Source: Prochlorococcus sp. AG-347-K16
GTDB taxonomy: Bacteria; Cyanobacteriota; Cyanobacteriia; PCC-6307; Cyanobiaceae
Direction of reading: 5' to 3'
Assembly: GCA_003281405.1 (NCBI GenBank)
Contig: QCCD01000004.1
Span: forward strand, 1 to 64,000
DNA length: 64,000 bases
The translations under genes were made by a program, and so were the position numbers. Each line of letters opens with the position of its first letter. Within the stretch, counting starts at the first letter, position 1. Below, in pieces: positions 1 to 64,000 of the stretch. The notes below the pieces were generated by a model, which made no database searches, was not told the DNA's origin, and saw only the letters and a program-made list of their open reading frames with translations.

Positions 1-112
1 ATTAATTTAATTTTGTCCTAATTTAATTCAAATTAAATTTGAAATGTTTCCTAAAAAAACATATAAACTTTATAAAGTTAGAGGTATTTTTAAATCTAAT
101 ATTTTCTAGTAA
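1..112. other. AT-rich intergenic, no gene seen
   Basis: This stretch lies downstream of trmD and holds no open frame I can support. Positions 20-28 and 31-39 form a perfect 9-bp AT-only inverted repeat around a 2-nt centre. It has no G/C in the stem and no following T-run on the minus strand, so I do not call it a terminator. Confidence 0.5.
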
Positions 113-799
113 TTAATTATCCTGTTGATAAAGATCTTTTCTTCTCTCAGTTGTTCTTTTTAACCTTTGCTCTTTTCTCCAAGATTTAATTTCATTATGG
201 TTCCCACTTAGTAATATATCAGGAACTTTCATGTCCCTATAAATTGGAGGCCTCGTATATTGAGGGTATTCAAGTAAATTAGAGTTATGGCTTTCTTCAA
301 TTAATGAGTTAGGGTCGCCTAGGGTTCCAGGTAATAGCCTTGTCAATCCATTAATTATCGTAATAGCAGGTATTTCACCGCCAGAAAGTACATAATCGCC
401 AATCGAGATCTCTTCATCAGCTAAACATCTAATCCTTTCATCAAATCCTTCGTATTGGCCGCAAATAATTATTATTTGATCCAAATTTGACCATCTCAGC
501 AGATCCTTTTGCTTTAAGACTTTACCCTGAGGAGTCATCAACAAAGTTTTACTTTTAGGTAATTTACTAATTGATTCATACGCCTTATATATTGGTTCAG
601 GTTTTAATACCATACCTGCTCCTCCTCCATAAGGCTTATCGTCTACTTGTCTGTAAGAGCCTTCTCCATATTCTCTTAAATCATATAAATTTACATCGAT
701 CAAACTCTTATCTTGAGCTCTTGTTATGACCCCTAAATTACTTATTAATTCAAAAGCTTTAGGGAACAATGTTATTACATCGAAATTAAAGCCACTCAT
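113..799 (-). CDS. trmD: tRNA (guanine-N1-)-methyltransferase TrmD
   Basis: Methylates N1 of G37 next to the anticodon of tRNAs reading CNN codons, using S-adenosylmethionine, which prevents +1 frameshifting in the cytosol. The 228-residue length is normal. Family hallmarks are visible: [11 protein letters not shown] near residues 53-63, [11 protein letters not shown] near 113-123 and the trefoil-knot SAM loop [12 protein letters not shown] near 131-142. It starts at an ATG that directly abuts the era stop codon with no gap, so era and trmD are very probably co-transcribed and translationally coupled. The usual rpsP-rimM-trmD-rplS order is not kept; rpsP lies 3.3 kb away. Confidence 0.97.
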
Positions 800-1708
800 C
801 TAGAAATCTGCCTCATAACCAAACTCAATTAACCTTGATTCTTTTTTTCTCCAATTTGGAACAACTTTCACAAACAACTCTAAATGAACTTGACCATCAA
901 TTAATTTTGACATATTTAATCTTGCTGACTGACCAATCATTTTTAACATTGAACCCTTATTTCCAATAAGAATGCCTTTTTGAGTTGATCTTTCAACAAT
1001 AATAGTAGCCAAAATAGCTGTAAAAACCTTACCATTTTTTCTTTTCATTTCCTCTCTCTTTTCTATCTTTACTGCGACACTATGAGGTACCTCTTCTCTT
1101 GTATTTTTTAATACCTGTTCTCTTACTAAATCAGATAATAAGTTATCTAATGGTTGGTCGCAAATCGTCTCTTCGCCATAGAGTTTTGGTCCCTCTGGAA
1201 GAAAATTAAGTGCTATATCGACTAGTTCAGAACATCCTTCTCCTTGAGAAGCACTTACAATTTGAAAGTTTCTATTTCCAAAAAATCGTCTATATTGATC
1301 TAATCGTAAAGTCCTAAATTCTTTATTAACCAAATCCCACTTATTTAATGCAACAATAAACTCAGTTTTATTTGCGATTAGAAAGTTCAAAATATATTCA
1401 TCTCCTCTACCAGGTTCTTCACTTGAATCAATTACAAAAATTACCATATCAACTCCATTGATTGCAGATTTTGCGTTTTTTACTAATATCTCTCCAAGCC
1501 GATGATGAGGTTTATGAACACCTGGAGTATCAATGAAAATTATTTGCCCTTTGTCAGTAGTAAGTATTCCTTTTAATTTATTTCTCGTAGTCTGAGCTAT
1601 TGGAGAAGTAATTGTTATTTTTTCTCCAATCAATTTATTTATTAAAGTAGATTTACCGACATTTGGCCTTCCTAGTAAAGTTACAAACCCAGATCTATAA
1701 TTGGCCAA
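800..1708 (-). CDS. era: GTPase Era
   Basis: Essential GTPase that binds the 3' end of 16S rRNA and assists 30S subunit maturation. G1 GRPNVGKS is at residues 13-20, G3 DTPGV near 60 and G4 NKWD at 122-125. A C-terminal KH RNA-binding domain carries the GILIGNKG loop near residue 245. At 302 residues it is full length. The start is TTG: an in-frame TAA lies three codons upstream and the nearby ATG is out of frame, so no earlier start is possible. It is the first gene of a two-gene unit with trmD. Confidence 0.97.
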   Translation of the reverse strand: MANYRSGFVTLLGRPNVGKSTLINKLIGEKITITSPIAQTTRNKLKGILTTDKGQIIFIDTPGVHKPHHRLGEILVKNAKSAINGVDMVIFVIDSSEEPGRGDEYILNFLIANKTEFIVALNKWDLVNKEFRTLRLDQYRRFFGNRNFQIVSASQGEGCSELVDIALNFLPEGPKLYGEETICDQPLDNLLSDLVREQVLKNTREEVPHSVAVKIEKREEMKRKNGKVFTAILATIIVERSTQKGILIGNKGSMLKMIGQSARLNMSKLIDGQVHLELFVKVVPNWRKKESRLIEFGYEADF

Positions 1709-1746
1709 AGACTTTTAATGAATCCATATTAAAATTCTGATCAAAA

Positions 1747-2274
1747 ATGAAAAAAAAAACCACAAATTTAAAAGAAGCTTCGTTCACGCAAGCAATAAAC
1801 ATATCAGCAAAATGGTGCAAGGAGTGGGATGAAGATTTATTAAGCGAAGAGGTTTTAGCAGATAGAATCGCAGAGCTAACTAAAACAAGAAATGGACTCA
1901 GAGGATTTTTTGCATACGCTTTATCAGATAAAGATTGTTTTTTGTTTGATAAGCTTCCTTTTTCACTTATTTACAAACTGAACGAAGGTGGTGATGCTGT
2001 AACAGAAATAGTAGTAAAAAATTTAATAATGAGTTCCGCTCAAGTTGTTATTCATCGAAGAGATAATAATCATGAATATGAGATATCATCAGAAAATATT
2101 GCAGATAGATGTAAATCTATTTTGAGACTATTAGAAACCAAGTCAGTTACAAAGTTCGTCAATCATGTCCTTAGAGATCTGGACACTATGGGTAATAGTT
2201 TTGATAATTCAGTAAAATATGATTCAGAGCAAAAGGAATTTATAAAAAAACAAATTCTTGATATCGCCCAATAA
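1747..2274 (+). CDS. conserved cyanobacterial hypothetical protein
   Basis: A 175-residue soluble protein whose function I do not recognise. It has no signal peptide or membrane segment. It is alpha-rich, with a conserved-looking RWC-like start (AKWCKEWDEDLLSEEVLADR), a central hydrophobic stretch and an acidic helical end. It is divergent from era and convergent with the Bax-inhibitor-like gene, so it is probably a single-gene transcription unit. The start ATG at 1747 is followed by an A-rich Lys run. A similar protein in marine Synechococcus is my recollection and was not tested. The coding frame is convincing; the role is unknown. Confidence 0.8.
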   Translation: MKKKTTNLKEASFTQAINISAKWCKEWDEDLLSEEVLADRIAELTKTRNGLRGFFAYALSDKDCFLFDKLPFSLIYKLNEGGDAVTEIVVKNLIMSSAQVVIHRRDNNHEYEISSENIADRCKSILRLLETKSVTKFVNHVLRDLDTMGNSFDNSVKYDSEQKEFIKKQILDIAQ

Positions 2275-2275
2275 A

Positions 2276-2300
2276 AAAGCGTAGAACAGCTCTACGCTTT
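2276..2300 (-). terminator. Rho-independent terminator for the minus-strand gene
   Basis: A perfect 10-bp stem (AAAGCGTAGA and TCTACGCTTT) encloses a 5-nt loop. Read on the minus strand it is followed by T6, matching an intrinsic terminator for the membrane-protein gene ending at 2325. On the plus strand only three Ts follow the stem, so termination of the plus-strand gene, whose TAA at 2272-2274 abuts the stem, should be weaker. Confidence 0.85.
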
Positions 2301-2324
2301 GAGTTAGCTATTTAAGTACTTTGT

Positions 2325-3062
2325 TTAGTCTCTTCTTCCACCGCCTTGAAGAGCAATCATTAATCTTAATATAAAAACGAAAAGATTTATGTAAGTCAAA
2401 TACATACCTAAAGCCCCTGCAAGGTATTGATCATCATTGTATCTTCTTGGCATTGTGTAGAAATCTACGAAAGACATTGCCACAAATAAGACAGTTCCAA
2501 ATCCTGCAATTATCAATTCAAGTCCTGAACCTCCAAAAACTCCTGGAGCAAAAAATCCCCCAATTAATTGAAAAAACATTGCTATTAGCAATCCTATCAA
2601 CCCAAGGCCTACAACCCCACTTAATGCCTGACCAACACTGTCACTCATTCTTTGGCCAGTATAAGAAGCAATGACGAAAGTTATACCTGTTGCTAAAGCA
2701 GCGGTTCCAACAGATCCAATACCAATAGTTCCTATTGCTAAAGCGACTATTCCACTTAAAGTGAATCCAGTTAACAAGCTAAATCCTGTTAGTAAAGGCA
2801 ATGCTTTTGCATTATTTGCATTATTTGCAGCGCTTGTTGCTATGAAAAACAAAATCAATTCTGCAATCAAAGCAACTATTGATAGAGGCTGGAAAAGTCC
2901 AGGATTTGTGGCTATGAGTGAAACACCTGCTAAAACGCCTAGAGAGGTTAGCACCATACCTCCACCGACATAGGGTAAAGCTTTTTGAACAACATTAGGT
3001 CCAACTATTGAACTTGTTTGTGCTTCACGAATAGCTTGATTGAAATTACTACTTGCTGGCAT
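2325..3062 (-). CDS. Bax inhibitor-1 / YccA-family membrane protein
   Basis: A 245-residue integral membrane protein with about seven hydrophobic helices and a short soluble N-terminus, the layout of the UPF0005/Bax inhibitor-1 family. Family features include the late segment FVAMSFVDFYTMPRRYNDD and a last helix beginning LGMYLTYINLFVFILRLM. Eukaryotic and Bacillus (YetJ) relatives act as pH-sensitive calcium leak channels; the E. coli member YccA modulates FtsH. The role in cyanobacteria is not established. It is last in the minus-strand run below phoH and has a strong terminator just after the stop. Confidence 0.88.
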   Translation of the reverse strand: MPASSNFNQAIREAQTSSIVGPNVVQKALPYVGGGMVLTSLGVLAGVSLIATNPGLFQPLSIVALIAELILFFIATSAANNANNAKALPLLTGFSLLTGFTLSGIVALAIGTIGIGSVGTAALATGITFVIASYTGQRMSDSVGQALSGVVGLGLIGLLIAMFFQLIGGFFAPGVFGGSGLELIIAGFGTVLFVAMSFVDFYTMPRRYNDDQYLAGALGMYLTYINLFVFILRLMIALQGGGRRD

Positions 3063-3135
3063 TTTTTTATAAATTTATTTACTTATTCTACTTGATTTTT
3101 AAAATTTCAGGGTACGGATCTCCAGAGTTATAAAG

Positions 3136-4092
3136 TTATTGATAAGCCTCAATAATTTTCTGGACTAAAGGATGTCGAACTACATCTTCAATAGTTAAAT
3201 AGCAAAATTTTATACCTTCAGTTTCATAAAAGATTCTTGATGCTTCAATAAGGCCGCTTTCCTGATCTTTTTCTAAATCAATTTGTGTGATATCGCCGTT
3301 AACAACCATTTTAGATCTATCCCCCAATCTTGTTAAAAACATTCTCATTTGAGAGCAAGTTGTGTTTTGTGCTTCATCCAAGATAATCAAAGAATTATCT
3401 AAGGTTCTTCCTCTCATAAATGCCAAAGGAGCAACTTCAATAATTCCTTTATCGATTAACGAATTCGTTCTATCAAACCCGAAAATACTATGTAAAGAAT
3501 CAAATAGGGGTCTTAAATATGGATCTACTTTTTGTTGCAAATCACCAGGCAGAAATCCTAAATTTTCACCAGCTTCTACAGCTGGTCTGGTTAAGACAAT
3601 TTTTTCAATTTTTTTCTCGTTCAATAGCCTTGCTGCGCAAATAGTTGCTAAAAATGTCTTACCAGTTCCAGCAGGACCAATTGCGAACGTAAGATCAAAG
3701 TTTTCAATTGATTCGACATATTCTTTTTGCCTTATAGTTCTGGGTCTTAAATATCTACCTTCTTTTGAACGCGCAAGAACTTTTTTTCCAAGTTCAGCAT
3801 GTGAAGACGACTCTCCCATATTTAGAGAACTTAAAGCTGCTTTAAGATCTACCTCTGGAACTTCTAAACCTTGTTCCCAAATTGGTCTTGTCAGCTCTAC
3901 TAATGCAGAGGCTCTTTCAATTTTAGATATAACACCGTTCATCTCAAGTTGTAAACCTCTTATAGTTAAAGAAACTCCTGTAAGAGACTCAAACTTTTTT
4001 AAAAAAGAATTACCAGGCCCAGATAATGCAGTAGCAGCATCAGAGCTTGGCAAATCTATTGTGAAGTGACCAGTTTTGGAAACTTCCTTCAT
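3136..4092 (-). CDS. phoH: PhoH family ATPase
   Basis: A 318-residue PhoH-like protein: a short N-terminal region resembling a KH-like fold (about 10-75), then a P-loop ATPase with Walker A GPAGTGKT at residues 139-146 and Walker B LIILDEAQ ending near 242, plus the VVNGDITQIDL sensor-like strand. PhoH proteins are linked to RNA metabolism and ribosome-associated functions; in several bacteria they sit next to ybeY, but not here. The neighbours rpsP and ffh fit a translation/targeting context. The name reflects phosphate regulation in E. coli, which the sequence does not demonstrate here. Confidence 0.93.
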   Translation of the reverse strand: MKEVSKTGHFTIDLPSSDAATALSGPGNSFLKKFESLTGVSLTIRGLQLEMNGVISKIERASALVELTRPIWEQGLEVPEVDLKAALSSLNMGESSSHAELGKKVLARSKEGRYLRPRTIRQKEYVESIENFDLTFAIGPAGTGKTFLATICAARLLNEKKIEKIVLTRPAVEAGENLGFLPGDLQQKVDPYLRPLFDSLHSIFGFDRTNSLIDKGIIEVAPLAFMRGRTLDNSLIILDEAQNTTCSQMRMFLTRLGDRSKMVVNGDITQIDLEKDQESGLIEASRIFYETEGIKFCYLTIEDVVRHPLVQKIIEAYQ

Positions 4093-4129
4093 CTAAGTAA
4101 TTGTATAAGAATTTGAATTGATCAACCCA

Positions 4130-4474
4130 CTAGCTTTCGGCTTCATTACTATCTTTTTCTTCATCTTTAGATTTGGCTTTAGCTGCTTTTTTCTTCTCAA
4201 GCTTAACTTTACCAATAGCAATAGAAGGTCTTTCGATTTTTTCTAATAATCCTCCCTTCTCTAATAAAGTTCTCACGACATCAGTGGGCTGAGCACCCTG
4301 AGTAAGTCTCGTTCTTAAAGCTTCTGTATCAAGCCTAGTTTCCTTAGTTCTTGGGTTATAAAAACCTAATTCTTGTAGAGGTCTACCATCTCTTCTGGAA
4401 GTACTATTGCATGCAACAATTCTGAAACTTGCTTCTTTTTTCTTTCCAAAGCGCTTAAGGCGCAATTTAATCAT
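4130..4474 (-). CDS. rpsP: 30S ribosomal protein S16
   Basis: Small-subunit protein S16, needed for 30S assembly. The N-terminal 80 residues are canonical ([20 protein letters not shown], then [15 protein letters not shown]). At 114 residues it is longer than the roughly 80-residue core because of a charged Lys/Glu/Ala-rich tail ending in acidic and Ser residues, a common cyanobacterial extension. It sits between ffh and phoH on the same strand with short gaps, probably in one transcript. Confidence 0.97.
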
Positions 4475-4528
4475 CTTAAATTAATACGTTTTTAATAATA
4501 ATATCACTCAAAGGGAAAAATTTAGAAA

Positions 4529-5980
4529 CTATAAATCTGCAAACCCTTTTTTCTTTTTATTATTTTTTTGTTTTTTCATTGGTTTATAACCACTCATTCC
4601 ACTCATTCCTCCCATTCCTGGCATCCCTCCCATTCCTGGCATTCCTCCCATTCCTGGCATTCCTCCCATTCCTGGCATTCCTCCGTTTGACATTTGTTTC
4701 ATAAAGCCTCTCATTCTTTGAAAATCAGCTAATACTTTATCAACATCTTTTGCTTCATAACCGCTACCCTGAGCGATTCTTTGCCTTCTTGAAGGCTGAG
4801 CGGCAAGAACCTCAGGTTTTTGTTTTTCCTCAAGAGTCATTGAAGAGATCATAGATTCTATTTTCTTGAGTTGATCTTCTCCATCTTTTATCATGCCATC
4901 ATCGATTTTATTCATTCCAGGAATCAATTTAATCAATCCACCAAGTGATCCCATCCTTTTAATTAATCTCATTTGCTTAACAAAATCATTAAAATCAAAA
5001 GTCGCCTCTTGAAGTTTCTTTTGCATCGCTTCTGCATCAGCAAGTTCAACTTCTTTTTGGGCTTTTTCAACAAGTGTCAATACATCACCCATACCTAAAA
5101 TTCTGCTGGCCATTCTCTCTGGATGAAATGGTTGAAGTGCCTCTATTTTTTCACCGACACCTATAAATTTGATTGGTTTACCACTTATTTTTCTTATTGA
5201 TAAAGCAGCACCTCCTCTTGAGTCTCCATCCAACTTAGTTAATATCGCTCCTGAAATTCCTACTTTCTCGTGAAATGACTTTGTTAAGTCTGCAGCTTCT
5301 TGCCCAATCATTGAATCAACAACAAGCAAAACTTCATCAGGGTTAGAAACTTCTTTTATTCGAACCATTTCACTCATCATGGAATCATCAATTTGCAATC
5401 TTCCTGCGGTGTCAATAATTATCGAATTAAAATCATTTTCACTAGCAAAATTCAATGCATCCTTTGCTATTTCTTCTGGTTTACTATTTTTTTCTTTAGC
5501 AGAAAAAACTTCCAATTCATATTGACTTCCCAATGTCTTAAGCTGCTCTACAGCTGCTGGTCGATAAATATCTGCAGCAACCAAAAGAACTTTTTTATCT
5601 TTTTCCTTTAAATAAAGTCCTAATTTTCCTGTTGCAGTTGTTTTACCGGCCCCCTGAAGTCCAGCCATTAAAATCACTGTAGGGCGACTTAAATTTTCGT
5701 TTAATGGAGAATTTTCATTCCCCATGATGTTAATCAATTCTTTATTGACAACTTCTATAAATTTTTGACCTGGGTTTACACCCCTAACCACTTCTTCTCC
5801 AATAGCTTTATTTTTGACATCTGATATAAACTCTTTGACTACAGACAAACTAACATCTGCATCAAGGAGTGCTCTTTTTACCTCCTTCAAGGCATCGTTA
5901 ATATTATTTTCACTAATTTTTGCCTCGCCTCTTAAACCCTTTACTGCGTCTTCAAAGCGTGACGAGAGTTCATCAAACAT
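4529..5980 (-). CDS. ffh: signal recognition particle protein Ffh (SRP54)
   Basis: GTPase of the signal recognition particle, which binds nascent membrane-protein signal sequences and docks with FtsY. It has an N domain (1-90), a G domain with G1 GLQGAGKTT at 107-115, DTAGR at 190-194 and TKLDGDSRGG from 248, and a Met-rich M domain from about 300. The 483 residues end in a GM/PGMG repeat near 445-470 followed by a Lys-rich tail. The repeat is encoded by an 18-bp tandem repeat, annotated separately. The partner RNA is at 32577-32670 in this window. Confidence 0.97.
   Translation of the reverse strand: MFDELSSRFEDAVKGLRGEAKISENNINDALKEVKRALLDADVSLSVVKEFISDVKNKAIGEEVVRGVNPGQKFIEVVNKELINIMGNENSPLNENLSRPTVILMAGLQGAGKTTATGKLGLYLKEKDKKVLLVAADIYRPAAVEQLKTLGSQYELEVFSAKEKNSKPEEIAKDALNFASENDFNSIIIDTAGRLQIDDSMMSEMVRIKEVSNPDEVLLVVDSMIGQEAADLTKSFHEKVGISGAILTKLDGDSRGGAALSIRKISGKPIKFIGVGEKIEALQPFHPERMASRILGMGDVLTLVEKAQKEVELADAEAMQKKLQEATFDFNDFVKQMRLIKRMGSLGGLIKLIPGMNKIDDGMIKDGEDQLKKIESMISSMTLEEKQKPEVLAAQPSRRQRIAQGSGYEAKDVDKVLADFQRMRGFMKQMSNGGMPGMGGMPGMGGMPGMGGMPGMGGMSGMSGYKPMKKQKNNKKKKGFADL
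4605..4684. repeat. 18-bp in-frame tandem repeat in ffh
   Basis: About 4.4 copies of an 18-bp unit (ATTCCTCCCATTCCTGGC on the plus strand), at 4605-4622, 4623-4640 (one mismatch), 4641-4658, 4659-4676 and a partial copy to 4684. The unit length is a multiple of three, so copy-number change adds or removes six residues (Gly/Met/Pro-rich) without breaking ffh. Confidence 0.92.
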
Positions 5981-6027
5981 TATTAAAAAGTAATTTTATT
6001 TATTATAGATGATCTTGAAATTTGTAA

Positions 6028-8133
6028 TTACAAGCCACTCACGAAATCAACCAATTTCCATGATTTATTTGAAAAACCGAAAATATATCTAACTTTTAGG
6101 GGAGTCAAGGATTTTTCATTAACAAATTCCCCAGAATTCTTTACTATTCTCTCTAGATAATTTAATTCAACTAAAACAACCATCCGAGATGAAGTTTGCG
6201 ATTCCAAATCAATCTTACGTATTTGGGAATTAATTTCTTTATAAATTCCCTTCTTAATGTCGTTCTGTCTTTCTTCGATTGTTCGATCAATCAAGCCTTT
6301 ACTAACAATCTTTGAAAGATTAATTTCACTCTTTCCGGCCAAGTAATTACTTTTACTTAGAAGCCAACCATTAATTAAATTTCTAATATCTTCCAAAGAA
6401 GGTGAAGGGGAATTAAGTTCTTTAAATTCATAGGAAATAATTGATGTAGATTTCTCAGGAATAGAATTCAATTTGCTTGAAGGATTTTTTTTTATTTCTT
6501 GAATAATTTCTTTATCAATGGTCTTTTGATTTTTATCTTTTGCAATTAAAGGTTTTTCAGGAATAGCTTCCTCCTGAATTGATTTTTTTAAATTATTTCT
6601 TAAAAATCCAATCCCAATACCAAATACAAATAAGATCAAAAACGCATAAATATATAGTAAATAAGGTGACCGATCAATAATCTCTTTATCCTTCAAAAAT
6701 TCCCCAAAACTAAACTTTAATTCTGCAATTTTTTCAATTAAAAAATTATAAAACTCAATTGGTTTTTTATTAAAGAATTCCTCATTGAATTCGTTTCCTT
6801 TGATCTCAACCTTTTCAGAGTTTTGTTTGATACCCCCAGGCCAAGGTAATTTCCTTTCATCAATATTATCTAATAAATTATCAAAATCTTCATTATTTTT
6901 TGTGGAAGAATCTTTCTCAATTCTTTGGTTTTGAAGATTTGACCTAACTGCAATTCTATTGGATTTCTTTTCTAACTTTTCAATAAACTCTTGAATTTCC
7001 CTATCTTCAAACCAAGAATCTAAATCCACCTCTTTTGAGTCAATGTCTCTATACCCCACTAAAACATCATTCTCTAACCAATTTTTACAGAAAATACATA
7101 TCGCTTCTAACTTATTTTCAGGATAATTATTAAGCCAATCTCGTAAATTTTCATCAGAACTACTTGAAAACCTTGCAGAGGCCTGTTCAATATCAGCTAA
7201 AAGCAAATCTAAACAACCAATTAAAGGCATTGAATCAAGACCGGATAAATTTAGTTTCTTTAAAATTTTCCTCGCTTCAAATAATTTCTCCGGCTTTCTT
7301 CTAGAGAAACCAATAGCTGTTAAGGATAAAAAAGCTAAAAATCCTGCTTCTAATGATCCTCTTTTTTGTAATTCAAGAAACAAATCAATCTGTTCTTGCA
7401 CCGTCAAGAATGGCTTAATTTGTTGAAAAAAAGCTTCAAACTCTTGCTGATTTAAATAGTCTTTATATACAGATTTATTATTACCTTCTAAACCACCTCT
7501 TTTGATTATTAAATTTTCCAACATACTTAAGCCTTTTTTATGAGACTCTTGATCATTTAGATCCCTACTAAGTAGATCTAGGATTCTGTAAGGAAGCAAA
7601 GCAACCAAGTCCTCTTCAAGTTCTTTTCTTCTGTCTCCAAGCTTTCCCATTCTTTGTAGAAGTTGTATACCTTCATGTAAAAAATCTGCGGCGTTCGAAT
7701 AGGATCTAAGCTGTTGTTCTTGAATTGCAGAATCTCTAGCTGTTAAAGCAGCCAATAATGTTAAATCAGCTTCTCTACTACTTCCTAAAGCTGGAGTTTG
7801 AGGGGGCTGCAATGCTTTTCTTGTGATTTTAAAAGCTTCTTTTGCTGATCCCGATTCCCAAAGTAGTATTAATCCTGCTACTTCTCTATTTGAGGAAAAA
7901 TCTAATCCAGAATTCCCATTTAATAATAAATTTTCATAATCTTTTCTGCTTTCTGGATCTGTAAGGAGATCGGCAGTGAGGCGAAGCAACTCAGATCTTT
8001 GGGTTAAAACTTCATAAGTAAAACCTTCATCGGGTGTTTTATCTAACCGCAATTGAAACGCCCTTAATATTTCCTCAGAAGTTGCAGAGGGGCTTACGCC
8101 AATTAAACGAAAATGGTCTAAAGGAAGTTCCAA
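6028..8133 (-). CDS. ftn2: cell division protein Ftn2/ZipN (ARC6 homologue)
   Basis: Cyanobacterial divisome organiser that tethers FtsZ to the membrane, orthologous to plant ARC6. At 701 residues, it has a degenerate J-like domain at the N-terminus (about 1-75, DHFRLIGVSPSATSEEILRAF), a long helical TPR-like middle, one transmembrane segment at about 491-511 and a C-terminal IMS/DUF4101-type domain (about 580-701, including the GWLLSKSNYLAG and VRYIFGF stretches). The J domain lacks an HPD motif, as usual for this family. It is divergent from pdhA and upstream of ffh on the same strand. Confidence 0.9.
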   Translation of the reverse strand: MELPLDHFRLIGVSPSATSEEILRAFQLRLDKTPDEGFTYEVLTQRSELLRLTADLLTDPESRKDYENLLLNGNSGLDFSSNREVAGLILLWESGSAKEAFKITRKALQPPQTPALGSSREADLTLLAALTARDSAIQEQQLRSYSNAADFLHEGIQLLQRMGKLGDRRKELEEDLVALLPYRILDLLSRDLNDQESHKKGLSMLENLIIKRGGLEGNNKSVYKDYLNQQEFEAFFQQIKPFLTVQEQIDLFLELQKRGSLEAGFLAFLSLTAIGFSRRKPEKLFEARKILKKLNLSGLDSMPLIGCLDLLLADIEQASARFSSSSDENLRDWLNNYPENKLEAICIFCKNWLENDVLVGYRDIDSKEVDLDSWFEDREIQEFIEKLEKKSNRIAVRSNLQNQRIEKDSSTKNNEDFDNLLDNIDERKLPWPGGIKQNSEKVEIKGNEFNEEFFNKKPIEFYNFLIEKIAELKFSFGEFLKDKEIIDRSPYLLYIYAFLILFVFGIGIGFLRNNLKKSIQEEAIPEKPLIAKDKNQKTIDKEIIQEIKKNPSSKLNSIPEKSTSIISYEFKELNSPSPSLEDIRNLINGWLLSKSNYLAGKSEINLSKIVSKGLIDRTIEERQNDIKKGIYKEINSQIRKIDLESQTSSRMVVLVELNYLERIVKNSGEFVNEKSLTPLKVRYIFGFSNKSWKLVDFVSGL

Positions 8134-8246
8134 GCAAATATCCTATTGAAAATTCTTAGACAAATTTTATCAAGTTAAAAAATTTTTTCACAAGGTCTTA
8201 CAGAGTTATTAAAGAAAATCATGAAAATCGCCATTCACAGCTTAGA

Positions 8247-9320
8247 ATGTTAACAAATCAAAACTTCGTTAAGGTATTTTTCTTGGAAACACATGTAGAG
8301 AGAATCTCAAATCTTCAAGACATAAAAAGAGCCGAATTAGATCGAGAAACCGGATTATTTCTTTATGAAGACATGACGCTTGGTCGTAGGTTTGAAGATA
8401 AGTGTGCAGAAATGTATTACAGGGGGAAAATGTTTGGTTTCGTTCATTTATATAACGGTCAAGAAGCTATAAGCACGGGAGTAATTGGCGCCATGAAAAA
8501 GAAACATGATTGGTTTTGTAGTACCTATCGCGATCATGTTCATGCACTAAGTGCGGGGGTTCCCTCATTTGAAGTAATGAGTGAACTTTTTGGTAAAGCT
8601 ACTGGATGTAGCAAAGGCCGAGGTGGTTCCATGCACTTATTTTCAAGAGAGCATCACTTACTGGGAGGATATGCATTTATTGGAGAGGGAATTCCAGTTG
8701 CCTTAGGGGCAGCCTTTTCAAGTAAATACAAAAAGGAAGTTGCTGGTAATATTAATAGTGATGGGGTAACTGCAGCATTCTTTGGGGATGGAACTTGTAA
8801 TAACGGGCAGTTTTTTGAATGTTTAAACATGGCCCAGTTATGGAAATTACCCATAATTTTTGTTGTTGAAAATAATAAATGGGCTATAGGTATGGCTCAC
8901 GATAGAGCTACTAGTAACCCAGAAATCTGGAGAAAAGCGTCTGCTTTTGGTATGCACGGCGAGGAAGTTGATGGAATGGATGTGTTGGCAGTCAGAGGAG
9001 CAGCACAAAGAGCAATTGAGCGCGCTAGAGCAGGAGAAGGTCCCACACTTTTAGAATGTTTGACTTATAGATACAGAGGTCATTCTCTTGCAGATCCAGA
9101 TGAATTAAGGTCTGAAAAAGAGAAGGAGTTTTGGGGAAAAAGAGATCCCATTAAAAAATTAGCCAAAGAAATTATTGATGGTAAATTCGCAACAGAAGAA
9201 GAATTAAAAATTATTGAAAAGAAAATTGATGAAGAAATATCGGAGTCAGTCAAAAATGCTATTGAAGCACCTGAGCCACCTTCACAAGAATTAACTAAAT
9301 ATATTTGGGCAGAAGATTAA
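8247..9320 (+). CDS. pdhA: pyruvate dehydrogenase E1 component, alpha subunit
   Basis: Alpha chain of the thiamine-diphosphate-dependent E1 that decarboxylates pyruvate and passes the acetyl group to the E2 lipoyl arm. Visible: the YRDH segment at 94-97, the GxGSMH-type stretch near 126-130 and the ThDP/Mg motif GDGTCNNGQ at 180-188 with its closing NN near 209. The 357-residue length fits. The first ~25 residues are poorly conserved, so a slightly later start is possible. The E3 subunit gene lpdA is 8.5 kb away; the beta subunit is not in the window. The stop lies one base from the convergent sigma-factor stop. Confidence 0.96.
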
Positions 9321-9321
9321 A

Positions 9322-10263
9322 TTAAATACTGCTAGGTAATTTTCTAGTTAAATTTCTTAATTTTCTTAATGCCTTAAGTTCAACTTGTCTCACTCTTTCT
9401 CTAGAAACTTCTAATAATCTTCCGATTTCAGCAAGTGTATGTCTTTCATTTGAATCAAGTCCAAACCTTAATTTGAGAACATGTTGTTCTTGCTCGCTTA
9501 AATGACTTAACCACTTACCAAGTTGCTCTTGATGCATTTTTTGTTCAACCTGATCTAAAGGTTCTTCATTATTACTATCTGCGATCAAATCACCCAAAAA
9601 GCTCCTGCCATCATCTCCATTTACTGGAGCATCTAAACTACTAGTGGATAAGGCTTGTCTTAAAACAGAATCCAATTCCTCTACATCGATTTCCATCGCC
9701 TCAGCGATTTCAATTCTGCTTGGCATAGCACCAAGTTTATGAGCCAAATCTCTACTAACTTTTCTAATTGAAGCTAACCTTTCACTTAAATGAACAGGTA
9801 AACGAATTGTTCTTGATTGACAAGCAATTGCTCTCGTCATACTCTGTCTAATCCACCAAAAAGCATAAGTAGAAAACTTATATCCTCTCGTCGGATCAAA
9901 TTTTTCAACGGCCCTCTCTAAACCAAGAGAACCTTCTTGAACTAGATCAAGAAGTTCAAGTCCTTTACCTTGATATTTTTTTGCCACACTTACAACTAAT
10001 CTTAAATTAGCTTTCATCATTCTTTCTTTTGCTCTTCGACCTATTTTTATTATTCTTTTTTGCTGGGTGGTAAATTCATTAATCTTTTCATTTAATTGTC
10101 CATCTTCTGTAAGAATCATCATTTTCTGGACTTGATTACCCAATTCAATCTCTTCAGCAGGTGTTAATAAAGGAACCCTACCAATATTTTGTAAATACCA
10201 ACTAATTGGATCATTACTCCTCCTTTTAGGTTGTTCTGTTTGTGTAGGTGAAGATGAAACCAT
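9322..10263 (-). CDS. group 2 sigma-70 family RNA polymerase sigma factor
   Basis: Alternative (type II) sigma factor of the RpoD family. At 313 residues it lacks the long region 1.1 of a primary sigma. It has region 1.2 (DPISWYLQNIGRVPLLTPAE, about 18-37), region 2 with the core-binding and -10 recognition helices (LDLVQEG, then YKFSTYAFWWIRQSMTRAI), region 3 and a region 4 helix-turn-helix (HTLAEIGRLLEVSRERVRQ). The near-identity of region 2.4 to primary sigma indicates recognition of standard -10 elements. Which Sig subtype it is cannot be decided from sequence alone. Convergent with pdhA with one base between the stops. Confidence 0.94.
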   Translation of the reverse strand: MVSSSPTQTEQPKRRSNDPISWYLQNIGRVPLLTPAEEIELGNQVQKMMILTEDGQLNEKINEFTTQQKRIIKIGRRAKERMMKANLRLVVSVAKKYQGKGLELLDLVQEGSLGLERAVEKFDPTRGYKFSTYAFWWIRQSMTRAIACQSRTIRLPVHLSERLASIRKVSRDLAHKLGAMPSRIEIAEAMEIDVEELDSVLRQALSTSSLDAPVNGDDGRSFLGDLIADSNNEEPLDQVEQKMHQEQLGKWLSHLSEQEQHVLKLRFGLDSNERHTLAEIGRLLEVSRERVRQVELKALRKLRNLTRKLPSSI

Positions 10264-10402
10264 AAAGTTGACCCATGAGGTATTAAAACTCTCCTATATT
10301 TTTAAGGAAATAGCTAAATATTTAATGCGCGCTTCAGATTTCAAGTAATATTTTTACACTTATGTGTTTAAAACTATAAATAAGTCTTTAAAATTGTTTC
10401 TT

Positions 10403-11968
10403 TCAAGATATTTGTCTCGTTTTTTTATTTCTCATTAATTTATATAATTCGTCACCGATAGCAGAAGCATTTGACCCTTTTTTGCACTTTGATGCAGCAA
10501 ATGAATGCAAAAGTACATATTTAGCAAAAAAATCTGTTGTTATATTTCTACATATGGTTAGATCAATAGCAGAACTCCCAGCTATAAATCCCGATAAAAG
10601 ATCACCCAATCCAGCTCGAGCTGTCTGAGAATCGGTTCCAAAAAGTTGCCATGCTTGTTTATCATTAGCCACTACGCTGTGAGCACCCTTTAACAAAATA
10701 CTAATGTTAAATTCTTTTGCCGCCTCAAGAGCTAGCCCTATATTATTCACAGATTTAGAACCAGGGAATAACCTTCTAAATTCTTTACTATGTGGTGTAA
10801 TCCATGTCTTAAATTTTCTCTCTAAAAAGAAATTTGACCCCAACTTTGATTCTGAAATTCTATTAAGTGCATCTGCATCCAATATCAATAACCCTTTAAA
10901 ACCTATTAAAAAATCTATTGATTTTTGCCAATCATCATAATCAATTCCTATTCCCGGGCCAACAGCTACTGAATCAAATGCACTTAAATCAATATTATTG
11001 AGTGCACTAAATAAAAGTGCATTTCCATTTTGATTAGATTGCATAGTTTCTTTTAAAACTATTTCTGGAGCAACTTGCCAAATAGATTCAGCAACTATCC
11101 CAGGTAGGACTGCAGAGATAAAGCCTGCTCCACTTGATATGGCCCCTTTTAGTGCTAAGTATGCAGCACCAGGATATTTTTCACTTCCGGCTATTAATAA
11201 TGTTCTACCTCTTTTATATTTGTTGGTATTTTTTGGTAAAGAAGGTAAATCAATTTTTTTTATATCTTTGTAAGTAACCTTAAAAATCTTTTTATCAACT
11301 TTGGATAGCTTAATAGTAGGTACCCCAACATCTATATGGTGCAATTCTCCAATAAAAGGTAAAGCAGCATCTTGGGTCAACCCAATCTTATGAAGACCAA
11401 TGGCCAAGGTATAGTCTGCCTTTACTGCGCTATCAAAAAAAGGCTCTCCTTTATCAGGACATAATCCTGTAGGAATATCAATACTTATTACCTTGCCATA
11501 ATAGTTATGAAATTTTTGATTAAATAGTTTAATTAATTTATTATCAACTCTTCTTGTTTGATTATTACCAAAAACTGCATCAATCCAAAGCTCTTTCCCG
11601 CTTGCATCAGGGGGCTCTACTAATTTTGTGACGCCAATAGATGTAAGATAATTAAGGTGGCTATTAGTTAATGTTTTTTTTATAGGGAATGGACACCATA
11701 CCCGGACATAATGACCTTTCAAAAAAAGCTCTCTAGCTATTACTGCACCATCACCACCATTATGACCAGGACCTATAAAAACAATTGTTCCATGCTTGAG
11801 AAGAGGTTTCTTTTTTAAAAGCCATCTACTAATTTGAATACCAGCTTTTTCCATCAATGCTTCTTGTGGCATTCCATCAGAAAACATTTCTTTCTCTAAT
11901 TTCAACATTTGCTTTGAATCAACAATTAAATGTTCAGAATCAATTGTTGGCCATACAATTTCATTCAT
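10403..11968 (-). CDS. nnr: bifunctional NAD(P)H-hydrate repair enzyme (NnrE-NnrD fusion)
   Basis: Repairs damaged nicotinamide cofactors. The N-terminal YjeF_N domain (about 1-225) epimerises R/S NAD(P)HX and shows GPGHNGGDGAVIARE near 66-80. The C-terminal carbohydrate-kinase-like domain (about 240-521) dehydrates NAD(P)HX with ADP or ATP; it shows LILDADALN and the phosphate loop ARAGLGDLLSGFIAG near the end. Length 521 is typical of the fusion. A gap of about 140 nt separates it from the sigma-factor gene downstream on the same strand. The start ATG at 11968 is divergent from mnmA. Confidence 0.94.
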   Translation of the reverse strand: MNEIVWPTIDSEHLIVDSKQMLKLEKEMFSDGMPQEALMEKAGIQISRWLLKKKPLLKHGTIVFIGPGHNGGDGAVIARELFLKGHYVRVWCPFPIKKTLTNSHLNYLTSIGVTKLVEPPDASGKELWIDAVFGNNQTRRVDNKLIKLFNQKFHNYYGKVISIDIPTGLCPDKGEPFFDSAVKADYTLAIGLHKIGLTQDAALPFIGELHHIDVGVPTIKLSKVDKKIFKVTYKDIKKIDLPSLPKNTNKYKRGRTLLIAGSEKYPGAAYLALKGAISSGAGFISAVLPGIVAESIWQVAPEIVLKETMQSNQNGNALLFSALNNIDLSAFDSVAVGPGIGIDYDDWQKSIDFLIGFKGLLILDADALNRISESKLGSNFFLERKFKTWITPHSKEFRRLFPGSKSVNNIGLALEAAKEFNISILLKGAHSVVANDKQAWQLFGTDSQTARAGLGDLLSGFIAGSSAIDLTICRNITTDFFAKYVLLHSFAASKCKKGSNASAIGDELYKLMRNKKTRQIS

Positions 11969-12014
11969 AATGATTACAAAGCAATTGAAGTACTGTTCAA
12001 AAATTTAAACTTCC

Positions 12015-13172
12015 ATGTTAAAGACAAAAAAGAATAAAAAATTAGAGAACTTTTTTTCTTCTAATAATAAAACTAAAAAGAAGAAAAATATTATTGTAGG
12101 TCTTTCTGGTGGCGTAGATAGTTCCCTTTCAGCTGCACTTCTTGTAGAAAGAGGCTGGAATGTTGAGGGACTAACTCTTTGGCTAATGAAAGGACAAGGC
12201 TCCTGTTGTTCTGAAGGATTAGTTGATGCTGCTGGCCTTTGTGAAGATTTGGGAATTAACCATAAAATAATAGACTCAAGAGAAATTTTCGAAAGAGAGG
12301 TAATTAAAAAAACTACTGAAAGCTATGAGAGAGGATTAACTCCACTTCCATGTTCGATGTGCAACAAGAATGTGAAGTTTGAAGAGATGCTTAATTACGC
12401 AATAAGCAAAAAAGACTTTACTCATATTGCAACCGGACATTACGCAAGGATAAAAAAATCATCTTATGCTAAACCACTTGATTGGAAGAGCCTTGTATTT
12501 AAGGAATTCCTTCTTCTTAGAGGTGCTGACGAAAACAAAGACCAAAGTTATTTTCTTTATTCTCTTTCTCAAGAATTACTAAGCAGATTAGAATTTCCTC
12601 TTGGTGAAATGAAAAAAGAAGAAACAAGAAAGGAAGCCCTGAGATTAGGCCTTAGAACTGCTAAAAAACCAGAAAGTCAAGATTTATGTTTAGTTGAGCA
12701 TTATGGATCAATGCAGATATTTATCGATAAACACATAGAACCAAAAGAAGGAGAAATAGTTCATGTAAATGGGAAAGTCCTTGGAACGCACAATGGTATT
12801 CAGCACTTTACAGTAGGTCAAAGAAAAGGGTTGGGCATTGCTTGGCAGGAACCACTATATGTAAAAAGCTTAGATAGGGTGAAAAACATAGTTTATGTAG
12901 CAGATAAAAGTGATCTATTTAATAGAGAAGCAATAATTAGTAAGGTTAACTGGGTTTCAATCGAAGAACCTAAGCAAGAAATACAAGTAGAAGCACAAAT
13001 CAGATATAGAAGTCATCCAGTAAAAGGAACTTTAATCCCTTTGAAAAATTTAGATAATCCAACTAAAACATTTAAATTAATATTTGAAGAAAGTCAAAGT
13101 TCGGTAACTCCCGGACAAGCTGCAGTTTTTTATAAGGGAGAAATTTTATTAGGTGGCGGATTAATTAATTAA
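12015..13172 (+). CDS. mnmA: tRNA-specific 2-thiouridylase MnmA
   Basis: Installs the 2-thio group on U34 of Lys, Glu and Gln tRNAs using ATP and a sulfur relay. PP-loop GLSGGVDSS at residues 29-37, the nucleophilic Cys116 in [11 protein letters not shown], the partner Cys in SQDLCLV and GHYARI are all visible. The first ~24 residues are a Lys/Asn-rich low-complexity extension before the conserved core, so the true start could be later. The TAA stop overlaps the convergent lnt stop in a shared TTAA. Confidence 0.96.
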
Positions 13173-14656
13173 TTAATTTTCCAAAATAAATTTAATCCCA
13201 TAAAAAATATAAACAATAACAAAATAGGTTTATCTCCAAATTTTGTATAGAAGGTCTTATCGGATGAAAAATCAGGGAAAACTACTTTATTTTGCTCCAC
13301 ATTTAAATCTAGAAGTTGAATTATTTTCCCATCATCTTTAACTAAACCCGAAGGACCAGTGTTTGATACAAGTAGATTATCTTTTTTATTTTCAATACTT
13401 CTTAATCTTGCCAAGGACAGGAATTGATTATAAAGCTTAGTTGGATAGGGATCTAAATTTGCTGCAGTTATTATTAGTTTTGCACCTTTATTAATAGCCT
13501 TTCTTATTTTCAATCCATCACTAATTTCATAACAGATAGCCACTGCTAGAGGTTGTGTAAACTTAGGATCAAACAATCTTGAATCAGAGCCAGGTTGTAT
13601 TCCTCCTACAGCAGATAATCCTCTTGAAAAACTATCTAGAAATCTAGGTGTTTTTTCACCTAATGGAACAATTCTATGTTTATCTATAAATGAGGTAAAA
13701 GATTTATCTCCAATTTTAAATCCGAGTAAAGAACTTCTTAACTCATTACTAGAATTTCTGAAACCTCCTGCCAAGGTATTAACCTTAAAGCCTTTAGATA
13801 AATAAAAATTATTAGATAGAGTTCCTTCAGGCGCAACAAGAAGTTTCACTTTGTTTGATAAAGCATACTTTTGAGCGATAGATAGCTTTTCTTCAATAAA
13901 TTCATCATTTATTTTTAATTTTTCTCTTGTTGGTATATTAGTTTGCCAAATAGCTACTGGATATTCATAATTTCTTTTAATTGGAGTTGTTAAACCTCCA
14001 AATAAATGTAAAAAAATAATAAGCAAAAGTCCTGAAAGAAATATTTTTTTAAAGTAAAGTTTTCTTTCCCAGCTACCTTGAATATAAAAAATCCAAAATC
14101 CAATCAATATTTGTAATACACATAAACCACTTGCACCAATCCATCTTGCTAAACCAGCAAGATAAATATCACCTGGGATAAGACTCTCTCCTAAACCTAT
14201 CCAAAAAAAAGGTGTTTGAGAAAGTATCAATTCACCAATACCCCAAGTCAAAGATAAAAAAAATACTTTTACTGTTAAAGGCAATATTTCCACTTTAAAA
14301 ACATCTTCTCTCCAGAGAATAATTTCAACTAACAATCCCCATAAAAAAACTAATATCCCACCCAAAGAAGCGCAAAATAATAATATTGAAAGGGCGATTA
14401 TTAAACTTTCAAGCCATGAAAACCCAAGCCATGTCAATGGATGAAGATCAAAAAGCCAAGAATGACTTATCAAAACGAAGAAAAAACCCCACAAAAAATT
14501 TGATATTTTTCTCTGACTTCCTTTCCACAAAATAAATAAGGATATTGGCATAAAAACCAGCCAAAAGTGAGTTGAAACAGAAATTCCTCCTAAAATTCCT
14601 CCTAAACAAGGGTAAAAATATTGTCTTAGACTTTTAAGCTGAGTGGGGATTAACAA
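13169..14656 (-). CDS. lnt: apolipoprotein N-acyltransferase
   Basis: Inner-membrane enzyme adding the third acyl chain to the N-terminal Cys of lipoproteins. The 495 residues contain about six N-terminal transmembrane helices, then a nitrilase-like periplasmic domain with the catalytic triad positions present: Glu in VAPEGTL, Lys in LGEKTPRF and Cys in VAICYEIS. A final hydrophobic helix ends the protein. The start codon is TTG at 14656. Its stop overlaps the mnmA stop by four bases. Divergent from the FKBP gene, with an 86-nt shared promoter region. Confidence 0.93.
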
Positions 14657-14742
14657 TCTAAAATTACGAAATTAAATTTATAATCACTCATTTATTGTAC
14701 CTTCATTCTGTAGACTTAGTTTTAGTAACTTTCAAAATTTAA

Positions 14743-15315
14743 GTGAAAGAAGTCTTTATTAGTTTTGCAGTTTTTGTTTTTTGTGTTTCATTAACTCTAT
14801 TCAGTCAATTTAATTCCCCACAAGTTGTTAATGCTGCCGAATCAGAAACTCAGTCAGTACAAAAAGCACCTGTTGCTAAATCATCAAATGTCTCAAATAA
14901 TAATTTATTTGAACTAGACCCATCAGATCCAAATCCTATACTTTTCGCTATGGCAGAAGAAACACCATTAGACAACAATTCAAGGACTACAGAAAGTGGT
15001 TTAATTATTGCAGATATCGTAAACGGGGAAGGAGATGAGGCTAGTGCTGGGCAAACAGTTACTGTAAATTACACAGGAACACTAGAAGATGGGACACAAT
15101 TTGATACCAGTATCGGCAGAGCTCCATTCAGCTTTCCCTTGGGTGCTGGACGAGTAATTAAAGGTTGGGACGAAGGTGTAGCAGGCATGAAAGTTGGAGG
15201 CAAAAGAAAATTAACAATACCTCCGGAACTTGGATACGGATCAAGAGGAGCTGGAAATGTAATACCTGCTAATGCGACTTTAATATTTGAAGTTGAATTA
15301 TTAAAAGTCAATTAA
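14743..15315 (+). CDS. FKBP-type peptidyl-prolyl cis-trans isomerase, exported
   Basis: Proline isomerase/chaperone acting in the periplasm or thylakoid lumen. The GTG start is followed by a signal peptide (hydrophobic [16 protein letters not shown], cleavage near VNAAES). A linker precedes a canonical FKBP domain (about 85-190) with [36 protein letters not shown] and the closing [10 protein letters not shown] strand. Length 190. It stands alone between divergent lnt and sodN. The specific client proteins are unknown. Confidence 0.93.
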
Positions 15316-15393
15316 ATTAAGTAAGAAAAATATCTAAGACTTTTCAATTTAGTTAATCTCCAAGTAATATATATACAACACCAAATATTTGAA

Positions 15394-15867
15394 ATGTTAA
15401 TTAAATTCATCAATTCTTTTCTAGATAAAAAATCCCCAATGACAGTCCATGCTCACTGCGATGGTCCTTGTGGTGTTTACGACCCAGCATCTACGAGAGT
15501 TGCAGCTGAAGCAGTTTTATCAATGACAAAAAAACTTATTGCATTAGAAGCTCCTTCTAGCACTGATTCAGCAGAGTGGGCTGCATACAGTAATACATTT
15601 TCTAGATATGTTGCAGTTAAAGAAGAGCAAGCAAAAGAAACAAAGAAAGAGATTCTAATTTTGTGGACAGATTACTTTAAACCAGTTCACTTAGAAACTT
15701 ATCCAGACTTACATGAAACCATTTGGAAGGCTGCCAAATTATGCAGTGCATGCAAAGTTAATATTGACCTATCCCAAGCTGAAGAACTCATGAGTTACGT
15801 AGAAAAAATTCATAATATTTTCTGGGCTTCAAAAGGAAGATCAGACGCTTTTGTAAAAGCTAGTTAA
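15394..15867 (+). CDS. sodN: nickel-dependent superoxide dismutase
   Basis: Disproportionates superoxide using nickel; the only SOD type seen here and typical of Prochlorococcus. The active-site nickel hook HCDGPCGVY is at residues 21-29, preceded by a 20-residue propeptide that must be removed so that His21 becomes the N-terminal ligand. The rest (about 30-157) is the four-helix bundle. The next gene encodes a SodX-like peptidase suited to that cleavage, and the convergent gene after it encodes a nickel-permease-like protein. Nickel SOD avoids the iron or manganese need of other SODs, which fits the open ocean. Confidence 0.97.
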   Translation: MLIKFINSFLDKKSPMTVHAHCDGPCGVYDPASTRVAAEAVLSMTKKLIALEAPSSTDSAEWAAYSNTFSRYVAVKEEQAKETKKEILILWTDYFKPVHLETYPDLHETIWKAAKLCSACKVNIDLSQAEELMSYVEKIHNIFWASKGRSDAFVKAS

Positions 15868-15875
15868 TCAGAGTT

Positions 15876-16268
15876 ATTTTAAAAAGTTTTTTTGATTTTA
15901 TTTTATTTTTTTTAGGTTTAAGAAAAACCGCGATCATTAGCGGTCAATCAATGTATCCTTATCTAAAAGAAGGTGACATTGTATTTTTTAAAAAATATAA
16001 AAAGAATAAATCAACACTAAAAAATCGACAAATAGTTATTTTTAATCATCCAATTAAAAATAAAAACCTAATAAAAAGGATAAATTCAGTAAATCAGAAT
16101 AACATTGAGGTTATTGGCGACAATATTGAATTTAGCGAAGATAGTAATAAATTTGGATTAATCAATAACGAAAAAATAATTGGGATTGTCACCTCTAAAT
16201 TAATTATTCCTAAATTAAAAAATTTTTTAATTCAAAAAAACAGAAGCACTTCTTTGAATCCAAAATAA
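15876..16268 (+). CDS. sodX: SodX-like signal peptidase family S26 protease (NiSOD maturation)
   Basis: Membrane-anchored serine protease of family S26 thought to trim the SodN propeptide. The motif SGQSMYPYLKEGD holds the nucleophile Ser one codon before the ATG at 15951; the general base Lys is in NLIKRINSV and the GDN box follows. An enzyme starting at 15951 would therefore lack its nucleophile. The open frame extends back to 15864 and encodes a hydrophobic anchor (FFDFILFFLGL) but contains no ATG, GTG or TTG. I place the start at ATT 15876 as the best available guess; ATT 15900 or a one-base indel in the T8 run 15906-15913 (opening TTG 15892) are alternatives. It overlaps the next gene by 42 nt. 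Confidence 0.75.
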   Translation: MLKSFFDFILFFLGLRKTAIISGQSMYPYLKEGDIVFFKKYKKNKSTLKNRQIVIFNHPIKNKNLIKRINSVNQNNIEVIGDNIEFSEDSNKFGLINNEKIIGIVTSKLIIPKLKNFLIQKNRSTSLNPK

Positions 16269-16898
16269 TCCCAAAGAAAAGGAAAGCCCTCCTGCTAGAG
16301 CTATTAATCTTTTAATAAATTTTTGACTTGCTTTAAAGGTAGTAAAAGATATTAAACAAGTAAAAAGATTCATACTTATTAGTGAACCAATCAAATATGA
16401 AATCAAATATAAGCAAGCGCTTAATAAAGGTAATGCTAAAGCAGGAAGAACTGCAAGAAAATGTGAACCTCCTGCTATACCGTGTAGCAAGCCTAAACCA
16501 GTCAAAGCATGTGAATGCTTATTATTATTTTTTTGTTCCTTAACATGAAAGTGAAAGTGACGATGGGCAATTCCATTCTCATGCTTGTGGGAATGCGAGT
16601 GGATACTTAATTGAAAAGAATTTTTTATAGCAAATAATCCAACAATTAGAAGCGAAATTCCAACAAGGAATTCGGCAATACTAGAAAATTTGTTTAATGG
16701 CGTAATATCCTTAATAAAAATCGCTAGAAAAGCTAACAAGAGGACTCCTGAAGAATGTCCCAAGCCCCATGAAAAACTATTTTTAAGAGCTTTTTGGGGA
16801 TTATTAATCGCTGCAGGTGCCATTGCAATTAGATGATCAGCGCCACTAACTACATGCACAAATCCTGCGACTATACCTGTTAAAATTACAGCCTGCAT
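16227..16898 (-). CDS. nickel-permease-like membrane protein (HupE/UreJ or NicO type), NiSOD-linked
   Basis: A 223-residue protein with about six transmembrane helices and a His-rich cytosolic loop (HSHSHKHENGIAHRHFHFH near the middle), typical of nickel/cobalt carriers. The first helix carries the HxxxxxD signature (HVVSGADHL). The position beside sodN and the SodX-like gene indicates that it supplies nickel for SodN; this is the gene called sodT in some marine cyanobacteria. It is convergent with sodX and the coding ends overlap by 42 nt. Substrate identity (nickel rather than cobalt) is inferred from context. Confidence 0.85.
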   Translation of the reverse strand: MQAVILTGIVAGFVHVVSGADHLIAMAPAAINNPQKALKNSFSWGLGHSSGVLLLAFLAIFIKDITPLNKFSSIAEFLVGISLLIVGLFAIKNSFQLSIHSHSHKHENGIAHRHFHFHVKEQKNNNKHSHALTGLGLLHGIAGGSHFLAVLPALALPLLSACLYLISYLIGSLISMNLFTCLISFTTFKASQKFIKRLIALAGGLSFSLGLFWIQRSASVFLN

Positions 16899-16955
16899 AT
16901 ATATATTCAGTGCAACTCTGTTTATTCAATTTTATAGCACGATTTGAAGTCAATA

Positions 16956-17843
16956 TTAAATTGAGTTAAATAATTTCTTGAAAGATTGTTCAATATCAGT
17001 TTCTCTCATAAAAGTTTCACCAATTAATACTCCCTTGATTCCAATAGATCTAAGCGATTCTAAATCTTCGGCACAATTAATTCCAGATTCACTTATGGGA
17101 ATAATATTTTGTTTTAAAAATATATCTGCATATGTATGCATCAATTCTGTTGATGTTTTTAAATCCGTTTTAAAAGTCTTTAAGTCTCTGTTATTTATTC
17201 CAATCAAATTAAAAGATTTTAACTTTAGAATCCTTTCTAATTCATGAGAATTATGGACTTCAACAAGAACACTCATCTTTAAATTATCAGCTATTTTCTT
17301 TAAATAAATTAAATCGTCATCACTTAAAATCGCAGTGATTAATAATATTGCATCAGCACCAGATACCCTTGCTTTATAAATCTGATAAGCAGAAATAATA
17401 AAATCTTTGCAGAGTAGAGGGAGATTAGTTGACCTCCTTACAGTTTCGAGTATTTCATAACTACCTTGAAAAAACCTTTTATCGGTAAGAACTGAGATAC
17501 ATGATGCACCCAATCCTTCATAGCAAATTGCTATGTTTTCAGGGTTAAAATCTTTTCTAATAACTCCTTTACTCGGGCTAGCTTTTTTTATTTCAGCAAT
17601 AACTCCAGGTTTTATTTGTGACTCCAAAATATTTTTATAAAAATCTTTGGGAGTTGGAAGTTTTTCAATCTTTTTAATGAGATCTTCTAAAGAGACTGTT
17701 TTTTTAAAATTCTTAATTTCAATATCCTTATGCCATACAATTTCTTCGAGAATATTTTTTGCTTGTGCTTCTCTATGAGGGACAGCATATTCTAAATTTT
17801 CTACCCTTACTGTTGGATTTGGTGGCCTGCGTCTTATCTCCAT
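16956..17843 (-). CDS. trpC: indole-3-glycerol phosphate synthase
   Basis: Tryptophan synthesis: closes the indole ring of 1-(2-carboxyphenylamino)-1-deoxyribulose phosphate. TIM-barrel protein of 295 residues with the KKASPSKG phosphate/catalytic loop, the CKDFI strand, [14 protein letters not shown] and the ISESGI closing loop. The N-terminal ~60 residues are a cyanobacterial extension ([20 protein letters not shown]). It lies 12 nt after lpdA on the same strand, so the two are probably co-transcribed although their pathways differ. Confidence 0.96.
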
Positions 17844-17855
17844 TAATTTAAGAAA

Positions 17856-19295
17856 TTATTTTATTTGAGAAGCCGCTTGTTTATATGCGACCTCAACTAC
17901 TTCACTAAGAGTAGGATGAGTATGAACTTCTTTAGATAATTCAATTACATCTTGGTTCCTTGAAATAGCGTTCGAAATTTCTTGAATTAAATCAGCTGCA
18001 TGTAACCCAAAAATATGAGCACCTAATACTTTCCCATTATCTTTGTTGAAAATCAACTTTAGCAATCCATCACTCTCCAATTCAGCCAATGCTTTTGAAT
18101 TAGCCTTAAAGAAGCTTTTGACAACTCCCAAAGTAAAATTTTCTTTTGTAGATAACTCTTTAGCTTCAACTTCAGAGAGACCAACTGAACTTATCTCTGG
18201 GTGAGTAAAGGTTGCTGCGGGGATACTTTTATAGTTAATTTCGACATTACCACCGCAAATATTATCAACAGCAATAGTACCCTGCGCTGCAGCTGTATGG
18301 GCAAGCATTAGTTTGCCCGTTACATCTCCAACAGCCCAAATGTTAGGTATTATTTCATCACCACTCTTAACTCTCATTTGATCATCTACAGGAATGAAAC
18401 CTTTTACTGTTTCGATACCAACCGACTCAAGATTTAAGTTATTACTATTAGGACTTCTGCCAGTTGCGACTAATACAGCGTCAACTTCTAAAGTTTCTAC
18501 AACTTCCTTAGATTTTGCATCAGTCAGTTCTATTTTTACAGGGCATCCAGGTGTTATTTTTGTCGCAAAGACGTTTGATTTTGTGTCTATATCTCTTGCT
18601 TGAATAAGGTTCTTCTTAGCAATTTTAGTGATGTCTGGATCAAATGTTGGCATAATATTCTCCAAAGCCTCGATCATGGTAACTTCACAACCAAGAGCGG
18701 TATAAACATCCGCAAATTCTAGACCTATATATCCGCTTCCAATAATCGCTATCCATTTTGGAAGCCACTCAAGTTTAACCGCATCATCGCTAGTAAATAC
18801 GGTCCTATTATCCAAAGTTATTCCACGGGGCACAAAAGGAGAAGAGCCTGTTGCTATAACAATATTCTTACATGTGAAAATTTTATCAATTCCGTTTTTA
18901 TCTCTTACACCTACTTTTTGATTTCCTTCAATTCTTCCAATGCCCAAAATAATTTCAACTCCACTTCTTTTAAGAGTTTTTGTTAAATTTTCTCTAACAT
19001 TTAAAACTAAATTATTTGCATGATCTGCAATTTTTGATCTCTCGAACCTTACTGGTGAAGCATGTATACCAAATTTAGCTAAATGTTCATAATTAGCTAT
19101 TTCTCTAACTTTTCCACTTGCAGCCAAAAGAGCTTTAGATGGAACACAACCCTTGTTAACACAAGTGCCTCCCATATCAGAAGATTCTACTATTGCGACT
19201 TTCAGTCCCTTACCAGCAGCATGTTTAGCGGCATCAAAACCTCCATATCCTGCTCCTATTACGATTAAATCAAAATCAAAACTTGAATCAGTCAC
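17856..19295 (-). CDS. lpdA: dihydrolipoamide dehydrogenase (E3)
   Basis: FAD enzyme that reoxidises the lipoyl arms of pyruvate dehydrogenase and the glycine cleavage system, passing electrons to NAD+. FAD motif GAGYGG at 14-19, redox disulfide CVNKGC at 45-50, a second nucleotide motif GSGYIGLEFA in the middle, and the C-terminal catalytic HTHPTLSE near 460. Length 479. It starts with GTG at 19295. The SpoU gene upstream ends 11 nt before it and trpC begins 12 nt after it, so the three form a tight minus-strand run. Confidence 0.96.
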   Translation of the reverse strand: MTDSSFDFDLIVIGAGYGGFDAAKHAAGKGLKVAIVESSDMGGTCVNKGCVPSKALLAASGKVREIANYEHLAKFGIHASPVRFERSKIADHANNLVLNVRENLTKTLKRSGVEIILGIGRIEGNQKVGVRDKNGIDKIFTCKNIVIATGSSPFVPRGITLDNRTVFTSDDAVKLEWLPKWIAIIGSGYIGLEFADVYTALGCEVTMIEALENIMPTFDPDITKIAKKNLIQARDIDTKSNVFATKITPGCPVKIELTDAKSKEVVETLEVDAVLVATGRSPNSNNLNLESVGIETVKGFIPVDDQMRVKSGDEIIPNIWAVGDVTGKLMLAHTAAAQGTIAVDNICGGNVEINYKSIPAATFTHPEISSVGLSEVEAKELSTKENFTLGVVKSFFKANSKALAELESDGLLKLIFNKDNGKVLGAHIFGLHAADLIQEISNAISRNQDVIELSKEVHTHPTLSEVVEVAYKQAASQIK

Positions 19296-19306
19296 TTTTT
19301 ATTTAT

Positions 19307-20149
19307 TTATTTAGAGATGTATGCGACTCTTTTTCGTTCTAGTAATAACGGAACTGCAACACAAGCCACATTCAATGATTCTACAATCTCGCTATGCGGA
19401 ATTGTAATTGTTTCATTAAAAGCTTCTTGAATTTTTTTATGAATACCTTGGCCTTCATTACCCAATATTAATGCTGTACGTCTAGACCAATCAACTTCCC
19501 AGTAAGGTTTTGAAGGTTTTTTTGAACTCTCATTATGGCTACTAGTAGAAAAAATCTTAAATCCTACATTTGATAATTCAGACAAAGACTTAAGTAAAGA
19601 ATTTAATATTTCTTCTTCAATGCCATCAAATCTTAAAAATGGCAGATGAAAAACTGCACCTGAGGATGCTCTTAATACCTTTTGGCCTAATGGGTACGCA
19701 CCTCCAGCTAAAAAAATTGCATTAACACCCGCAGCTAAAGCGGTTCTAAATAGATTACCCATATTCCCAGGATCTTGAATTCTGTCGAGAACAAGAACAA
19801 AATCATCTTTTCTATTAAATTGATAATTAAGTATTTCTGAAATCTTTACTAAAGCTGCTATCCCATCTGGATTAATTGTTGAAATCGCAGATGCCAAGAC
19901 TTCCTCTGAGACAATATTTATTAATGACTCATCAAATTTTTTGCTTAGATTTTGATTCTTTCTTAGCCATTTTTCGGTAACTAAAATCTTAGAGGGATTT
20001 TTTCCAGACTTCAGCAATTCTTCAATGAGATGTGTACCTTCTATGCAAAAAAAGTCTTTATCTTTTGGAGATGATCCTCTTTTAAATGATCTAAATCTTT
20101 TAACTAGATTATTGTTTTTACTAGTTATTTTTAAAAAAGTATTTTCTAT
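19307..20149 (-). CDS. SpoU/TrmH family rRNA or tRNA 2'-O-methyltransferase (start unresolved)
   Basis: SAM-dependent ribose methyltransferase with the trefoil-knot SPOUT fold: DRIQDPGNMGNLFRTALAAG, the ILGNEGQGI loop and the SLNVACVAVPLLLERKR end are all present. The substrate-binding N-terminal segment (ITSKNNNLVKRF, then FFCIEGTHLIEELL) is encoded upstream of the first standard start codon (TTG 20017), so that start would truncate the conserved region. The frame is open back to 20182 but contains no ATG, GTG or TTG before that point. I place the start at ATA 20149 (MENTFLKITSKNN if it initiates with Met) as the most natural position. See the finding on frame repair. Confidence 0.75.
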   Translation of the reverse strand: MENTFLKITSKNNNLVKRFRSFKRGSSPKDKDFFCIEGTHLIEELLKSGKNPSKILVTEKWLRKNQNLSKKFDESLINIVSEEVLASAISTINPDGIAALVKISEILNYQFNRKDDFVLVLDRIQDPGNMGNLFRTALAAGVNAIFLAGGAYPLGQKVLRASSGAVFHLPFLRFDGIEEEILNSLLKSLSELSNVGFKIFSTSSHNESSKKPSKPYWEVDWSRRTALILGNEGQGIHKKIQEAFNETITIPHSEIVESLNVACVAVPLLLERKRVAYISK

Positions 20150-20339
20150 GAGTTTTTTGAAAAATTTGTTATCAACTACATTTTAATTACATAAATATTT
20201 TGATCAATTATTTATTAAATTTTAATTTCCCAAGAAATCAAAAAAATACATTTTCACTTTTAATTAATATTCATGACGTTACATAGGGTGGACTTAATAT
20301 TATTAGTTTGTCATGATGAATCTAATAAATTAAGTCTTA

Positions 20340-21710
20340 ATGATTTGCGGAAGCGAAACGAAGTCATATCTTAAATCGCAAAATTTAAAGATTCTTGGCC
20401 AAGGCAAGTTAAATGGAATAGTTGAAATAAGTGGTGCGAAGAATTCCGCTTTAGTTTTATTAGCCTCATCATTGCTAACAAATGAAAAAATAATTCTTGA
20501 AAATGTACCTTCTCTCACTGATATTGAAAAGATGGGGAATATCTTAAAGAATTTAGGAGTGAATTTAGTTCGTAAAAACAACCAACTAGAAATAGATCCA
20601 ACAACTATTTCGATTAAAGAACTTCCATATGAACTTGTTAAAGGATTAAGAGCTAGTTTCTTTTGTATAGGTGCACTATTAACTAAATTTGGAGAAGCTC
20701 AAGTACCGTTGCCAGGTGGATGCAATATTGGTTCAAGGCCAATAGACGAGCACATTAATGGATTAATCGCACTAGGAGCAGACATTATTATTGAAGAGGG
20801 AATTGTAAAGGCAAAAACAAGGGGGGACAAAAATAGACTTCATGGCACTCATATTAAATTAAATTGTCCAAGTGTAGGTGCGACTGAAACTTTAATAATG
20901 GCAGCATCTTTAGCCAAAGGAAGAACTACTATTGAAAATGCTGCTAGAGAGCCTGAAGTTCAAGATTTATGCCAAATGCTTAATAAAATGGGGGCAAAAA
21001 TTTATGACTCCGGTAAAGAAACAATTATTATTGATGGTGTTAATAAGCTTGGCGGATGTACCCATAAAGTAATTCCAGACCGAATAGAAGCTGGAACTTT
21101 TCTAATAGCTGCTGCTGCAACATCCTCTTCAATAACGATTTCTCCAGTAATCCCTCATCATCTTGAGGCTGTCACTAATAAGCTTCAAGAGAGTGGGAGT
21201 AAAATTACGATTAAAGGTAATTCGATTTCTATCAAGAGTAAAGAGATTAAAGGAGTAGATATTGAAACAGCTCCTTTCCCAGGCTTTCCTACTGATTTGC
21301 AGGCACCATTTACAACTCTAATGACAATCGCAAATGGTGAATCAAAGATAATTGAAACAATTTTCGAAAACAGAATGAATCATATTTATTTACTTAATGA
21401 AATGGGCGCCAGTATAAAACTAAACAAAAACGTAGCTCACATCAAAGGTGTTAAAACAATTAATGGGATGAATCTAGTTGGCTCAGATTTAAGGTCATCA
21501 GCTGCATTAATAATTGCAGGAATCATCGCAAAAGGTAGTAGTAATTTCTATGGATTAGAACATCTAGATAGAGGTTATGAAAATTTTGAATTAAAACTAA
21601 AAAATTGTGGTGTAAAAATAATTAGAGAGATAAGTAAAAATACTTTTGAGGAGAATAGATTTAAAATTGAACCAAAATCTGAGAATCTTTCAAAATTCGA
21701 AGCAGCTTAA
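20340..21710 (+). CDS. murA: UDP-N-acetylglucosamine 1-carboxyvinyltransferase
   Basis: First committed step of peptidoglycan synthesis: transfers enolpyruvate from PEP to UDP-GlcNAc. The catalytic Cys is at residue 128 in PGGCNIGSRPIDEH, within the lid loop that fosfomycin alkylates, so the protein has the fosfomycin-sensitive Cys form. Length 456, including about 15 extra N-terminal residues before the core ILGQGKLNGIVEISGAKNS. The start ATG is at 20340; an alternative start inside the extension cannot be excluded. Divergent from the SpoU gene. Confidence 0.96.
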   Translation: MICGSETKSYLKSQNLKILGQGKLNGIVEISGAKNSALVLLASSLLTNEKIILENVPSLTDIEKMGNILKNLGVNLVRKNNQLEIDPTTISIKELPYELVKGLRASFFCIGALLTKFGEAQVPLPGGCNIGSRPIDEHINGLIALGADIIIEEGIVKAKTRGDKNRLHGTHIKLNCPSVGATETLIMAASLAKGRTTIENAAREPEVQDLCQMLNKMGAKIYDSGKETIIIDGVNKLGGCTHKVIPDRIEAGTFLIAAAATSSSITISPVIPHHLEAVTNKLQESGSKITIKGNSISIKSKEIKGVDIETAPFPGFPTDLQAPFTTLMTIANGESKIIETIFENRMNHIYLLNEMGASIKLNKNVAHIKGVKTINGMNLVGSDLRSSAALIIAGIIAKGSSNFYGLEHLDRGYENFELKLKNCGVKIIREISKNTFEENRFKIEPKSENLSKFEAA

Positions 21711-21748
21711 TCTTTTCCAAATATATTTTTAAAACTAAGAAAGTTTAT

Positions 21749-21859
21749 TCAAACGTAAGCAATATTAATTAATGAAATACAACCCAAAAATAATATAAAC
21801 AAAACTAGAAAGCGATTAGACCAAATTTTATTTAAACCATTAATTTTGAATTCGTTCAT
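21749..21859 (-). CDS. tiny membrane peptide, translationally coupled
   Basis: A 36-codon frame with ATG at 21859, overlapping the stop of the preceding small gene as ATGA. The product is a short polar N-terminus (MNEFKINGLNKIWSNR) followed by one hydrophobic segment (FLVLFILFLGCISLINIAYV), a single-span membrane peptide. No family recognised. Support comes from the stop-start overlap and the membrane-like composition; it is too short for composition to be decisive. Confidence 0.4.
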   Translation of the reverse strand: MNEFKINGLNKIWSNRFLVLFILFLGCISLINIAYV

Positions 21860-22002
21860 GCCCAAGTACCACTATTTGATCCGAATGTTGTAAGTATAGT
21901 TATTGCAATAAAAAGATAAGGGACAAATTTAAAAGATAATTTTTTAGCTTGAGTTTTAGACATTTGTTTTTTTATCAAATATAACACAATATTACTAATC
22001 AT
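21856..22002 (-). CDS. small single-span membrane protein, unknown
   Basis: A 48-codon frame starting at ATG 22002, chosen over the ATG at 22044 because AAGGAG lies at 22011-22016, eight bases upstream. The product has a hydrophobic N-terminal stretch (MISNIVLYLI), a basic middle (KKQMSKTQAKK) and a hydrophobic segment (FVPYLFIAITILTTF) ending in SNSGTWA. I do not recognise the family. An internal ATG (MSKTQ) is possible. It is followed by the 36-codon peptide with an ATGA overlap. Length and topology resemble accessory subunits of thylakoid complexes, but no identity can be claimed. Confidence 0.6.
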   Translation of the reverse strand: MISNIVLYLIKKQMSKTQAKKLSFKFVPYLFIAITILTTFGSNSGTWA

Positions 22003-22010
22003 GAAGCTAT

Positions 22011-22016
22011 CTCCTT
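22011..22016 (-). promoter_or_regulatory. strong Shine-Dalgarno site
   Basis: AAGGAG on the minus strand, eight bases before ATG 22002. Few genes in this window have so clear a site, and it decides the start of the 48-codon membrane protein. Confidence 0.7.
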
Positions 22017-22210
22017 TCAAAAAAAGACTTTTAAGCGCATTCAATCACATAAATGTATCAGAAATGTTTAAATTTTCTTTTTTCCTCTCATTTCTTGTCA
22101 GCAAATGCAGTAAATAATTCTATGTTTTTATCGAAAAGATTAACTATTAACAAACGTTATCTTGATAACTTTTCCTTGACCAAAACAATAGTCAATAAGT
22201 TAATTTTTGT

Positions 22211-22216
22211 TATAAT
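22211..22216 (+). promoter_or_regulatory. -10 element for tRNA-Leu
   Basis: A consensus TATAAT stands 28 bases before the tRNA 5' end. No -35 hexamer with normal spacing is obvious (a TTGACC at 22176 is too far upstream), which is common in Prochlorococcus promoters. Confidence 0.5.
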
Positions 22217-22244
22217 AAAAAAGTTCGTTTTTTTCAAAAGCCAT

Positions 22245-22326
22245 GGGAGCGTGGTGGAATTGGTAGACGCACCGCACTCAAAATGCGGCACCTTCGGGTA
22301 TGTCGGTTCAAGTCCGACCGCTCCCA
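22245..22326 (+). tRNA. trnL-CAA: tRNA-Leu (anticodon CAA)
   Basis: An 82-nt class II tRNA. Acceptor GGGAGCG pairs with CGCTCCC before discriminator A. The anticodon stem CCGCA/TGCGG encloses loop CTCAAAA, giving anticodon CAA that reads UUG. A variable arm with a CCTTCGGG hairpin and the T loop GGTTCAAGTCC follow. CCA is not encoded. The argD start codon lies five bases downstream. Confidence 0.97.
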
Positions 22327-22331
22327 CTTTG

Positions 22332-23507
22332 ATGAATACCTATACTCGATTCGATATATCTTTCAAAAAAGGAAAAGGTTGTTGGTTATGGGACAAAACA
22401 GGTAAAAAGTATCTTGATGCAGTAGCTGGCATAGCAACTTGTAGTCTTGGTCATAGCGACAGAGTTTTAAGAAGAAGGTTATCAACTCAACTAAAAAAGA
22501 TTCAGCACATTTCCAATCTTTACAACATTGAAGAACAAGAACAATTAAGCAGAACTTTAACGAATATGAGTTGTGCTAAAAGCGTCTTCTTCTGCAATAG
22601 TGGTGCGGAAGCAAATGAATCAGCAATTAAATTAATTAAAAAATATGGTAATAAAACAAATAAAGGTAAAGAATCAATTATTCTCGCAGCAGAATCCAGC
22701 TTTCATGGAAGGACTCTTGCAGCCTTGAGTGCCACTGGGCAGCCCAAATATCAAAAAGGTTTCGAACCAATGATTCAAGGGTTCAAATTTTTTAAATTTA
22801 ATAATTTTGATTCGGTAAAAAAATTATTTGAAGAGTGTGAAAATAATGATCAAAAAATTTCCGGCGTTTTAGTTGAACCAATACAAGGAGAAGGCGGCGT
22901 AATTCCTGGAAGTAAAATATTTTTTAAAAGCCTGAGAGAAATATGTGATAAATATAATTCTCTTCTCATTTTAGATGAGGTTCAAAGTGGAGTAGGTCGA
23001 ACTGGAAAAATGTGGGGTTATGAGAATTTAGGAATTGAACCTGATGGATTCACCCTTGCAAAAGGATTAGGAGGAGGTCATGCAATTGGAGCATTATTAG
23101 TAAAAGAAAAAGCCAACATTTTTTCTCCAGGAGATCATGCAAGCACTTTTGGGGGGAACCCATTCGCCTGTAAAGCTGCCCTAACTGTATTAGAAGAAAT
23201 CAATAGAAGAAATATTATCAATAATGTTTATCTAAGAGGGGAACAATTAAGTGCTGGGTTTGAAGAATTGTCAAAAAAATTTCCAAATATTATTAGCGGG
23301 GAAAGAGGTTTAGGTTTAATACAAGGTCTTGTGATAAATGATGATTATGCTGATGCAAAAAAAATTACATTAAAAGCTTTTGATAAAGGATTACTTGTAG
23401 TTCCTGCAGGAGGAAATGTTGTAAGGATTGTCCCACCATTAGTTATATCTCGAAGAGAAATTAATATTCTTTTGAATAAGCTAAATTCAATTTTTGAAGA
23501 GTTATAG
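22332..23507 (+). CDS. argD: acetylornithine aminotransferase
   Basis: PLP enzyme of arginine synthesis converting N-acetylglutamate semialdehyde to N2-acetylornithine. Class III aminotransferase features: the CNSGAEANESAIK stretch, LILDEVQSGVGRTG and the PLP lysine in FTLAKGLGGGHAIGA. The frame is open upstream through the tRNA gene to 22053, but the ATG at 22332 is the only start that leaves the tRNA intact, and it gives a normal 391-residue protein. The tRNA-to-start gap is five bases, so the leader is either produced by tRNA processing or almost absent. Confidence 0.95.
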   Translation: MNTYTRFDISFKKGKGCWLWDKTGKKYLDAVAGIATCSLGHSDRVLRRRLSTQLKKIQHISNLYNIEEQEQLSRTLTNMSCAKSVFFCNSGAEANESAIKLIKKYGNKTNKGKESIILAAESSFHGRTLAALSATGQPKYQKGFEPMIQGFKFFKFNNFDSVKKLFEECENNDQKISGVLVEPIQGEGGVIPGSKIFFKSLREICDKYNSLLILDEVQSGVGRTGKMWGYENLGIEPDGFTLAKGLGGGHAIGALLVKEKANIFSPGDHASTFGGNPFACKAALTVLEEINRRNIINNVYLRGEQLSAGFEELSKKFPNIISGERGLGLIQGLVINDDYADAKKITLKAFDKGLLVVPAGGNVVRIVPPLVISRREINILLNKLNSIFEEL

Positions 23508-23518
23508 CAATTTAAATT

Positions 23519-24748
23519 TTGAAAAATGCAAATTTAAAATTTTTTGAATTATCACCCAAAAATGAAAGGGATAATATCAAGTTAGGTTTATCAAGAATCA
23601 AAAAAGCACTTAAAGAACTTGGTAATCCTTGCGAGAATATCCCTGCGATACAAATTATTGGGACCAATGGGAAAGGATCAATCGCGGCATATTTAGAAAA
23701 TATACTTTTTGAAGCTAAAAGGAATTTTGGCGTAACGACATCTCCCCACCTTTTGGACGTATGCGAGAGGATTAGAGTTAATAAAAAAAATATTAACAAG
23801 ACTGATTTTGAAAAAATCTACAGATTAATAGAAGAGAAATTTTCAACATTTGAATTGACTCCTTTTGAAAAAATCATTTGCTGCGCACTAAATTTCTTCG
23901 ACAACAAAAAAGTTGAATTGCTCATTCTTGAAGCTGGATTAGGGGGACGATTAGACGCTACAACAGCCCATAAATCTAGACCAATAATTGCTATTGGGAA
24001 TATTGGCTTAGACCATAAAGAATATCTTGGAGATACTATTGAAAAAATTGCCCAAGAAAAATTAGCAGTTATTGAAAAAAACTCAATTGTCATCTCATGC
24101 AAACAAAATAGTCAAGTTGAAAATTTAATAACCAAAAAAGTTAAAGAGGTTGGAGCAGAAATTTTCTGGAAAGATTCAATTTCAAACAGCTATGAGCTTG
24201 GATTAAAAGGAATTTTTCAAAAGCAAAATGCTTCAGTAGCTTTAGGAGCAATTGAAGCGTTGAATAATTTGGGATTTAATATAAAAGGAACACACATATC
24301 TGAAGGTCTTAAAAAGACATCTTGGCAGGGAAGGCTAGAAATAATAAATTTTTTAAACAAAGAAATTCTTGTTGATTGTGCGCATAATCATCCTGCTGCA
24401 AAAGCACTCTCTAATGAGCGAAGTAATTGGGAGAATGAAGATAAAGGAATTTATTGGATTTTAGGTGTCCAAAGACAAAAAGATTTTTACGCAATATTAA
24501 AAACGCTTCTAAAGAAAAATGATCACTTATTACTTGTGCCAGTGCCTAACCAACCTAGTTGGCAATTAAAAGATCTTTCTCAGATTAAAGAAATTGACCT
24601 TCAAAAAACAATTGAATTTAAAACATTTGAACTTGCCATTGATTATTTATTTTCCCTAGAAAAATGGCCAACTAATCGTCCAGTCCTAACGGGTTCTATT
24701 TTTTTAGTTGCTGAATTTATTAAATTTGCAAATAAACAGAAATGTTAA
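23519..24748 (+). CDS. folC: folylpolyglutamate synthase / dihydrofolate synthase
   Basis: Adds glutamate to dihydropteroate and to folates, using ATP. Mur-ligase-like fold with the P-loop GTNGKGS at residues 48-54, TTSPHLLDVCERIRVN, LLILEAGLGGRLDATTA and the GNIGLDHKEYLG strand. Length 409. The start is TTG at 23519, 11 bases after argD; the only nearby ATG is out of frame. The stop shares TTAA with the convergent oxidase gene. Confidence 0.94.
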   Translation: MKNANLKFFELSPKNERDNIKLGLSRIKKALKELGNPCENIPAIQIIGTNGKGSIAAYLENILFEAKRNFGVTTSPHLLDVCERIRVNKKNINKTDFEKIYRLIEEKFSTFELTPFEKIICCALNFFDNKKVELLILEAGLGGRLDATTAHKSRPIIAIGNIGLDHKEYLGDTIEKIAQEKLAVIEKNSIVISCKQNSQVENLITKKVKEVGAEIFWKDSISNSYELGLKGIFQKQNASVALGAIEALNNLGFNIKGTHISEGLKKTSWQGRLEIINFLNKEILVDCAHNHPAAKALSNERSNWENEDKGIYWILGVQRQKDFYAILKTLLKKNDHLLLVPVPNQPSWQLKDLSQIKEIDLQKTIEFKTFELAIDYLFSLEKWPTNRPVLTGSIFLVAEFIKFANKQKC

Positions 24749-26100
24749 ATATTAAATTGTTCCTTTACTTCCCAACCTTCCAATTTTCCAGGATTTAATA
24801 GCCCTTTAGGATCAAATTTTAATTTCGCTTTTACTTGATCTGCGTCAACCACTCCTAGGCCTCCGCCTTCGACAGTTAAAACATGGGGATTAAAAATAAA
24901 CGCCCCAAGTTTCTTACAATCTTCCATTATTTCATTTAATTCATCTGTCCCATTCCACCTTAATACAGGTAAAGCCGCTAATCGCGGTGATCCTTGTTGA
25001 GAAACTGCCTCTAAATGCCAAAGAACTTTTCTACCCCATTTTTTTTTCAGAAAATTAATTAATTCTAGTTCATTATTAAGTGGCAAAAGCATCTGTAAAT
25101 AAGTCCAATTTTTATCCTTAGACCTCATATGAAGAGTTGTATGATTCCATACGACTTCAGAAATTCCATTAACGAGTTTTTCTTCTTCCCCAAGGAGGGT
25201 AAATTCAACTTTGAATTTTTTACAAATCAACTCGATCGTTTTTGTTCCTCCAAAAGTAGATTGAATTAATATCTTGTGACTTCTAGCATTACTTTTAAGC
25301 CATTTTGGCATTTGATCTACAATTTCATCTTCAAGAATTGCTCCTAGTTTCAGATCAATTGCTGCGCTGGTGAGAGTTTTTAATATTTCTATTGTTTTTT
25401 CAAATTCAATACAGTCGATAACTATTGAATACCACTTACGTTTGATATCAGTTGCAAGTAGTAAAGAAGTAATTATTCCATTAGTCCCATAAGCATGATT
25501 TAGAGGTTCGGATTCTTCAGCATCAAATTTTAATAATTCAGGTTTTTCATTAATCGTTACTGCCTCTAAACCAATAAGATTTCCTGGATCTCTTAAAAAT
25601 CCCCACCTAATTGAACCAATACCTCCTGACCCACCTGCAATAAAACCTCCAATTGTTGCAGTTTTCCAAGTACTAGGAAGCAACCTCAATTCCCTCCCAT
25701 ATTTCTCTAATTGTTTATTCAAATCTCCCATCACAGAGCCAGACTGTACTTTTACAAAACCTGTATCTGGATCAAATTCTTCTAACTTATTAAATAGACT
25801 CATCTGCATTACAACTCCTTTAAATAATGGGACAGCTTGTCCATAATTACCTGTACCTGAACCCCTCAAAGTAAGTGGGATAGAAAATTCCCAACAAATT
25901 TCTGCTACTTCCTTTACTGCTTTGTGATCACTAGGTCTTACTACCAAATCAGCAATACATGCGTCTAATTTTTCAGTAAGGATTGGAGAGTAGTTATAAA
26001 AATCTTTTGATAGCCTTTTTATGTCAGATTGGCTTTCAATTATCTCTAAGTTTTTAACTCCCCTAAATTTGTTTATAAATTTAAGAGTATTTGATGTCAT
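24745..26100 (-). CDS. FAD-binding oxidase, GlcD-like
   Basis: Flavoprotein of the FAD_binding_4 (PCMH) family, related to glycolate oxidase subunit D and D-lactate dehydrogenase. The FAD-binding segment covers about 45-220 (VVRPSDHKAVKEVAEIC, LTLRGSGTGNYGQ, then TIGGFIAGGSGGIGSIRWG). The C-terminal half is the oxidase cap, with a closing FDPKGLLNPGKLEGW typical of the family. Length 451. It follows the amidohydrolase gene by 38 nt on the same strand. The substrate cannot be fixed: a 2-hydroxy acid is likely. No partner GlcE or GlcF gene is adjacent. Confidence 0.85.
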   Translation of the reverse strand: MTSNTLKFINKFRGVKNLEIIESQSDIKRLSKDFYNYSPILTEKLDACIADLVVRPSDHKAVKEVAEICWEFSIPLTLRGSGTGNYGQAVPLFKGVVMQMSLFNKLEEFDPDTGFVKVQSGSVMGDLNKQLEKYGRELRLLPSTWKTATIGGFIAGGSGGIGSIRWGFLRDPGNLIGLEAVTINEKPELLKFDAEESEPLNHAYGTNGIITSLLLATDIKRKWYSIVIDCIEFEKTIEILKTLTSAAIDLKLGAILEDEIVDQMPKWLKSNARSHKILIQSTFGGTKTIELICKKFKVEFTLLGEEEKLVNGISEVVWNHTTLHMRSKDKNWTYLQMLLPLNNELELINFLKKKWGRKVLWHLEAVSQQGSPRLAALPVLRWNGTDELNEIMEDCKKLGAFIFNPHVLTVEGGGLGVVDADQVKAKLKFDPKGLLNPGKLEGWEVKEQFNI

Positions 26101-26138
26101 TAATTAAATTCTCATTGTTTTGTATATAAATTAGCCGA

Positions 26139-27374
26139 TTAGCAATATAAATCACCTTTTATAAAAACTTTTCTCTTTAATGAACTCGAAAAAACATCTG
26201 CCCATCTTTGTGCATCTAAAATCACAAAATCAGCAGGGCAGCCCTTTTTAATTAAACCATCCCATTTTAAGTTTAATAATCTGCTTGGAGCTAAAAAAAT
26301 AGAAGATAGAGTCATTCTCTCCCAGGGATTTAGTTGAAGCATAGGGATAGAGCAAGACAACATATAAAAAGGATCAAAATTACCAAATGGGTACCAGGGA
26401 TCTTGAACGTTATCACTACCTAGAGATACATCCACGTGTAATTTTTGTAATTGCTTTATTGGAGCAACTGGTCTTTTTAATGAGGTAGTTTTATTACTTC
26501 GATTAAGCAGCCAAAAATTTGTTAGAGGTAAAGCAATAACTTTAATATTTTTCTCAGCCATTCTTTCTCCTAAATTTAAAATCTCACCATGACTTAGAGA
26601 AATAAGACTACTCATATGACTACAAGTAATTGGAATACTTTTAATGTTTAAATTTTCGATTGTCTCTAACAAAACTTTTATTCCCGCTCCAGGCTCAATA
26701 ACTGATTCATCTATATGAAAATCAATTTCTAATTTATATTTACTAGCTAGAAGAAGCATCTTTGAGAGAAATTTGCTTGTATCTTTTTTATTGAAAGGAG
26801 GAACAATTACACCCCCTAAAATACCTCCATTAGAGGATAATATTTTTGCCAAATCTTCTCCATTGGTTGTATCCCAGAATTCCAATGGAGCTAGAGCAAC
26901 GAATTGTAAAGTCAACTCAGATGAAAATTTTTTTTGTAATTTAAAAAGTTCAATCCAAATATCAATAGATTGACTTTTGTAAGTATCAATATGACTTCTA
27001 ATAGCTCGGTATCCATTTTGTATGGCGAGTTTTAATGATTTCTCAACTCTTTCAAGAACCTTATCTGTAGTTCTAGTTTTATGTTCTTCAAGATTTACTG
27101 ATAATGCTCCTCCATAGTTTGATTCCAGATTAGGAAAGTCTGCCCATGTAAAAGATTTGTCAAAATGCGAATGCGTTTCAACAAATCTTGGGAATAAAAT
27201 ATTTTTTGGTTTTGTAATTTTATTTTTTAAAGGCTTTAACTCAGAAACAAATCCATCCTCCCAACTAATGGAAACTGAACATAAATCCTCTACATCGATA
27301 ATGAGGTTATTTATATCTTCTATTAAACAAAGGCTTCTGGGAATAAGAACCTCAGCTGTGCCGGAATTACTCAA
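26139..27374 (-). CDS. amidohydrolase, cytosine-deaminase-like
   Basis: Metal-dependent hydrolase of the amidohydrolase superfamily. Metal ligands are visible in VETHSHFDKSF, the strand FHIDESV, ITCSHMSS and LGSDNVQDPWYPFGNFDPFY, which is the pattern of E. coli cytosine deaminase CodA. Length 411. The start is TTG at 27374. Real substrates of this subgroup include cytosine, isoguanine and creatinine-like compounds, so the exact reaction is uncertain. Upstream of and co-oriented with the FAD oxidase, with which it may form a unit. Confidence 0.8.
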   Translation of the reverse strand: MSNSGTAEVLIPRSLCLIEDINNLIIDVEDLCSVSISWEDGFVSELKPLKNKITKPKNILFPRFVETHSHFDKSFTWADFPNLESNYGGALSVNLEEHKTRTTDKVLERVEKSLKLAIQNGYRAIRSHIDTYKSQSIDIWIELFKLQKKFSSELTLQFVALAPLEFWDTTNGEDLAKILSSNGGILGGVIVPPFNKKDTSKFLSKMLLLASKYKLEIDFHIDESVIEPGAGIKVLLETIENLNIKSIPITCSHMSSLISLSHGEILNLGERMAEKNIKVIALPLTNFWLLNRSNKTTSLKRPVAPIKQLQKLHVDVSLGSDNVQDPWYPFGNFDPFYMLSCSIPMLQLNPWERMTLSSIFLAPSRLLNLKWDGLIKKGCPADFVILDAQRWADVFSSSLKRKVFIKGDLYC

Positions 27375-27503
27375 ATTTTTAAATTTTCTTTTATTTTAAA
27401 TCATAAGAAAACTTTACTGAATTAGAAAATAATTCAAATTTATCTAAAAGATAAAAATAACTATGAAAAATTACCCTTGAGTTGTTAAATTTATAAATGT
27501 GAG

Positions 27504-27576
27504 GCGGGCGTCGCCAAGTGGTTAAGGCAGCGGCTTGTGGCGCCGCTATTCGGGGGTTCGAATCCCCTCGCTCGCC
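27504..27576 (+). tRNA. trnH-GTG: tRNA-His (anticodon GTG)
   Basis: The acceptor stem GCGGGCG pairs with CGCTCGC (one G-U), discriminator C. The anticodon stem GCGGC/GCCGC has loop TTGTGGC, giving GTG. A G at 27503 can serve as the encoded G-1 that pairs with C73, as HisRS requires. CCA is not encoded. It stands alone in the gap before miaB. Confidence 0.97.
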
Positions 27577-27648
27577 CTCAAAAATATTGCAGCAAAATTA
27601 TTTAACTTGTAATTTTGAATTAAAGAATCATAAAAAATTCCTAGCAAA

Positions 27649-29043
27649 GTGCTAACAAAAACAAAATCAGACGAAAAAAAAACTCAAAAGTATTCAACTA
27701 CTGGCAGTTATTGGATAACTACATTTGGATGCCAAATGAACAAGGCTGATTCTGAGAGAATGGCTGGGACATTAGAAAAAATGGGATACACGAGAGCAGA
27801 TAATGAATTAAATGCCGATTTGGTCTTGTACAATACATGCACTATTAGAGATAATGCAGAGCAAAAAGTTTATAGCTTTCTAGGAAGACAAGCAAAAAGA
27901 AAGCACAAAACACCTAACTTAAAACTTGTTGTTGCAGGTTGTCTTGCTCAGCAAGAGGGAGAATCATTACTAAGAAGAGTCCCAGAACTTGACCTAGTAA
28001 TGGGCCCTCAACATGTAAATAACCTTGAGAATCTTCTGGGGAAAGTTGATTTAGGAAATCAAGTCGCTGCTACAGAAGAAACCTTCATTTCTGAAGATAT
28101 AACAAGTGCCAGAAGAGAAAGCTCTATTTGTGGCTGGGTTAATATCATCTATGGATGTAATGAAAGATGTTCATATTGTGTAGTCCCCTCTGTTAGAGGG
28201 AAAGAGCAATCAAGATATCCAAATGCGATAAAAAGTGAGATCCAAAAATTAGCTGATGATAACTTTAAAGAAGTTACTCTTTTGGGTCAGAATATTGATG
28301 CTTATGGTAGAGACCTTCCGGGAACTACAAAAGAGGGGAGAAAAGAGAATACCTTAACTGATCTTTTGTATTTTATTCATGATGTTAAAGGAATTCGCAG
28401 AATAAGATTTGCTACTAGTCATCCAAGATATTTTTCAAGAAGGTTGATTCAAGCTTGTTATGAACTTGATAAAGTCTGTGAACATTTCCATATCCCCTTC
28501 CAAAGTGGAAATGATGAAATTTTAAAGCAAATGTCCAGAGGATATTCTATTAAAAAGTATAAAAATATTATCGAGAACATAAGGTCATTAATGCCAGATG
28601 CATCAATCACAGCTGACGCGATAGTTGCTTTCCCAGGAGAAACTGAGCAACAATATCAAGATACATTAAAGCTAATATCAGAAATTGGCTTTGATCAGGT
28701 GAATACAGCAGCATACTCTCCAAGACCGAATACGCCTGCAGCAGTTTGGAAGAATCAACTTTCGGAAGAGGTAAAAAAAGCTAGATTAAAAGAAATTAAT
28801 GATTTGGTCGAGAAAACTGCCAGGAGTAGAAACCAAAGATATATCAATAATATCGAAAGCGTTTTAATTGAGGGTTTAAATCCAAAAAATTCCTCTCAAA
28901 TTATGGGTAGAACTAGAACAAATAGATTAACTTTCGTAGAGATTCCCAAAAACATAAACTTTAATTTTTCGTTGGGAGATGAGATAAATGTCAGAATAAA
29001 TGAAGCTAGACCCTTTTCTTTAACAGGAGAACTTTCTTTATAA
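27649..29043 (+). CDS. miaB: tRNA-2-methylthio-N6-dimethylallyladenosine synthase
   Basis: Radical-SAM methylthiotransferase acting on i6A37 of tRNAs that read UNN codons. An N-terminal UPF0004 domain with Cys in [19 protein letters not shown] and VAGCLAQ provides one Fe-S cluster; CNERCSYC provides the radical-SAM cluster; a C-terminal TRAM domain begins near SVLIEG. Length 464. The start is GTG at 27649, 73 nt after tRNA-His. First of a plus-strand run leading to ddl and the division genes. Confidence 0.95.
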
Positions 29044-29055
29044 ATTTTTTTTTAA

Positions 29056-30123
29056 ATGATCGGGGGAAAGAAAAAATGTATTGGATTAATATTTGGCGGA
29101 CATTCCAATGAACATGAAGTATCGATATCCTCTGCAAAAACAGTTTTTCAAGCATTTAATGCACAAATAAACAAAGAACGCTTTACAGTTAAAGCCTTTT
29201 ACATAAGCAAATGTGGAGATTGGCTTGATAGTGATATCTCAGAAAAAATCCTAACTGGTGAAATTGAAAGCAATAAAACAAAAAAACAAGAAACTTTTAA
29301 TCAACAAAAAATTAACTTCCTTGACGGAATTGAATTTCAAAATATTGATGTTTGGTTTCCTCTTTTACATGGATTTAATGGTGAAGACGGATCAATTCAT
29401 GGCTTAATTAGATTTACAAAGAAACCCTTAGTTGGGTGCGGAATTATTGGCTCAGCACTTGGAATGGATAAAATATTGATGAAAACAATTTTCTCAAATC
29501 TTAAACTTCCACAAGTTAATTATCTAGTTTTTCAAAATGAAGATCTCAACGATAAGCAAGTAAAAAATAAAATAATTAATGAAATTTTAAAAAAATTAAA
29601 ATTTCCTGTTTTTGTTAAACCATCGAACTCTGGATCATCTCTTGGCATCTCCAAAGTCAAAAATGAATCGGAAATATTACTAGCATTAGAAAAGGCTCGC
29701 GAAATAGATCCAAGAATCTTAATAGAGGAAGGTTTAGAGGTAAGGGAGATTGAATGCGGAATAATTGGGAATTCAAAACTCTTAATCTCTGAGATAGGCG
29801 AGGTAAATTACGAAAGTGATTGGTATGATTACGATTCAAAATATCACTCAAATAATAAAATAATTATCCCAGCCGAAATAGATTCTAAAATCACAAAAGA
29901 AATTAAAGAAATTGCTATTAAAAGTTGTAGAGCACTAAATATTTTCGGTTTTGCAAGAGTAGATTTCTTTTTAGAAAAATCTTCAAATAAAATTTTACTA
30001 AATGAAATAAATACAATTCCTGGTTTTACAAAAAACAGTATGTTTCCAATGCTTTGGGAAGCTTCAGGTTTAAAAATTGAACAACTTGTGGCTAAACTGG
30101 TAGATATATCTTTAGATTTGTAA
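29056..30123 (+). CDS. ddl: D-alanine--D-alanine ligase
   Basis: ATP-grasp ligase making the D-Ala-D-Ala terminus of peptidoglycan precursors. It shows IFGGHSNEHEVSISSAKT at the N-terminus, the HGFNGEDGSIHG loop, VKPSNSGSSLGISKV and the metal-binding LNEINTIPGFTKNSMFP near the end. Length 355. It precedes an unknown membrane gene and ftsQ by short gaps, an arrangement found in several dcw-type clusters. Confidence 0.96.
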   Translation: MIGGKKKCIGLIFGGHSNEHEVSISSAKTVFQAFNAQINKERFTVKAFYISKCGDWLDSDISEKILTGEIESNKTKKQETFNQQKINFLDGIEFQNIDVWFPLLHGFNGEDGSIHGLIRFTKKPLVGCGIIGSALGMDKILMKTIFSNLKLPQVNYLVFQNEDLNDKQVKNKIINEILKKLKFPVFVKPSNSGSSLGISKVKNESEILLALEKAREIDPRILIEEGLEVREIECGIIGNSKLLISEIGEVNYESDWYDYDSKYHSNNKIIIPAEIDSKITKEIKEIAIKSCRALNIFGFARVDFFLEKSSNKILLNEINTIPGFTKNSMFPMLWEASGLKIEQLVAKLVDISLDL

Positions 30124-30133
30124 TTTAAATCAA

Positions 30134-30544
30134 ATGTTGCATGGACTACTTTGGTTACCATTACTTTTAATCTTCATTTTATTAACTGCACTTGGATGGT
30201 TAGAAAGAAGAAGGCAAAATCTTTTTAGAAGTTGGGCTAGTGATTCTGAACTGTGCAAGTTAGATAGTTCAGGAGCAGCGTCTTTGAAAAATGGGGAGTT
30301 AAAGTGGAGCGCATTTGAAGCTGGTAAATTTGAAGAAAAAGATTGTTTTACGATTAAGAAACTGGAATTAGTTGAATTAATGGCACTAACTTCAGGTGAA
30401 GCTCCCCTAACAAGTGAATCTCAAGGTAAGTGCAGGTTGAGATTAGTAGGGGATGGGAAGGAGATGGATGTACCATTTTCAGATGCAGAGCAAGCGAGAG
30501 AATGGATGGACCAACTGATGGAAAAAGCTCGATGTGATTTGTGA
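30134..30544 (+). CDS. unknown membrane-anchored protein between ddl and ftsQ
   Basis: A 136-residue protein with one N-terminal transmembrane segment (LLWLPLLLIFILLTALGW) followed by a basic patch (ERRRQN) and a mixed alpha/beta soluble domain that faces the cytosol by the positive-inside rule. The C-terminal part (KCRLRLVGDGKEMDVPF, then AEQAREWMDQLMEKA) has the strand-then-helix look of a PH-like fold, a weak impression only. Its stop overlaps the GTG start of ftsQ as GTGA, implying coupling. No named family recognised; position suggests a link to cell wall or division. Confidence 0.8.
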   Translation: MLHGLLWLPLLLIFILLTALGWLERRRQNLFRSWASDSELCKLDSSGAASLKNGELKWSAFEAGKFEEKDCFTIKKLELVELMALTSGEAPLTSESQGKCRLRLVGDGKEMDVPFSDAEQAREWMDQLMEKARCDL

Positions 30545-31266
30545 AAAACAAAAAAGGGATCAAAAATAGAAGCTTTTTTTTTCTAATTTCATTTTTATTT
30601 TTAACAAGCTTATTAAGCATAAAAACACTCAAAAAAGTTGAGACTCAAGACATTAGGATTTCTGGTAGTGAATTATTTTCTCAGAATGATGTGATTAAAA
30701 ATTCATCTTTAAATTTTCCTATCCGATTAATTTTTGTTGAAACTAATTTGCTAGAAAAAGAGTTAAAACAAAATTTATCTCTCAAGAATGTTTCGGTAAG
30801 CAGAGAACTATTTCCTTTTGGTTTGAAAGTTCATATTAATCCAAGAACTCCCATAGCATACGGTGAGAGAATATTAAACGATGAAAAAATATTAGGCTTC
30901 ATTGATAAAGATGGAATTTTTATAAATAAACATAATGTGGATGAAAAAAATTTGAATAAATTAACCATAAAAGTCTTTGGATGGAAAGAAGAATTTAAAA
31001 AAATACTATCTGAAATTTTTATTGCTATAGATAATTATGAATTAGAGATAGTTAAAATAACTTTTTCATCCGATGGGTTTCTAACTGTTGAGGAAAAAGA
31101 TTTAAAAACAATATTCTTAGGATTTAAGCCAAATTTAATCAACTATCAATTACAAATAATAAAAAATCTTAAAAATGAATTTAAGAAAAATAGCTTTTCA
31201 AAAAAAATAGATAATATCGATCTTACTAATCCAGATAAACCAAAAATAAAAGTGTTCAAACCCTAA
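30541..31266 (+). CDS. ftsQ: cell division protein FtsQ/DivIB-like
   Basis: Bitopic divisome protein: a short basic cytosolic tail, one transmembrane helix (FFFLISFLFLTSLLSI), then a POTRA domain beginning DIRISGSELFSQNDVI and a beta domain with IDKDGIFINK. Length 241 and position between ddl and ftsZ support the call; overall similarity in this family is low. GTG start at 30541 overlaps the previous stop by four bases. A 179-nt gap follows before ftsZ, so ftsZ may have its own promoter. Confidence 0.88.
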   Translation: MKNKKGIKNRSFFFLISFLFLTSLLSIKTLKKVETQDIRISGSELFSQNDVIKNSSLNFPIRLIFVETNLLEKELKQNLSLKNVSVSRELFPFGLKVHINPRTPIAYGERILNDEKILGFIDKDGIFINKHNVDEKNLNKLTIKVFGWKEEFKKILSEIFIAIDNYELEIVKITFSSDGFLTVEEKDLKTIFLGFKPNLINYQLQIIKNLKNEFKKNSFSKKIDNIDLTNPDKPKIKVFKP

Positions 31267-31445
31267 TATTTGAAAAAGGATTTTGAGTAATTTTTTTTAA
31301 TTATTGTAGTGTTGATATGGGTTTTGCATTCAAAACAAAATATTTAATAAATAAATATTTTTAGGATTTTCCTCAACAAATTCCTACATATGAGCGCAGT
31401 AAGTTCATAATGCACCCAATATTAGTAAAAGATTCCTATTAAGAG
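31267..31445 (+). promoter_or_regulatory. ftsZ leader / promoter region
   Basis: An AT-rich 179-nt gap between ftsQ and ftsZ in a region where other gaps are 4-15 nt. It contains several weak -10-like AT hexamers but no clear hexamer pair I could defend. The gap size itself suggests independent transcription of ftsZ. Confidence 0.35.
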
Positions 31446-32561
31446 ATGAGCTTCGGTAACAATCCAAACTTTGATCAATCGAAAGAAATCCTTCCAAGCC
31501 AAAACGCCAAAATAGAAGTTATTGGTGTAGGTGGTGGTGGCAGTAATGCAGTCAATAGAATGATAAATAGTGATTTAGAAGGTGTTTCATTTAGAGTTCT
31601 CAATACCGATGCACAAGCCCTAATACAATCTTCTGCAGAAAGTAGAGTTCAACTTGGACAAAACCTTACTAGAGGTTTAGGTGCAGGTGGGAATCCAAGT
31701 ATTGGACAAAAAGCAGCCGAAGAATCCAAAGAAGAGCTCCAACAAGCTTTAGAAGGATCTGATCTAGTTTTTATAGCCGCCGGCATGGGTGGTGGAACTG
31801 GTACAGGAGCAGCTCCGGTAGTCGCAGAAGTAGCCAAGCAAAGTGGGGCTTTAACAGTAGGTATAGTAACCAAGCCATTTTCTTTTGAAGGGAAAAGAAG
31901 AATGCGTCAAGCAGAGGAAGGGATCGCAAGACTAGCTGAAAACGTTGATACTCTTATTGTTATTCCAAATGATCGATTAAAAGATGTTATTGCAGGAGCT
32001 CCTCTTCAAGAAGCATTTAGGAATGCTGATGATGTTCTAAGGATGGGGGTCAAAGGGATTAGTGACATAATTACTTGCCCAGGCTTAGTTAATGTTGATT
32101 TTGCAGACGTAAGATCAGTTATGACCGAAGCAGGAACTGCTCTTCTCGGAATAGGTATAGGTTCAGGAAGATCGAGAGCTATAGAAGCAGCACAGGCAGC
32201 AATGAATAGTCCTTTATTAGAAGCAGCTAGAATTGATGGAGCTAAGGGTTGCGTCATTAATATTACTGGTGGCAAAGACATGACTTTAGAAGATATGACT
32301 TCCGCATCTGAAATTATTTATGATGTTGTTGATCAAGAAGCAAATATTATTGTTGGTGCAGTGGTCGACGAAGCAATGGAAGGGGAGATACAAGTTACTG
32401 TAATTGCTACGGGATTTGAAACAACCCAACCATTAAACCAGCAAAGAATAAAAAACAGATTATCTAATCAACCCTTGTATAATTATTCCGACAATAAAGA
32501 ATCAGGAGCCAGTATTCCTGAGTTTTTGAGATTAAGGCAAAATAAAAAAGATATAGGTTAA
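31446..32561 (+). CDS. ftsZ: cell division GTPase FtsZ
   Basis: Tubulin-like GTPase forming the Z ring. The signature loop GGGTGTG is at residues 115-121, [13 protein letters not shown] near 27-39, and the T7-loop region [11 protein letters not shown] is present. The C-terminal conserved peptide that binds membrane tethers appears as IPEFLRLR near the end. Length 371 with a short N-terminal extension. In cyanobacteria the tether is Ftn2/ZipN, also encoded in this window at 6028-8133. Convergent with the SRP RNA gene 15 bases away. Confidence 0.97.
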
Positions 32562-32576
32562 AAGGTAAAATAGAGT

Positions 32577-32670
32577 GACTCGGTTATCTCGCCTGCCTCA
32601 AGCATCCCTTGTGGCTGCTACCTTCCGGTCCTGACCAGGTTTAGGCGTTAAAACCGCGAAAGGCCGAGTC
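32577..32670 (-). ncRNA. ffs: signal recognition particle RNA (4.5S-like, small bacterial type)
   Basis: A 94-nt RNA on the minus strand. The ends GACTCGG and CCGAGTC pair, and the conserved apical loop is present: CAGGACCGGAAGGTAGCAG, with the GGAA tetraloop and the asymmetric internal loop that binds the Ffh M domain. The short form without an Alu domain matches other Prochlorococcus. It lies between ftsZ and panB, opposite to both. Confidence 0.95.
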
Positions 32671-32676
32671 AAAATC

Positions 32677-32682
32677 ATACTA
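32677..32682 (-). promoter_or_regulatory. possible -10 element for the SRP RNA
   Basis: TAGTAT on the minus strand, six bases before the RNA 5' end. TATGAT at nearly the same place is an alternative register. No convincing -35 element. Confidence 0.3.
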
Positions 32683-32717
32683 GCAATTCTTGATTAAAAA
32701 AGATACATAAATTTATT

Positions 32718-33491
32718 ATGTTACCTTCAGACCTAGTTAATTATAAAAAAAAATCTCGCAAAATCATTGCACTAACTGCTTGGGACTCCATATCAGGATC
32801 CATTGCAGAACAAGCAAATGTTGATCTCGTACTAGTAGGAGATTCATTAGCAATGGTCTGCTTAGGATACAAATCGACATTGCCAATAACTTTAGAAAAC
32901 ATAATTTATCATACTAATGCTGTTTCAAGAGGATTTAAGAAAAAAATTGAGGAACAACCTCTAGTAGTTTCAGATATGCCTTTTCTGACTTACCAATGTG
33001 GTGAGGATAAGGCTGTTGAGTATGCAGGGAAAATCATAAAGAGCACTTATGCAAAAGCTGTAAAAGTAGAAGGAGCTGAACCGGAAATACAAAAAGTTAT
33101 TTCTAGATTAATAAGAATGGGTATCCCTGTTATGGGTCATATAGGTCTTACACCACAAAGCTATTTAAATATTGGATTAAGAAAACAAGGAGAAAGCTTA
33201 GCAAGCCAAGAAAAAATTAAGAAAGAGGCTTCAATTCTTGAAGAAATAGGATGTTTTTCAATAGTTCTTGAACATATTCCTGATTTGCTTGCTAAAGAAA
33301 TACAAAATTCTTTAACAATTCCGACAATAGGTATCGGCGCAGGTAATTATTGCGATGGGCAAGTAAGAGTTACTGCAGATTTGTTAGGCCTAAATGATAA
33401 TCAACCCCCATTTTGCCAACCGATTATCCAAGGAAAGAAATTATTTAAAGATAAATTAAAAGAATGGGTAGACTCTGAAAGACTTAATTAA
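32718..33491 (+). CDS. panB: 3-methyl-2-oxobutanoate hydroxymethyltransferase
   Basis: First step of pantothenate synthesis, adding a hydroxymethyl group from methylene-THF to ketoisovalerate. TIM-barrel with VLVGDSLAMVCLGY, DMPFLTYQ, VKVEGAE, GHIGLTPQS and the closing IGIGAGNYCDGQVRV. Length 257. ilvC, which acts on the pathway supplying ketoisovalerate, lies 4 kb away but is not co-transcribed. The last eight bases overlap the convergent hemW-like gene. Confidence 0.96.
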   Translation: MLPSDLVNYKKKSRKIIALTAWDSISGSIAEQANVDLVLVGDSLAMVCLGYKSTLPITLENIIYHTNAVSRGFKKKIEEQPLVVSDMPFLTYQCGEDKAVEYAGKIIKSTYAKAVKVEGAEPEIQKVISRLIRMGIPVMGHIGLTPQSYLNIGLRKQGESLASQEKIKKEASILEEIGCFSIVLEHIPDLLAKEIQNSLTIPTIGIGAGNYCDGQVRVTADLLGLNDNQPPFCQPIIQGKKLFKDKLKEWVDSERLN

Positions 33492-34707
33492 TCTCATCCC
33501 ACCACTTAAACATAGAAACAAGAACTTGATTGCTAAGTTCCATGCCATTAGGCTCACTTAAAAAGAATCTATTCCCCTTTCTTACTAGTAGCCCACTTTC
33601 AAGAAATCTTTCCCATTCTTCAACCAATTTACTGAAGTTGCTTTCAAATTTTTTATTTTCCCAGTTTTGTTCTTTAAACACTTCTTTGATATCTAAACCC
33701 TCTTTGAGTCTTAATCCCAACATTATTTTCTCATCAAGTTCTTTATAAACAAACTCCTTATTAGTTAGGGATGCATCTATATTAAATTCGTCTTGTCTCT
33801 TTACCCATTCTTTATATTCTTTACTAACTCTTGGTCGAGTAAACTTTTCCCCCCAAGGTGAACTAGTGGAACCTTGACCAAAACTCCACCAGCCTAAACC
33901 ATTCCAATACACTCTATTATGTCTCGACTGATGTCGCGGAAGGCAATAGTTTGAGATTTCATATCTTGAATACCCTGAGTTTTTTAAAATTAAATGGGTT
34001 GATTCACTATTCCTAAAAGCTTCTTCATCACTTGGGAGTTTTAATTTGCCTAGATTAATTAACTTTTTAAAAACAGTACCATTTTCAATATTTAAATCGT
34101 AAATAGATAGATGAGGTGGTGAAAATGTAATTGCTTTTTTTAAGTCATCTTGCCATTCTTTAAATCCACTTAGTGGCAAGTTTTGAATTAAGTCTAAACT
34201 CCAGCTTTTTATTAACCCAGAATCATATTCTCTCTTCAACCATAAACAAGATTTCTCTGCATCTTCTTTCAAATGACGCCTTCCCGATTTTTGAAGTATC
34301 TGATTATTAAAACTTTGGACTCCAAGACTAAATCTATTTATCCCAGCATTTATGAATCCGAAAAGATCATCTTGAGTAAAACTTGCCGGATCAACCTCCA
34401 TAGTAATTTCAGCACCATAGTCAATTCCATAGTTTTTTTTAAAAAGATCAACTAATTCTTTGATTTGGGCAGGATCTAAAATTGATGGTGTACCACCTCC
34501 TATATAAAGGGTCGATAGAGGTGATTTATCCTTAATTGACAATATTTCTTTGTATAGAAATTGCAAATACTCTTGAACTGTTTTGCTTCCATAACCTTTT
34601 AAAGTTTCAACCTCGTTTCCCAGTGGAATAACTGCAAAATCACAATAAAAACACCTTCTGTGGCAAAAAGGAATGTGCACATAAGCACTTCTTGGATACT
34701 TATTCAT
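33484..34707 (-). CDS. hemW: HemW-like radical SAM protein (annotated as oxygen-independent coproporphyrinogen oxidase)
   Basis: Radical-SAM protein with the cluster motif CHRRCFYCDF near residues 14-23, STLYIGGGTPSIL and LGVQSFNNQILQ. It is 407 residues and lacks the longer N-terminal region of true HemN. Such short forms are HemW, a heme-binding protein implicated in heme delivery rather than coproporphyrinogen oxidation, so the older HemN label should be treated with care. The C-terminal HemN_C domain (LGLRLKEGLDIKEVF) is present. Convergent and overlapping with panB. Confidence 0.88.
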   Translation of the reverse strand: MNKYPRSAYVHIPFCHRRCFYCDFAVIPLGNEVETLKGYGSKTVQEYLQFLYKEILSIKDKSPLSTLYIGGGTPSILDPAQIKELVDLFKKNYGIDYGAEITMEVDPASFTQDDLFGFINAGINRFSLGVQSFNNQILQKSGRRHLKEDAEKSCLWLKREYDSGLIKSWSLDLIQNLPLSGFKEWQDDLKKAITFSPPHLSIYDLNIENGTVFKKLINLGKLKLPSDEEAFRNSESTHLILKNSGYSRYEISNYCLPRHQSRHNRVYWNGLGWWSFGQGSTSSPWGEKFTRPRVSKEYKEWVKRQDEFNIDASLTNKEFVYKELDEKIMLGLRLKEGLDIKEVFKEQNWENKKFESNFSKLVEEWERFLESGLLVRKGNRFFLSEPNGMELSNQVLVSMFKWWDEIN

Positions 34708-34804
34708 AATTTAAATTCATTTTTAAGCTCCAAAAAAAGTATTAAGAATCGAAAAAAATAAAATCCTTATTTACTCAATTAATAAATCCTAGTAGATTAT
34801 AGAT

Positions 34805-35914
34805 ATGACGGATATCTTAGTATTAATTTTATTTGTATTATCTGGGGCTGCTTCAGGATGGCTTGGTGTTGATTTATTGCCAGTAGACATACTTAAACAG
34901 GTGTCTAATGTAGAAGGTTTTAGAATTGTTTTAGCAATAATTGGTTTTTTTGTAGGATTAGCAGCTGGTTTTGTATTCCTTCAACTTAGGAAGACTTTTC
35001 TTGATCAAATAAGAACAATGCCTACGGACTTATTAATAAGTAGGTCTGTTGGATTAATTTTAGGATTACTTGTTGCGAATCTACTACTAGCTCCAATACT
35101 ATTAATTCCATTCCCTAGAGAGGTTTTTTTCGCAAAACCATTAGCAGCTATATTAAGCAACATTTTCTTTGGTGTGCTTGGTTATAAGTTAGCAGATACC
35201 CATGGAAGGACATTATTGAGATTGTTCAATCCAAATAACACTGATGCATATCTAGTCAATGAAGGCATTCTCCCTGCTGCAAGTCCAAAAATTCTAGATA
35301 CTAGCGTAATTATTGATGGGAGAATCAATGGTCTATTAAATTGCGGCTTATTGGAAGGGCAATTAATTGTTGCTCAAAGTGTAATTGATGAATTACAAAC
35401 TTTAGCTGACTCAAGCAGTAATGAAAAAAGGTCGAAAGGCAGAAGAGGTCTCAAGTTATTAAAAGAATTAAGAGATTTATATGGGAGAAGACTTGTAATA
35501 AACCCAACAAAGTATGAAGGTAATGGGGTAGATGAAAAACTCCTTAAAATTACTGAGGATATGACAGGAACTTTAATTACGGCTGACTATAATCTTTCTC
35601 AGATCGCTGAAGTTAAAGAATTAAAAGTTATGAATTTGAGTGATTTGGTTATTGCTTTAAGGCCAGAAGTACAACCAGGAGAGTCACTTAATATAAAAAT
35701 CGTGAGAGAAGGTAAAGAAAAAATGCAAGGTATTGGATATTTAGATGACGGCACAATGGTTGTTATTGATGACGCAAAGACTTTTGTTGGAAGCAGATTA
35801 GATATTGTCATCACAGGAGCATTACAAACTCCTACTGGAAGAATGGTCTTTGGAAAACTAATAAATAATCCTGAGTCAAACAAATCTTTTAAATCACCAG
35901 CGACACAGGGCTAA
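34805..35914 (+). CDS. membrane-anchored PIN-TRAM domain protein
   Basis: About four N-terminal transmembrane helices (1-135), then a PIN nuclease domain with the acidic residues KILDTSVIIDGRI near 160, DELQTL and TADYNLSQIA, then a C-terminal TRAM domain (GIGYLDDGTMVVIDDA). This is the YacL family. PIN domains are usually Mg-dependent RNases and TRAM binds RNA; a membrane-bound RNase role is inferred, not shown. Length 369. Confidence 0.88.
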   Translation: MTDILVLILFVLSGAASGWLGVDLLPVDILKQVSNVEGFRIVLAIIGFFVGLAAGFVFLQLRKTFLDQIRTMPTDLLISRSVGLILGLLVANLLLAPILLIPFPREVFFAKPLAAILSNIFFGVLGYKLADTHGRTLLRLFNPNNTDAYLVNEGILPAASPKILDTSVIIDGRINGLLNCGLLEGQLIVAQSVIDELQTLADSSSNEKRSKGRRGLKLLKELRDLYGRRLVINPTKYEGNGVDEKLLKITEDMTGTLITADYNLSQIAEVKELKVMNLSDLVIALRPEVQPGESLNIKIVREGKEKMQGIGYLDDGTMVVIDDAKTFVGSRLDIVITGALQTPTGRMVFGKLINNPESNKSFKSPATQG

Positions 35915-35954
35915 ATCTAGCTAGAATCAGTTCAATCTTAATTTTGTGATACAA

Positions 35955-36617
35955 ATGACTGTATCTGCTCCTTATTACGGCGAAAACACCGTTATGAGGA
36001 CCCCTCCCCCAGATCTCCCCTCTCTTTTACTGAAAGAGCGAATTGTTTATCTTGGTTTACCATTATTTTCAGATGATGATGCGAAAAGACAACTAGGAAT
36101 GGATGTTACTGAGCTAATCATTGCTCAACTTCTTTATTTAGAGTTTGAGGATCCAGAAAAACCAATATATTTCTATATCAATTCAACTGGGACAAGTTGG
36201 TACACTGGTGACGCTGTTGGTTTTGAAACAGAAGCTTTCGCTATCTGCGATACCATAAGCTATATTAAGCCTCCAGTACACACGATATGTATCGGACAAG
36301 CAATGGGTACTGCTTCAGTTATTCTTTCATCTGGCACTAAGGGACAAAGAGCCGCTCTTCCACATGCTTCTATTGTTTTGCATCAACCTATTAGCGGAGC
36401 AAGAGGTCAAGCAACCGATATCCAAATAAGAGCTGAGGAAGTTTTGAAAAATAAAAAATCTATGCTGGAGATTTTATCTCGTAATACAGGAAAGTCCATT
36501 GAAGAACTCTCAAAAGACTCTGACAGGATGAGTTATCTCAATCCACAAGAAGCCCTAGATTATGGAGTTATCGATAGAATACTCACAAGTCAAAAAGATC
36601 TACCAAATAAAATTTAA
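35955..36617 (+). CDS. clpR: ClpR, ClpP-like protease subunit without the catalytic serine
   Basis: ClpP-fold subunit of the cyanobacterial/plastid-type Clp protease. At the position of ClpP's GLAASMG it reads GQAMGTA, so the nucleophilic Ser is Gly; the His of VLHQP remains. It therefore assembles with active ClpP as a structural or gating subunit. I prefer ATG 35955 over GTG 35946 because the family begins with a short residue run before APYYG. Directly upstream of clpP (24-nt gap), as in other cyanobacteria where ClpP3 and ClpR form a mixed ring. Confidence 0.93.
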   Translation: MTVSAPYYGENTVMRTPPPDLPSLLLKERIVYLGLPLFSDDDAKRQLGMDVTELIIAQLLYLEFEDPEKPIYFYINSTGTSWYTGDAVGFETEAFAICDTISYIKPPVHTICIGQAMGTASVILSSGTKGQRAALPHASIVLHQPISGARGQATDIQIRAEEVLKNKKSMLEILSRNTGKSIEELSKDSDRMSYLNPQEALDYGVIDRILTSQKDLPNKI

Positions 36618-36641
36618 CACTCACAAAACTATTTTAAAATC

Positions 36642-37253
36642 ATGCCAATAGGAACTCCAAGCGTGCCTTACAGACTTCCAGGAAGTCAATACGAAAGATG
36701 GGTCGACATATATACAAGACTAGGTGTTGAAAGAATTCTTTTTCTTGGACAAGAAGTGAATGATGGTATTGCTAATAGCCTTGTTGCACAAATGCTGTAT
36801 TTAGATTCTGATGATAATTCTAAACCTATCTATCTTTATATAAATAGCCCAGGAGGATCAGTAACTGCTGGCTTGGCAATTTACGACACTATTAAATACG
36901 TAAAAAGTGATGTAGTAACAATATGCGTAGGCCTAGCAGCCTCCATGGGAGCGTTCCTATTGGCAGCTGGTACAAAAGGTAAAAGAGTTGCTTTGCCCCA
37001 CAGCAGAATAATGATTCATCAACCCTTAGGAGGGACATCTCAACGTCAAGCAAGTGATATTGAAATAGAAGCTAAGGAAATTTTAAGAATTAAAGATATG
37101 TTAAACATGTCTATGGCAGATATGACAGGCCAATCATTTGAGAAAATTGAAAAAGATACTGACAGAGACTATTTTCTAAGTGCTGAAGAGGCAAAAAATT
37201 ATGGATTAATTGATAGAGTAATTACACATCCAAGCGAAGCAAATCACTCTTAA
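36642..37253 (+). CDS. clpP: ATP-dependent Clp protease proteolytic subunit (ClpP3-type)
   Basis: Active serine protease subunit: nucleophile Ser101 in [11 protein letters not shown] and His126 in MIHQP, with the acidic member later in the DTDRDYFLS stretch. Length 203; the N-terminus runs straight into the mature core, with little or no propeptide. Paired with clpR immediately upstream. The partner ATPase ClpC is not in the window. Confidence 0.95.
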
Positions 37254-37362
37254 ACTTTCTAAATTAATATTTTAATTTTAATTTTTAAATTAATAATTTT
37301 TTGGTTTATTGCCACCTTAATGTCTAAAATATTAATTATCAAATGCAAAGAAGCTACAACTA

Positions 37363-38352
37363 ATGACCCAACTCTTTTACGACACAGATGCAGATCTAAG
37401 TCTTTTAAATAATAAAACAATAGCGATTATTGGATATGGATCACAAGGTCATGCACATGCCCTAAATCTTAAAGATAGCGGTATGGATGTAATTGTTGGA
37501 TTATATAAAGGAAGTAAGTCTGAAAGCAAAGCTATTAGCGATGGTCTACAAGTCTTTAAGGTGTCTGAAGCTTGCGAAAAAGCAGACTGGATTATGATTC
37601 TCCTCCCCGATGAGTTTCAGAAAGAGGTTTACCTTAAAGAAATAGAACCAAACTTAAAAGAAGGAAAGATACTAAGTTTTGCTCATGGCTTCAATATAAG
37701 ATTCGGACTTATCAAACCTCCTAGTTTTGTAGATGTTGTAATGATTGCCCCAAAAGGACCTGGACACACTGTTCGTTGGGAATATCAGAACGGTCAAGGA
37801 GTTCCAGCACTGTTTGCCGTTGAGCAGGATTCTTCCGGAAGCGCAAGATCATTGGCAATGGCTTACGCTAAAGGGATTGGCGGAACGAGAGCTGGGATTC
37901 TTGAAACAAATTTTAAAGAAGAAACAGAAACCGATTTATTTGGCGAACAAGCGGTTTTGTGCGGAGGATTATCAGAACTGGTTAAATCAGGATTCGAAAC
38001 TCTTGTTGAGGCAGGTTATCAACCCGAACTTGCTTACTTCGAATGCTTACATGAAGTTAAACTTATTGTTGATTTAATGGTGAAGGGAGGCTTATCTCAA
38101 ATGAGAGATTCCATTTCAAATACTGCAGAATATGGAGATTATGTAAGTGGTAAAAGACTTATCAATAGTGATACAAAGAAAGAAATGCAGAAAATTCTAA
38201 AAGATATTCAAGATGGAACTTTCGCTAAAAATTTTGTAGAAGAATGCGATAAAAACAAACCTTTAATGACAAAATTAAGAGAAGAGAACTCAAAACATGA
38301 AATTGAGAAAGTGGGTAAAGGTCTGCGCTCGATGTTCAGTTGGCTGAGATAA
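37363..38352 (+). CDS. ilvC: ketol-acid reductoisomerase
   Basis: Isomerises and reduces acetolactate in valine, leucine and isoleucine synthesis, using NADPH and Mg2+. Rossmann motif [10 protein letters not shown] at 24-33, substrate loop [12 protein letters not shown], and the knotted C-terminal domain with [16 protein letters not shown]. Length 329, class I. The stop overlaps the TTG start of cobD by 13 nt. Confidence 0.97.
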
Positions 38353-39359
38353 ATTTATTTTTAATATTCCTTGGATCGATTGGTTTTGATTTATTGATCG
38401 GCGATCCAAGATTTTTAATTCACCCTGTTCAAGTAATTGGTTTTTACATAAAAAAAATATCAGATTACCTCATAAATAATTTTGGGAAAAATAACAATAT
38501 ATTGTTTTGGGGAGGTTTATTCTTAGCCATATCAACCATTGGAATGAGTTTTGGTTTAGGTAAATTGATAGAACTCAATTATTTTCAATCAAGAAATAAT
38601 TTTTTGGGTGGATTGATAATTTTTTTTGGACTTTCAAGTTGTATTGCGACTAAGGGACTTATTTCAAGTGTTAAAGAAATTGCAACGCTAATAGAAGGCG
38701 AAGAAATTAATGACCAAAATAAGATAATAATCAAAGAGAAGGTACAAAGGATAGTAAGTAGGGATGTAAGTTCATCTTCTTTAGATCATCTTTTGAGATC
38801 AAGTACTGAGAGTCTTACCGAAAATTCTGTTGATGGAATATTTGGGCCATTATTTTGGATTTTTATTGGCATTTTTTTGATGAAATTTTCAATTTTTCTG
38901 CCAGGGCCTTTATCACTTGGTTTTTCGTATAAAGCCATAAGTACTTTAGATTCAATGATAGGTTACAAATATGATTATTTTAGATATTTAGGTTTTTTCA
39001 GTGCAAAAATCGAAGATATTTTTACGTTCGTTCCTTCAAGATTAGTTTTAATCACATTACCTTTAGTAAGTCCCAAAATCAATGATTATGAATCAATCAT
39101 AAAAAAAAGCTATCTTGATGGTAAAAAATATGATTCGCCTAATGCTGGGATTTCAGAAGCTATATTTGCTTATATTTCTGGTATAAAATTGGGTGGAAAA
39201 AGTAAATATAAAAATGAGATTATTGAAAAGCCAATAATCAATGCGAAGGGAGATAATTGCACTGGAGAGAACATTAAATATATTTGTCAATTAATATTGA
39301 GATTACAATTTTTATGGATAATAATTTTTGTCTTAATTTTTTTTATAATTTCGACTTGA
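38340..39359 (+). CDS. cobD: adenosylcobinamide-phosphate synthase CobD/CbiB
   Basis: Membrane enzyme joining aminopropanol to adenosylcobyric acid in the cobamide (pseudocobalamin in Prochlorococcus) pathway. It shows [19 protein letters not shown] at the N-terminus, [25 protein letters not shown] and [11 protein letters not shown], with about five membrane helices. Length 339. The start is TTG inside the end of ilvC, giving a 13-nt overlap; a later start is not supported because the conserved motif begins about residue 15. Confidence 0.92.
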
Positions 39360-39414
39360 ATTTAATAATAAATTAGTTTTAAAATTACTAGAATAGAATA
39401 ACCTAAAACTCTCT

Positions 39415-39660
39415 ATGCAAGAAAACGGCTCTTCAATAGAAAATCAAGAAGATGATCTTACTAATACATCATCAACTGATAATGAGTACTCAAAATGGGT
39501 AGACAATAAGGGCGATGAAGTAAAGAATGTTTTTGGATTTAATAGCAGTGCTGAACTTGTAAATGGTAGAGCAGCAATGATCGGATTTTTAATGCTCATA
39601 TTAACCGAGTTAGTTTTTAGCGGCAGACCTGTGACTTCTTCAATTTTTGGTATTAATTAA
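39415..39660 (+). CDS. hli: high-light-inducible protein (Hli, CAB-like)
   Basis: Single-helix chlorophyll-binding stress protein of the LHC superfamily, located in thylakoids and protective under excess light. The signature ELVNGRAAMIGFLMLILTEL supplies the Glu and Asn/Arg chlorophyll ligands. The 81 residues start with an acidic Ser/Thr-rich tail, a longer N-terminus than the shortest phage-type Hli proteins. It is followed two bases later by a small two-helix membrane gene, presumably co-transcribed. Confidence 0.93.
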   Translation: MQENGSSIENQEDDLTNTSSTDNEYSKWVDNKGDEVKNVFGFNSSAELVNGRAAMIGFLMLILTELVFSGRPVTSSIFGIN

Positions 39661-39662
39661 AA

Positions 39663-39875
39663 ATGGAAGCAAAAAAATCTAATCCAATAAAAGTATTCTT
39701 ATACATATCTGTATGGGTAATTATTTGGGGCACTATAGGATCTTTAGTCGATTTTCCTCTATATAAAAATAAAATCTACTCAGAAGGAAGCATATATCAA
39801 TATCTTACTTTCACAGTTACAGCGATAATTTCAATTATATCTGCAAAGTTTTTTTACAAGAAAATTGATTTATAA
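39663..39875 (+). CDS. small two-helix membrane protein, hli-linked
   Basis: A 70-residue protein with two hydrophobic helices (VFLYISVWVIIWGTIGSLV and FTVTAIISIISAKFFY) joined by a short polar loop, ending in basic residues. I do not recognise a named family. It starts two bases after the hli stop, so it is almost certainly in the same transcript. A role beside Hli in thylakoids is inferred from position. The last six bases overlap the convergent gene. Confidence 0.75.
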   Translation: MEAKKSNPIKVFLYISVWVIIWGTIGSLVDFPLYKNKIYSEGSIYQYLTFTVTAIISIISAKFFYKKIDL

Positions 39876-40127
39876 AAACTTGTACCTGAATTTCTTAATA
39901 ATTTTTGCTGGTTCTTTACTTTCATTGGACTCGTATAGTATCCACTGATGTGTCTCAGTATCATGATCGCAACCATAATTTCCAGATGGGTTATCATAAC
40001 TTGCAAGATATGAATGACAATTTTGGTCTGCCTCAAAAGCGGAGTCATAACCTGTTAGAAAATATATCAAAAATAGAACAGCTATTAACAAAAAAAATAT
40101 TTGAGAAACTAAATTAACTACCTTCAT
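39870..40127 (-). CDS. small membrane-anchored hypothetical protein
   Basis: An 85-residue protein with one N-terminal hydrophobic helix (IFFLLIAVLFLIYFLTGY), then a polar domain with Cys in DQNCHSYLAS and NYGCDHDTET that could form a disulfide outside the cytosol, and a basic tail. No family recognised. Convergent with the hli-linked gene with a six-base overlap. Confidence 0.65.
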   Translation of the reverse strand: MKVVNLVSQIFFLLIAVLFLIYFLTGYDSAFEADQNCHSYLASYDNPSGNYGCDHDTETHQWILYESNESKEPAKIIKKFRYKFL

Positions 40128-40184
40128 AAGATATTCTAAAATTTAAATATATCATCTAATAAAATTTTCGATCTAAAAATATAG

Positions 40185-40436
40185 CTAACGACCAACATTA
40201 AATACAAAGTCATGAAATTCTTGATTCTTTAAATACAGGATGACTAGCAATACTAAAATCATATTCAAGCCTATTACTATTGATCCAAAAATATTTATTT
40301 GTTTTTTACCAGGCAAAGTGTAAGTAAATTTCTTGCCTTTAAGAAAACCAGCTAAGCCTTTTTTTTCTTTTATTTGAGTATTTTGATTATTTTGGGTATT
40401 ATTCTTAACTTCACTATCAGAAAAACCTTTTACCAT
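40185..40436 (-). CDS. small C-terminally anchored hypothetical protein
   Basis: An 83-residue protein: an Asn/Gln/Lys-rich N-terminal half (NNTQNNQNTQIKEKKG), a short basic-aromatic segment (KGKKFTYTLPGKKQINIF), then one transmembrane helix (GSIVIGLNMILVLLVILYL) and a short tail. No family recognised. Composition is biased but the frame lies in a coherent minus-strand set of small genes. Confidence 0.6.
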   Translation of the reverse strand: MVKGFSDSEVKNNTQNNQNTQIKEKKGLAGFLKGKKFTYTLPGKKQINIFGSIVIGLNMILVLLVILYLKNQEFHDFVFNVGR

Positions 40437-40490
40437 TTCAAATTAAATAACCAACTTATAATATTCCAAAAAAATTAATTATTTTAATAG

Positions 40491-40802
40491 TTAACAATTT
40501 TTAATCACATATGGGATCATTAATGAAATTCTCTTATTTGAGAAATTATTAAAAAAATAAGCTTCAATAATTTCCGTTTGCAGCCCCAATAAACTTGATT
40601 GACATTTGAATCTATTCTGGTCAAATACTACTAATTGAAGTTTTTCTATTTCAAAAACTAATTCTTTACATATTTGGGTTCGAGAATCTTTAAAACAATC
40701 ACTAGATAGTTTTAAAATCTTAGACTTTGTTGGGATTGTTTCTGCCAAAAGAAAATTTGATAATAATAAAAATTTTAAGAATAAAATAGTTAAAAATTTC
40801 AT
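40491..40802 (-). CDS. secreted small Cys-containing hypothetical protein
   Basis: A 103-residue product with a clear N-terminal signal peptide (KFLTILFLKFLLLSNFLLA, cleavage before ETIPT). The mature part of about 84 residues has four Cys (SSDCFK, QICKE, FKCQS and the penultimate-position KNC), enough for two disulfides. No family recognised. A pair of AAAATTTTGG direct repeats lies just upstream of its start. Confidence 0.65.
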   Translation of the reverse strand: MKFLTILFLKFLLLSNFLLAETIPTKSKILKLSSDCFKDSRTQICKELVFEIEKLQLVVFDQNRFKCQSSLLGLQTEIIEAYFFNNFSNKRISLMIPYVIKNC

Positions 40803-40818
40803 TACTTTTTAAGATTTC

Positions 40819-40850
40819 AAAATTTTGGATACTTCGGCGAAAAATTTTGG
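40819..40850. repeat. paired AAAATTTTGG direct repeats upstream of the secreted gene
   Basis: AAAATTTTGG at 40819-40828 and again at 40841-40850, start-to-start 22 bp, about two helical turns. They lie within 50 bases of the start of the secreted small gene (40802). Could be a regulator site; AT-rich DNA makes chance occurrence possible. Confidence 0.4.
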
Positions 40851-40880
40851 GCATTGATCTAATTACATCTTATTACAATA

Positions 40881-40907
40881 AAAAAAGATGCCCTAAAAGA
40901 ACATCTT
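40881..40907 (-). terminator. probable terminator after hupB
   Basis: On the minus strand AAGATG and CATCTT pair over an 11-nt loop and are followed by a T-rich tract. It lies about 30 nt after the hupB stop. The stem is only six pairs, so efficiency may be modest. Confidence 0.55.
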
Positions 40908-40937
40908 GTTATTAAAGGAGGAAATAGATTAAAAAGA

Positions 40938-41213
40938 TTACCCTTGAACTCTATCCTTAAAAAGTTTACCTGCAGAGAATGTTGGAACTCTTTTAGCGGG
41001 TATTGCTATTTTTTCGCCTGTCTTAGGGTTTAATCCCTGTCTTGCAGAACGATCTCTTGGTTCAAAAGAACCAAATCCTAGTAAAGAGACTTTTTTGCCT
41101 TCCACTACTGAATCAACAATAGTTTCAATAGCTGCATCAACAACTAAAGAGACATCCGTTTTTGTGAGCTCTGTACGAGCTGCAACAAGGTTTACTAAAT
41201 CAGCTTTGTTCAT
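40938..41213 (-). CDS. hupB: DNA-binding protein HU
   Basis: Histone-like nucleoid protein, a DNA-bending dimer. The 91 residues are canonical: MNKADLVNLVAARTELTK, the VSLLGFGSFEPRDRSARQG turn and the DNA-intercalating arm NPKTGEKIAIPAKRVPTF. It stands alone, with a long upstream gap. Its leader holds a hairpin followed by a T7 run about 30 nt before the start, possibly regulatory. Confidence 0.97.
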   Translation of the reverse strand: MNKADLVNLVAARTELTKTDVSLVVDAAIETIVDSVVEGKKVSLLGFGSFEPRDRSARQGLNPKTGEKIAIPAKRVPTFSAGKLFKDRVQG

Positions 41214-41575
41214 TGAAATTTAAATTAAAGCAAAGGGTTAAAAAAAGATTTAAATCGAGTTTTAAACCTCGAACTTCCACATCATATGGAGCAAATACAA
41301 ATACGGCAACCGAAAATGCCGGTGGCGCAAAGCTTTATACAAATTTTAGGGACATTTTTAGCAACATTATTTATTTTTTGTAGCCGCGCTTTTTTATTTA
41401 TAAAAAATAGCCTCATCATTTAGAGAACAGCAAAAAGCATTGGAGGCACTGGATTTATCATTAAAAATCTAACTACATTTAGCAAAGGGTAAAAATGTTA
41501 AAGGGGGGGTGAATTAAAGAATTTGAGCTATTTATTATGTTTTATTAATTTTCAGATATATTTCCTTCTCATCAC
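41214..41575. other. 362-nt intergenic region with hairpins upstream of hupB
   Basis: No convincing coding frame. Two inverted repeats stand out: TCGAG at 41255-41259 with CTCGA at 41268-41272, followed on the minus strand by T7 (41240-41246), and CGGCA at 41304-41308 with TGCCG at 41317-41321 in a short GC-rich island unlike the surroundings. A TTTTTTAT/ATAAAAAA-type hairpin lies near 41391-41408. These may be hupB leader structure or an unannotated small RNA; strand and ends cannot be set. Confidence 0.4.
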
Positions 41576-41689
41576 ATGAAAAAACACAATTTGTATTTTG
41601 AAATCAAGAAAAATCTAGTTTTATCATTATCAGACTTTTTCTATAAATCGTTTGATTCACTGAATAGATGGATAGATAAATTGCTATAA
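41576..41689 (+). CDS. possible 37-residue small protein
   Basis: An ATG frame of 37 codons ending at TAA 41687-41689. The product is amphipathic and Lys/Phe/Leu-rich (MKKHNLYFEIKKNL, then LSDFFYKSFDSLNRWIDKLL), with no signal peptide, looking like a folded helix pair or membrane-surface peptide rather than random AT-rich translation. No Shine-Dalgarno site is visible. Unknown family; conservation in sister strains would decide. Confidence 0.4.
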   Translation: MKKHNLYFEIKKNLVLSLSDFFYKSFDSLNRWIDKLL

Positions 41690-41838
41690 ATAAAAAAATT
41701 AATACTCTCCAGGATCTAATAAAGTTGATTAGTGAAGCCTTAAATTTGATTTTTTTTTTTAATTTTGGATCTATTATTCAAATATCAGTAATTTAAACAA
41801 ATTATCTCAATATTTAACTAATCAATGATAAATAGAAA

Positions 41839-43869
41839 GTGATTCATCTCAATAAAGGTACACCATTTCCTTTAGGGAGTTCTCTAACTTCACAAGGGGT
41901 CAATTTTTCTTTAATAGCCACAAATGCAGAATATGTAGAAATCTTATTGTTTGAGAAAGAAGACTCTATTTCCCCAAAAAGTATATTCAAATTAGATCAG
42001 ACTCATAATAAAGGTCCTTACTGGCATGCGGAAATAAAAAATCTATATGAAGGTTGCACTTATGCTTTTAGAGTGAAACAAAAAAATAATGAAATTAATA
42101 ATAACTATGAAAAAAAAGTATTACTTGATCCATGTTCAAGGGGTATTACCGGATGGGGAAGTTATAAAAGAGAAAATGCATTAAAAACGCAAGAAAATAC
42201 TAATTCTTGTCTTAAAAGCGTTGTTTGCGATAGAAAATTATTTAATTTTAAGGATTATCCAAGACCGAAACATTCTTGGGAAGAAACAATTATTTATGAA
42301 CTCCATATCAAAGCTTTCACTGAATCAACTAATAAAGATGAAAGTTGTTTTAAGAAATTTTTAAAAAAAATTCCGTATCTCAAAGAACTTGGTATTACAA
42401 CAATTGAATTACTTCCAATTTTTTGTTTTGATCCTACTGATGCCCCAAATGGTTTAAAAAATTTTTGGGGGTATAGTCCAATTAATTGGTTTACTCCTCA
42501 TTTTGAATATCTTTCGAATGAATCCGCCGGAGAGAATAGAGAGGAATTTAGAAGATTTGTAGAGGAATGTCATAAAGCAGACATTGAAGTCATCTTAGAT
42601 GTTGTGTACAATCACACTTCCGAGGGTGATTCAAAAGGGCCAGCAATATCTTGGAAAGGTATAGATGAAAATCTTTATTACTTTATTGGAAAAGATAAAA
42701 ATTATCAGGACGTCTCCGGATGTGGTAATACTATTGCAGCAAACAGAGGATTAGTTAGAAAACTAATAATTGAATCATTAAAATGTTGGGCGAGTGAATT
42801 AGGAGTTGATGGTTTTAGATTTGATTTAGGAATTGCCCTATCAAGAGGAGAAAATCTTTCACCGCTTGATAATCCTCCAATTTTTGAAGATATAGAATGT
42901 GTACCAGAACTTGTTGATATAAAGTTTATAAGTGAACCATGGGATTGTGGTGGTTTATATAAATTAGGGGATTTCCCATCTAAGAATACTTTCACTTGGA
43001 ATGGCCATTTTAGAGATGATTTGCGAAGATTTTGGAAGGGGGATAAAGATACAGCTTGGAATATGAGCGATAAAATCAAAGGTTCTCCATCGATATATAA
43101 AGAAGATAATATTTTCCCAAAATCAATAAACTTTATTACTTCACATGATGGATTCACTCTTAAGGATTTAGTAACTTTCAATAGAAAACATAATTTTGCC
43201 AATAGAGAGCAAAACAGAGATGGTGATAACCATAACAATTCTTGGAATCATGGTATGGAGGGACCAACTACAAACTTATTAATTAATGATTTAAGAAAAA
43301 GACAACAAAAAAACCTTATTCTTAGTTTACTTATCTCTAAAGGTGTCCCAATGATACTTATGGGTGATGAGATAGGAAGATCGCAAGGCGGTAACAATAA
43401 TTCTTGGTGTCAAAATAATTTATTGGGCTGGATGAATTGGGAAAAGGGTCAACAAGATTTGGAATTATTAGAATATTTTAAATACGTTATAAAAATCAGA
43501 AAAAAACTAATAAACATTTTTAATCCATCAATCTCTAATTATAGAACTAATGAAAATATTCCAAAATATCATTGGCATGGAACAAAATTAGATAATCCCG
43601 ATTGGAGTAGTTGGTCTCACACAGTTGCTTTTAGCATTAACAAAGGCATTACTAATCCGATGGTCTGGGTAGGTTTAAATGCATATTCAAAAAGTATCGA
43701 TTTCCCCTTACCGAAATGTAAATATAATTGGTTAAAAGTTATTGACACTAGCATGTCTGAGATTTTTGAACCCTTCACTATCAATGAAAAATTTGTTTCA
43801 ATAAAGAGTAGAAGCTCTTTATTAATCATTTCAGAAGAAGTATTTAGGGCAAAAAATAAATTATTCTAA
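41839..43869 (+). CDS. glgX: glycogen debranching enzyme, isoamylase type
   Basis: Hydrolyses alpha-1,6 branches of glycogen. An N-terminal CBM48/E-set domain (about 1-115; GTPFPLGSSLTSQGVNFSLI) is followed by a GH13 barrel with GYSPINWFTPH, ILDVVYNHT, the nucleophile Asp in VDGFRFDLG, the acid Glu in ISEPWDCGG and the third Asp in TSHDGFTL. Length 676. The start is GTG at 41839, with the conserved domain beginning five residues later. The next protein gene encodes a sugar symporter. The TAA stop abuts a tRNA gene. Confidence 0.95.
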   Translation: MIHLNKGTPFPLGSSLTSQGVNFSLIATNAEYVEILLFEKEDSISPKSIFKLDQTHNKGPYWHAEIKNLYEGCTYAFRVKQKNNEINNNYEKKVLLDPCSRGITGWGSYKRENALKTQENTNSCLKSVVCDRKLFNFKDYPRPKHSWEETIIYELHIKAFTESTNKDESCFKKFLKKIPYLKELGITTIELLPIFCFDPTDAPNGLKNFWGYSPINWFTPHFEYLSNESAGENREEFRRFVEECHKADIEVILDVVYNHTSEGDSKGPAISWKGIDENLYYFIGKDKNYQDVSGCGNTIAANRGLVRKLIIESLKCWASELGVDGFRFDLGIALSRGENLSPLDNPPIFEDIECVPELVDIKFISEPWDCGGLYKLGDFPSKNTFTWNGHFRDDLRRFWKGDKDTAWNMSDKIKGSPSIYKEDNIFPKSINFITSHDGFTLKDLVTFNRKHNFANREQNRDGDNHNNSWNHGMEGPTTNLLINDLRKRQQKNLILSLLISKGVPMILMGDEIGRSQGGNNNSWCQNNLLGWMNWEKGQQDLELLEYFKYVIKIRKKLINIFNPSISNYRTNENIPKYHWHGTKLDNPDWSSWSHTVAFSINKGITNPMVWVGLNAYSKSIDFPLPKCKYNWLKVIDTSMSEIFEPFTINEKFVSIKSRSSLLIISEEVFRAKNKLF

Positions 43870-43940
43870 AGCGGGCGGCGGGAATCGAACCCGCATCTTC
43901 AGCTTGGAAGGCTGAGGTTTTACCACTAAACCACGCCCGC
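43870..43940 (-). tRNA. trnG-TCC: tRNA-Gly (anticodon TCC)
   Basis: A 71-nt tRNA on the minus strand. Acceptor GCGGGCG pairs with CGCCCGC, discriminator U. The anticodon stem TCAGC/GCTGA has loop CTTCCAA, giving TCC that reads GGA and GGG. The T arm GCGGGTTCGAATCCCGC is perfect. CCA is not encoded. The 3' end is one base from the convergent glgX stop. Confidence 0.97.
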
Positions 43941-44001
43941 ATTAAGCAATATAATTACCATTGCAATAATACATTATCAAACAATCAACAAAGCAAAAAG
44001 A

Positions 44002-45387
44002 TTGGAAAATTCACACTCGAAAAAAAATATTACAAGATTAATGTTCTCTTATGGGCTAGGAGATGCAGGCACAGGTTTAGTCGCGACGCAATTTGGGTTT
44101 TTTCTGTTCAAATTCTTTATTTCTGCTGGTTTACCAGTAATAATTGCAGGTTCATTATTAATGTTAATAAAGATATGGGATGCAGTAAATGATCCTTTAA
44201 TTGGATGGTTAAGTGATCGTACTAAATCAAGATGGGGGCCTAGAATCCCTTGGATGGTAGCAGCATCTGTTCCACTTGGTTTCTCTCTAGCTGCGATATG
44301 GTGGACACCCACAGGTTCCGTGCTAACCAAGACTATTTACTATGCCATAATTTCTATAATCGTAATGACTGCTTATACAAGTATTAATCTTCCTTTTGCA
44401 GCTCTATCTACTGAAATTTCTGAAAAAACAGCAATAAGAACAAGACTTAACGCATCTAGATTTACTGGCTCAATAATTGCAGGACTGACTGGTTTAATAA
44501 TTGCTGGAGTTGTATTGGGTTCTGAAGGATCAGCAAATAATGAATATTTTTTAATGGGTAAAATAAGCGGATGTATTGCAGTTGCTGCAACATTAATTTC
44601 TTGCTGGGGATTGGCTCCATTCGCAAAAAAAGCAAGAAGGCCTTCAGGAAAAGTTGAGGCTATAACACTTCAATTCAAAAGGATCTTCAGAAATAAAAAA
44701 TTTCTAAAAGTTATTACGCTTTATATTCTTCTCTGGTGCGCCTTACAATTGATGCAAACAGTGGCTTTAATCTATGTTGAGGATGTACTTAATGTACCAA
44801 CATATATTGCTAAGTGGATCCCTATACCTTTCCAAATTAGTGCTTTAGTAGGTTTACAAATATGGGCCAGAGTATCAAATAAATTGGACAGGATTTCAGC
44901 TTTAAACTATGGAGCGATTATGTGGATTATTTCATGTACTGCAGCTTTATTTTTACCTTCATTATCAAAAATTTCAGGAGTTGGAGATAGTTTATTCCTA
45001 AATGCCGGAAACATATTTCTCTTTATTCTTTTAATTTTCATAATCTGCCTTATTGGAATTGGAGCTTCAACCGCTTTTCTTATCCCTTGGTCACTACTCC
45101 CTGATGCAATAGACGAAGACCCAGAGAAACCAGCAGGATTATATACTGCTTGGATGGTACTCATTCAGAAGATTGGTATCGCGTTTAGTGTTCAATTATT
45201 AGGATTTTTATTGTATTTATCAGGCTATCAATCATGCTTTGTTGATAGAGATGGTCTAAATATTATTGAACAATGCTACTCTGCACAATTAACGATTAGA
45301 TTATGTATTGGTTTTATACCCTCAATACTGGTAATAATTGGTCTTTTAATCATGAGAAAATGGGATCGAAAATTAATTACAAACTAA
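44002..45387 (+). CDS. GPH-family sugar:cation symporter (MelB-like)
   Basis: A 461-residue, twelve-helix transporter of the glycoside-pentoside-hexuronide family in the MFS clan. Diagnostic: FSYGLGDAGTG in helix 1, the cation-site motif IWDAVNDPLIGWLSDRT and the following RWGPRIPW. The mid-loop carries the conserved SARR-like basic run. The substrate is unknown; glgX upstream makes a glucoside or maltooligosaccharide plausible. The start is TTG at 44002; a tRNA gene on the other strand separates it from glgX. Confidence 0.86.
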   Translation: MENSHSKKNITRLMFSYGLGDAGTGLVATQFGFFLFKFFISAGLPVIIAGSLLMLIKIWDAVNDPLIGWLSDRTKSRWGPRIPWMVAASVPLGFSLAAIWWTPTGSVLTKTIYYAIISIIVMTAYTSINLPFAALSTEISEKTAIRTRLNASRFTGSIIAGLTGLIIAGVVLGSEGSANNEYFLMGKISGCIAVAATLISCWGLAPFAKKARRPSGKVEAITLQFKRIFRNKKFLKVITLYILLWCALQLMQTVALIYVEDVLNVPTYIAKWIPIPFQISALVGLQIWARVSNKLDRISALNYGAIMWIISCTAALFLPSLSKISGVGDSLFLNAGNIFLFILLIFIICLIGIGASTAFLIPWSLLPDAIDEDPEKPAGLYTAWMVLIQKIGIAFSVQLLGFLLYLSGYQSCFVDRDGLNIIEQCYSAQLTIRLCIGFIPSILVIIGLLIMRKWDRKLITN

Positions 45388-45396
45388 TATAAAGAT

Positions 45397-46152
45397 ATGT
45401 ATTACCTTAATTTTTTCAAAAGACTTCTAAGCAGTTTAATCATTGGCGGGCAAGCAATTAATTTTATCTTTAAAGGTAAAATTTCCAAAAATGATCTCTT
45501 TGACCAACTTATGGAGTCAGGCCCTGGCAGTTTGTTAATTGTATTAATTACAGGAATTGCCGCAGGTACAGTTTTTAATATTCAAGTTGCATCACAACTT
45601 ACAAGCATGGGTGTTTCAAGTGAAATTGGAGGTTTATTAGCAGTAGGCATGGCGAGAGAAATGGCTCCTCTTCTAACTGCTACTTTAATGACTGGAAAGG
45701 TTGCAACTGCATATGCTGCTCAACTCGGAACTATGAAAGTCACAGAACAAATTGAGGCGATAACCATGTTAAGGACTGAACCAGTCCAATATTTGGTAGT
45801 CCCAAGGTTACTATCGATGGTAATAATGTCACCAATACAGTGTCTTTTGTTTTTATCTGTAGCTTTATGGAGCGGACAAATTTGGAGCACAATTTTTTAT
45901 AAAGTTCCTCCAATTGTTTTTTGGACATCTGTAAGATCAGGTAATGTGAGCTTAACCAGTACAGACTTAACTTCAATGTTAATAAAATCTGTAGTGTTCG
46001 GATTACTTATTTCAATCATTGCTTGTGGATATGGACTCACAACCAAAGGTGGTCCAAAAGAAGTTGGAACAAGTACAACAGGCGCAGTTGTAATGACTCT
46101 CGTTACTGTATCTTTAATGGATGTATTTCTAACACAAATTTTATTTGGATGA
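45397..46152 (+). CDS. mlaE: MlaE/Ycf63 family lipid ABC transporter permease
   Basis: Permease of the Mla/TGD-type lipid transport system, which moves phospholipids between envelope membranes. The 251 residues carry five or six helices with the family motifs ESGPGSLLIVLITG, VASQLTSMGVSSEIGGLLAVGMAREMAPL and GTMKVTEQIEAITML. The ATPase and MCE substrate-binding subunits are not adjacent. It is directly followed by a DUF3119 gene (gap 3 nt), and then DUF3086 and plsY, giving a lipid-flavoured run. Confidence 0.92.
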   Translation: MYYLNFFKRLLSSLIIGGQAINFIFKGKISKNDLFDQLMESGPGSLLIVLITGIAAGTVFNIQVASQLTSMGVSSEIGGLLAVGMAREMAPLLTATLMTGKVATAYAAQLGTMKVTEQIEAITMLRTEPVQYLVVPRLLSMVIMSPIQCLLFLSVALWSGQIWSTIFYKVPPIVFWTSVRSGNVSLTSTDLTSMLIKSVVFGLLISIIACGYGLTTKGGPKEVGTSTTGAVVMTLVTVSLMDVFLTQILFG

Positions 46153-46155
46153 CCT

Positions 46156-46560
46156 ATGTTTAACACTAAATCAAAAAAAGAGGAACCAGTAATAATATCT
46201 CCATCATTTCAGTTACCAATCATTCTAATAGTTTTAAGTTTTATGCTTTTGTTTTTGAATATTGGTTCTTTGCCAACAATAGTTTTTGCTTCTTTTAGCT
46301 TTTTTTTATTACTTCAGTCATTTACCTTAAGAATAAAAATAACAAATGATGATTTTATCGTTTTACAATTAGGGAAAGAGATTAGAACTTTTCCATTCAA
46401 GAACTGGATATCATGGAAATTCTTTTTCCCTGTAATCCCAGGTATTTTTTATTTTAGAGAAAAGTCCAGTCCTCATTTATTACCAATTTTATTTAATCCA
46501 AAGCAATTAAAAGATGAGCTCATAAAAAAAGTTGACTCCCTGGAAATTAAAAATTCTTAA
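46156..46560 (+). CDS. DUF3119 family protein
   Basis: A 134-residue cyanobacterial/plastid-lineage protein of unknown function. Two closely spaced hydrophobic helices (FQLPIILIVLSFMLLFLNIG and IVFASFSFFLLLQSF) precede a beta-rich cytosolic domain (LRIKITNDDFIVLQLG, RTFPFKNWISWKFFFPVIPG, ILFNPKQL) resembling a membrane-anchored PH-like fold. It starts three bases after mlaE, so the two are likely made together; a role with the lipid permease is inferred from that. Confidence 0.82.
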   Translation: MFNTKSKKEEPVIISPSFQLPIILIVLSFMLLFLNIGSLPTIVFASFSFFLLLQSFTLRIKITNDDFIVLQLGKEIRTFPFKNWISWKFFFPVIPGIFYFREKSSPHLLPILFNPKQLKDELIKKVDSLEIKNS

Positions 46561-46595
46561 AATTCAAAATTTGCCTATTCATCAAAATTATTTAA

Positions 46596-47606
46596 ATGAC
46601 CAATACAGAAATTTCCGACAATAATCCTGAAAAGGAATTAATAATAGATAAGTCAATTTCACATGATAAAAACAAACAAATTAGTAAGAAAAATACAACG
46701 CAAAATAAAAAAATTACTCCAAAAAACGACAAATCAACTAAATCCTTTGATGAAATTTCTAATGAAATTTTTAGAGATCTCGTCTCAAGAAAAGACTATT
46801 TAGTTGAAGAAATAAAAGAATTAGAAACAAAAAAAAATGAAATAGAAAAAGATATTGAGTCAAACTTTAAAGGACAGACAGATAATATTGCTAAAAGAGT
46901 TAAAGGCTTTCAAGAGTACTTAACTGGAGCTTTACAGAATCTTGCACAAAACGTTGAAAAACTAGAATTAGTTTCACAACCAATAATCGTAAAGCCTTCT
47001 CCCCTTGATGAGAAAAAGCAAAACAATAGCACAAATAATGTAATTAATGTTCCCGCTCTTTCTGAAACATTTAAGCCAGATGAAGAGATTATAAAAAATT
47101 GCTTTTCAAGTTTTACAGAACAACCTGACTTTTATGCAGAACCTTGGAAATTAAGACGGAGTCTTGATTCATCAGATATAGAAATTATGGATGATTGGTT
47201 CTTTAACATGGGCGGAAGAGGTTCTCTTGAAAGTAGAGGTTCTCGACAAAAAAATGCCTTGTTATCAGCGGGTTTAATATCTATTCTTGGCGAACTATAT
47301 GGAGATCAGTTTCAGACTCTTATTTTAGCTTCGCAGCCTGAACGATTAGGTGAATGGAGAAGAATTCTTCAAGATTCACTTGGTCTCACAAGGGATGACT
47401 TTGGACCTAATAGCGGGATTGTTCTTTTTGAAAGGCCTGAAGGTGTGATCGAAAGAGCTGACAGATTAGAAGCGAATGAAGAATTGCCATTCATTATAAT
47501 TGATGCAGCAGAAACCTCTGTTGAAATCGCCATACTTCAATTCCCATTATGGGTTGCATTTGCTGGTTCAGATAATGAAATTTACGATGATCTTGAACTA
47601 AACTAA
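46596..47606 (+). CDS. DUF3086 family protein
   Basis: A 336-residue cyanobacterial protein of unknown function. An Asn/Lys-rich disordered N-terminus (1-50) leads to a coiled coil (about 55-115; [18 protein letters not shown]), a linker, and a conserved C-terminal domain of about 170 residues with [20 protein letters not shown] and [18 protein letters not shown]. No membrane segment. It lies between DUF3119 and plsY on the same strand with short gaps. Confidence 0.82.
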
Positions 47607-47611
47607 ATTCT

Positions 47612-48205
47612 ATGAATTTCTTAATAATTTTTGCAGGATATCTTTTAGGATCACTTCCTACAGGTTTTTTAATTGGAAAATATCTCAAAAATATAGATCT
47701 AAGAACTATGGGTTCTGGATCTACAGGTGCCACAAATGTCTTAAGAAATGTTGGGAAATGGCCAGCACTTTTTGTATTTATCATTGACGTTGGGAAAGGT
47801 CTTATTGCAGTAAAAATTGCTCAATATTACACAGATCAAGGATTAATAGAAGTTTTTGCAGGGATATCCGCTATCTCAGGACATATTTGGCCAATATGGC
47901 TTAGGGGTAAAGGAGGAAAAGCTGTTGCAACTGGATTAGGTATGTTTTTAGCTCTTTCTTGGAAAGTTGGACTCGCATCTCTTGGTATTTTTTTAATAGT
48001 CCTAACAAAAACTAAATTTGTTTCTTTATCCAGTATTTCAGCTGCAATCTTACTTCCTATTTTTATGTTTTTTTACCTAGGTAAATTTATGCACTCATAT
48101 TTTTTAATAAGTTTAATTGTGGCATTATTAGTAATCTGGAAACATAGAACAAACATAACAAGATTGCTTAAGGGAGAAGAATCCAAAATTAATCAGAATC
48201 AATAG
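47612..48205 (+). CDS. plsY: acyl-phosphate glycerol-3-phosphate acyltransferase
   Basis: Membrane enzyme making lysophosphatidic acid from acyl-phosphate, the first step of phospholipid synthesis. Five helices in 197 residues; motif 1 [11 protein letters not shown] near 13-23, motif 2 [13 protein letters not shown] near 34-46, and the later loop [21 protein letters not shown]. It begins five bases after the DUF3086 stop. The stop region overlaps the convergent pyrF by 17 nt. Confidence 0.95.
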
Positions 48206-48920
48206 ATTTAAATATTTCTATTAGAGCTTTATTAGGATCCATAGCTTTTGATATTGATCTACCAATAACCAACTTAGAAGCGCCATTATCTATAGCTTCA
48301 TGGGGAGTCATAATTCTATTTTGATCATCTTTACTGTCAATATTTAATCTGATGCCTGGTGTAATAAGTTCAAAATTGTTCTTATAAATAGATCTCAACA
48401 TTTTCACCTCCCAAGGGGAACAAACACATCCATCTAATCCAGCATCAAAAGACAATTTTGCAAGTCTCAATACATTTTCTTCAATTGAATTATTTCTATC
48501 AAGATCAGTTTGAAAATCTTTAAGAGAAAAGCTTGTTAAAACAGTTATTCCTACAACTAATGGAGGTTTAACACTGACTGAGGTGGCGCCTTCTAAAGAT
48601 GCTTTCTTCGAATCTTTAAGAGCTTTTAGACCTGCTGAAGCATGAATTGAAATAATATCAACTCCTAATTTTGAAACTTGGAAACATGCTGCACGCATGG
48701 TATTTGGAATATCATGAAATTTTAAGTCTAAAAAAATTTTTTTATTTAAACCTTTTAATATTTCAATAACTCTTGGACCTTCCCTAACAAAAAGTTCTAA
48801 ACCAACTTTCACCCACTTAATATTAGGACATTGTTCTAGAAGTAATTTTGCTTGACTTACATCTAATCCATCAATTGCCAATATTATTTTATCTTCTGAA
48901 TTAAATCTTTTATTCATCAA
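48189..48920 (-). CDS. pyrF: orotidine 5'-phosphate decarboxylase
   Basis: Final step of UMP synthesis. TIM-barrel of 243 residues with the catalytic Lys/Asp network in [17 protein letters not shown] and KVGLEL, and closing loops ITPGIRL and LVIGRSIS that bind the phosphate. Three bases separate it from tyrS upstream on the same strand. It overlaps plsY at the 3' end by 17 nt. Confidence 0.95.
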
Positions 48921-48923
48921 TTT

Positions 48924-50162
48924 TCAGTTTCCAAACCTCTTAATTATTTTTTTCCCAATTTGCAAAATTTTCCCTTCCAAATCATTTATTGAATTAAAAA
49001 CTAAATCAGGATTTATTACTTTCTGACTATCAATTTTTACCCCCCCACCTTTAATAGATCTTTTTGATTCGCTGCTAGATGTGAAAAGTTTTAGAGCACT
49101 TAACAAGTAAAAAAACTTAACTGGAAAAACTATCTCTTTTAAAGAAATCTCTGGAATTTCTCCAACTTTTTCTTTGTGTCCAAGGAATAATTTTTCGCAG
49201 TTTGATTGCGCCTTTAATGCTTCTTCCAACCCATGGAATAAAGTAGTAACTTCTAAAGCCATTCTTCTCTGTAATTCACGAGGATTTGAGTTTTTAATAA
49301 AACTTAAATCTAATTCAGTAAGTAATTCAAAATAGATAGGGATTATATTATCAGGTACTTTTTCTAATTTTGAATACATTGAAAGAGGATCTTCGGTCAA
49401 ACCGACGGTGTTAAATTCAGATTTGCTCATCTTCTTAATTCCATCTAAACCTGTCAAAATTGGCAGAAGAACACCAAATTGGGGATCTTGTTTAAAATGC
49501 CTTTGAAGATCTCTTCCTATTGCAATATTAAATTTCTGATCTGTACCTCCAAGCTCAATATCTGATTGAACAACTACCGAATCGTAACCTTGTAATAGTG
49601 GATATAAGAATTCATGTAAAGCAATTGGGACTTGCGAAGTGTACCTTTTATTAAATTCATCCTTAGCTAACATTTGACTAACTGTTGCACTTCCCATTAA
49701 TTCAATTATCGAATTAAGATTTAATCCTTTTAACCATTCACTGTTATATCTGATTTCTATTCTATCTTTTGAATCAAAATCTAAAATAGATTCATTAGCT
49801 GGCTTTCCCATCCCTAGTTGGGTTAGGTATGTTTTTGCATTATCCTTAACTTGTTTTTCAGATAACTGAACTCTTGTTTTGTTTTTTCCGGTTGGGTCTC
49901 CAATTTGAGCAGTAAAATCTCCAATAATTAGAACTGCAATATGTCCATTATCTTGGAATGCCCTAAGTTTTTTAAACAATATGCTGTGCCCAAGATGAAT
50001 ATCTGTTCCAGTTGGATCGATCCCGAGTTTAACCCTTAATTTTTTATTATTTTTTTTTGCATGATCAATTATCTCCGAAAAGGTTTGATCTGTTCCCTTA
50101 ATTGGAAAGTATTCTTCTATTCCTCTTGACAGCCATGATGGCAATATTGAATTATCTGACAT
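48924..50162 (-). CDS. tyrS: tyrosyl-tRNA synthetase
   Basis: Class I aminoacyl-tRNA synthetase. The HIGH signature appears as IHLGHSILF near residue 56 and KMSKS as [11 protein letters not shown] near 245. A C-terminal S4-type RNA-binding domain ([20 protein letters not shown]) completes the 412 residues. This is the longer TyrZ-like architecture. Likely co-transcribed with pyrF (gap 3 nt) and the DUF1825 gene (gap 19 nt). Confidence 0.96.
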
Positions 50163-50181
50163 GAAGCTTTAACAGTTAAAT

Positions 50182-50505
50182 TTAAGAAGTTTTATCAAGT
50201 TCATCCTTCATTCTTATTAAGGTTTTATTCATTTGTTCGAACATTTGATCAGGAGTAATCCCAAATTGACTTAACTGTGTCTTTAATTGTTCTACTGTCA
50301 TTTTTGCTTGAAAATCTTCAGACAATTCAAATCTTTTCATAAAAACTTTATAGCGATCCATAAGTAATTCCATTTTTTTTATAAACATTTTTTTCCCTTC
50401 TCTATCAAATTTTCCATAATCAGAGCCAAGTTTCATAAGTTCTTGGTAATCTGCAAAAAGCTTTTTAGCTTCTTCTTGAACGATGTCTGACTCAAAAAAT
50501 CCCAT
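50182..50505 (-). CDS. DUF1825 family protein
   Basis: A 107-residue cyanobacterial protein of unknown function, entirely helical and highly charged, with no signal or membrane segment. Typical text: MGFFESDIVQEEAKKLFADY, a YGKFDREGKKMFI turn and a LKTQLSQFGITPDQMFEQM end. It is the first gene of the minus-strand run with tyrS and pyrF. Confidence 0.85.
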   Translation of the reverse strand: MGFFESDIVQEEAKKLFADYQELMKLGSDYGKFDREGKKMFIKKMELLMDRYKVFMKRFELSEDFQAKMTVEQLKTQLSQFGITPDQMFEQMNKTLIRMKDELDKTS

Positions 50506-50652
50506 TTCTATTTTTTACTTCGCAAGATTAAGACTCATTTACAAGATAACAAGAATCTTTTAAATTGATTAGAACATTAATAAATTTTAGTTTATAAATA
50601 ATTCTTTGATTTATATTTTTTCAGAATTAAATTTAGTAGACATGTTTCATAA

Positions 50653-51267
50653 ATGTTGGAAAAATTTAACGTAAATAATATTTCAAAACAAAATAGACAA
50701 TTTGAATTATTTGGTTCAAATGTAAATACATCAATTAATTTTCAACCCTCAAATAATCTAAAAATCAAAGGCGAAATCCTAACTGAATGGAGAAATAGAA
50801 TACATAATCACCAATTCAAAATTTCAAAAGATACTTACAATAAAACTTTTCACCAAACAAGTCTTCCTATAAATAAAATTTCCAATGAAAGAAAAATTGA
50901 TCCTTTTTCCTTGCAGCCATTATCATTGAATTTTTGGAGAACCAATCAATATATACACAATGGTCCAGCAATGTATTTTGTAATCGACTCGATGGAGAAT
51001 TCTAAAATTATCCTTTACATAGGAGAAACAAATTCAGCAAATAAAAGATGGAAGGGAGAACATGACTGTAAAAATTACCTCATGAACTATAAAGAAGCCC
51101 TAGCTCATAACAAACTCTCAAGTCACCAAGATATTCGTTTCTTCTTAGATGTACCTAAAGAAGTAAAATTAAGACGTAAATTAGAACAGCAACTGATATA
51201 TTTATGGTTACCACCTTTTAATAAAGAAACTCGAGATAGGTGGGCAACTACTTTCACAAACAATTAA
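50653..51267 (+). CDS. GIY-YIG-nuclease-like protein
   Basis: A 204-residue protein. The C-terminal half (about 103-195) has a GIY-YIG-like core: AMYFVID, ILYIGETNSANKRWKGEH in place of the second strand and helix with its Arg, and LEQQLIYLWLPPFNKE providing the Glu and Asn expected at the metal site. The N-terminal half is Asn/Lys-rich, with no recognised domain. Stand-alone, not fused to UvrC or a homing-endonuclease DNA-binding part, and not next to an intron. A structure-specific nuclease is possible; the assignment rests on motif reading alone. Confidence 0.6.
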   Translation: MLEKFNVNNISKQNRQFELFGSNVNTSINFQPSNNLKIKGEILTEWRNRIHNHQFKISKDTYNKTFHQTSLPINKISNERKIDPFSLQPLSLNFWRTNQYIHNGPAMYFVIDSMENSKIILYIGETNSANKRWKGEHDCKNYLMNYKEALAHNKLSSHQDIRFFLDVPKEVKLRRKLEQQLIYLWLPPFNKETRDRWATTFTNN

Positions 51268-51291
51268 AAGTTAATTAAATCCATTTAACAA

Positions 51292-52764
51292 ATGCAATTT
51301 TCCACATTCCAAAAAAATCTAGATAACTGGCAAGGTACCTCATTAATTTTTGGAGTTTTAGAGGAAGAAATAGCAAGCCAACTTGAAAAAATAAAATTTG
51401 TTATTGACCCAAAATTATTACTAAAAAAAGTTACTCAAAAAAATTTCAAAGGAGAAAAAGGGAAAACTTTAAGCTTTGAATTTTTAGATCAAAAATTAGA
51501 AACTTTAATCATAGTTGGTCTTGGTAAATCAAAAGATTTAAATAAAAGTGATATAGAAAACTCTATGGGAAATCTAGTTAGGAAAACTATTGATAAAAAT
51601 GAAAAAATCAGCATCTTGCTACCTTGGGAATTTATTAATTCACAACTAGAAATTAATCAATTAGCAGAGTCAGCCAGATTATCTGCCTATAAGGACAATA
51701 GATTCAATAAGAAGAAAGATGAGAAGAAAGTTCTTAAAGAAATAGAGTTTTTGAATTTAAAAAAATTTGAGAATATTAACTTTGAAGAGACAGCACAAAT
51801 ATGTGAAGGTGTAGAACTAGCTAGAAAACTTGTAAACGCCCCTCCAAATAGTCTTACGCCTCAAGAAATGTCTATACAAGCTTCTCAAATAGCTAAAGAC
51901 CATGGTTTGGAAGTAAAAATTTTAGAGGCAAAAGATTGTGAAGATTTAGGAATGGGTGCATATTTAGCTGTAGCAAAAGGTTCTGATCTAGATCCTAAAT
52001 TTATACATCTTACTTTAGAGTCAGAGGGGCCTATAAAAGAAAAGATTGCGCTTGTTGGGAAGGGTTTAACCTTTGATTCTGGAGGATATAACCTGAAAGT
52101 AGGAGCCTCTCAAATTGAGATGATGAAATATGATATGGGTGGAAGTGCTGCGGTTTTAGGAGCAGCAAAAGCGCTTGGAGCAATAAAACCAAAGGGACTA
52201 GAAATACATTTTATTGTGGCATCCTGCGAAAACATGATAAATGGATCTGCAGTACATCCAGGAGATGTAGTAAAGGCATCTAATGGTAAGACAATTGAAA
52301 TAAATAACACTGATGCAGAGGGAAGACTCACATTAGCTGATGCTTTAACTTACGCATCAAATTTAAAACCGGATTCAATAATAGATCTTGCCACTTTAAC
52401 TGGAGCTATTGTTGTAGCATTAGGGAATGATGTAGCTGGATTCTGGAGCAATAATGATGCTCTTGCAAATGATCTTAAAGCTGCCTCAGGCCAAGCTGGT
52501 GAGGAATTATGGCAAATGCCTTTACAAAAATCTTATAAAGAAGGGTTAAAGTCTCATATAGCTGATATGAAAAATACAGGACCTAGAGCAGGTGGGTCAA
52601 TAACTGCTGCTTTGTTTTTAGAGGAATTCTTTGATCCAGAGATTAAATGGGCTCATATTGATATTGCTGGGACCTGTTGGACTGATAAGAATAAAGGGAT
52701 TAATCCATCAGGTGCAACCGGTTTTGGAGTTAAAACTCTTGTTCAATGGATTAAAAATAAATAA
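51292..52764 (+). CDS. pepA: leucyl aminopeptidase (M17)
   Basis: Two-metal cytosolic aminopeptidase. An N-terminal macro-like domain (1-170) is followed by the catalytic domain with [33 protein letters not shown] and the signature [15 protein letters not shown] supplying the metal-binding Asp/Glu and catalytic Arg. Length 490. Begins 24 nt after the GIY-YIG-like gene on the same strand. Confidence 0.96.
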
Positions 52765-52776
52765 CTAAATTTAAAA

Positions 52777-53379
52777 TTATTCATTCCAAGGATTTATTGA
52801 TCTAGCGTTATCACCCCACAATTTATCCAATCTCTGATCTCTCCCACAAGAGAATCTATAAAACTTATATTTTAATTCATTTCTCTCAGCGAAATCCTGA
52901 TGATATTCTTCAGCTAACCAAAATTGACCTTTTGATTTTAGTTCTACAGATAATCTTTCTAATGGCACTCGCAACTCATTAGAGGCCGCATTAATAGCAT
53001 TTTTTGCATCACTTTCCTCAGTTTCATCTTTGAAAAAGATCACTGGCCTATAAGAATTTCCGCGATCACAAAATTGACCCTTGCTGTCCAAAGGATCAAT
53101 ATTTCTGAAATAAAGCCTAAGTATCTCTGGTAAAGTTACCAATTTGGAATCATAGTCCACCAAAACCACTTCTTGATGTCCTTCATGATTCTCGTAGGTA
53201 GGATTTTGTAAATCTCCACCTGAATATCCACTTTGTACAAAATTTATGCCCTTTAATGACTCTAAATCATGTTCTAAACACCAAAAACAACCTCCTGCAA
53301 GAATCAATTCGTCTGCAAAAGCTTTTACAGGGTGGATAAATAGTGACAGAGCAATTATGAGAGGAAGGAAATATTTCAT
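52777..53379 (-). CDS. msrA: peptide methionine sulfoxide reductase MsrA, exported form
   Basis: Reduces methionine-S-sulfoxide in proteins. The catalytic Cys is in GGCFWCLEH at residues 29-37; GYSGGD and YFRNIDPLD follow, with resolving Cys candidates in GQFCDRGN and FSCGRDQ. The first ~22 residues (YFLPLIIALSLFIHPVKAFA) form a signal peptide, so the protein is predicted to act in the periplasm or thylakoid lumen. Length 200. It follows lpxB by 16 nt on the same strand. Confidence 0.92.
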   Translation of the reverse strand: MKYFLPLIIALSLFIHPVKAFADELILAGGCFWCLEHDLESLKGINFVQSGYSGGDLQNPTYENHEGHQEVVLVDYDSKLVTLPEILRLYFRNIDPLDSKGQFCDRGNSYRPVIFFKDETEESDAKNAINAASNELRVPLERLSVELKSKGQFWLAEEYHQDFAERNELKYKFYRFSCGRDQRLDKLWGDNARSINPWNE

Positions 53380-53395
53380 TTTTTTATTATAAAGT

Positions 53396-54574
53396 TCAAA
53401 TAATAGAATTAATAATCTCTTTAGCAGCTCTCTGGACTACGCCCTCTTCTCCCAATTCTTTTTTTAAAAAAGCATAACCTTTTTTAATTTTTATTTTTTC
53501 TGATTTCCCCTCAAGAATCTTACAGGATTTGGAGAAAATTTTCTTTTCGTCAAATTCTCTTTGCACAAACTCAGGGATTATTAATTTATTAACTAATAAA
53601 TTTACTGGGGAAATAAATCTTACTTTGAAATTGAGAATTTTTTGAGCGATAAAAGCAGTTACCCTGCTAACTCTATAACCAACAATCTGGGGGATTCCAT
53701 ACAGAGCTAATTCCATATTAACTGTCCCAGATTTACAAAGAGCAATTTTAGTGAGCGAATAAATGTAAGGCTTTAATTTTGCGCTATCTTTTTGAGAAAT
53801 CACAAATCCTTTAACTTGATATTTTCTAAAGGCTTTTTTGAATATTTCATCAAAAGCAATTCGACAAGAGGGAATATAGACAACCAAACTTGGATATTTT
53901 TTTTGTAAGTTTTTAGCCGTTTTCATAAAAGTAGGTAATATATACTTCAATTCTTGAGGTCTTGATGCAGGCATTAAAAGAATGATATTTTGATCTGGGC
54001 GAAGGTTGAGAATAGTTCTAGCATCTTTCTTCAGAGGAAGTTTTTTTGTCAAATCAATCATTGGATGTCCAACCCATAAAACATTTCCGCCCCTCTTTTT
54101 ATAAAAGGCTGCTTCTTTCTTAAAAATCGCAAAAATTTTATCAGAAAATTTTATTAGATTTGTTGTAGTATTGTTCCCAATCCTCCAAGCCCATTCTTGG
54201 GGAGCAATATAGTAAAAAATTGGAATTTTTGTATTCGATCTTTTTAATTTAGTACCAATTTTTATATTTGGACCCATATAGTCAATCAATATTAAGCAAT
54301 CTGGGGGATATTTTTTTAGTAATTTATAGAATCTTTTTTGAATTATTATTGTTGGCAGAATAAGAGGTAAAGCCTCCCAAATTCCTATTGCACTAATTGA
54401 TGTAGTATCTTGAAGAATTTTTACACCCTCTTTCTTCATTCTCTCCCCACCTAATCCGCAAATTTCTAAATCTATAGATTTTTTCTTGGCTTCATCTAGT
54501 AAAGCTTTTGATAACAAACTTCCATGCAAATCTCCAGAGACTTCTCCAGTACTTATAAATATCTTTTTATTCAT
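53396..54574 (-). CDS. lpxB: lipid-A-disaccharide synthase
   Basis: Glycosyltransferase (GT19) joining UDP-diacylglucosamine and lipid X. It shows ISTGEVSGDLHGSLLSKAL at the N-terminus, IDYMGPNIKIG, YYIAPQEWAWR and, near the C-terminus, ALCKSGTVNMELALYGIPQIVGYR. Length 392. Overlaps the lpxA stop by four bases (ATGA). Prochlorococcus lipid A differs from the enteric form, but this core pathway is kept. Confidence 0.95.
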   Translation of the reverse strand: MNKKIFISTGEVSGDLHGSLLSKALLDEAKKKSIDLEICGLGGERMKKEGVKILQDTTSISAIGIWEALPLILPTIIIQKRFYKLLKKYPPDCLILIDYMGPNIKIGTKLKRSNTKIPIFYYIAPQEWAWRIGNNTTTNLIKFSDKIFAIFKKEAAFYKKRGGNVLWVGHPMIDLTKKLPLKKDARTILNLRPDQNIILLMPASRPQELKYILPTFMKTAKNLQKKYPSLVVYIPSCRIAFDEIFKKAFRKYQVKGFVISQKDSAKLKPYIYSLTKIALCKSGTVNMELALYGIPQIVGYRVSRVTAFIAQKILNFKVRFISPVNLLVNKLIIPEFVQREFDEKKIFSKSCKILEGKSEKIKIKKGYAFLKKELGEEGVVQRAAKEIINSII

Positions 54575-55425
54575 AAATTCACTATCGGCATTGGCCCTCG
54601 TCTTTCTTTAGATATTGACTCTTTTAAAAAACTACATAATTTTGAAGATGAAAGATCTAATTCTCCTTTCATTACTTTTTCTAATGAACTTGAAATCGTA
54701 TCATTAGATTTAAAAAGTAGATTCCAAGTACTTTGAAGAATTTTTAAGTCAAAATCTTTATTTTCTAATAAACCACTTCTCTTAATTCCAATTCTATTCA
54801 AACCTCTCAGTCTTCCTGGATGCCCTTCGGCTAAACAAAAAGGAGGCACATCTCTATCAACTCTAGTCATTCCTCCAATCATTGCTAAATATCCAATTTG
54901 TACAAATTGATGAATACCTAAACAACCTCCAATAATAGCTTTATCTTCAATTTTTACATGGCCTGCAACTTGAACGCTATTTGATAAAACTATCCTATTA
55001 CCAAGTTCACAATTATGACCGATGTGAGTGTAAGCCATCAACAAATTATTATTGCCAATAATAGTTTTTTCTCCTTCATCAGTTGCTTTATTAATAGTTA
55101 CACATTCTCTGAAAGTATTATTATCTCCAATAATTACTTCAGTATGGGCTCCTTTATATTTAAGGTCTTGGGGATCAAGGCCTATAAAAACACTTGGAAA
55201 AACTTTATTGTTCATGCCAATTTGAGTCCTTCCAGAAATAACTGCATTCGGTCCTATTTCGGAGCCTTTCCCGATAATCACATCAGGACCAATAACAGCT
55301 CCTTGAGAGATAATAACCCCATCATGTAATTCGGCACTTGGATCAACAAACGCATTTGGGTGTACTTTTACACCACTAAATCCTGAGTTGAATTCAGTAT
55401 TTTTAAGATCCATATCTCTAATCAA
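54571..55425 (-). CDS. lpxA: UDP-N-acetylglucosamine acyltransferase
   Basis: First step of lipid A synthesis. Left-handed beta-helix of hexapeptide repeats ([20 protein letters not shown] through about 195), with the catalytic His in [13 protein letters not shown], then a C-terminal helical domain. Length 284. The start overlaps fabZ by eight bases and the stop overlaps lpxB by four, so fabZ-lpxA-lpxB is coupled. Confidence 0.95.
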
Positions 55426-55876
55426 CTAATGAAAACATTAATTCTCCAGCACAAACCAAATCCCCATAAACGTGAGCCTCAGCTTTAACCTTCCCAAATC
55501 TTTGTCTTTTAATCGACAACAACTCACAAGAAATTATCAATTGATCCCCAGGCACAACTGGTTTTCTGAATTTAACATTATTGATTCCAGCAAAAACGAA
55601 AAGTCCTTTTGGAAGATCGGGCATTTGCGTTACGATAATGCCACCAACTTGAGCCATTGATTCAACAATAAGAACCCCAGGCATCAAGGGTCTCTCAGGA
55701 AAATGTCCCTGAAATTGAGGCTCATTCAGAGTTACATTTTTTACTGCAACAGCTCTCTTCCCTGGAATATTCTCTATAACCTTGTCCACAAGAGCAAAAG
55801 GATATCTGTGAGGTAATAAACCTAGTATGTGCTCAGAAGAAAGTTGATTATTTTCACTGGATAATTTCTTTTCCAA
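55418..55876 (-). CDS. fabZ: 3-hydroxyacyl-[acyl-carrier-protein] dehydratase
   Basis: Hotdog-fold dehydratase of fatty-acid elongation. The catalytic helix is [20 protein letters not shown], with the His and Glu in place; [14 protein letters not shown] is at the N-terminus. Length 152. TTG start at 55876. Its place between lpxC and lpxA is the common arrangement that balances hydroxyacyl-ACP between lipid A and fatty acids. Confidence 0.96.
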
Positions 55877-55893
55877 AACAATTAAAGATAAAG

Positions 55894-56730
55894 TTAATTT
55901 TTTAGCGATGAGGCCAACAAAGCGTTTAAAGAATGTGATCCTTTATAGACTAAAATTTGAGCCTTAGGTAACCCTACCAAAGCCAAGTCCCCAATTAGGT
56001 CCAAAATTTTATGTCTTATTGGTTCATCATCAAATCTTAATGGTGGATTAACCCATTTTTCATCGTCACAAACAAGGGCGTTGTCCAAACTTCCGCCTTT
56101 TATTAATCCGAGTTCACTTAACTCTTGAAATTGATCTTTAAAACCAAATGTTCTCGCAGGAGCGATCATTTCAACAAAACTTTTTGGATTTAAATCAATC
56201 ACAAAAGTTTGATTTCCAATTGCTTTATAGGCAAAACTTATAGTAGATATAATCGTAATTTTTTCAGAAGGAGTTGCTGCTATGACAGAGCCTTCTTTAT
56301 TTAAAATTATTGATTTATTAATTTCTTGAAAGAAATTATCTGGTCTAGGTGCCTTTTTGATCCCTACTTCTTCAAAATCTCTAACCCACTGGATTGCCGA
56401 TCCATCTAAAAGAGGAATCTCTTTCCCATCAACCTCAATATGTATATAACTCAAGCCACAACCGGCAAGTGAAGATAATAAATGTTCTATAGTGTACAAA
56501 TTTCTACTCCCTAATTTAACCGCCGTACAAAGCATGGTACTTCCAATTAAATCTTGAGTAAGCTTGAAAATCTCTCCAGGTTTATCCTTGAAAGAAACAA
56601 AATACCCTTCTTTTTCGTAAGGAGAAATTACAACTCTTGTTTTTTCTCCACTATGAAGACCTATTCCTTCTCTGGAGATAACTCCAGCCAGGGTATAGCA
56701 GAAATCGTAATTAGCAGGCCAAGAAAACAC
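55894..56730 (-). CDS. lpxC: UDP-3-O-acyl-N-acetylglucosamine deacetylase
   Basis: Zinc hydrolase, the committed step of lipid A synthesis. [12 protein letters not shown] is at the N-terminus, [13 protein letters not shown] supplies the first zinc His, and [16 protein letters not shown] supplies HKxxDxxGD with the other ligands. Length 278. The start is GTG at 56730, immediately after the bamA stop codon, so it is translated from the bamA message. Confidence 0.96.
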
Positions 56731-58869
56731 TTAAAACTTCCATCCTACTCCAAGTGTATATCTCCAATCTCCACTTAGGTCCTTGCTAGCAACATCTAAT
56801 CTTAGTGGACCAACTGGCGTTTTAACCCCAACCCCACCTCCAAGCGAATAACCAGAACCTGATTTCTGCAATAATTTACCAGGTTTTCCTGGGACATCAT
56901 TTTGAGATCCCAAATCACTTCCGGCATCAACAAATAAAGCTCCCGATATCATTTTCCAAACAGGAAATCTATATTCTACGGTGCCTTCAACAAAACTTTT
57001 ACTTACAGCTAAATCACAAGATCCCCAACCTCTAATAGATGATGTTCCTCCCATACAAAATGCTTCGTAAGGAGGTAATTCCCCAAGAATAGTTCCCGCC
57101 TTAAATTGAAAACCAATAGCCTGAGGACAGTCTTCACTGGTGGCATCACTAGACTTACATGATTTCGTTAAATTTATTAATTTTGTTGGTATAAAAAACG
57201 AATATGTGGCTCTCATTCTATTAAAAGTCGGAGAATTATTTCCCATTGAGACAAACTGTTCAGTACCAAGGCTTAGTTTGTTTCCTGAAGTTGGATTCGT
57301 GGAATTATTCAAGTTATTTCTAGATGCACTTGCAATAACACTAACTAATGTATTTTCATCAGGGCATGAACCATCATTTCGAGTAAATCCAATACAAATA
57401 ATATCGCTTATATTATTTCTGGTTGTGGTTGGCGTCCTATCTCCATAAGGTTTTTTGTTTCCATCACCATCAACCATCTTTACTTTCTTAAAATTCATTC
57501 CTGCAAGTACTCTCCATTTAGCGACCTTAAATGGATCTCCACCATTTAACGGCCTTGAGAAAGCAAATCCACCACCTGTTTTTTCTAAAACTACTGATGA
57601 AAAAGTATCAGAGCTAGATGGAGTTTGATCATCTACTGCATAAAATCTCCCATTTTTTTTACTTTTAAATTCTTGAGGATAATCTCTACTTGCAAAAAGA
57701 TTTGTTCTAAAAGAAGTTTTATGTTTATCTCCCTTAATCCAAGGATCAGATAATGAAAAATTATAAGTAGTTGAATATTCTCCGAAATTTAAGTTTAAAT
57801 TTGTAGACCATGCTCTTCCTAGTGCATTTGTTTCCTGCAAACCAATCGTGGCGAAGAGTCCTGAACCATTACTATAACCAAGTCCACCTGTTAATGATCC
57901 TGTTCTTTGCTCGCTCAGGTCTAAAAAAATTATGACTTGACCAGGCTTTACATTATCAGGACCGAGGGAAACCTTTACATCATCAAATAGTGAAGTGGCA
58001 TAGAGTCTACCTATATCAGCTTCTAAAATTTTTCTATTAAATATTGAACCAGGTTGTGTTTTTAATTCTCTTTTTATAACCCAATCTTTTGTTTTCCCTT
58101 TTCTAGGTTTTCCATCAACATTAGTTTCACCATCAGAACCTAGAAATCTTAGTTTTACGTCAGATATAATGCCCTCAGAAACTTTTAATGTTACTACTCC
58201 GTTCTCAGATATTCTATCTGGGCCAGTAATTCTAGCTAAGGAGTAGCCCTCTTTTTCATAACGTTTTTTTATTATTTCTATCTTATTTTGAATTTCATTT
58301 AGGTTAAGAGTTGTTCCATAATAATTATTAAAAATATTATCTACGTATTCATTGGAGATTAGAGAGTTTATTGGTTTAAGTTCAACTTTCTTCAAAATTG
58401 GATTAGGCACTACTTCTACTATTAGCCTCACGCCTAGTGGCCCCTCTTGAGACTTTATTTTAACTCCTGAAAACCAACCACTTGCATATATTGCATTGAG
58501 GTCTTGATTTAATATTTGATTATTAACAATACTTCCAGGCTTTATGCTCATAGAATCATATGCAGCCAATTCAAGTTTTCTACCCTCAGGATGATTTTCC
58601 CAACCTTCGATAATTATTTCTGAGATAAGAACACTTTCTTCATTAGTGTCATTATTATTTTCAGCAAGAAGAAACTCATTCTTTTGTTTGGTATCAATCC
58701 CTTTAAAAAAAACATTATTAAGATTTGGTATTTCTAAAGTTTTTATTGATTGATCAATTTCATTTGGCAAATACTTAGCAGCAAGTTCTGAATTATTTGA
58801 TATTAAAATCAAGGGAGTACAGGCAACATTTGTGAAAATCTTTCCAAATTTTAAAGAATGTTTTTGCAT
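56731..58869 (-). CDS. bamA: outer-membrane assembly protein BamA / Omp85
   Basis: Beta-barrel insertase of the outer membrane and homologue of plastid Toc75. About 75 N-terminal residues include a hydrophobic stretch, then periplasmic POTRA repeats (three in cyanobacteria; VLISEIIIEGWENH begins the first), then the C-terminal 16-strand barrel with the conserved GGTSSIRGWG loop and terminal aromatic (GVGWKF). Length 712. Upstream of lpxC with no gap, so protein and lipid components of the outer membrane are co-expressed. Confidence 0.95.
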   Translation of the reverse strand: MQKHSLKFGKIFTNVACTPLILISNNSELAAKYLPNEIDQSIKTLEIPNLNNVFFKGIDTKQKNEFLLAENNNDTNEESVLISEIIIEGWENHPEGRKLELAAYDSMSIKPGSIVNNQILNQDLNAIYASGWFSGVKIKSQEGPLGVRLIVEVVPNPILKKVELKPINSLISNEYVDNIFNNYYGTTLNLNEIQNKIEIIKKRYEKEGYSLARITGPDRISENGVVTLKVSEGIISDVKLRFLGSDGETNVDGKPRKGKTKDWVIKRELKTQPGSIFNRKILEADIGRLYATSLFDDVKVSLGPDNVKPGQVIIFLDLSEQRTGSLTGGLGYSNGSGLFATIGLQETNALGRAWSTNLNLNFGEYSTTYNFSLSDPWIKGDKHKTSFRTNLFASRDYPQEFKSKKNGRFYAVDDQTPSSSDTFSSVVLEKTGGGFAFSRPLNGGDPFKVAKWRVLAGMNFKKVKMVDGDGNKKPYGDRTPTTTRNNISDIICIGFTRNDGSCPDENTLVSVIASASRNNLNNSTNPTSGNKLSLGTEQFVSMGNNSPTFNRMRATYSFFIPTKLINLTKSCKSSDATSEDCPQAIGFQFKAGTILGELPPYEAFCMGGTSSIRGWGSCDLAVSKSFVEGTVEYRFPVWKMISGALFVDAGSDLGSQNDVPGKPGKLLQKSGSGYSLGGGVGVKTPVGPLRLDVASKDLSGDWRYTLGVGWKF

Positions 58870-58915
58870 GATACTTTTGATGAAGATAAATTAACTCAAT
58901 ATTTATTCAATTAGG

Positions 58916-59644
58916 TTAAAGAAAATTGTTAATTCTTCGGTTAATTTCACTATAAGCTTCAATTAAACCACCTAAATCATTCCTAAATCTATCTTTATCT
59001 AAACTTACGATTGTATCATTTTTTTGGTTTAGATCCCACAATCTACAATTATCAGGACTTATTTCATCTCCAAGAAGAATATTATTTTTAAAATCATAAC
59101 CATATTCCAACTTGAAATCTACAAGCTGAAGTTGAATATTTTTAAAGAAACTTTTCAGAATTCCATTAACTTTTAAAGTTAAATCAATTATTAATTCTAA
59201 ATCATCAGAGTTTAATATGTTCATTAATTTAATTCTATCTTTTGTAATAAGGGGATCATTAAGTTCATCATTTTTCAGGTAGATATCAATTAATGGGTTT
59301 GACAGCAAAGTTCCAGGTTTTATAGTCGTTTGTTTACATAAAGAACCATAAGCTGTATTTCTTAGAACAATTTCTAATGGAATTACTTTTATTTTTTTTG
59401 CAATCATTGTATTTTCATTTTCGAGTTCAATATAGTGTGTTGGAATGTTCTTCTTAATGAGAATTTCAAAAATTCTTGCACTTATTAGGCAATTAAGTTT
59501 GCCTTTACCTTCAAATTTTTCTTTTTTTAAAGCATTAAAAGCTGTAGCGTCATCTTTAAATTCAATTTTTACTTTATCTACATCATCATGCGTAAATATT
59601 TTTTTTGCTTTTCCTTCATATATTAACTCATGTTTATTATTCAT
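58916..59644 (-). CDS. purC: phosphoribosylaminoimidazole-succinocarboxamide synthase
   Basis: Purine synthesis: joins aspartate to CAIR with ATP. It shows LIYEGKAKKIF at the N-terminus, IEFKDDATAFNALK, the conserved VIPLEIVLRNTAYGS and LVDFKLEYG with LLGDEISPDNCRLWD. Length 242. It is divergent from purD, so the two purine genes share the 135-nt region 59645-59779. Confidence 0.96.
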   Translation of the reverse strand: MNNKHELIYEGKAKKIFTHDDVDKVKIEFKDDATAFNALKKEKFEGKGKLNCLISARIFEILIKKNIPTHYIELENENTMIAKKIKVIPLEIVLRNTAYGSLCKQTTIKPGTLLSNPLIDIYLKNDELNDPLITKDRIKLMNILNSDDLELIIDLTLKVNGILKSFFKNIQLQLVDFKLEYGYDFKNNILLGDEISPDNCRLWDLNQKNDTIVSLDKDRFRNDLGGLIEAYSEINRRINNFL

Positions 59645-59779
59645 TAATTTAAAACCTGATTGTGATTACTAAAAGTACTTTTTGTAATTAACATAATTAT
59701 TAGAGATCAAATTCAAAAGATTTGATTTTATATTAGCTGATTATTCATCGAAACCTCATAACCTTAAAGAAACAAATAT
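59645..59779. promoter_or_regulatory. divergent purC/purD promoter region
   Basis: A 135-nt AT-rich gap between two divergently transcribed purine-biosynthesis genes; it must hold both promoters. I saw no PurR-like palindrome or riboswitch core. Confidence 0.45.
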
Positions 59780-61111
59780 ATGGGAATTCATTCACTAAAT
59801 TCTAAGAGCTTTAATAGATTAGAAAATATCTTAATAATTGGAAATGGAGGGAGAGAAAACTCCTTGGCTTGGGCTATTCAAAAAAATGAATTAGTTAAAA
59901 AAGTTTATTTAGTACCTGGTAACGCTGGTTCAGAAAGAATAAATAAATGTGAAAGAATAAAAATTGATCTAAACAATGAAAATGAACTGGTAGAAAAGCT
60001 TTATTTTCTTATGATAGATTTAGTTGTAATTGGACCTGAAATACCTCTTGCAAATGGATTAGCTGATTTACTTCGCAAAGAAGATTTTAAAGTATTTGGA
60101 CCTAATAAAGATGGAGCAAAATTAGAATTTAGCAAATCATGGGCTAAGGAATTTATGCAAAAAGCAAATATTCCAACTGCAAACTTTTGGAAAGTCAATT
60201 CTATAGAAGAAGCGAAAAAAATTATCAATTCATCATCAACCCCACTAGTAGTAAAAGCTGATGGTCTAGCTTCAGGCAAAGGTGTTTTTATTCCTAATTC
60301 AAGAGATGAATGCTTCAAAGCAGCAGAATCAATTTTTAACGGTAAATTTGGTAACTCTGGGAATATAGTTGTTTTAGAAGAAAAAATTCAAGGACCAGAA
60401 GTTTCAGTTTTTGCTTTATGCGATGGAGAGAGATATACATTACTTCCAACCGCCCAAGATCACAAAAGACTTAACGAGAAAGATACAGGCCCAAATACAG
60501 GAGGTATGGGAGCTTATTCCCCTGCCCCATTATTAACAGAAGATTACCTTGATAAAATTATCAAAGAGATAATTGAACCTACAATCAAAGAATTAAATAA
60601 AAGGAATATTGACTATAGAGGCGTAATTTACTTTGGGTTAATGATCACAAAATCTGGGCCCAAAGTTATAGAATATAATTGCAGATTTGGTGATCCAGAA
60701 TGCCAAACAATCATGCCCTTGATGGATCAAAATTTTGTATTTCTTTTAGAAAAATGCTCAATGGGAAATTTAACTGGTGATGAAAAAATTAGTACTTCTG
60801 ATAAAGTCAGTGGTTGTGTAATAGCGACCTCAAAAGGTTATCCTAACGAATATAAAACTGGTTTTCAAATAAAAATAGGTAAGGTTGACTCAAATGATTG
60901 TCAAATTTTCGACTCAGGTACTTCCTTGAGTGCAAATGGGAAATTATTAACGGATGGAGGAAGAGTCTTAAGTATCGTCTGTCAAGATAAAGATTTTGAT
61001 AAGGTTTTTGAAAGAGCATACAAGAATTTAAAAGAAATTCATTTTGAGGGTATTTACTTCAGACATGACATAGGTCATCAAGTCAGAAAAAACTTTTCCA
61101 AGGAGAATTAA
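59780..61111 (+). CDS. purD: phosphoribosylamine-glycine ligase
   Basis: ATP-grasp enzyme making GAR in purine synthesis. It shows ILIIGNGGRENSLAWA near residue 17, GPEIPLANGLAD, FGPNKDGAKLE, VVKADGLASGKGV and TGPNTGGMGAYSPAP, with the metal-binding EYNCRFGDPECQ. Length 443; the first ~16 residues are a non-conserved extension, so a later start is possible. nblS begins four bases after its stop. Confidence 0.95.
   Translation: MGIHSLNSKSFNRLENILIIGNGGRENSLAWAIQKNELVKKVYLVPGNAGSERINKCERIKIDLNNENELVEKLYFLMIDLVVIGPEIPLANGLADLLRKEDFKVFGPNKDGAKLEFSKSWAKEFMQKANIPTANFWKVNSIEEAKKIINSSSTPLVVKADGLASGKGVFIPNSRDECFKAAESIFNGKFGNSGNIVVLEEKIQGPEVSVFALCDGERYTLLPTAQDHKRLNEKDTGPNTGGMGAYSPAPLLTEDYLDKIIKEIIEPTIKELNKRNIDYRGVIYFGLMITKSGPKVIEYNCRFGDPECQTIMPLMDQNFVFLLEKCSMGNLTGDEKISTSDKVSGCVIATSKGYPNEYKTGFQIKIGKVDSNDCQIFDSGTSLSANGKLLTDGGRVLSIVCQDKDFDKVFERAYKNLKEIHFEGIYFRHDIGHQVRKNFSKEN
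61102..61105 (+). promoter_or_regulatory. Shine-Dalgarno site for nblS
   Basis: GGAG within AAGGAGAA at the end of purD, ten bases before the nblS ATG. It supports ATG 61116 as the start and indicates co-transcription. Confidence 0.55.
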
Positions 61112-61115
61112 GTTT

Positions 61116-63182
61116 ATGGTGGATACCGATAATCGAGAAAATAGAAAATATAACATCACTGATAACGAAGTTATGAACAATAATTATTGGATTAATGGAA
61201 TCCTTGCTTGGTGGAGCGGGTTTAGTTTAAGAACAAAGTTATTAGCTATAGCAACTCTTGTCGTGAGCCTCCTAATGACAGGAATAACTTTTTTTGCTCT
61301 AAATAGTATTCAAAGAGATGCTGGAATGAATGATACTAGATATGCTCGAGATCTTGGCTTATTATTATCTGGGAATGTTACAGAATTAGTTGCTAATAAC
61401 CAAAAAAAAGAAATTTCAAATGTAGCTGAAAAGTTTTGGAGGTCAAGTAGAAACCTGCGCTATATATTCTTTACTGATGCTGAAGATATTGTTCAACTTG
61501 GGATACCGATCAGTGCAACACCCACAAGCTCAGACAGTCAGTTTCAGCTCACTCGAAGACTAAAATTGCCCTCAGAATTAAAGAAAAGACCACAATTCCC
61601 TTTGGTTAGACAGCATGCGACTCCTCAAGGTCAAGTAACAGATGTATTTGTCCCAATGTTGTGGAAGGGCAAATATCTTGGAACTTTAGCATTGGGTGTC
61701 ACCCCTAACAAAAAAGCACTTGCCAGCGCTGCTTTAACTAGAGAAGTAACCATTGCAGTTTTTATCTCCATTTGGGTTTTAGTCATACTTGGAGCTGTAT
61801 TTAATGCTCTAACAATTACTAGACCCGTTAGAGAGTTAGTAAGAGGTGTTAGAGAAATCTCAAGAGGAAATTTTAAGTCCAGAATTGCTTTACCTATGAC
61901 AGGTGATCTAGGAGAACTTTTAAATGGATTTAACCGAATGGCCACACAGTTAGAAAATTATGATGAAGCTAATATAGAAGAACTAAAAGCGGCACAGATT
62001 AAACAGCAATCACTAATTGCTACAATGGCTGATGGTGCCATATTATTGGACTCACAAGGCAAGATTGTACTTACTAACCCAACAGCAAAGAGATTATTTC
62101 GCTGGGAAGGAAGATTCTTAGAGGGTAAATATTTTTTAAATGAAATCCCCGAGATTTTATCTAACGACTTACATACTAATATAGAGTCCATTTTAAACAG
62201 GGAAAAGGAAAAAGACGATTTAAGATTCAGTTTAGGAGAACCAGCAAGAACCTTAAGAATTGTCTTGCAATCAGTTTTAGATACAAATAAAGTTGAACTA
62301 AAAGGAATTGCTGTAACTATTCAAGATTTAACAAGAGAAGTTGAACTTAACGCTGCACAAAATAGATTTATTAGTAATGTTTCTCACGAATTAAGGACAC
62401 CACTTTTTAATATCAAAAGTTATGTAGAGACCTTACATGATTTAAAAGATCAGCTGTCTGAAGAAGAACAAATAGAATTTTTAGGAATTGCAAATTCAGA
62501 GACTGATAGGTTAACAAGACTTGTAAATGATGTATTAGATTTATCAAGATTGGAGTCTGGGAAAATTGTTCAGCTAGAGCAAATAGACATAAAACCAGCA
62601 ATAGAACAAACTCTTAGAAATTATAGACTTAATGCTACAGAAAAAAATGTTTCATTAGCTCATGAAATAGAGGAAACTATTCCTACAATTCTTGGGAATT
62701 TTGATTTACTTTTACAGGTTTTTGATAATTTGCTGGGTAATGGTTTGAAATTTAGTCCAAAAAATAGCTCCCTAATGATAAGAGCTTATACTTGGCCAGA
62801 TTCATGTCCTGCCTTCCCTCCAAATATTAAAAATGATGAAGCTCCCCAATGTGAATTAGTTTCACCACTACCAAAAGTAAGAATTGAAATTGCTGATACT
62901 GGTTCAGGAATATCTCAGGCTGATCAAGAAAAGATATTTGATCGTTTTTATAGAGTAGAGAATTCCGTCCATACGGAGCAAGGTACCGGTTTAGGTTTAT
63001 CTATAGTGCGGGGCATAATTGAAAAACATGGTGGTGAGATTCGTATGGCTAGTGAATTAGGAGTAGGAACAACTTTCTGGTTTGATTTAGCTCTAGCACA
63101 ATCTGATAAAGACGAATTGTTGACAAAAGCTCTTCATAATTCGGATTCTTTTTCAGGTTCTGAAATTAAAGAAATTATCTAA
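61116..63182 (+). CDS. nblS: sensor histidine kinase NblS (Hik33/DspA)
   Basis: Membrane histidine kinase controlling light, nutrient and cold responses, including hli genes, in cyanobacteria. Two transmembrane helices (about 40-65 and 205-230) flank a periplasmic sensor; then HAMP (about 230-285), a PAS domain (about 295-405), HisKA with phospho-accepting His424 in SNVSHELRTP, and HATPase_c with DTGSGIS and GTGLGLSIV. Length 688. Its last four bases overlap the restored kaiC stop in a shared CTAA. The partner RpaB is not in the window. Confidence 0.93.
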   Translation: MVDTDNRENRKYNITDNEVMNNNYWINGILAWWSGFSLRTKLLAIATLVVSLLMTGITFFALNSIQRDAGMNDTRYARDLGLLLSGNVTELVANNQKKEISNVAEKFWRSSRNLRYIFFTDAEDIVQLGIPISATPTSSDSQFQLTRRLKLPSELKKRPQFPLVRQHATPQGQVTDVFVPMLWKGKYLGTLALGVTPNKKALASAALTREVTIAVFISIWVLVILGAVFNALTITRPVRELVRGVREISRGNFKSRIALPMTGDLGELLNGFNRMATQLENYDEANIEELKAAQIKQQSLIATMADGAILLDSQGKIVLTNPTAKRLFRWEGRFLEGKYFLNEIPEILSNDLHTNIESILNREKEKDDLRFSLGEPARTLRIVLQSVLDTNKVELKGIAVTIQDLTREVELNAAQNRFISNVSHELRTPLFNIKSYVETLHDLKDQLSEEEQIEFLGIANSETDRLTRLVNDVLDLSRLESGKIVQLEQIDIKPAIEQTLRNYRLNATEKNVSLAHEIEETIPTILGNFDLLLQVFDNLLGNGLKFSPKNSSLMIRAYTWPDSCPAFPPNIKNDEAPQCELVSPLPKVRIEIADTGSGISQADQEKIFDRFYRVENSVHTEQGTGLGLSIVRGIIEKHGGEIRMASELGVGTTFWFDLALAQSDKDELLTKALHNSDSFSGSEIKEII

Positions 63183-64000
63183 TTTTTATCTAATCCTTTA
63201 AAAACATTTTGAACATTTTGATCAGGCACAACTCTATGAGGGGCACCACTAAATATTTGTTCAAAATTAGAAAAAGAATCTTTTATTTCTGGGCCACTAT
63301 TCGTAATGATAAATTCTCTAATTCGCTTATCATGCCATGATCCCCGCATTTTAAAACATTTAAAGCTCTTGCCATCTCACCTTTTATTTCTACATATTGA
63401 AGTAACAATATCGTATCTGTAATTGTTGAGATATGAGAATCAGTTATAGAGTGACTCCCCATAAATTCTTCTGCAGTATTAGTAAAAAAGCCTGCTATCT
63501 CTTCTTGCTTGGTATAACCGGTAACAGCAATCACAAACTGTCTAAATGCATTCAAACTTACACCCCTAGCTAATGCAGAGAGAGAGTCAATTGCCATTCT
63601 TTTTGGTTTAAATTGATTAATTTGCGTTTTAATAATTTGTAAGTGATCTTCTAAACCAGTTGATTCAGGATATGCACAAATAATTTTCAATAATCCATCA
63701 CTTTCCATTTTTTCAAAATCAATTCCCCAGCTAGTCGCATTCCTTAGTAATTGAGCCCTAGATTCTTCATATGCAAAAAGTATTGCTCTTTCACTATTAT
63801 CGTAAGCATCTTCAACAAATTTTGATACAAGCATTGTTTTACCTGTACCAGTAGCTCCAGTGGCAAGAATAATGGAATCTTGAAAATAACCTCCTCCACA
63901 CATATCATCAAGATCTTTAACTCCAGAGCTAATCCTAATATTTGAGGATCTCTGCGTTAATCTCATTGCTCCAAGTGCAAAAACACTTATTCCATCCATT
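63179..64000 (-). CDS. kaiC: circadian clock ATPase KaiC, CII half, 5'-truncated by window and frameshifted
   Basis: Only the C-terminal half lies in the window; the gene continues past position 64000. The linker ALGAMRLTQRSSN precedes CII, with Walker A GATGTGKT, YEESRAQLLRNATSWG and the phosphorylation site HISTITDT whose Ser-Thr pair equals S431/T432 of Synechococcus elongatus. The uninterrupted frame goes wrong after MARALNVLK and stops at 63283. One base earlier, the -1 frame reads on as canonical KaiC: MRGSWHDKRIREFI, then IKDSFSNFEQIFSGAPHR, to TAG 63179-63181. The lesion is at the TTTTAAAA run about 63351-63357. Sequencing error, mutation, or -1 recoding are all possible. Confidence 0.9.

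Follow-up and report, generated by a model that had tools for sequence, protein, structure and literature searches.

The kaiC gene in the draft genome of Prochlorococcus sp. AG-347-K16 (37 contigs, 1.57 Mb, completeness 95.7%) carries, as assembled, a one-base deletion in a T5 run, and this deletion is private to that single genome. By alignment, the encoded KaiC is truncated at the equivalent of residues 457-458 in the S. elongatus protein. The deletion is probably an erroneous base in this single draft assembly rather than a true allele. The window referred to below is the whole stretch of DNA analysed, 64,000 nucleotides of contig C4. The kaiC site sits inside this 127 kb contig, and the neighbouring genes are open. 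The features concerned are the following.

63283 to 64000, minus strand: the part of kaiC within the window, with a truncated zero frame of 474 aa whose last 21 residues are unrelated; TIGR02655 match.
63353 to 63356, minus strand: T4 run, the site of the deletion, mostly T5 in intact relatives (comparison with relatives).
63349 to 63355, minus strand: slippery-phase heptamer T TTA AAA, made by the deletion (sequence and codon phase).
63179 to 63349, minus strand: intact KaiC C-terminal tail of 56 residues plus TAG, identical in protein to that of the four nearest relatives.
61116 to 63182, plus strand: convergent sensor histidine kinase gene with its stop TAA at 63180-63182, presumably NblS/Hik33-like.

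The kaiC open reading frame spans 64707 to 63283 on the minus strand of C4, and its start codon lies 707 bases beyond the window. In a profile search, its product matched NCBIfam TIGR02655 (circ_KaiC) with 896.9 bits at profile positions 1-440 of 484, which is above the curated cut-off of 546.25 bits and places it among the double-domain KaiC proteins. Named records with near-identical KaiC were nearly all from Prochlorococcus. Compared with Prochlorococcus KaiC (KaiC1 type, kaiBC without kaiA), this is the same gene, it lies beside kaiB, and its body and tail are close; it differs in a junction that is one base shorter than in the relatives and in a zero frame of 474 aa instead of the 509 aa found in a sister genome. 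The zero frame does not contain a complete CII domain, since the tail past the K457 equivalent is in another frame. The switch of frame occurs at 63349-63357 and is followed by a premature TAA at 63285-63283. In the coding sense, the codons at the junction are AAT (63360-63358) GTT TTA AAA TGC, and the other frame reads ATG CGG GGA TCA TGG from 63349. An earlier sequence-only reading had ended the zero frame at 63283 with 21 unrelated residues, as is confirmed in the assembly. It had also described a tail beginning with MRGSWHDK that runs to a TAG at 63181-63179; this tail is intact in the other frame, but it comprises 56 residues and not about 58.

The same reading proposed a missing A. The junction is indeed one base short of that in the relatives, but the base lost in the coding sense is a T (T5 to T4), which corresponds to an A of the plus-strand run at 63353-63356. 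Loss of an A in the coding sense was rejected, as the relatives usually have the A4 run too: among the intact copies listed, nearly all have AAAA before TG and most have TTTTT, which identifies T as the missing base. We also considered the loss of a G. The sister genome G012, which matches best when the full query of 1051 bases is considered (98%), has GTG TTT at the junction, and loss of the G from an ancestor like G012 would yield the same string. However, G205, G174 and G132 carry GTT TTT, and G205 is closer than G012 over the kaiC body (97.3% vs 96.7% identity). The loss of a T is therefore the simpler reading.

We investigated the junction across 266 genomes of the genus by pattern search. 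The intact form, GTN TTY AAR ATG MGN GGN TCN TGG, was present in 217 genomes, and the form shorter by one base in AG-347-K16 alone; the deletion was found in none of the other 265. The pattern for the deleted form detects the exact lesion only, so a genome with kaiC broken in some other way would be counted with the 48 that show neither form. Forty of these 48 had no match to the region and eight had one. Seven were inspected, including six from the eight with a match. The region matches in G136, G167, G218 and G081 end at contig ends, the match in G034 is trivial, and G065 and G112 have none. Among the 87 genomes that are at least 90% complete, 84 have the intact junction, one is AG-347-K16, one (G167) has kaiC cut by a contig end and one (G112) has no match. 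The junction was also intact in 130 of 130 junction-bearing stretches from other genomes, including 80 of 80 named loci, with many genomes entered twice in this count under two handles. Contigs of IMG/VR matched neither the intact nor the deleted junction and are therefore uninformative here. A search of the literature on Prochlorococcus kaiC frameshifts gave nothing on this lesion at the level of titles and abstract openings, and nothing was found on frameshifts in Prochlorococcus single amplified genomes. Two further observations were made among these sequences. A tail of 59 residues instead of 56 occurs in 10 of 135 tail-bearing stretches (five of the 135 are AG-347-K16 itself), and in L013 the longer tail is due to a three-residue insertion near the end. 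A Prochlorococcus-like kaiC contig (L064, CATLOT010000054.1) lies within a bin labelled Bacteriovoracaceae; its placement there is probably a binning error.

We next compared the state of the tail and body with those of the nearest copies. The tail protein is identical to that of G012, G205, G174 and G132, from which the gene differs in this part by 4, 2, 1 and 4 synonymous substitutions, respectively, with no nonsynonymous change in any. Over the 440 codons of the body, counted for G012, G205 and G174, synonymous and nonsynonymous differences numbered 38 and 5, 34 and 2, and 53 and 6, respectively, a pattern that indicates purifying selection on the kaiC body. As the tail differs from the four nearest copies only synonymously, the frame change is either very young or not real. 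The stop of the kaiC tail on the minus strand and that of the histidine kinase gene on the plus strand share 2 bases, within 63179-63182 of the window. Conservation of the tail imposed by the convergent gene was rejected, since the overlap is limited to these 2 bases. The claim that the downstream frame shows no decay, made earlier as an argument against an old pseudogene, is thus borne out by the mostly synonymous differences in both tail and body. With no further frame break seen, the broken frame of kaiC is the one feature an old pseudogene would explain, and we regard that explanation as extremely improbable.

Since the heptamer at 63355-63349 (TTTAAAA) lies in the phase T|TTA|AAA, as the sequence-only reading had correctly noted, we examined whether ribosomal -1 slippage at this site, programmed or rescuing, would produce some full-length KaiC beside the truncated form. 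The heptamer fits X XXY YYZ in the correct phase, and a -1 slip would restore the MRGSWHDK tail with Leu replacing Phe. PMC5009743 describes frameshifting that compensates for indels as a class of its own, and in heptamer and phase the junction resembles X XXY YYZ sites of -1 frameshifting; shift sites such as dnaX are named in that paper. Unlike those sites, it is unconserved, lacks a stimulator that we could find and stems from a private deletion. The shifted arrangement is present in 1 of 266 genomes; the intact relatives, with GTN TTY AAR ATG, have no heptamer in phase, and the one seen here was produced by the deletion itself. Such sites are also common. In 287 kb of AG-347-K16, T TTA AAA occurs in phase 105 times, the junction included, within 240 long ORFs that were picked mechanically, so that a few may not be genes; X XXY YYZ sites in general occur in phase 1157 times in the same ORFs. 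In a fold test that excludes pseudoknots, RNA from the heptamer onward was not more stable than its shuffles (z = +0.61; 146 of the 200 were equally stable). The 21 nt upstream of the heptamer were searched for six Shine-Dalgarno-like strings, and none was present. Thus, of what characterizes programmed -1 frameshifting, the heptamer in phase was found, and neither conservation of the shifted arrangement nor a stimulator was. Transcriptional slippage in bacteria is described for runs of 9 A or T in PMC5009743, longer than the 4 T and the 4 A present here. The earlier suggestion that programmed or transcriptional slippage yields two KaiC forms is consequently not supported. A low rate of accidental slipping would be compatible with these data, but the reason to propose programmed slippage is gone, and ribosomal slippage as the explanation is very unlikely. 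It is slightly more doubtful still that a real deletion in the wild made its own heptamer and that slippage at a low level still supplies some full-length KaiC (Phe to Leu), so that the allele persists partly rescued. Among the three options offered at the outset, an assembly error and a fresh mutation both stand, and slippage does not gain support from the genus-wide comparison (217 vs 1 of 266).

To see how many frames are broken in the assembly, 160 kb of contig C1 and the 127 kb of C4 were compared with G012 for ORFs of at least 100 aa. The 249 reference ORFs gave 219 found and 30 without a match; 209 were intact and 10 were flagged, among which the only clear two-frame split was kaiC. The remaining flags concerned stops near the start or end of the alignment (ORFs of 753, 210 and 245 aa), a stop about one third into a 108-aa ORF, partial matches without a second frame (211, 148 and 102 aa) and contig ends (335 aa, and 406 aa with the match ceasing 116 bases from the contig start). 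In the reciprocal comparison, 220 ORFs were found and 9 flagged, with one two-frame split in G012, near the start of a 128-aa ORF. A first pass over C4 with 118 reference genes (ORFs of at least 60 aa conserved in two sisters) found 97 intact, 18 without a match and 3 flagged, and added an 87-aa gene. This gene, at about 101172-101433 of C4 (beyond the window, in L140), is conserved in two sisters and is frame-broken here, with A9 vs A8 in G012. The exact A9 string occurred in one of 61 sampled genomes of the genus, AG-347-K16, in a search that required exact flanks and so does not show the state of the others. In the compared parts, both one-base indels that break a gene at the protein level are thus at homopolymer sites (T5 to T4 in kaiC, and A9 for the A8 of G012 in the 87-aa gene). 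At the nucleotide level, C4 showed 158 indels against G012 and 172 against G022, some of them within stop-to-stop ORFs. One-base gaps against both sisters were also seen at C4 46153 (in the window) and 92488 (L140), in ORFs defined mechanically from stop to stop, and neither was flagged in the protein-level tests. As the frameshift count resembles that of the sister, the rate does not separate an artefact from a real mutation.

Solved KaiC structures could be matched as far as the equivalent of residues 457-458 in chain 1u9i, which we take to be S. elongatus KaiC. The adjoining kaiB is an intact open frame of 105 aa, and a second open frame with a KaiB domain, of 384 residues, is presumably SasA. 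PMC2777353 names K457 and R459, both contributed by the adjacent subunit, among the residues holding the phosphates of ATP. The truncation, if real, would remove the R459 equivalent and all that follows it, which supports the earlier expectation that loss of the tail should matter. The earlier option of a fresh mutation had assumed a strain without a KaiA-type oscillator, and kaiA was indeed absent in seven of seven genomes, AG-347-K16 and the six relatives checked. This agrees with PMC6070526 and PMC5520375, where Prochlorococcus is described as having no KaiA and an hourglass-like timer only.

If the deletion is real and recent, the functional CII domain of KaiC would be lost, and KaiB and the SasA-type kinase would be left without an intact partner. 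This is a substantial possibility that falls short of an even chance. The position of the site within a long contig among open neighbours and the sister-like frameshift count speak for it, and with an hourglass-like timer lacking KaiA (PMC6070526 and PMC5520375) the loss may be tolerable for some time, especially under cultivation. On the other side, no other genome of the 266 shows the form, the kaiC body is under purifying selection, and the frames of kaiB and the KaiB-domain kinase are open and of normal length. Furthermore, a deleterious null allele would be rare, and encountering one among some 218 readable genomes is less likely, on a rough expectation, than a single base error in roughly 218 x 1.5 kb. 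Because 217 genomes keep the junction intact, null alleles in wild cells would be expected less often than base errors, and we lean to an artefact over a fresh mutation. Homopolymer indels are typical of both base errors and replication slips, and this weighing rests on general error and mutation rates. In the favoured case of a base error, an amplification, sequencing or consensus step would have dropped one T from the T5 run. A true allele would instead represent a very fresh loss of CII function and not a regulated frameshift.

If real, the deletion would be a natural truncation of kaiC in a genus where 217 of 218 readable genomes (those with either junction pattern) keep the junction intact, and it would help to test whether the hourglass timer is dispensable. 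These results also suggest that a private homopolymer indel can mimic programmed frameshifting where a genome is rich in A+T and slippery heptamers are common.
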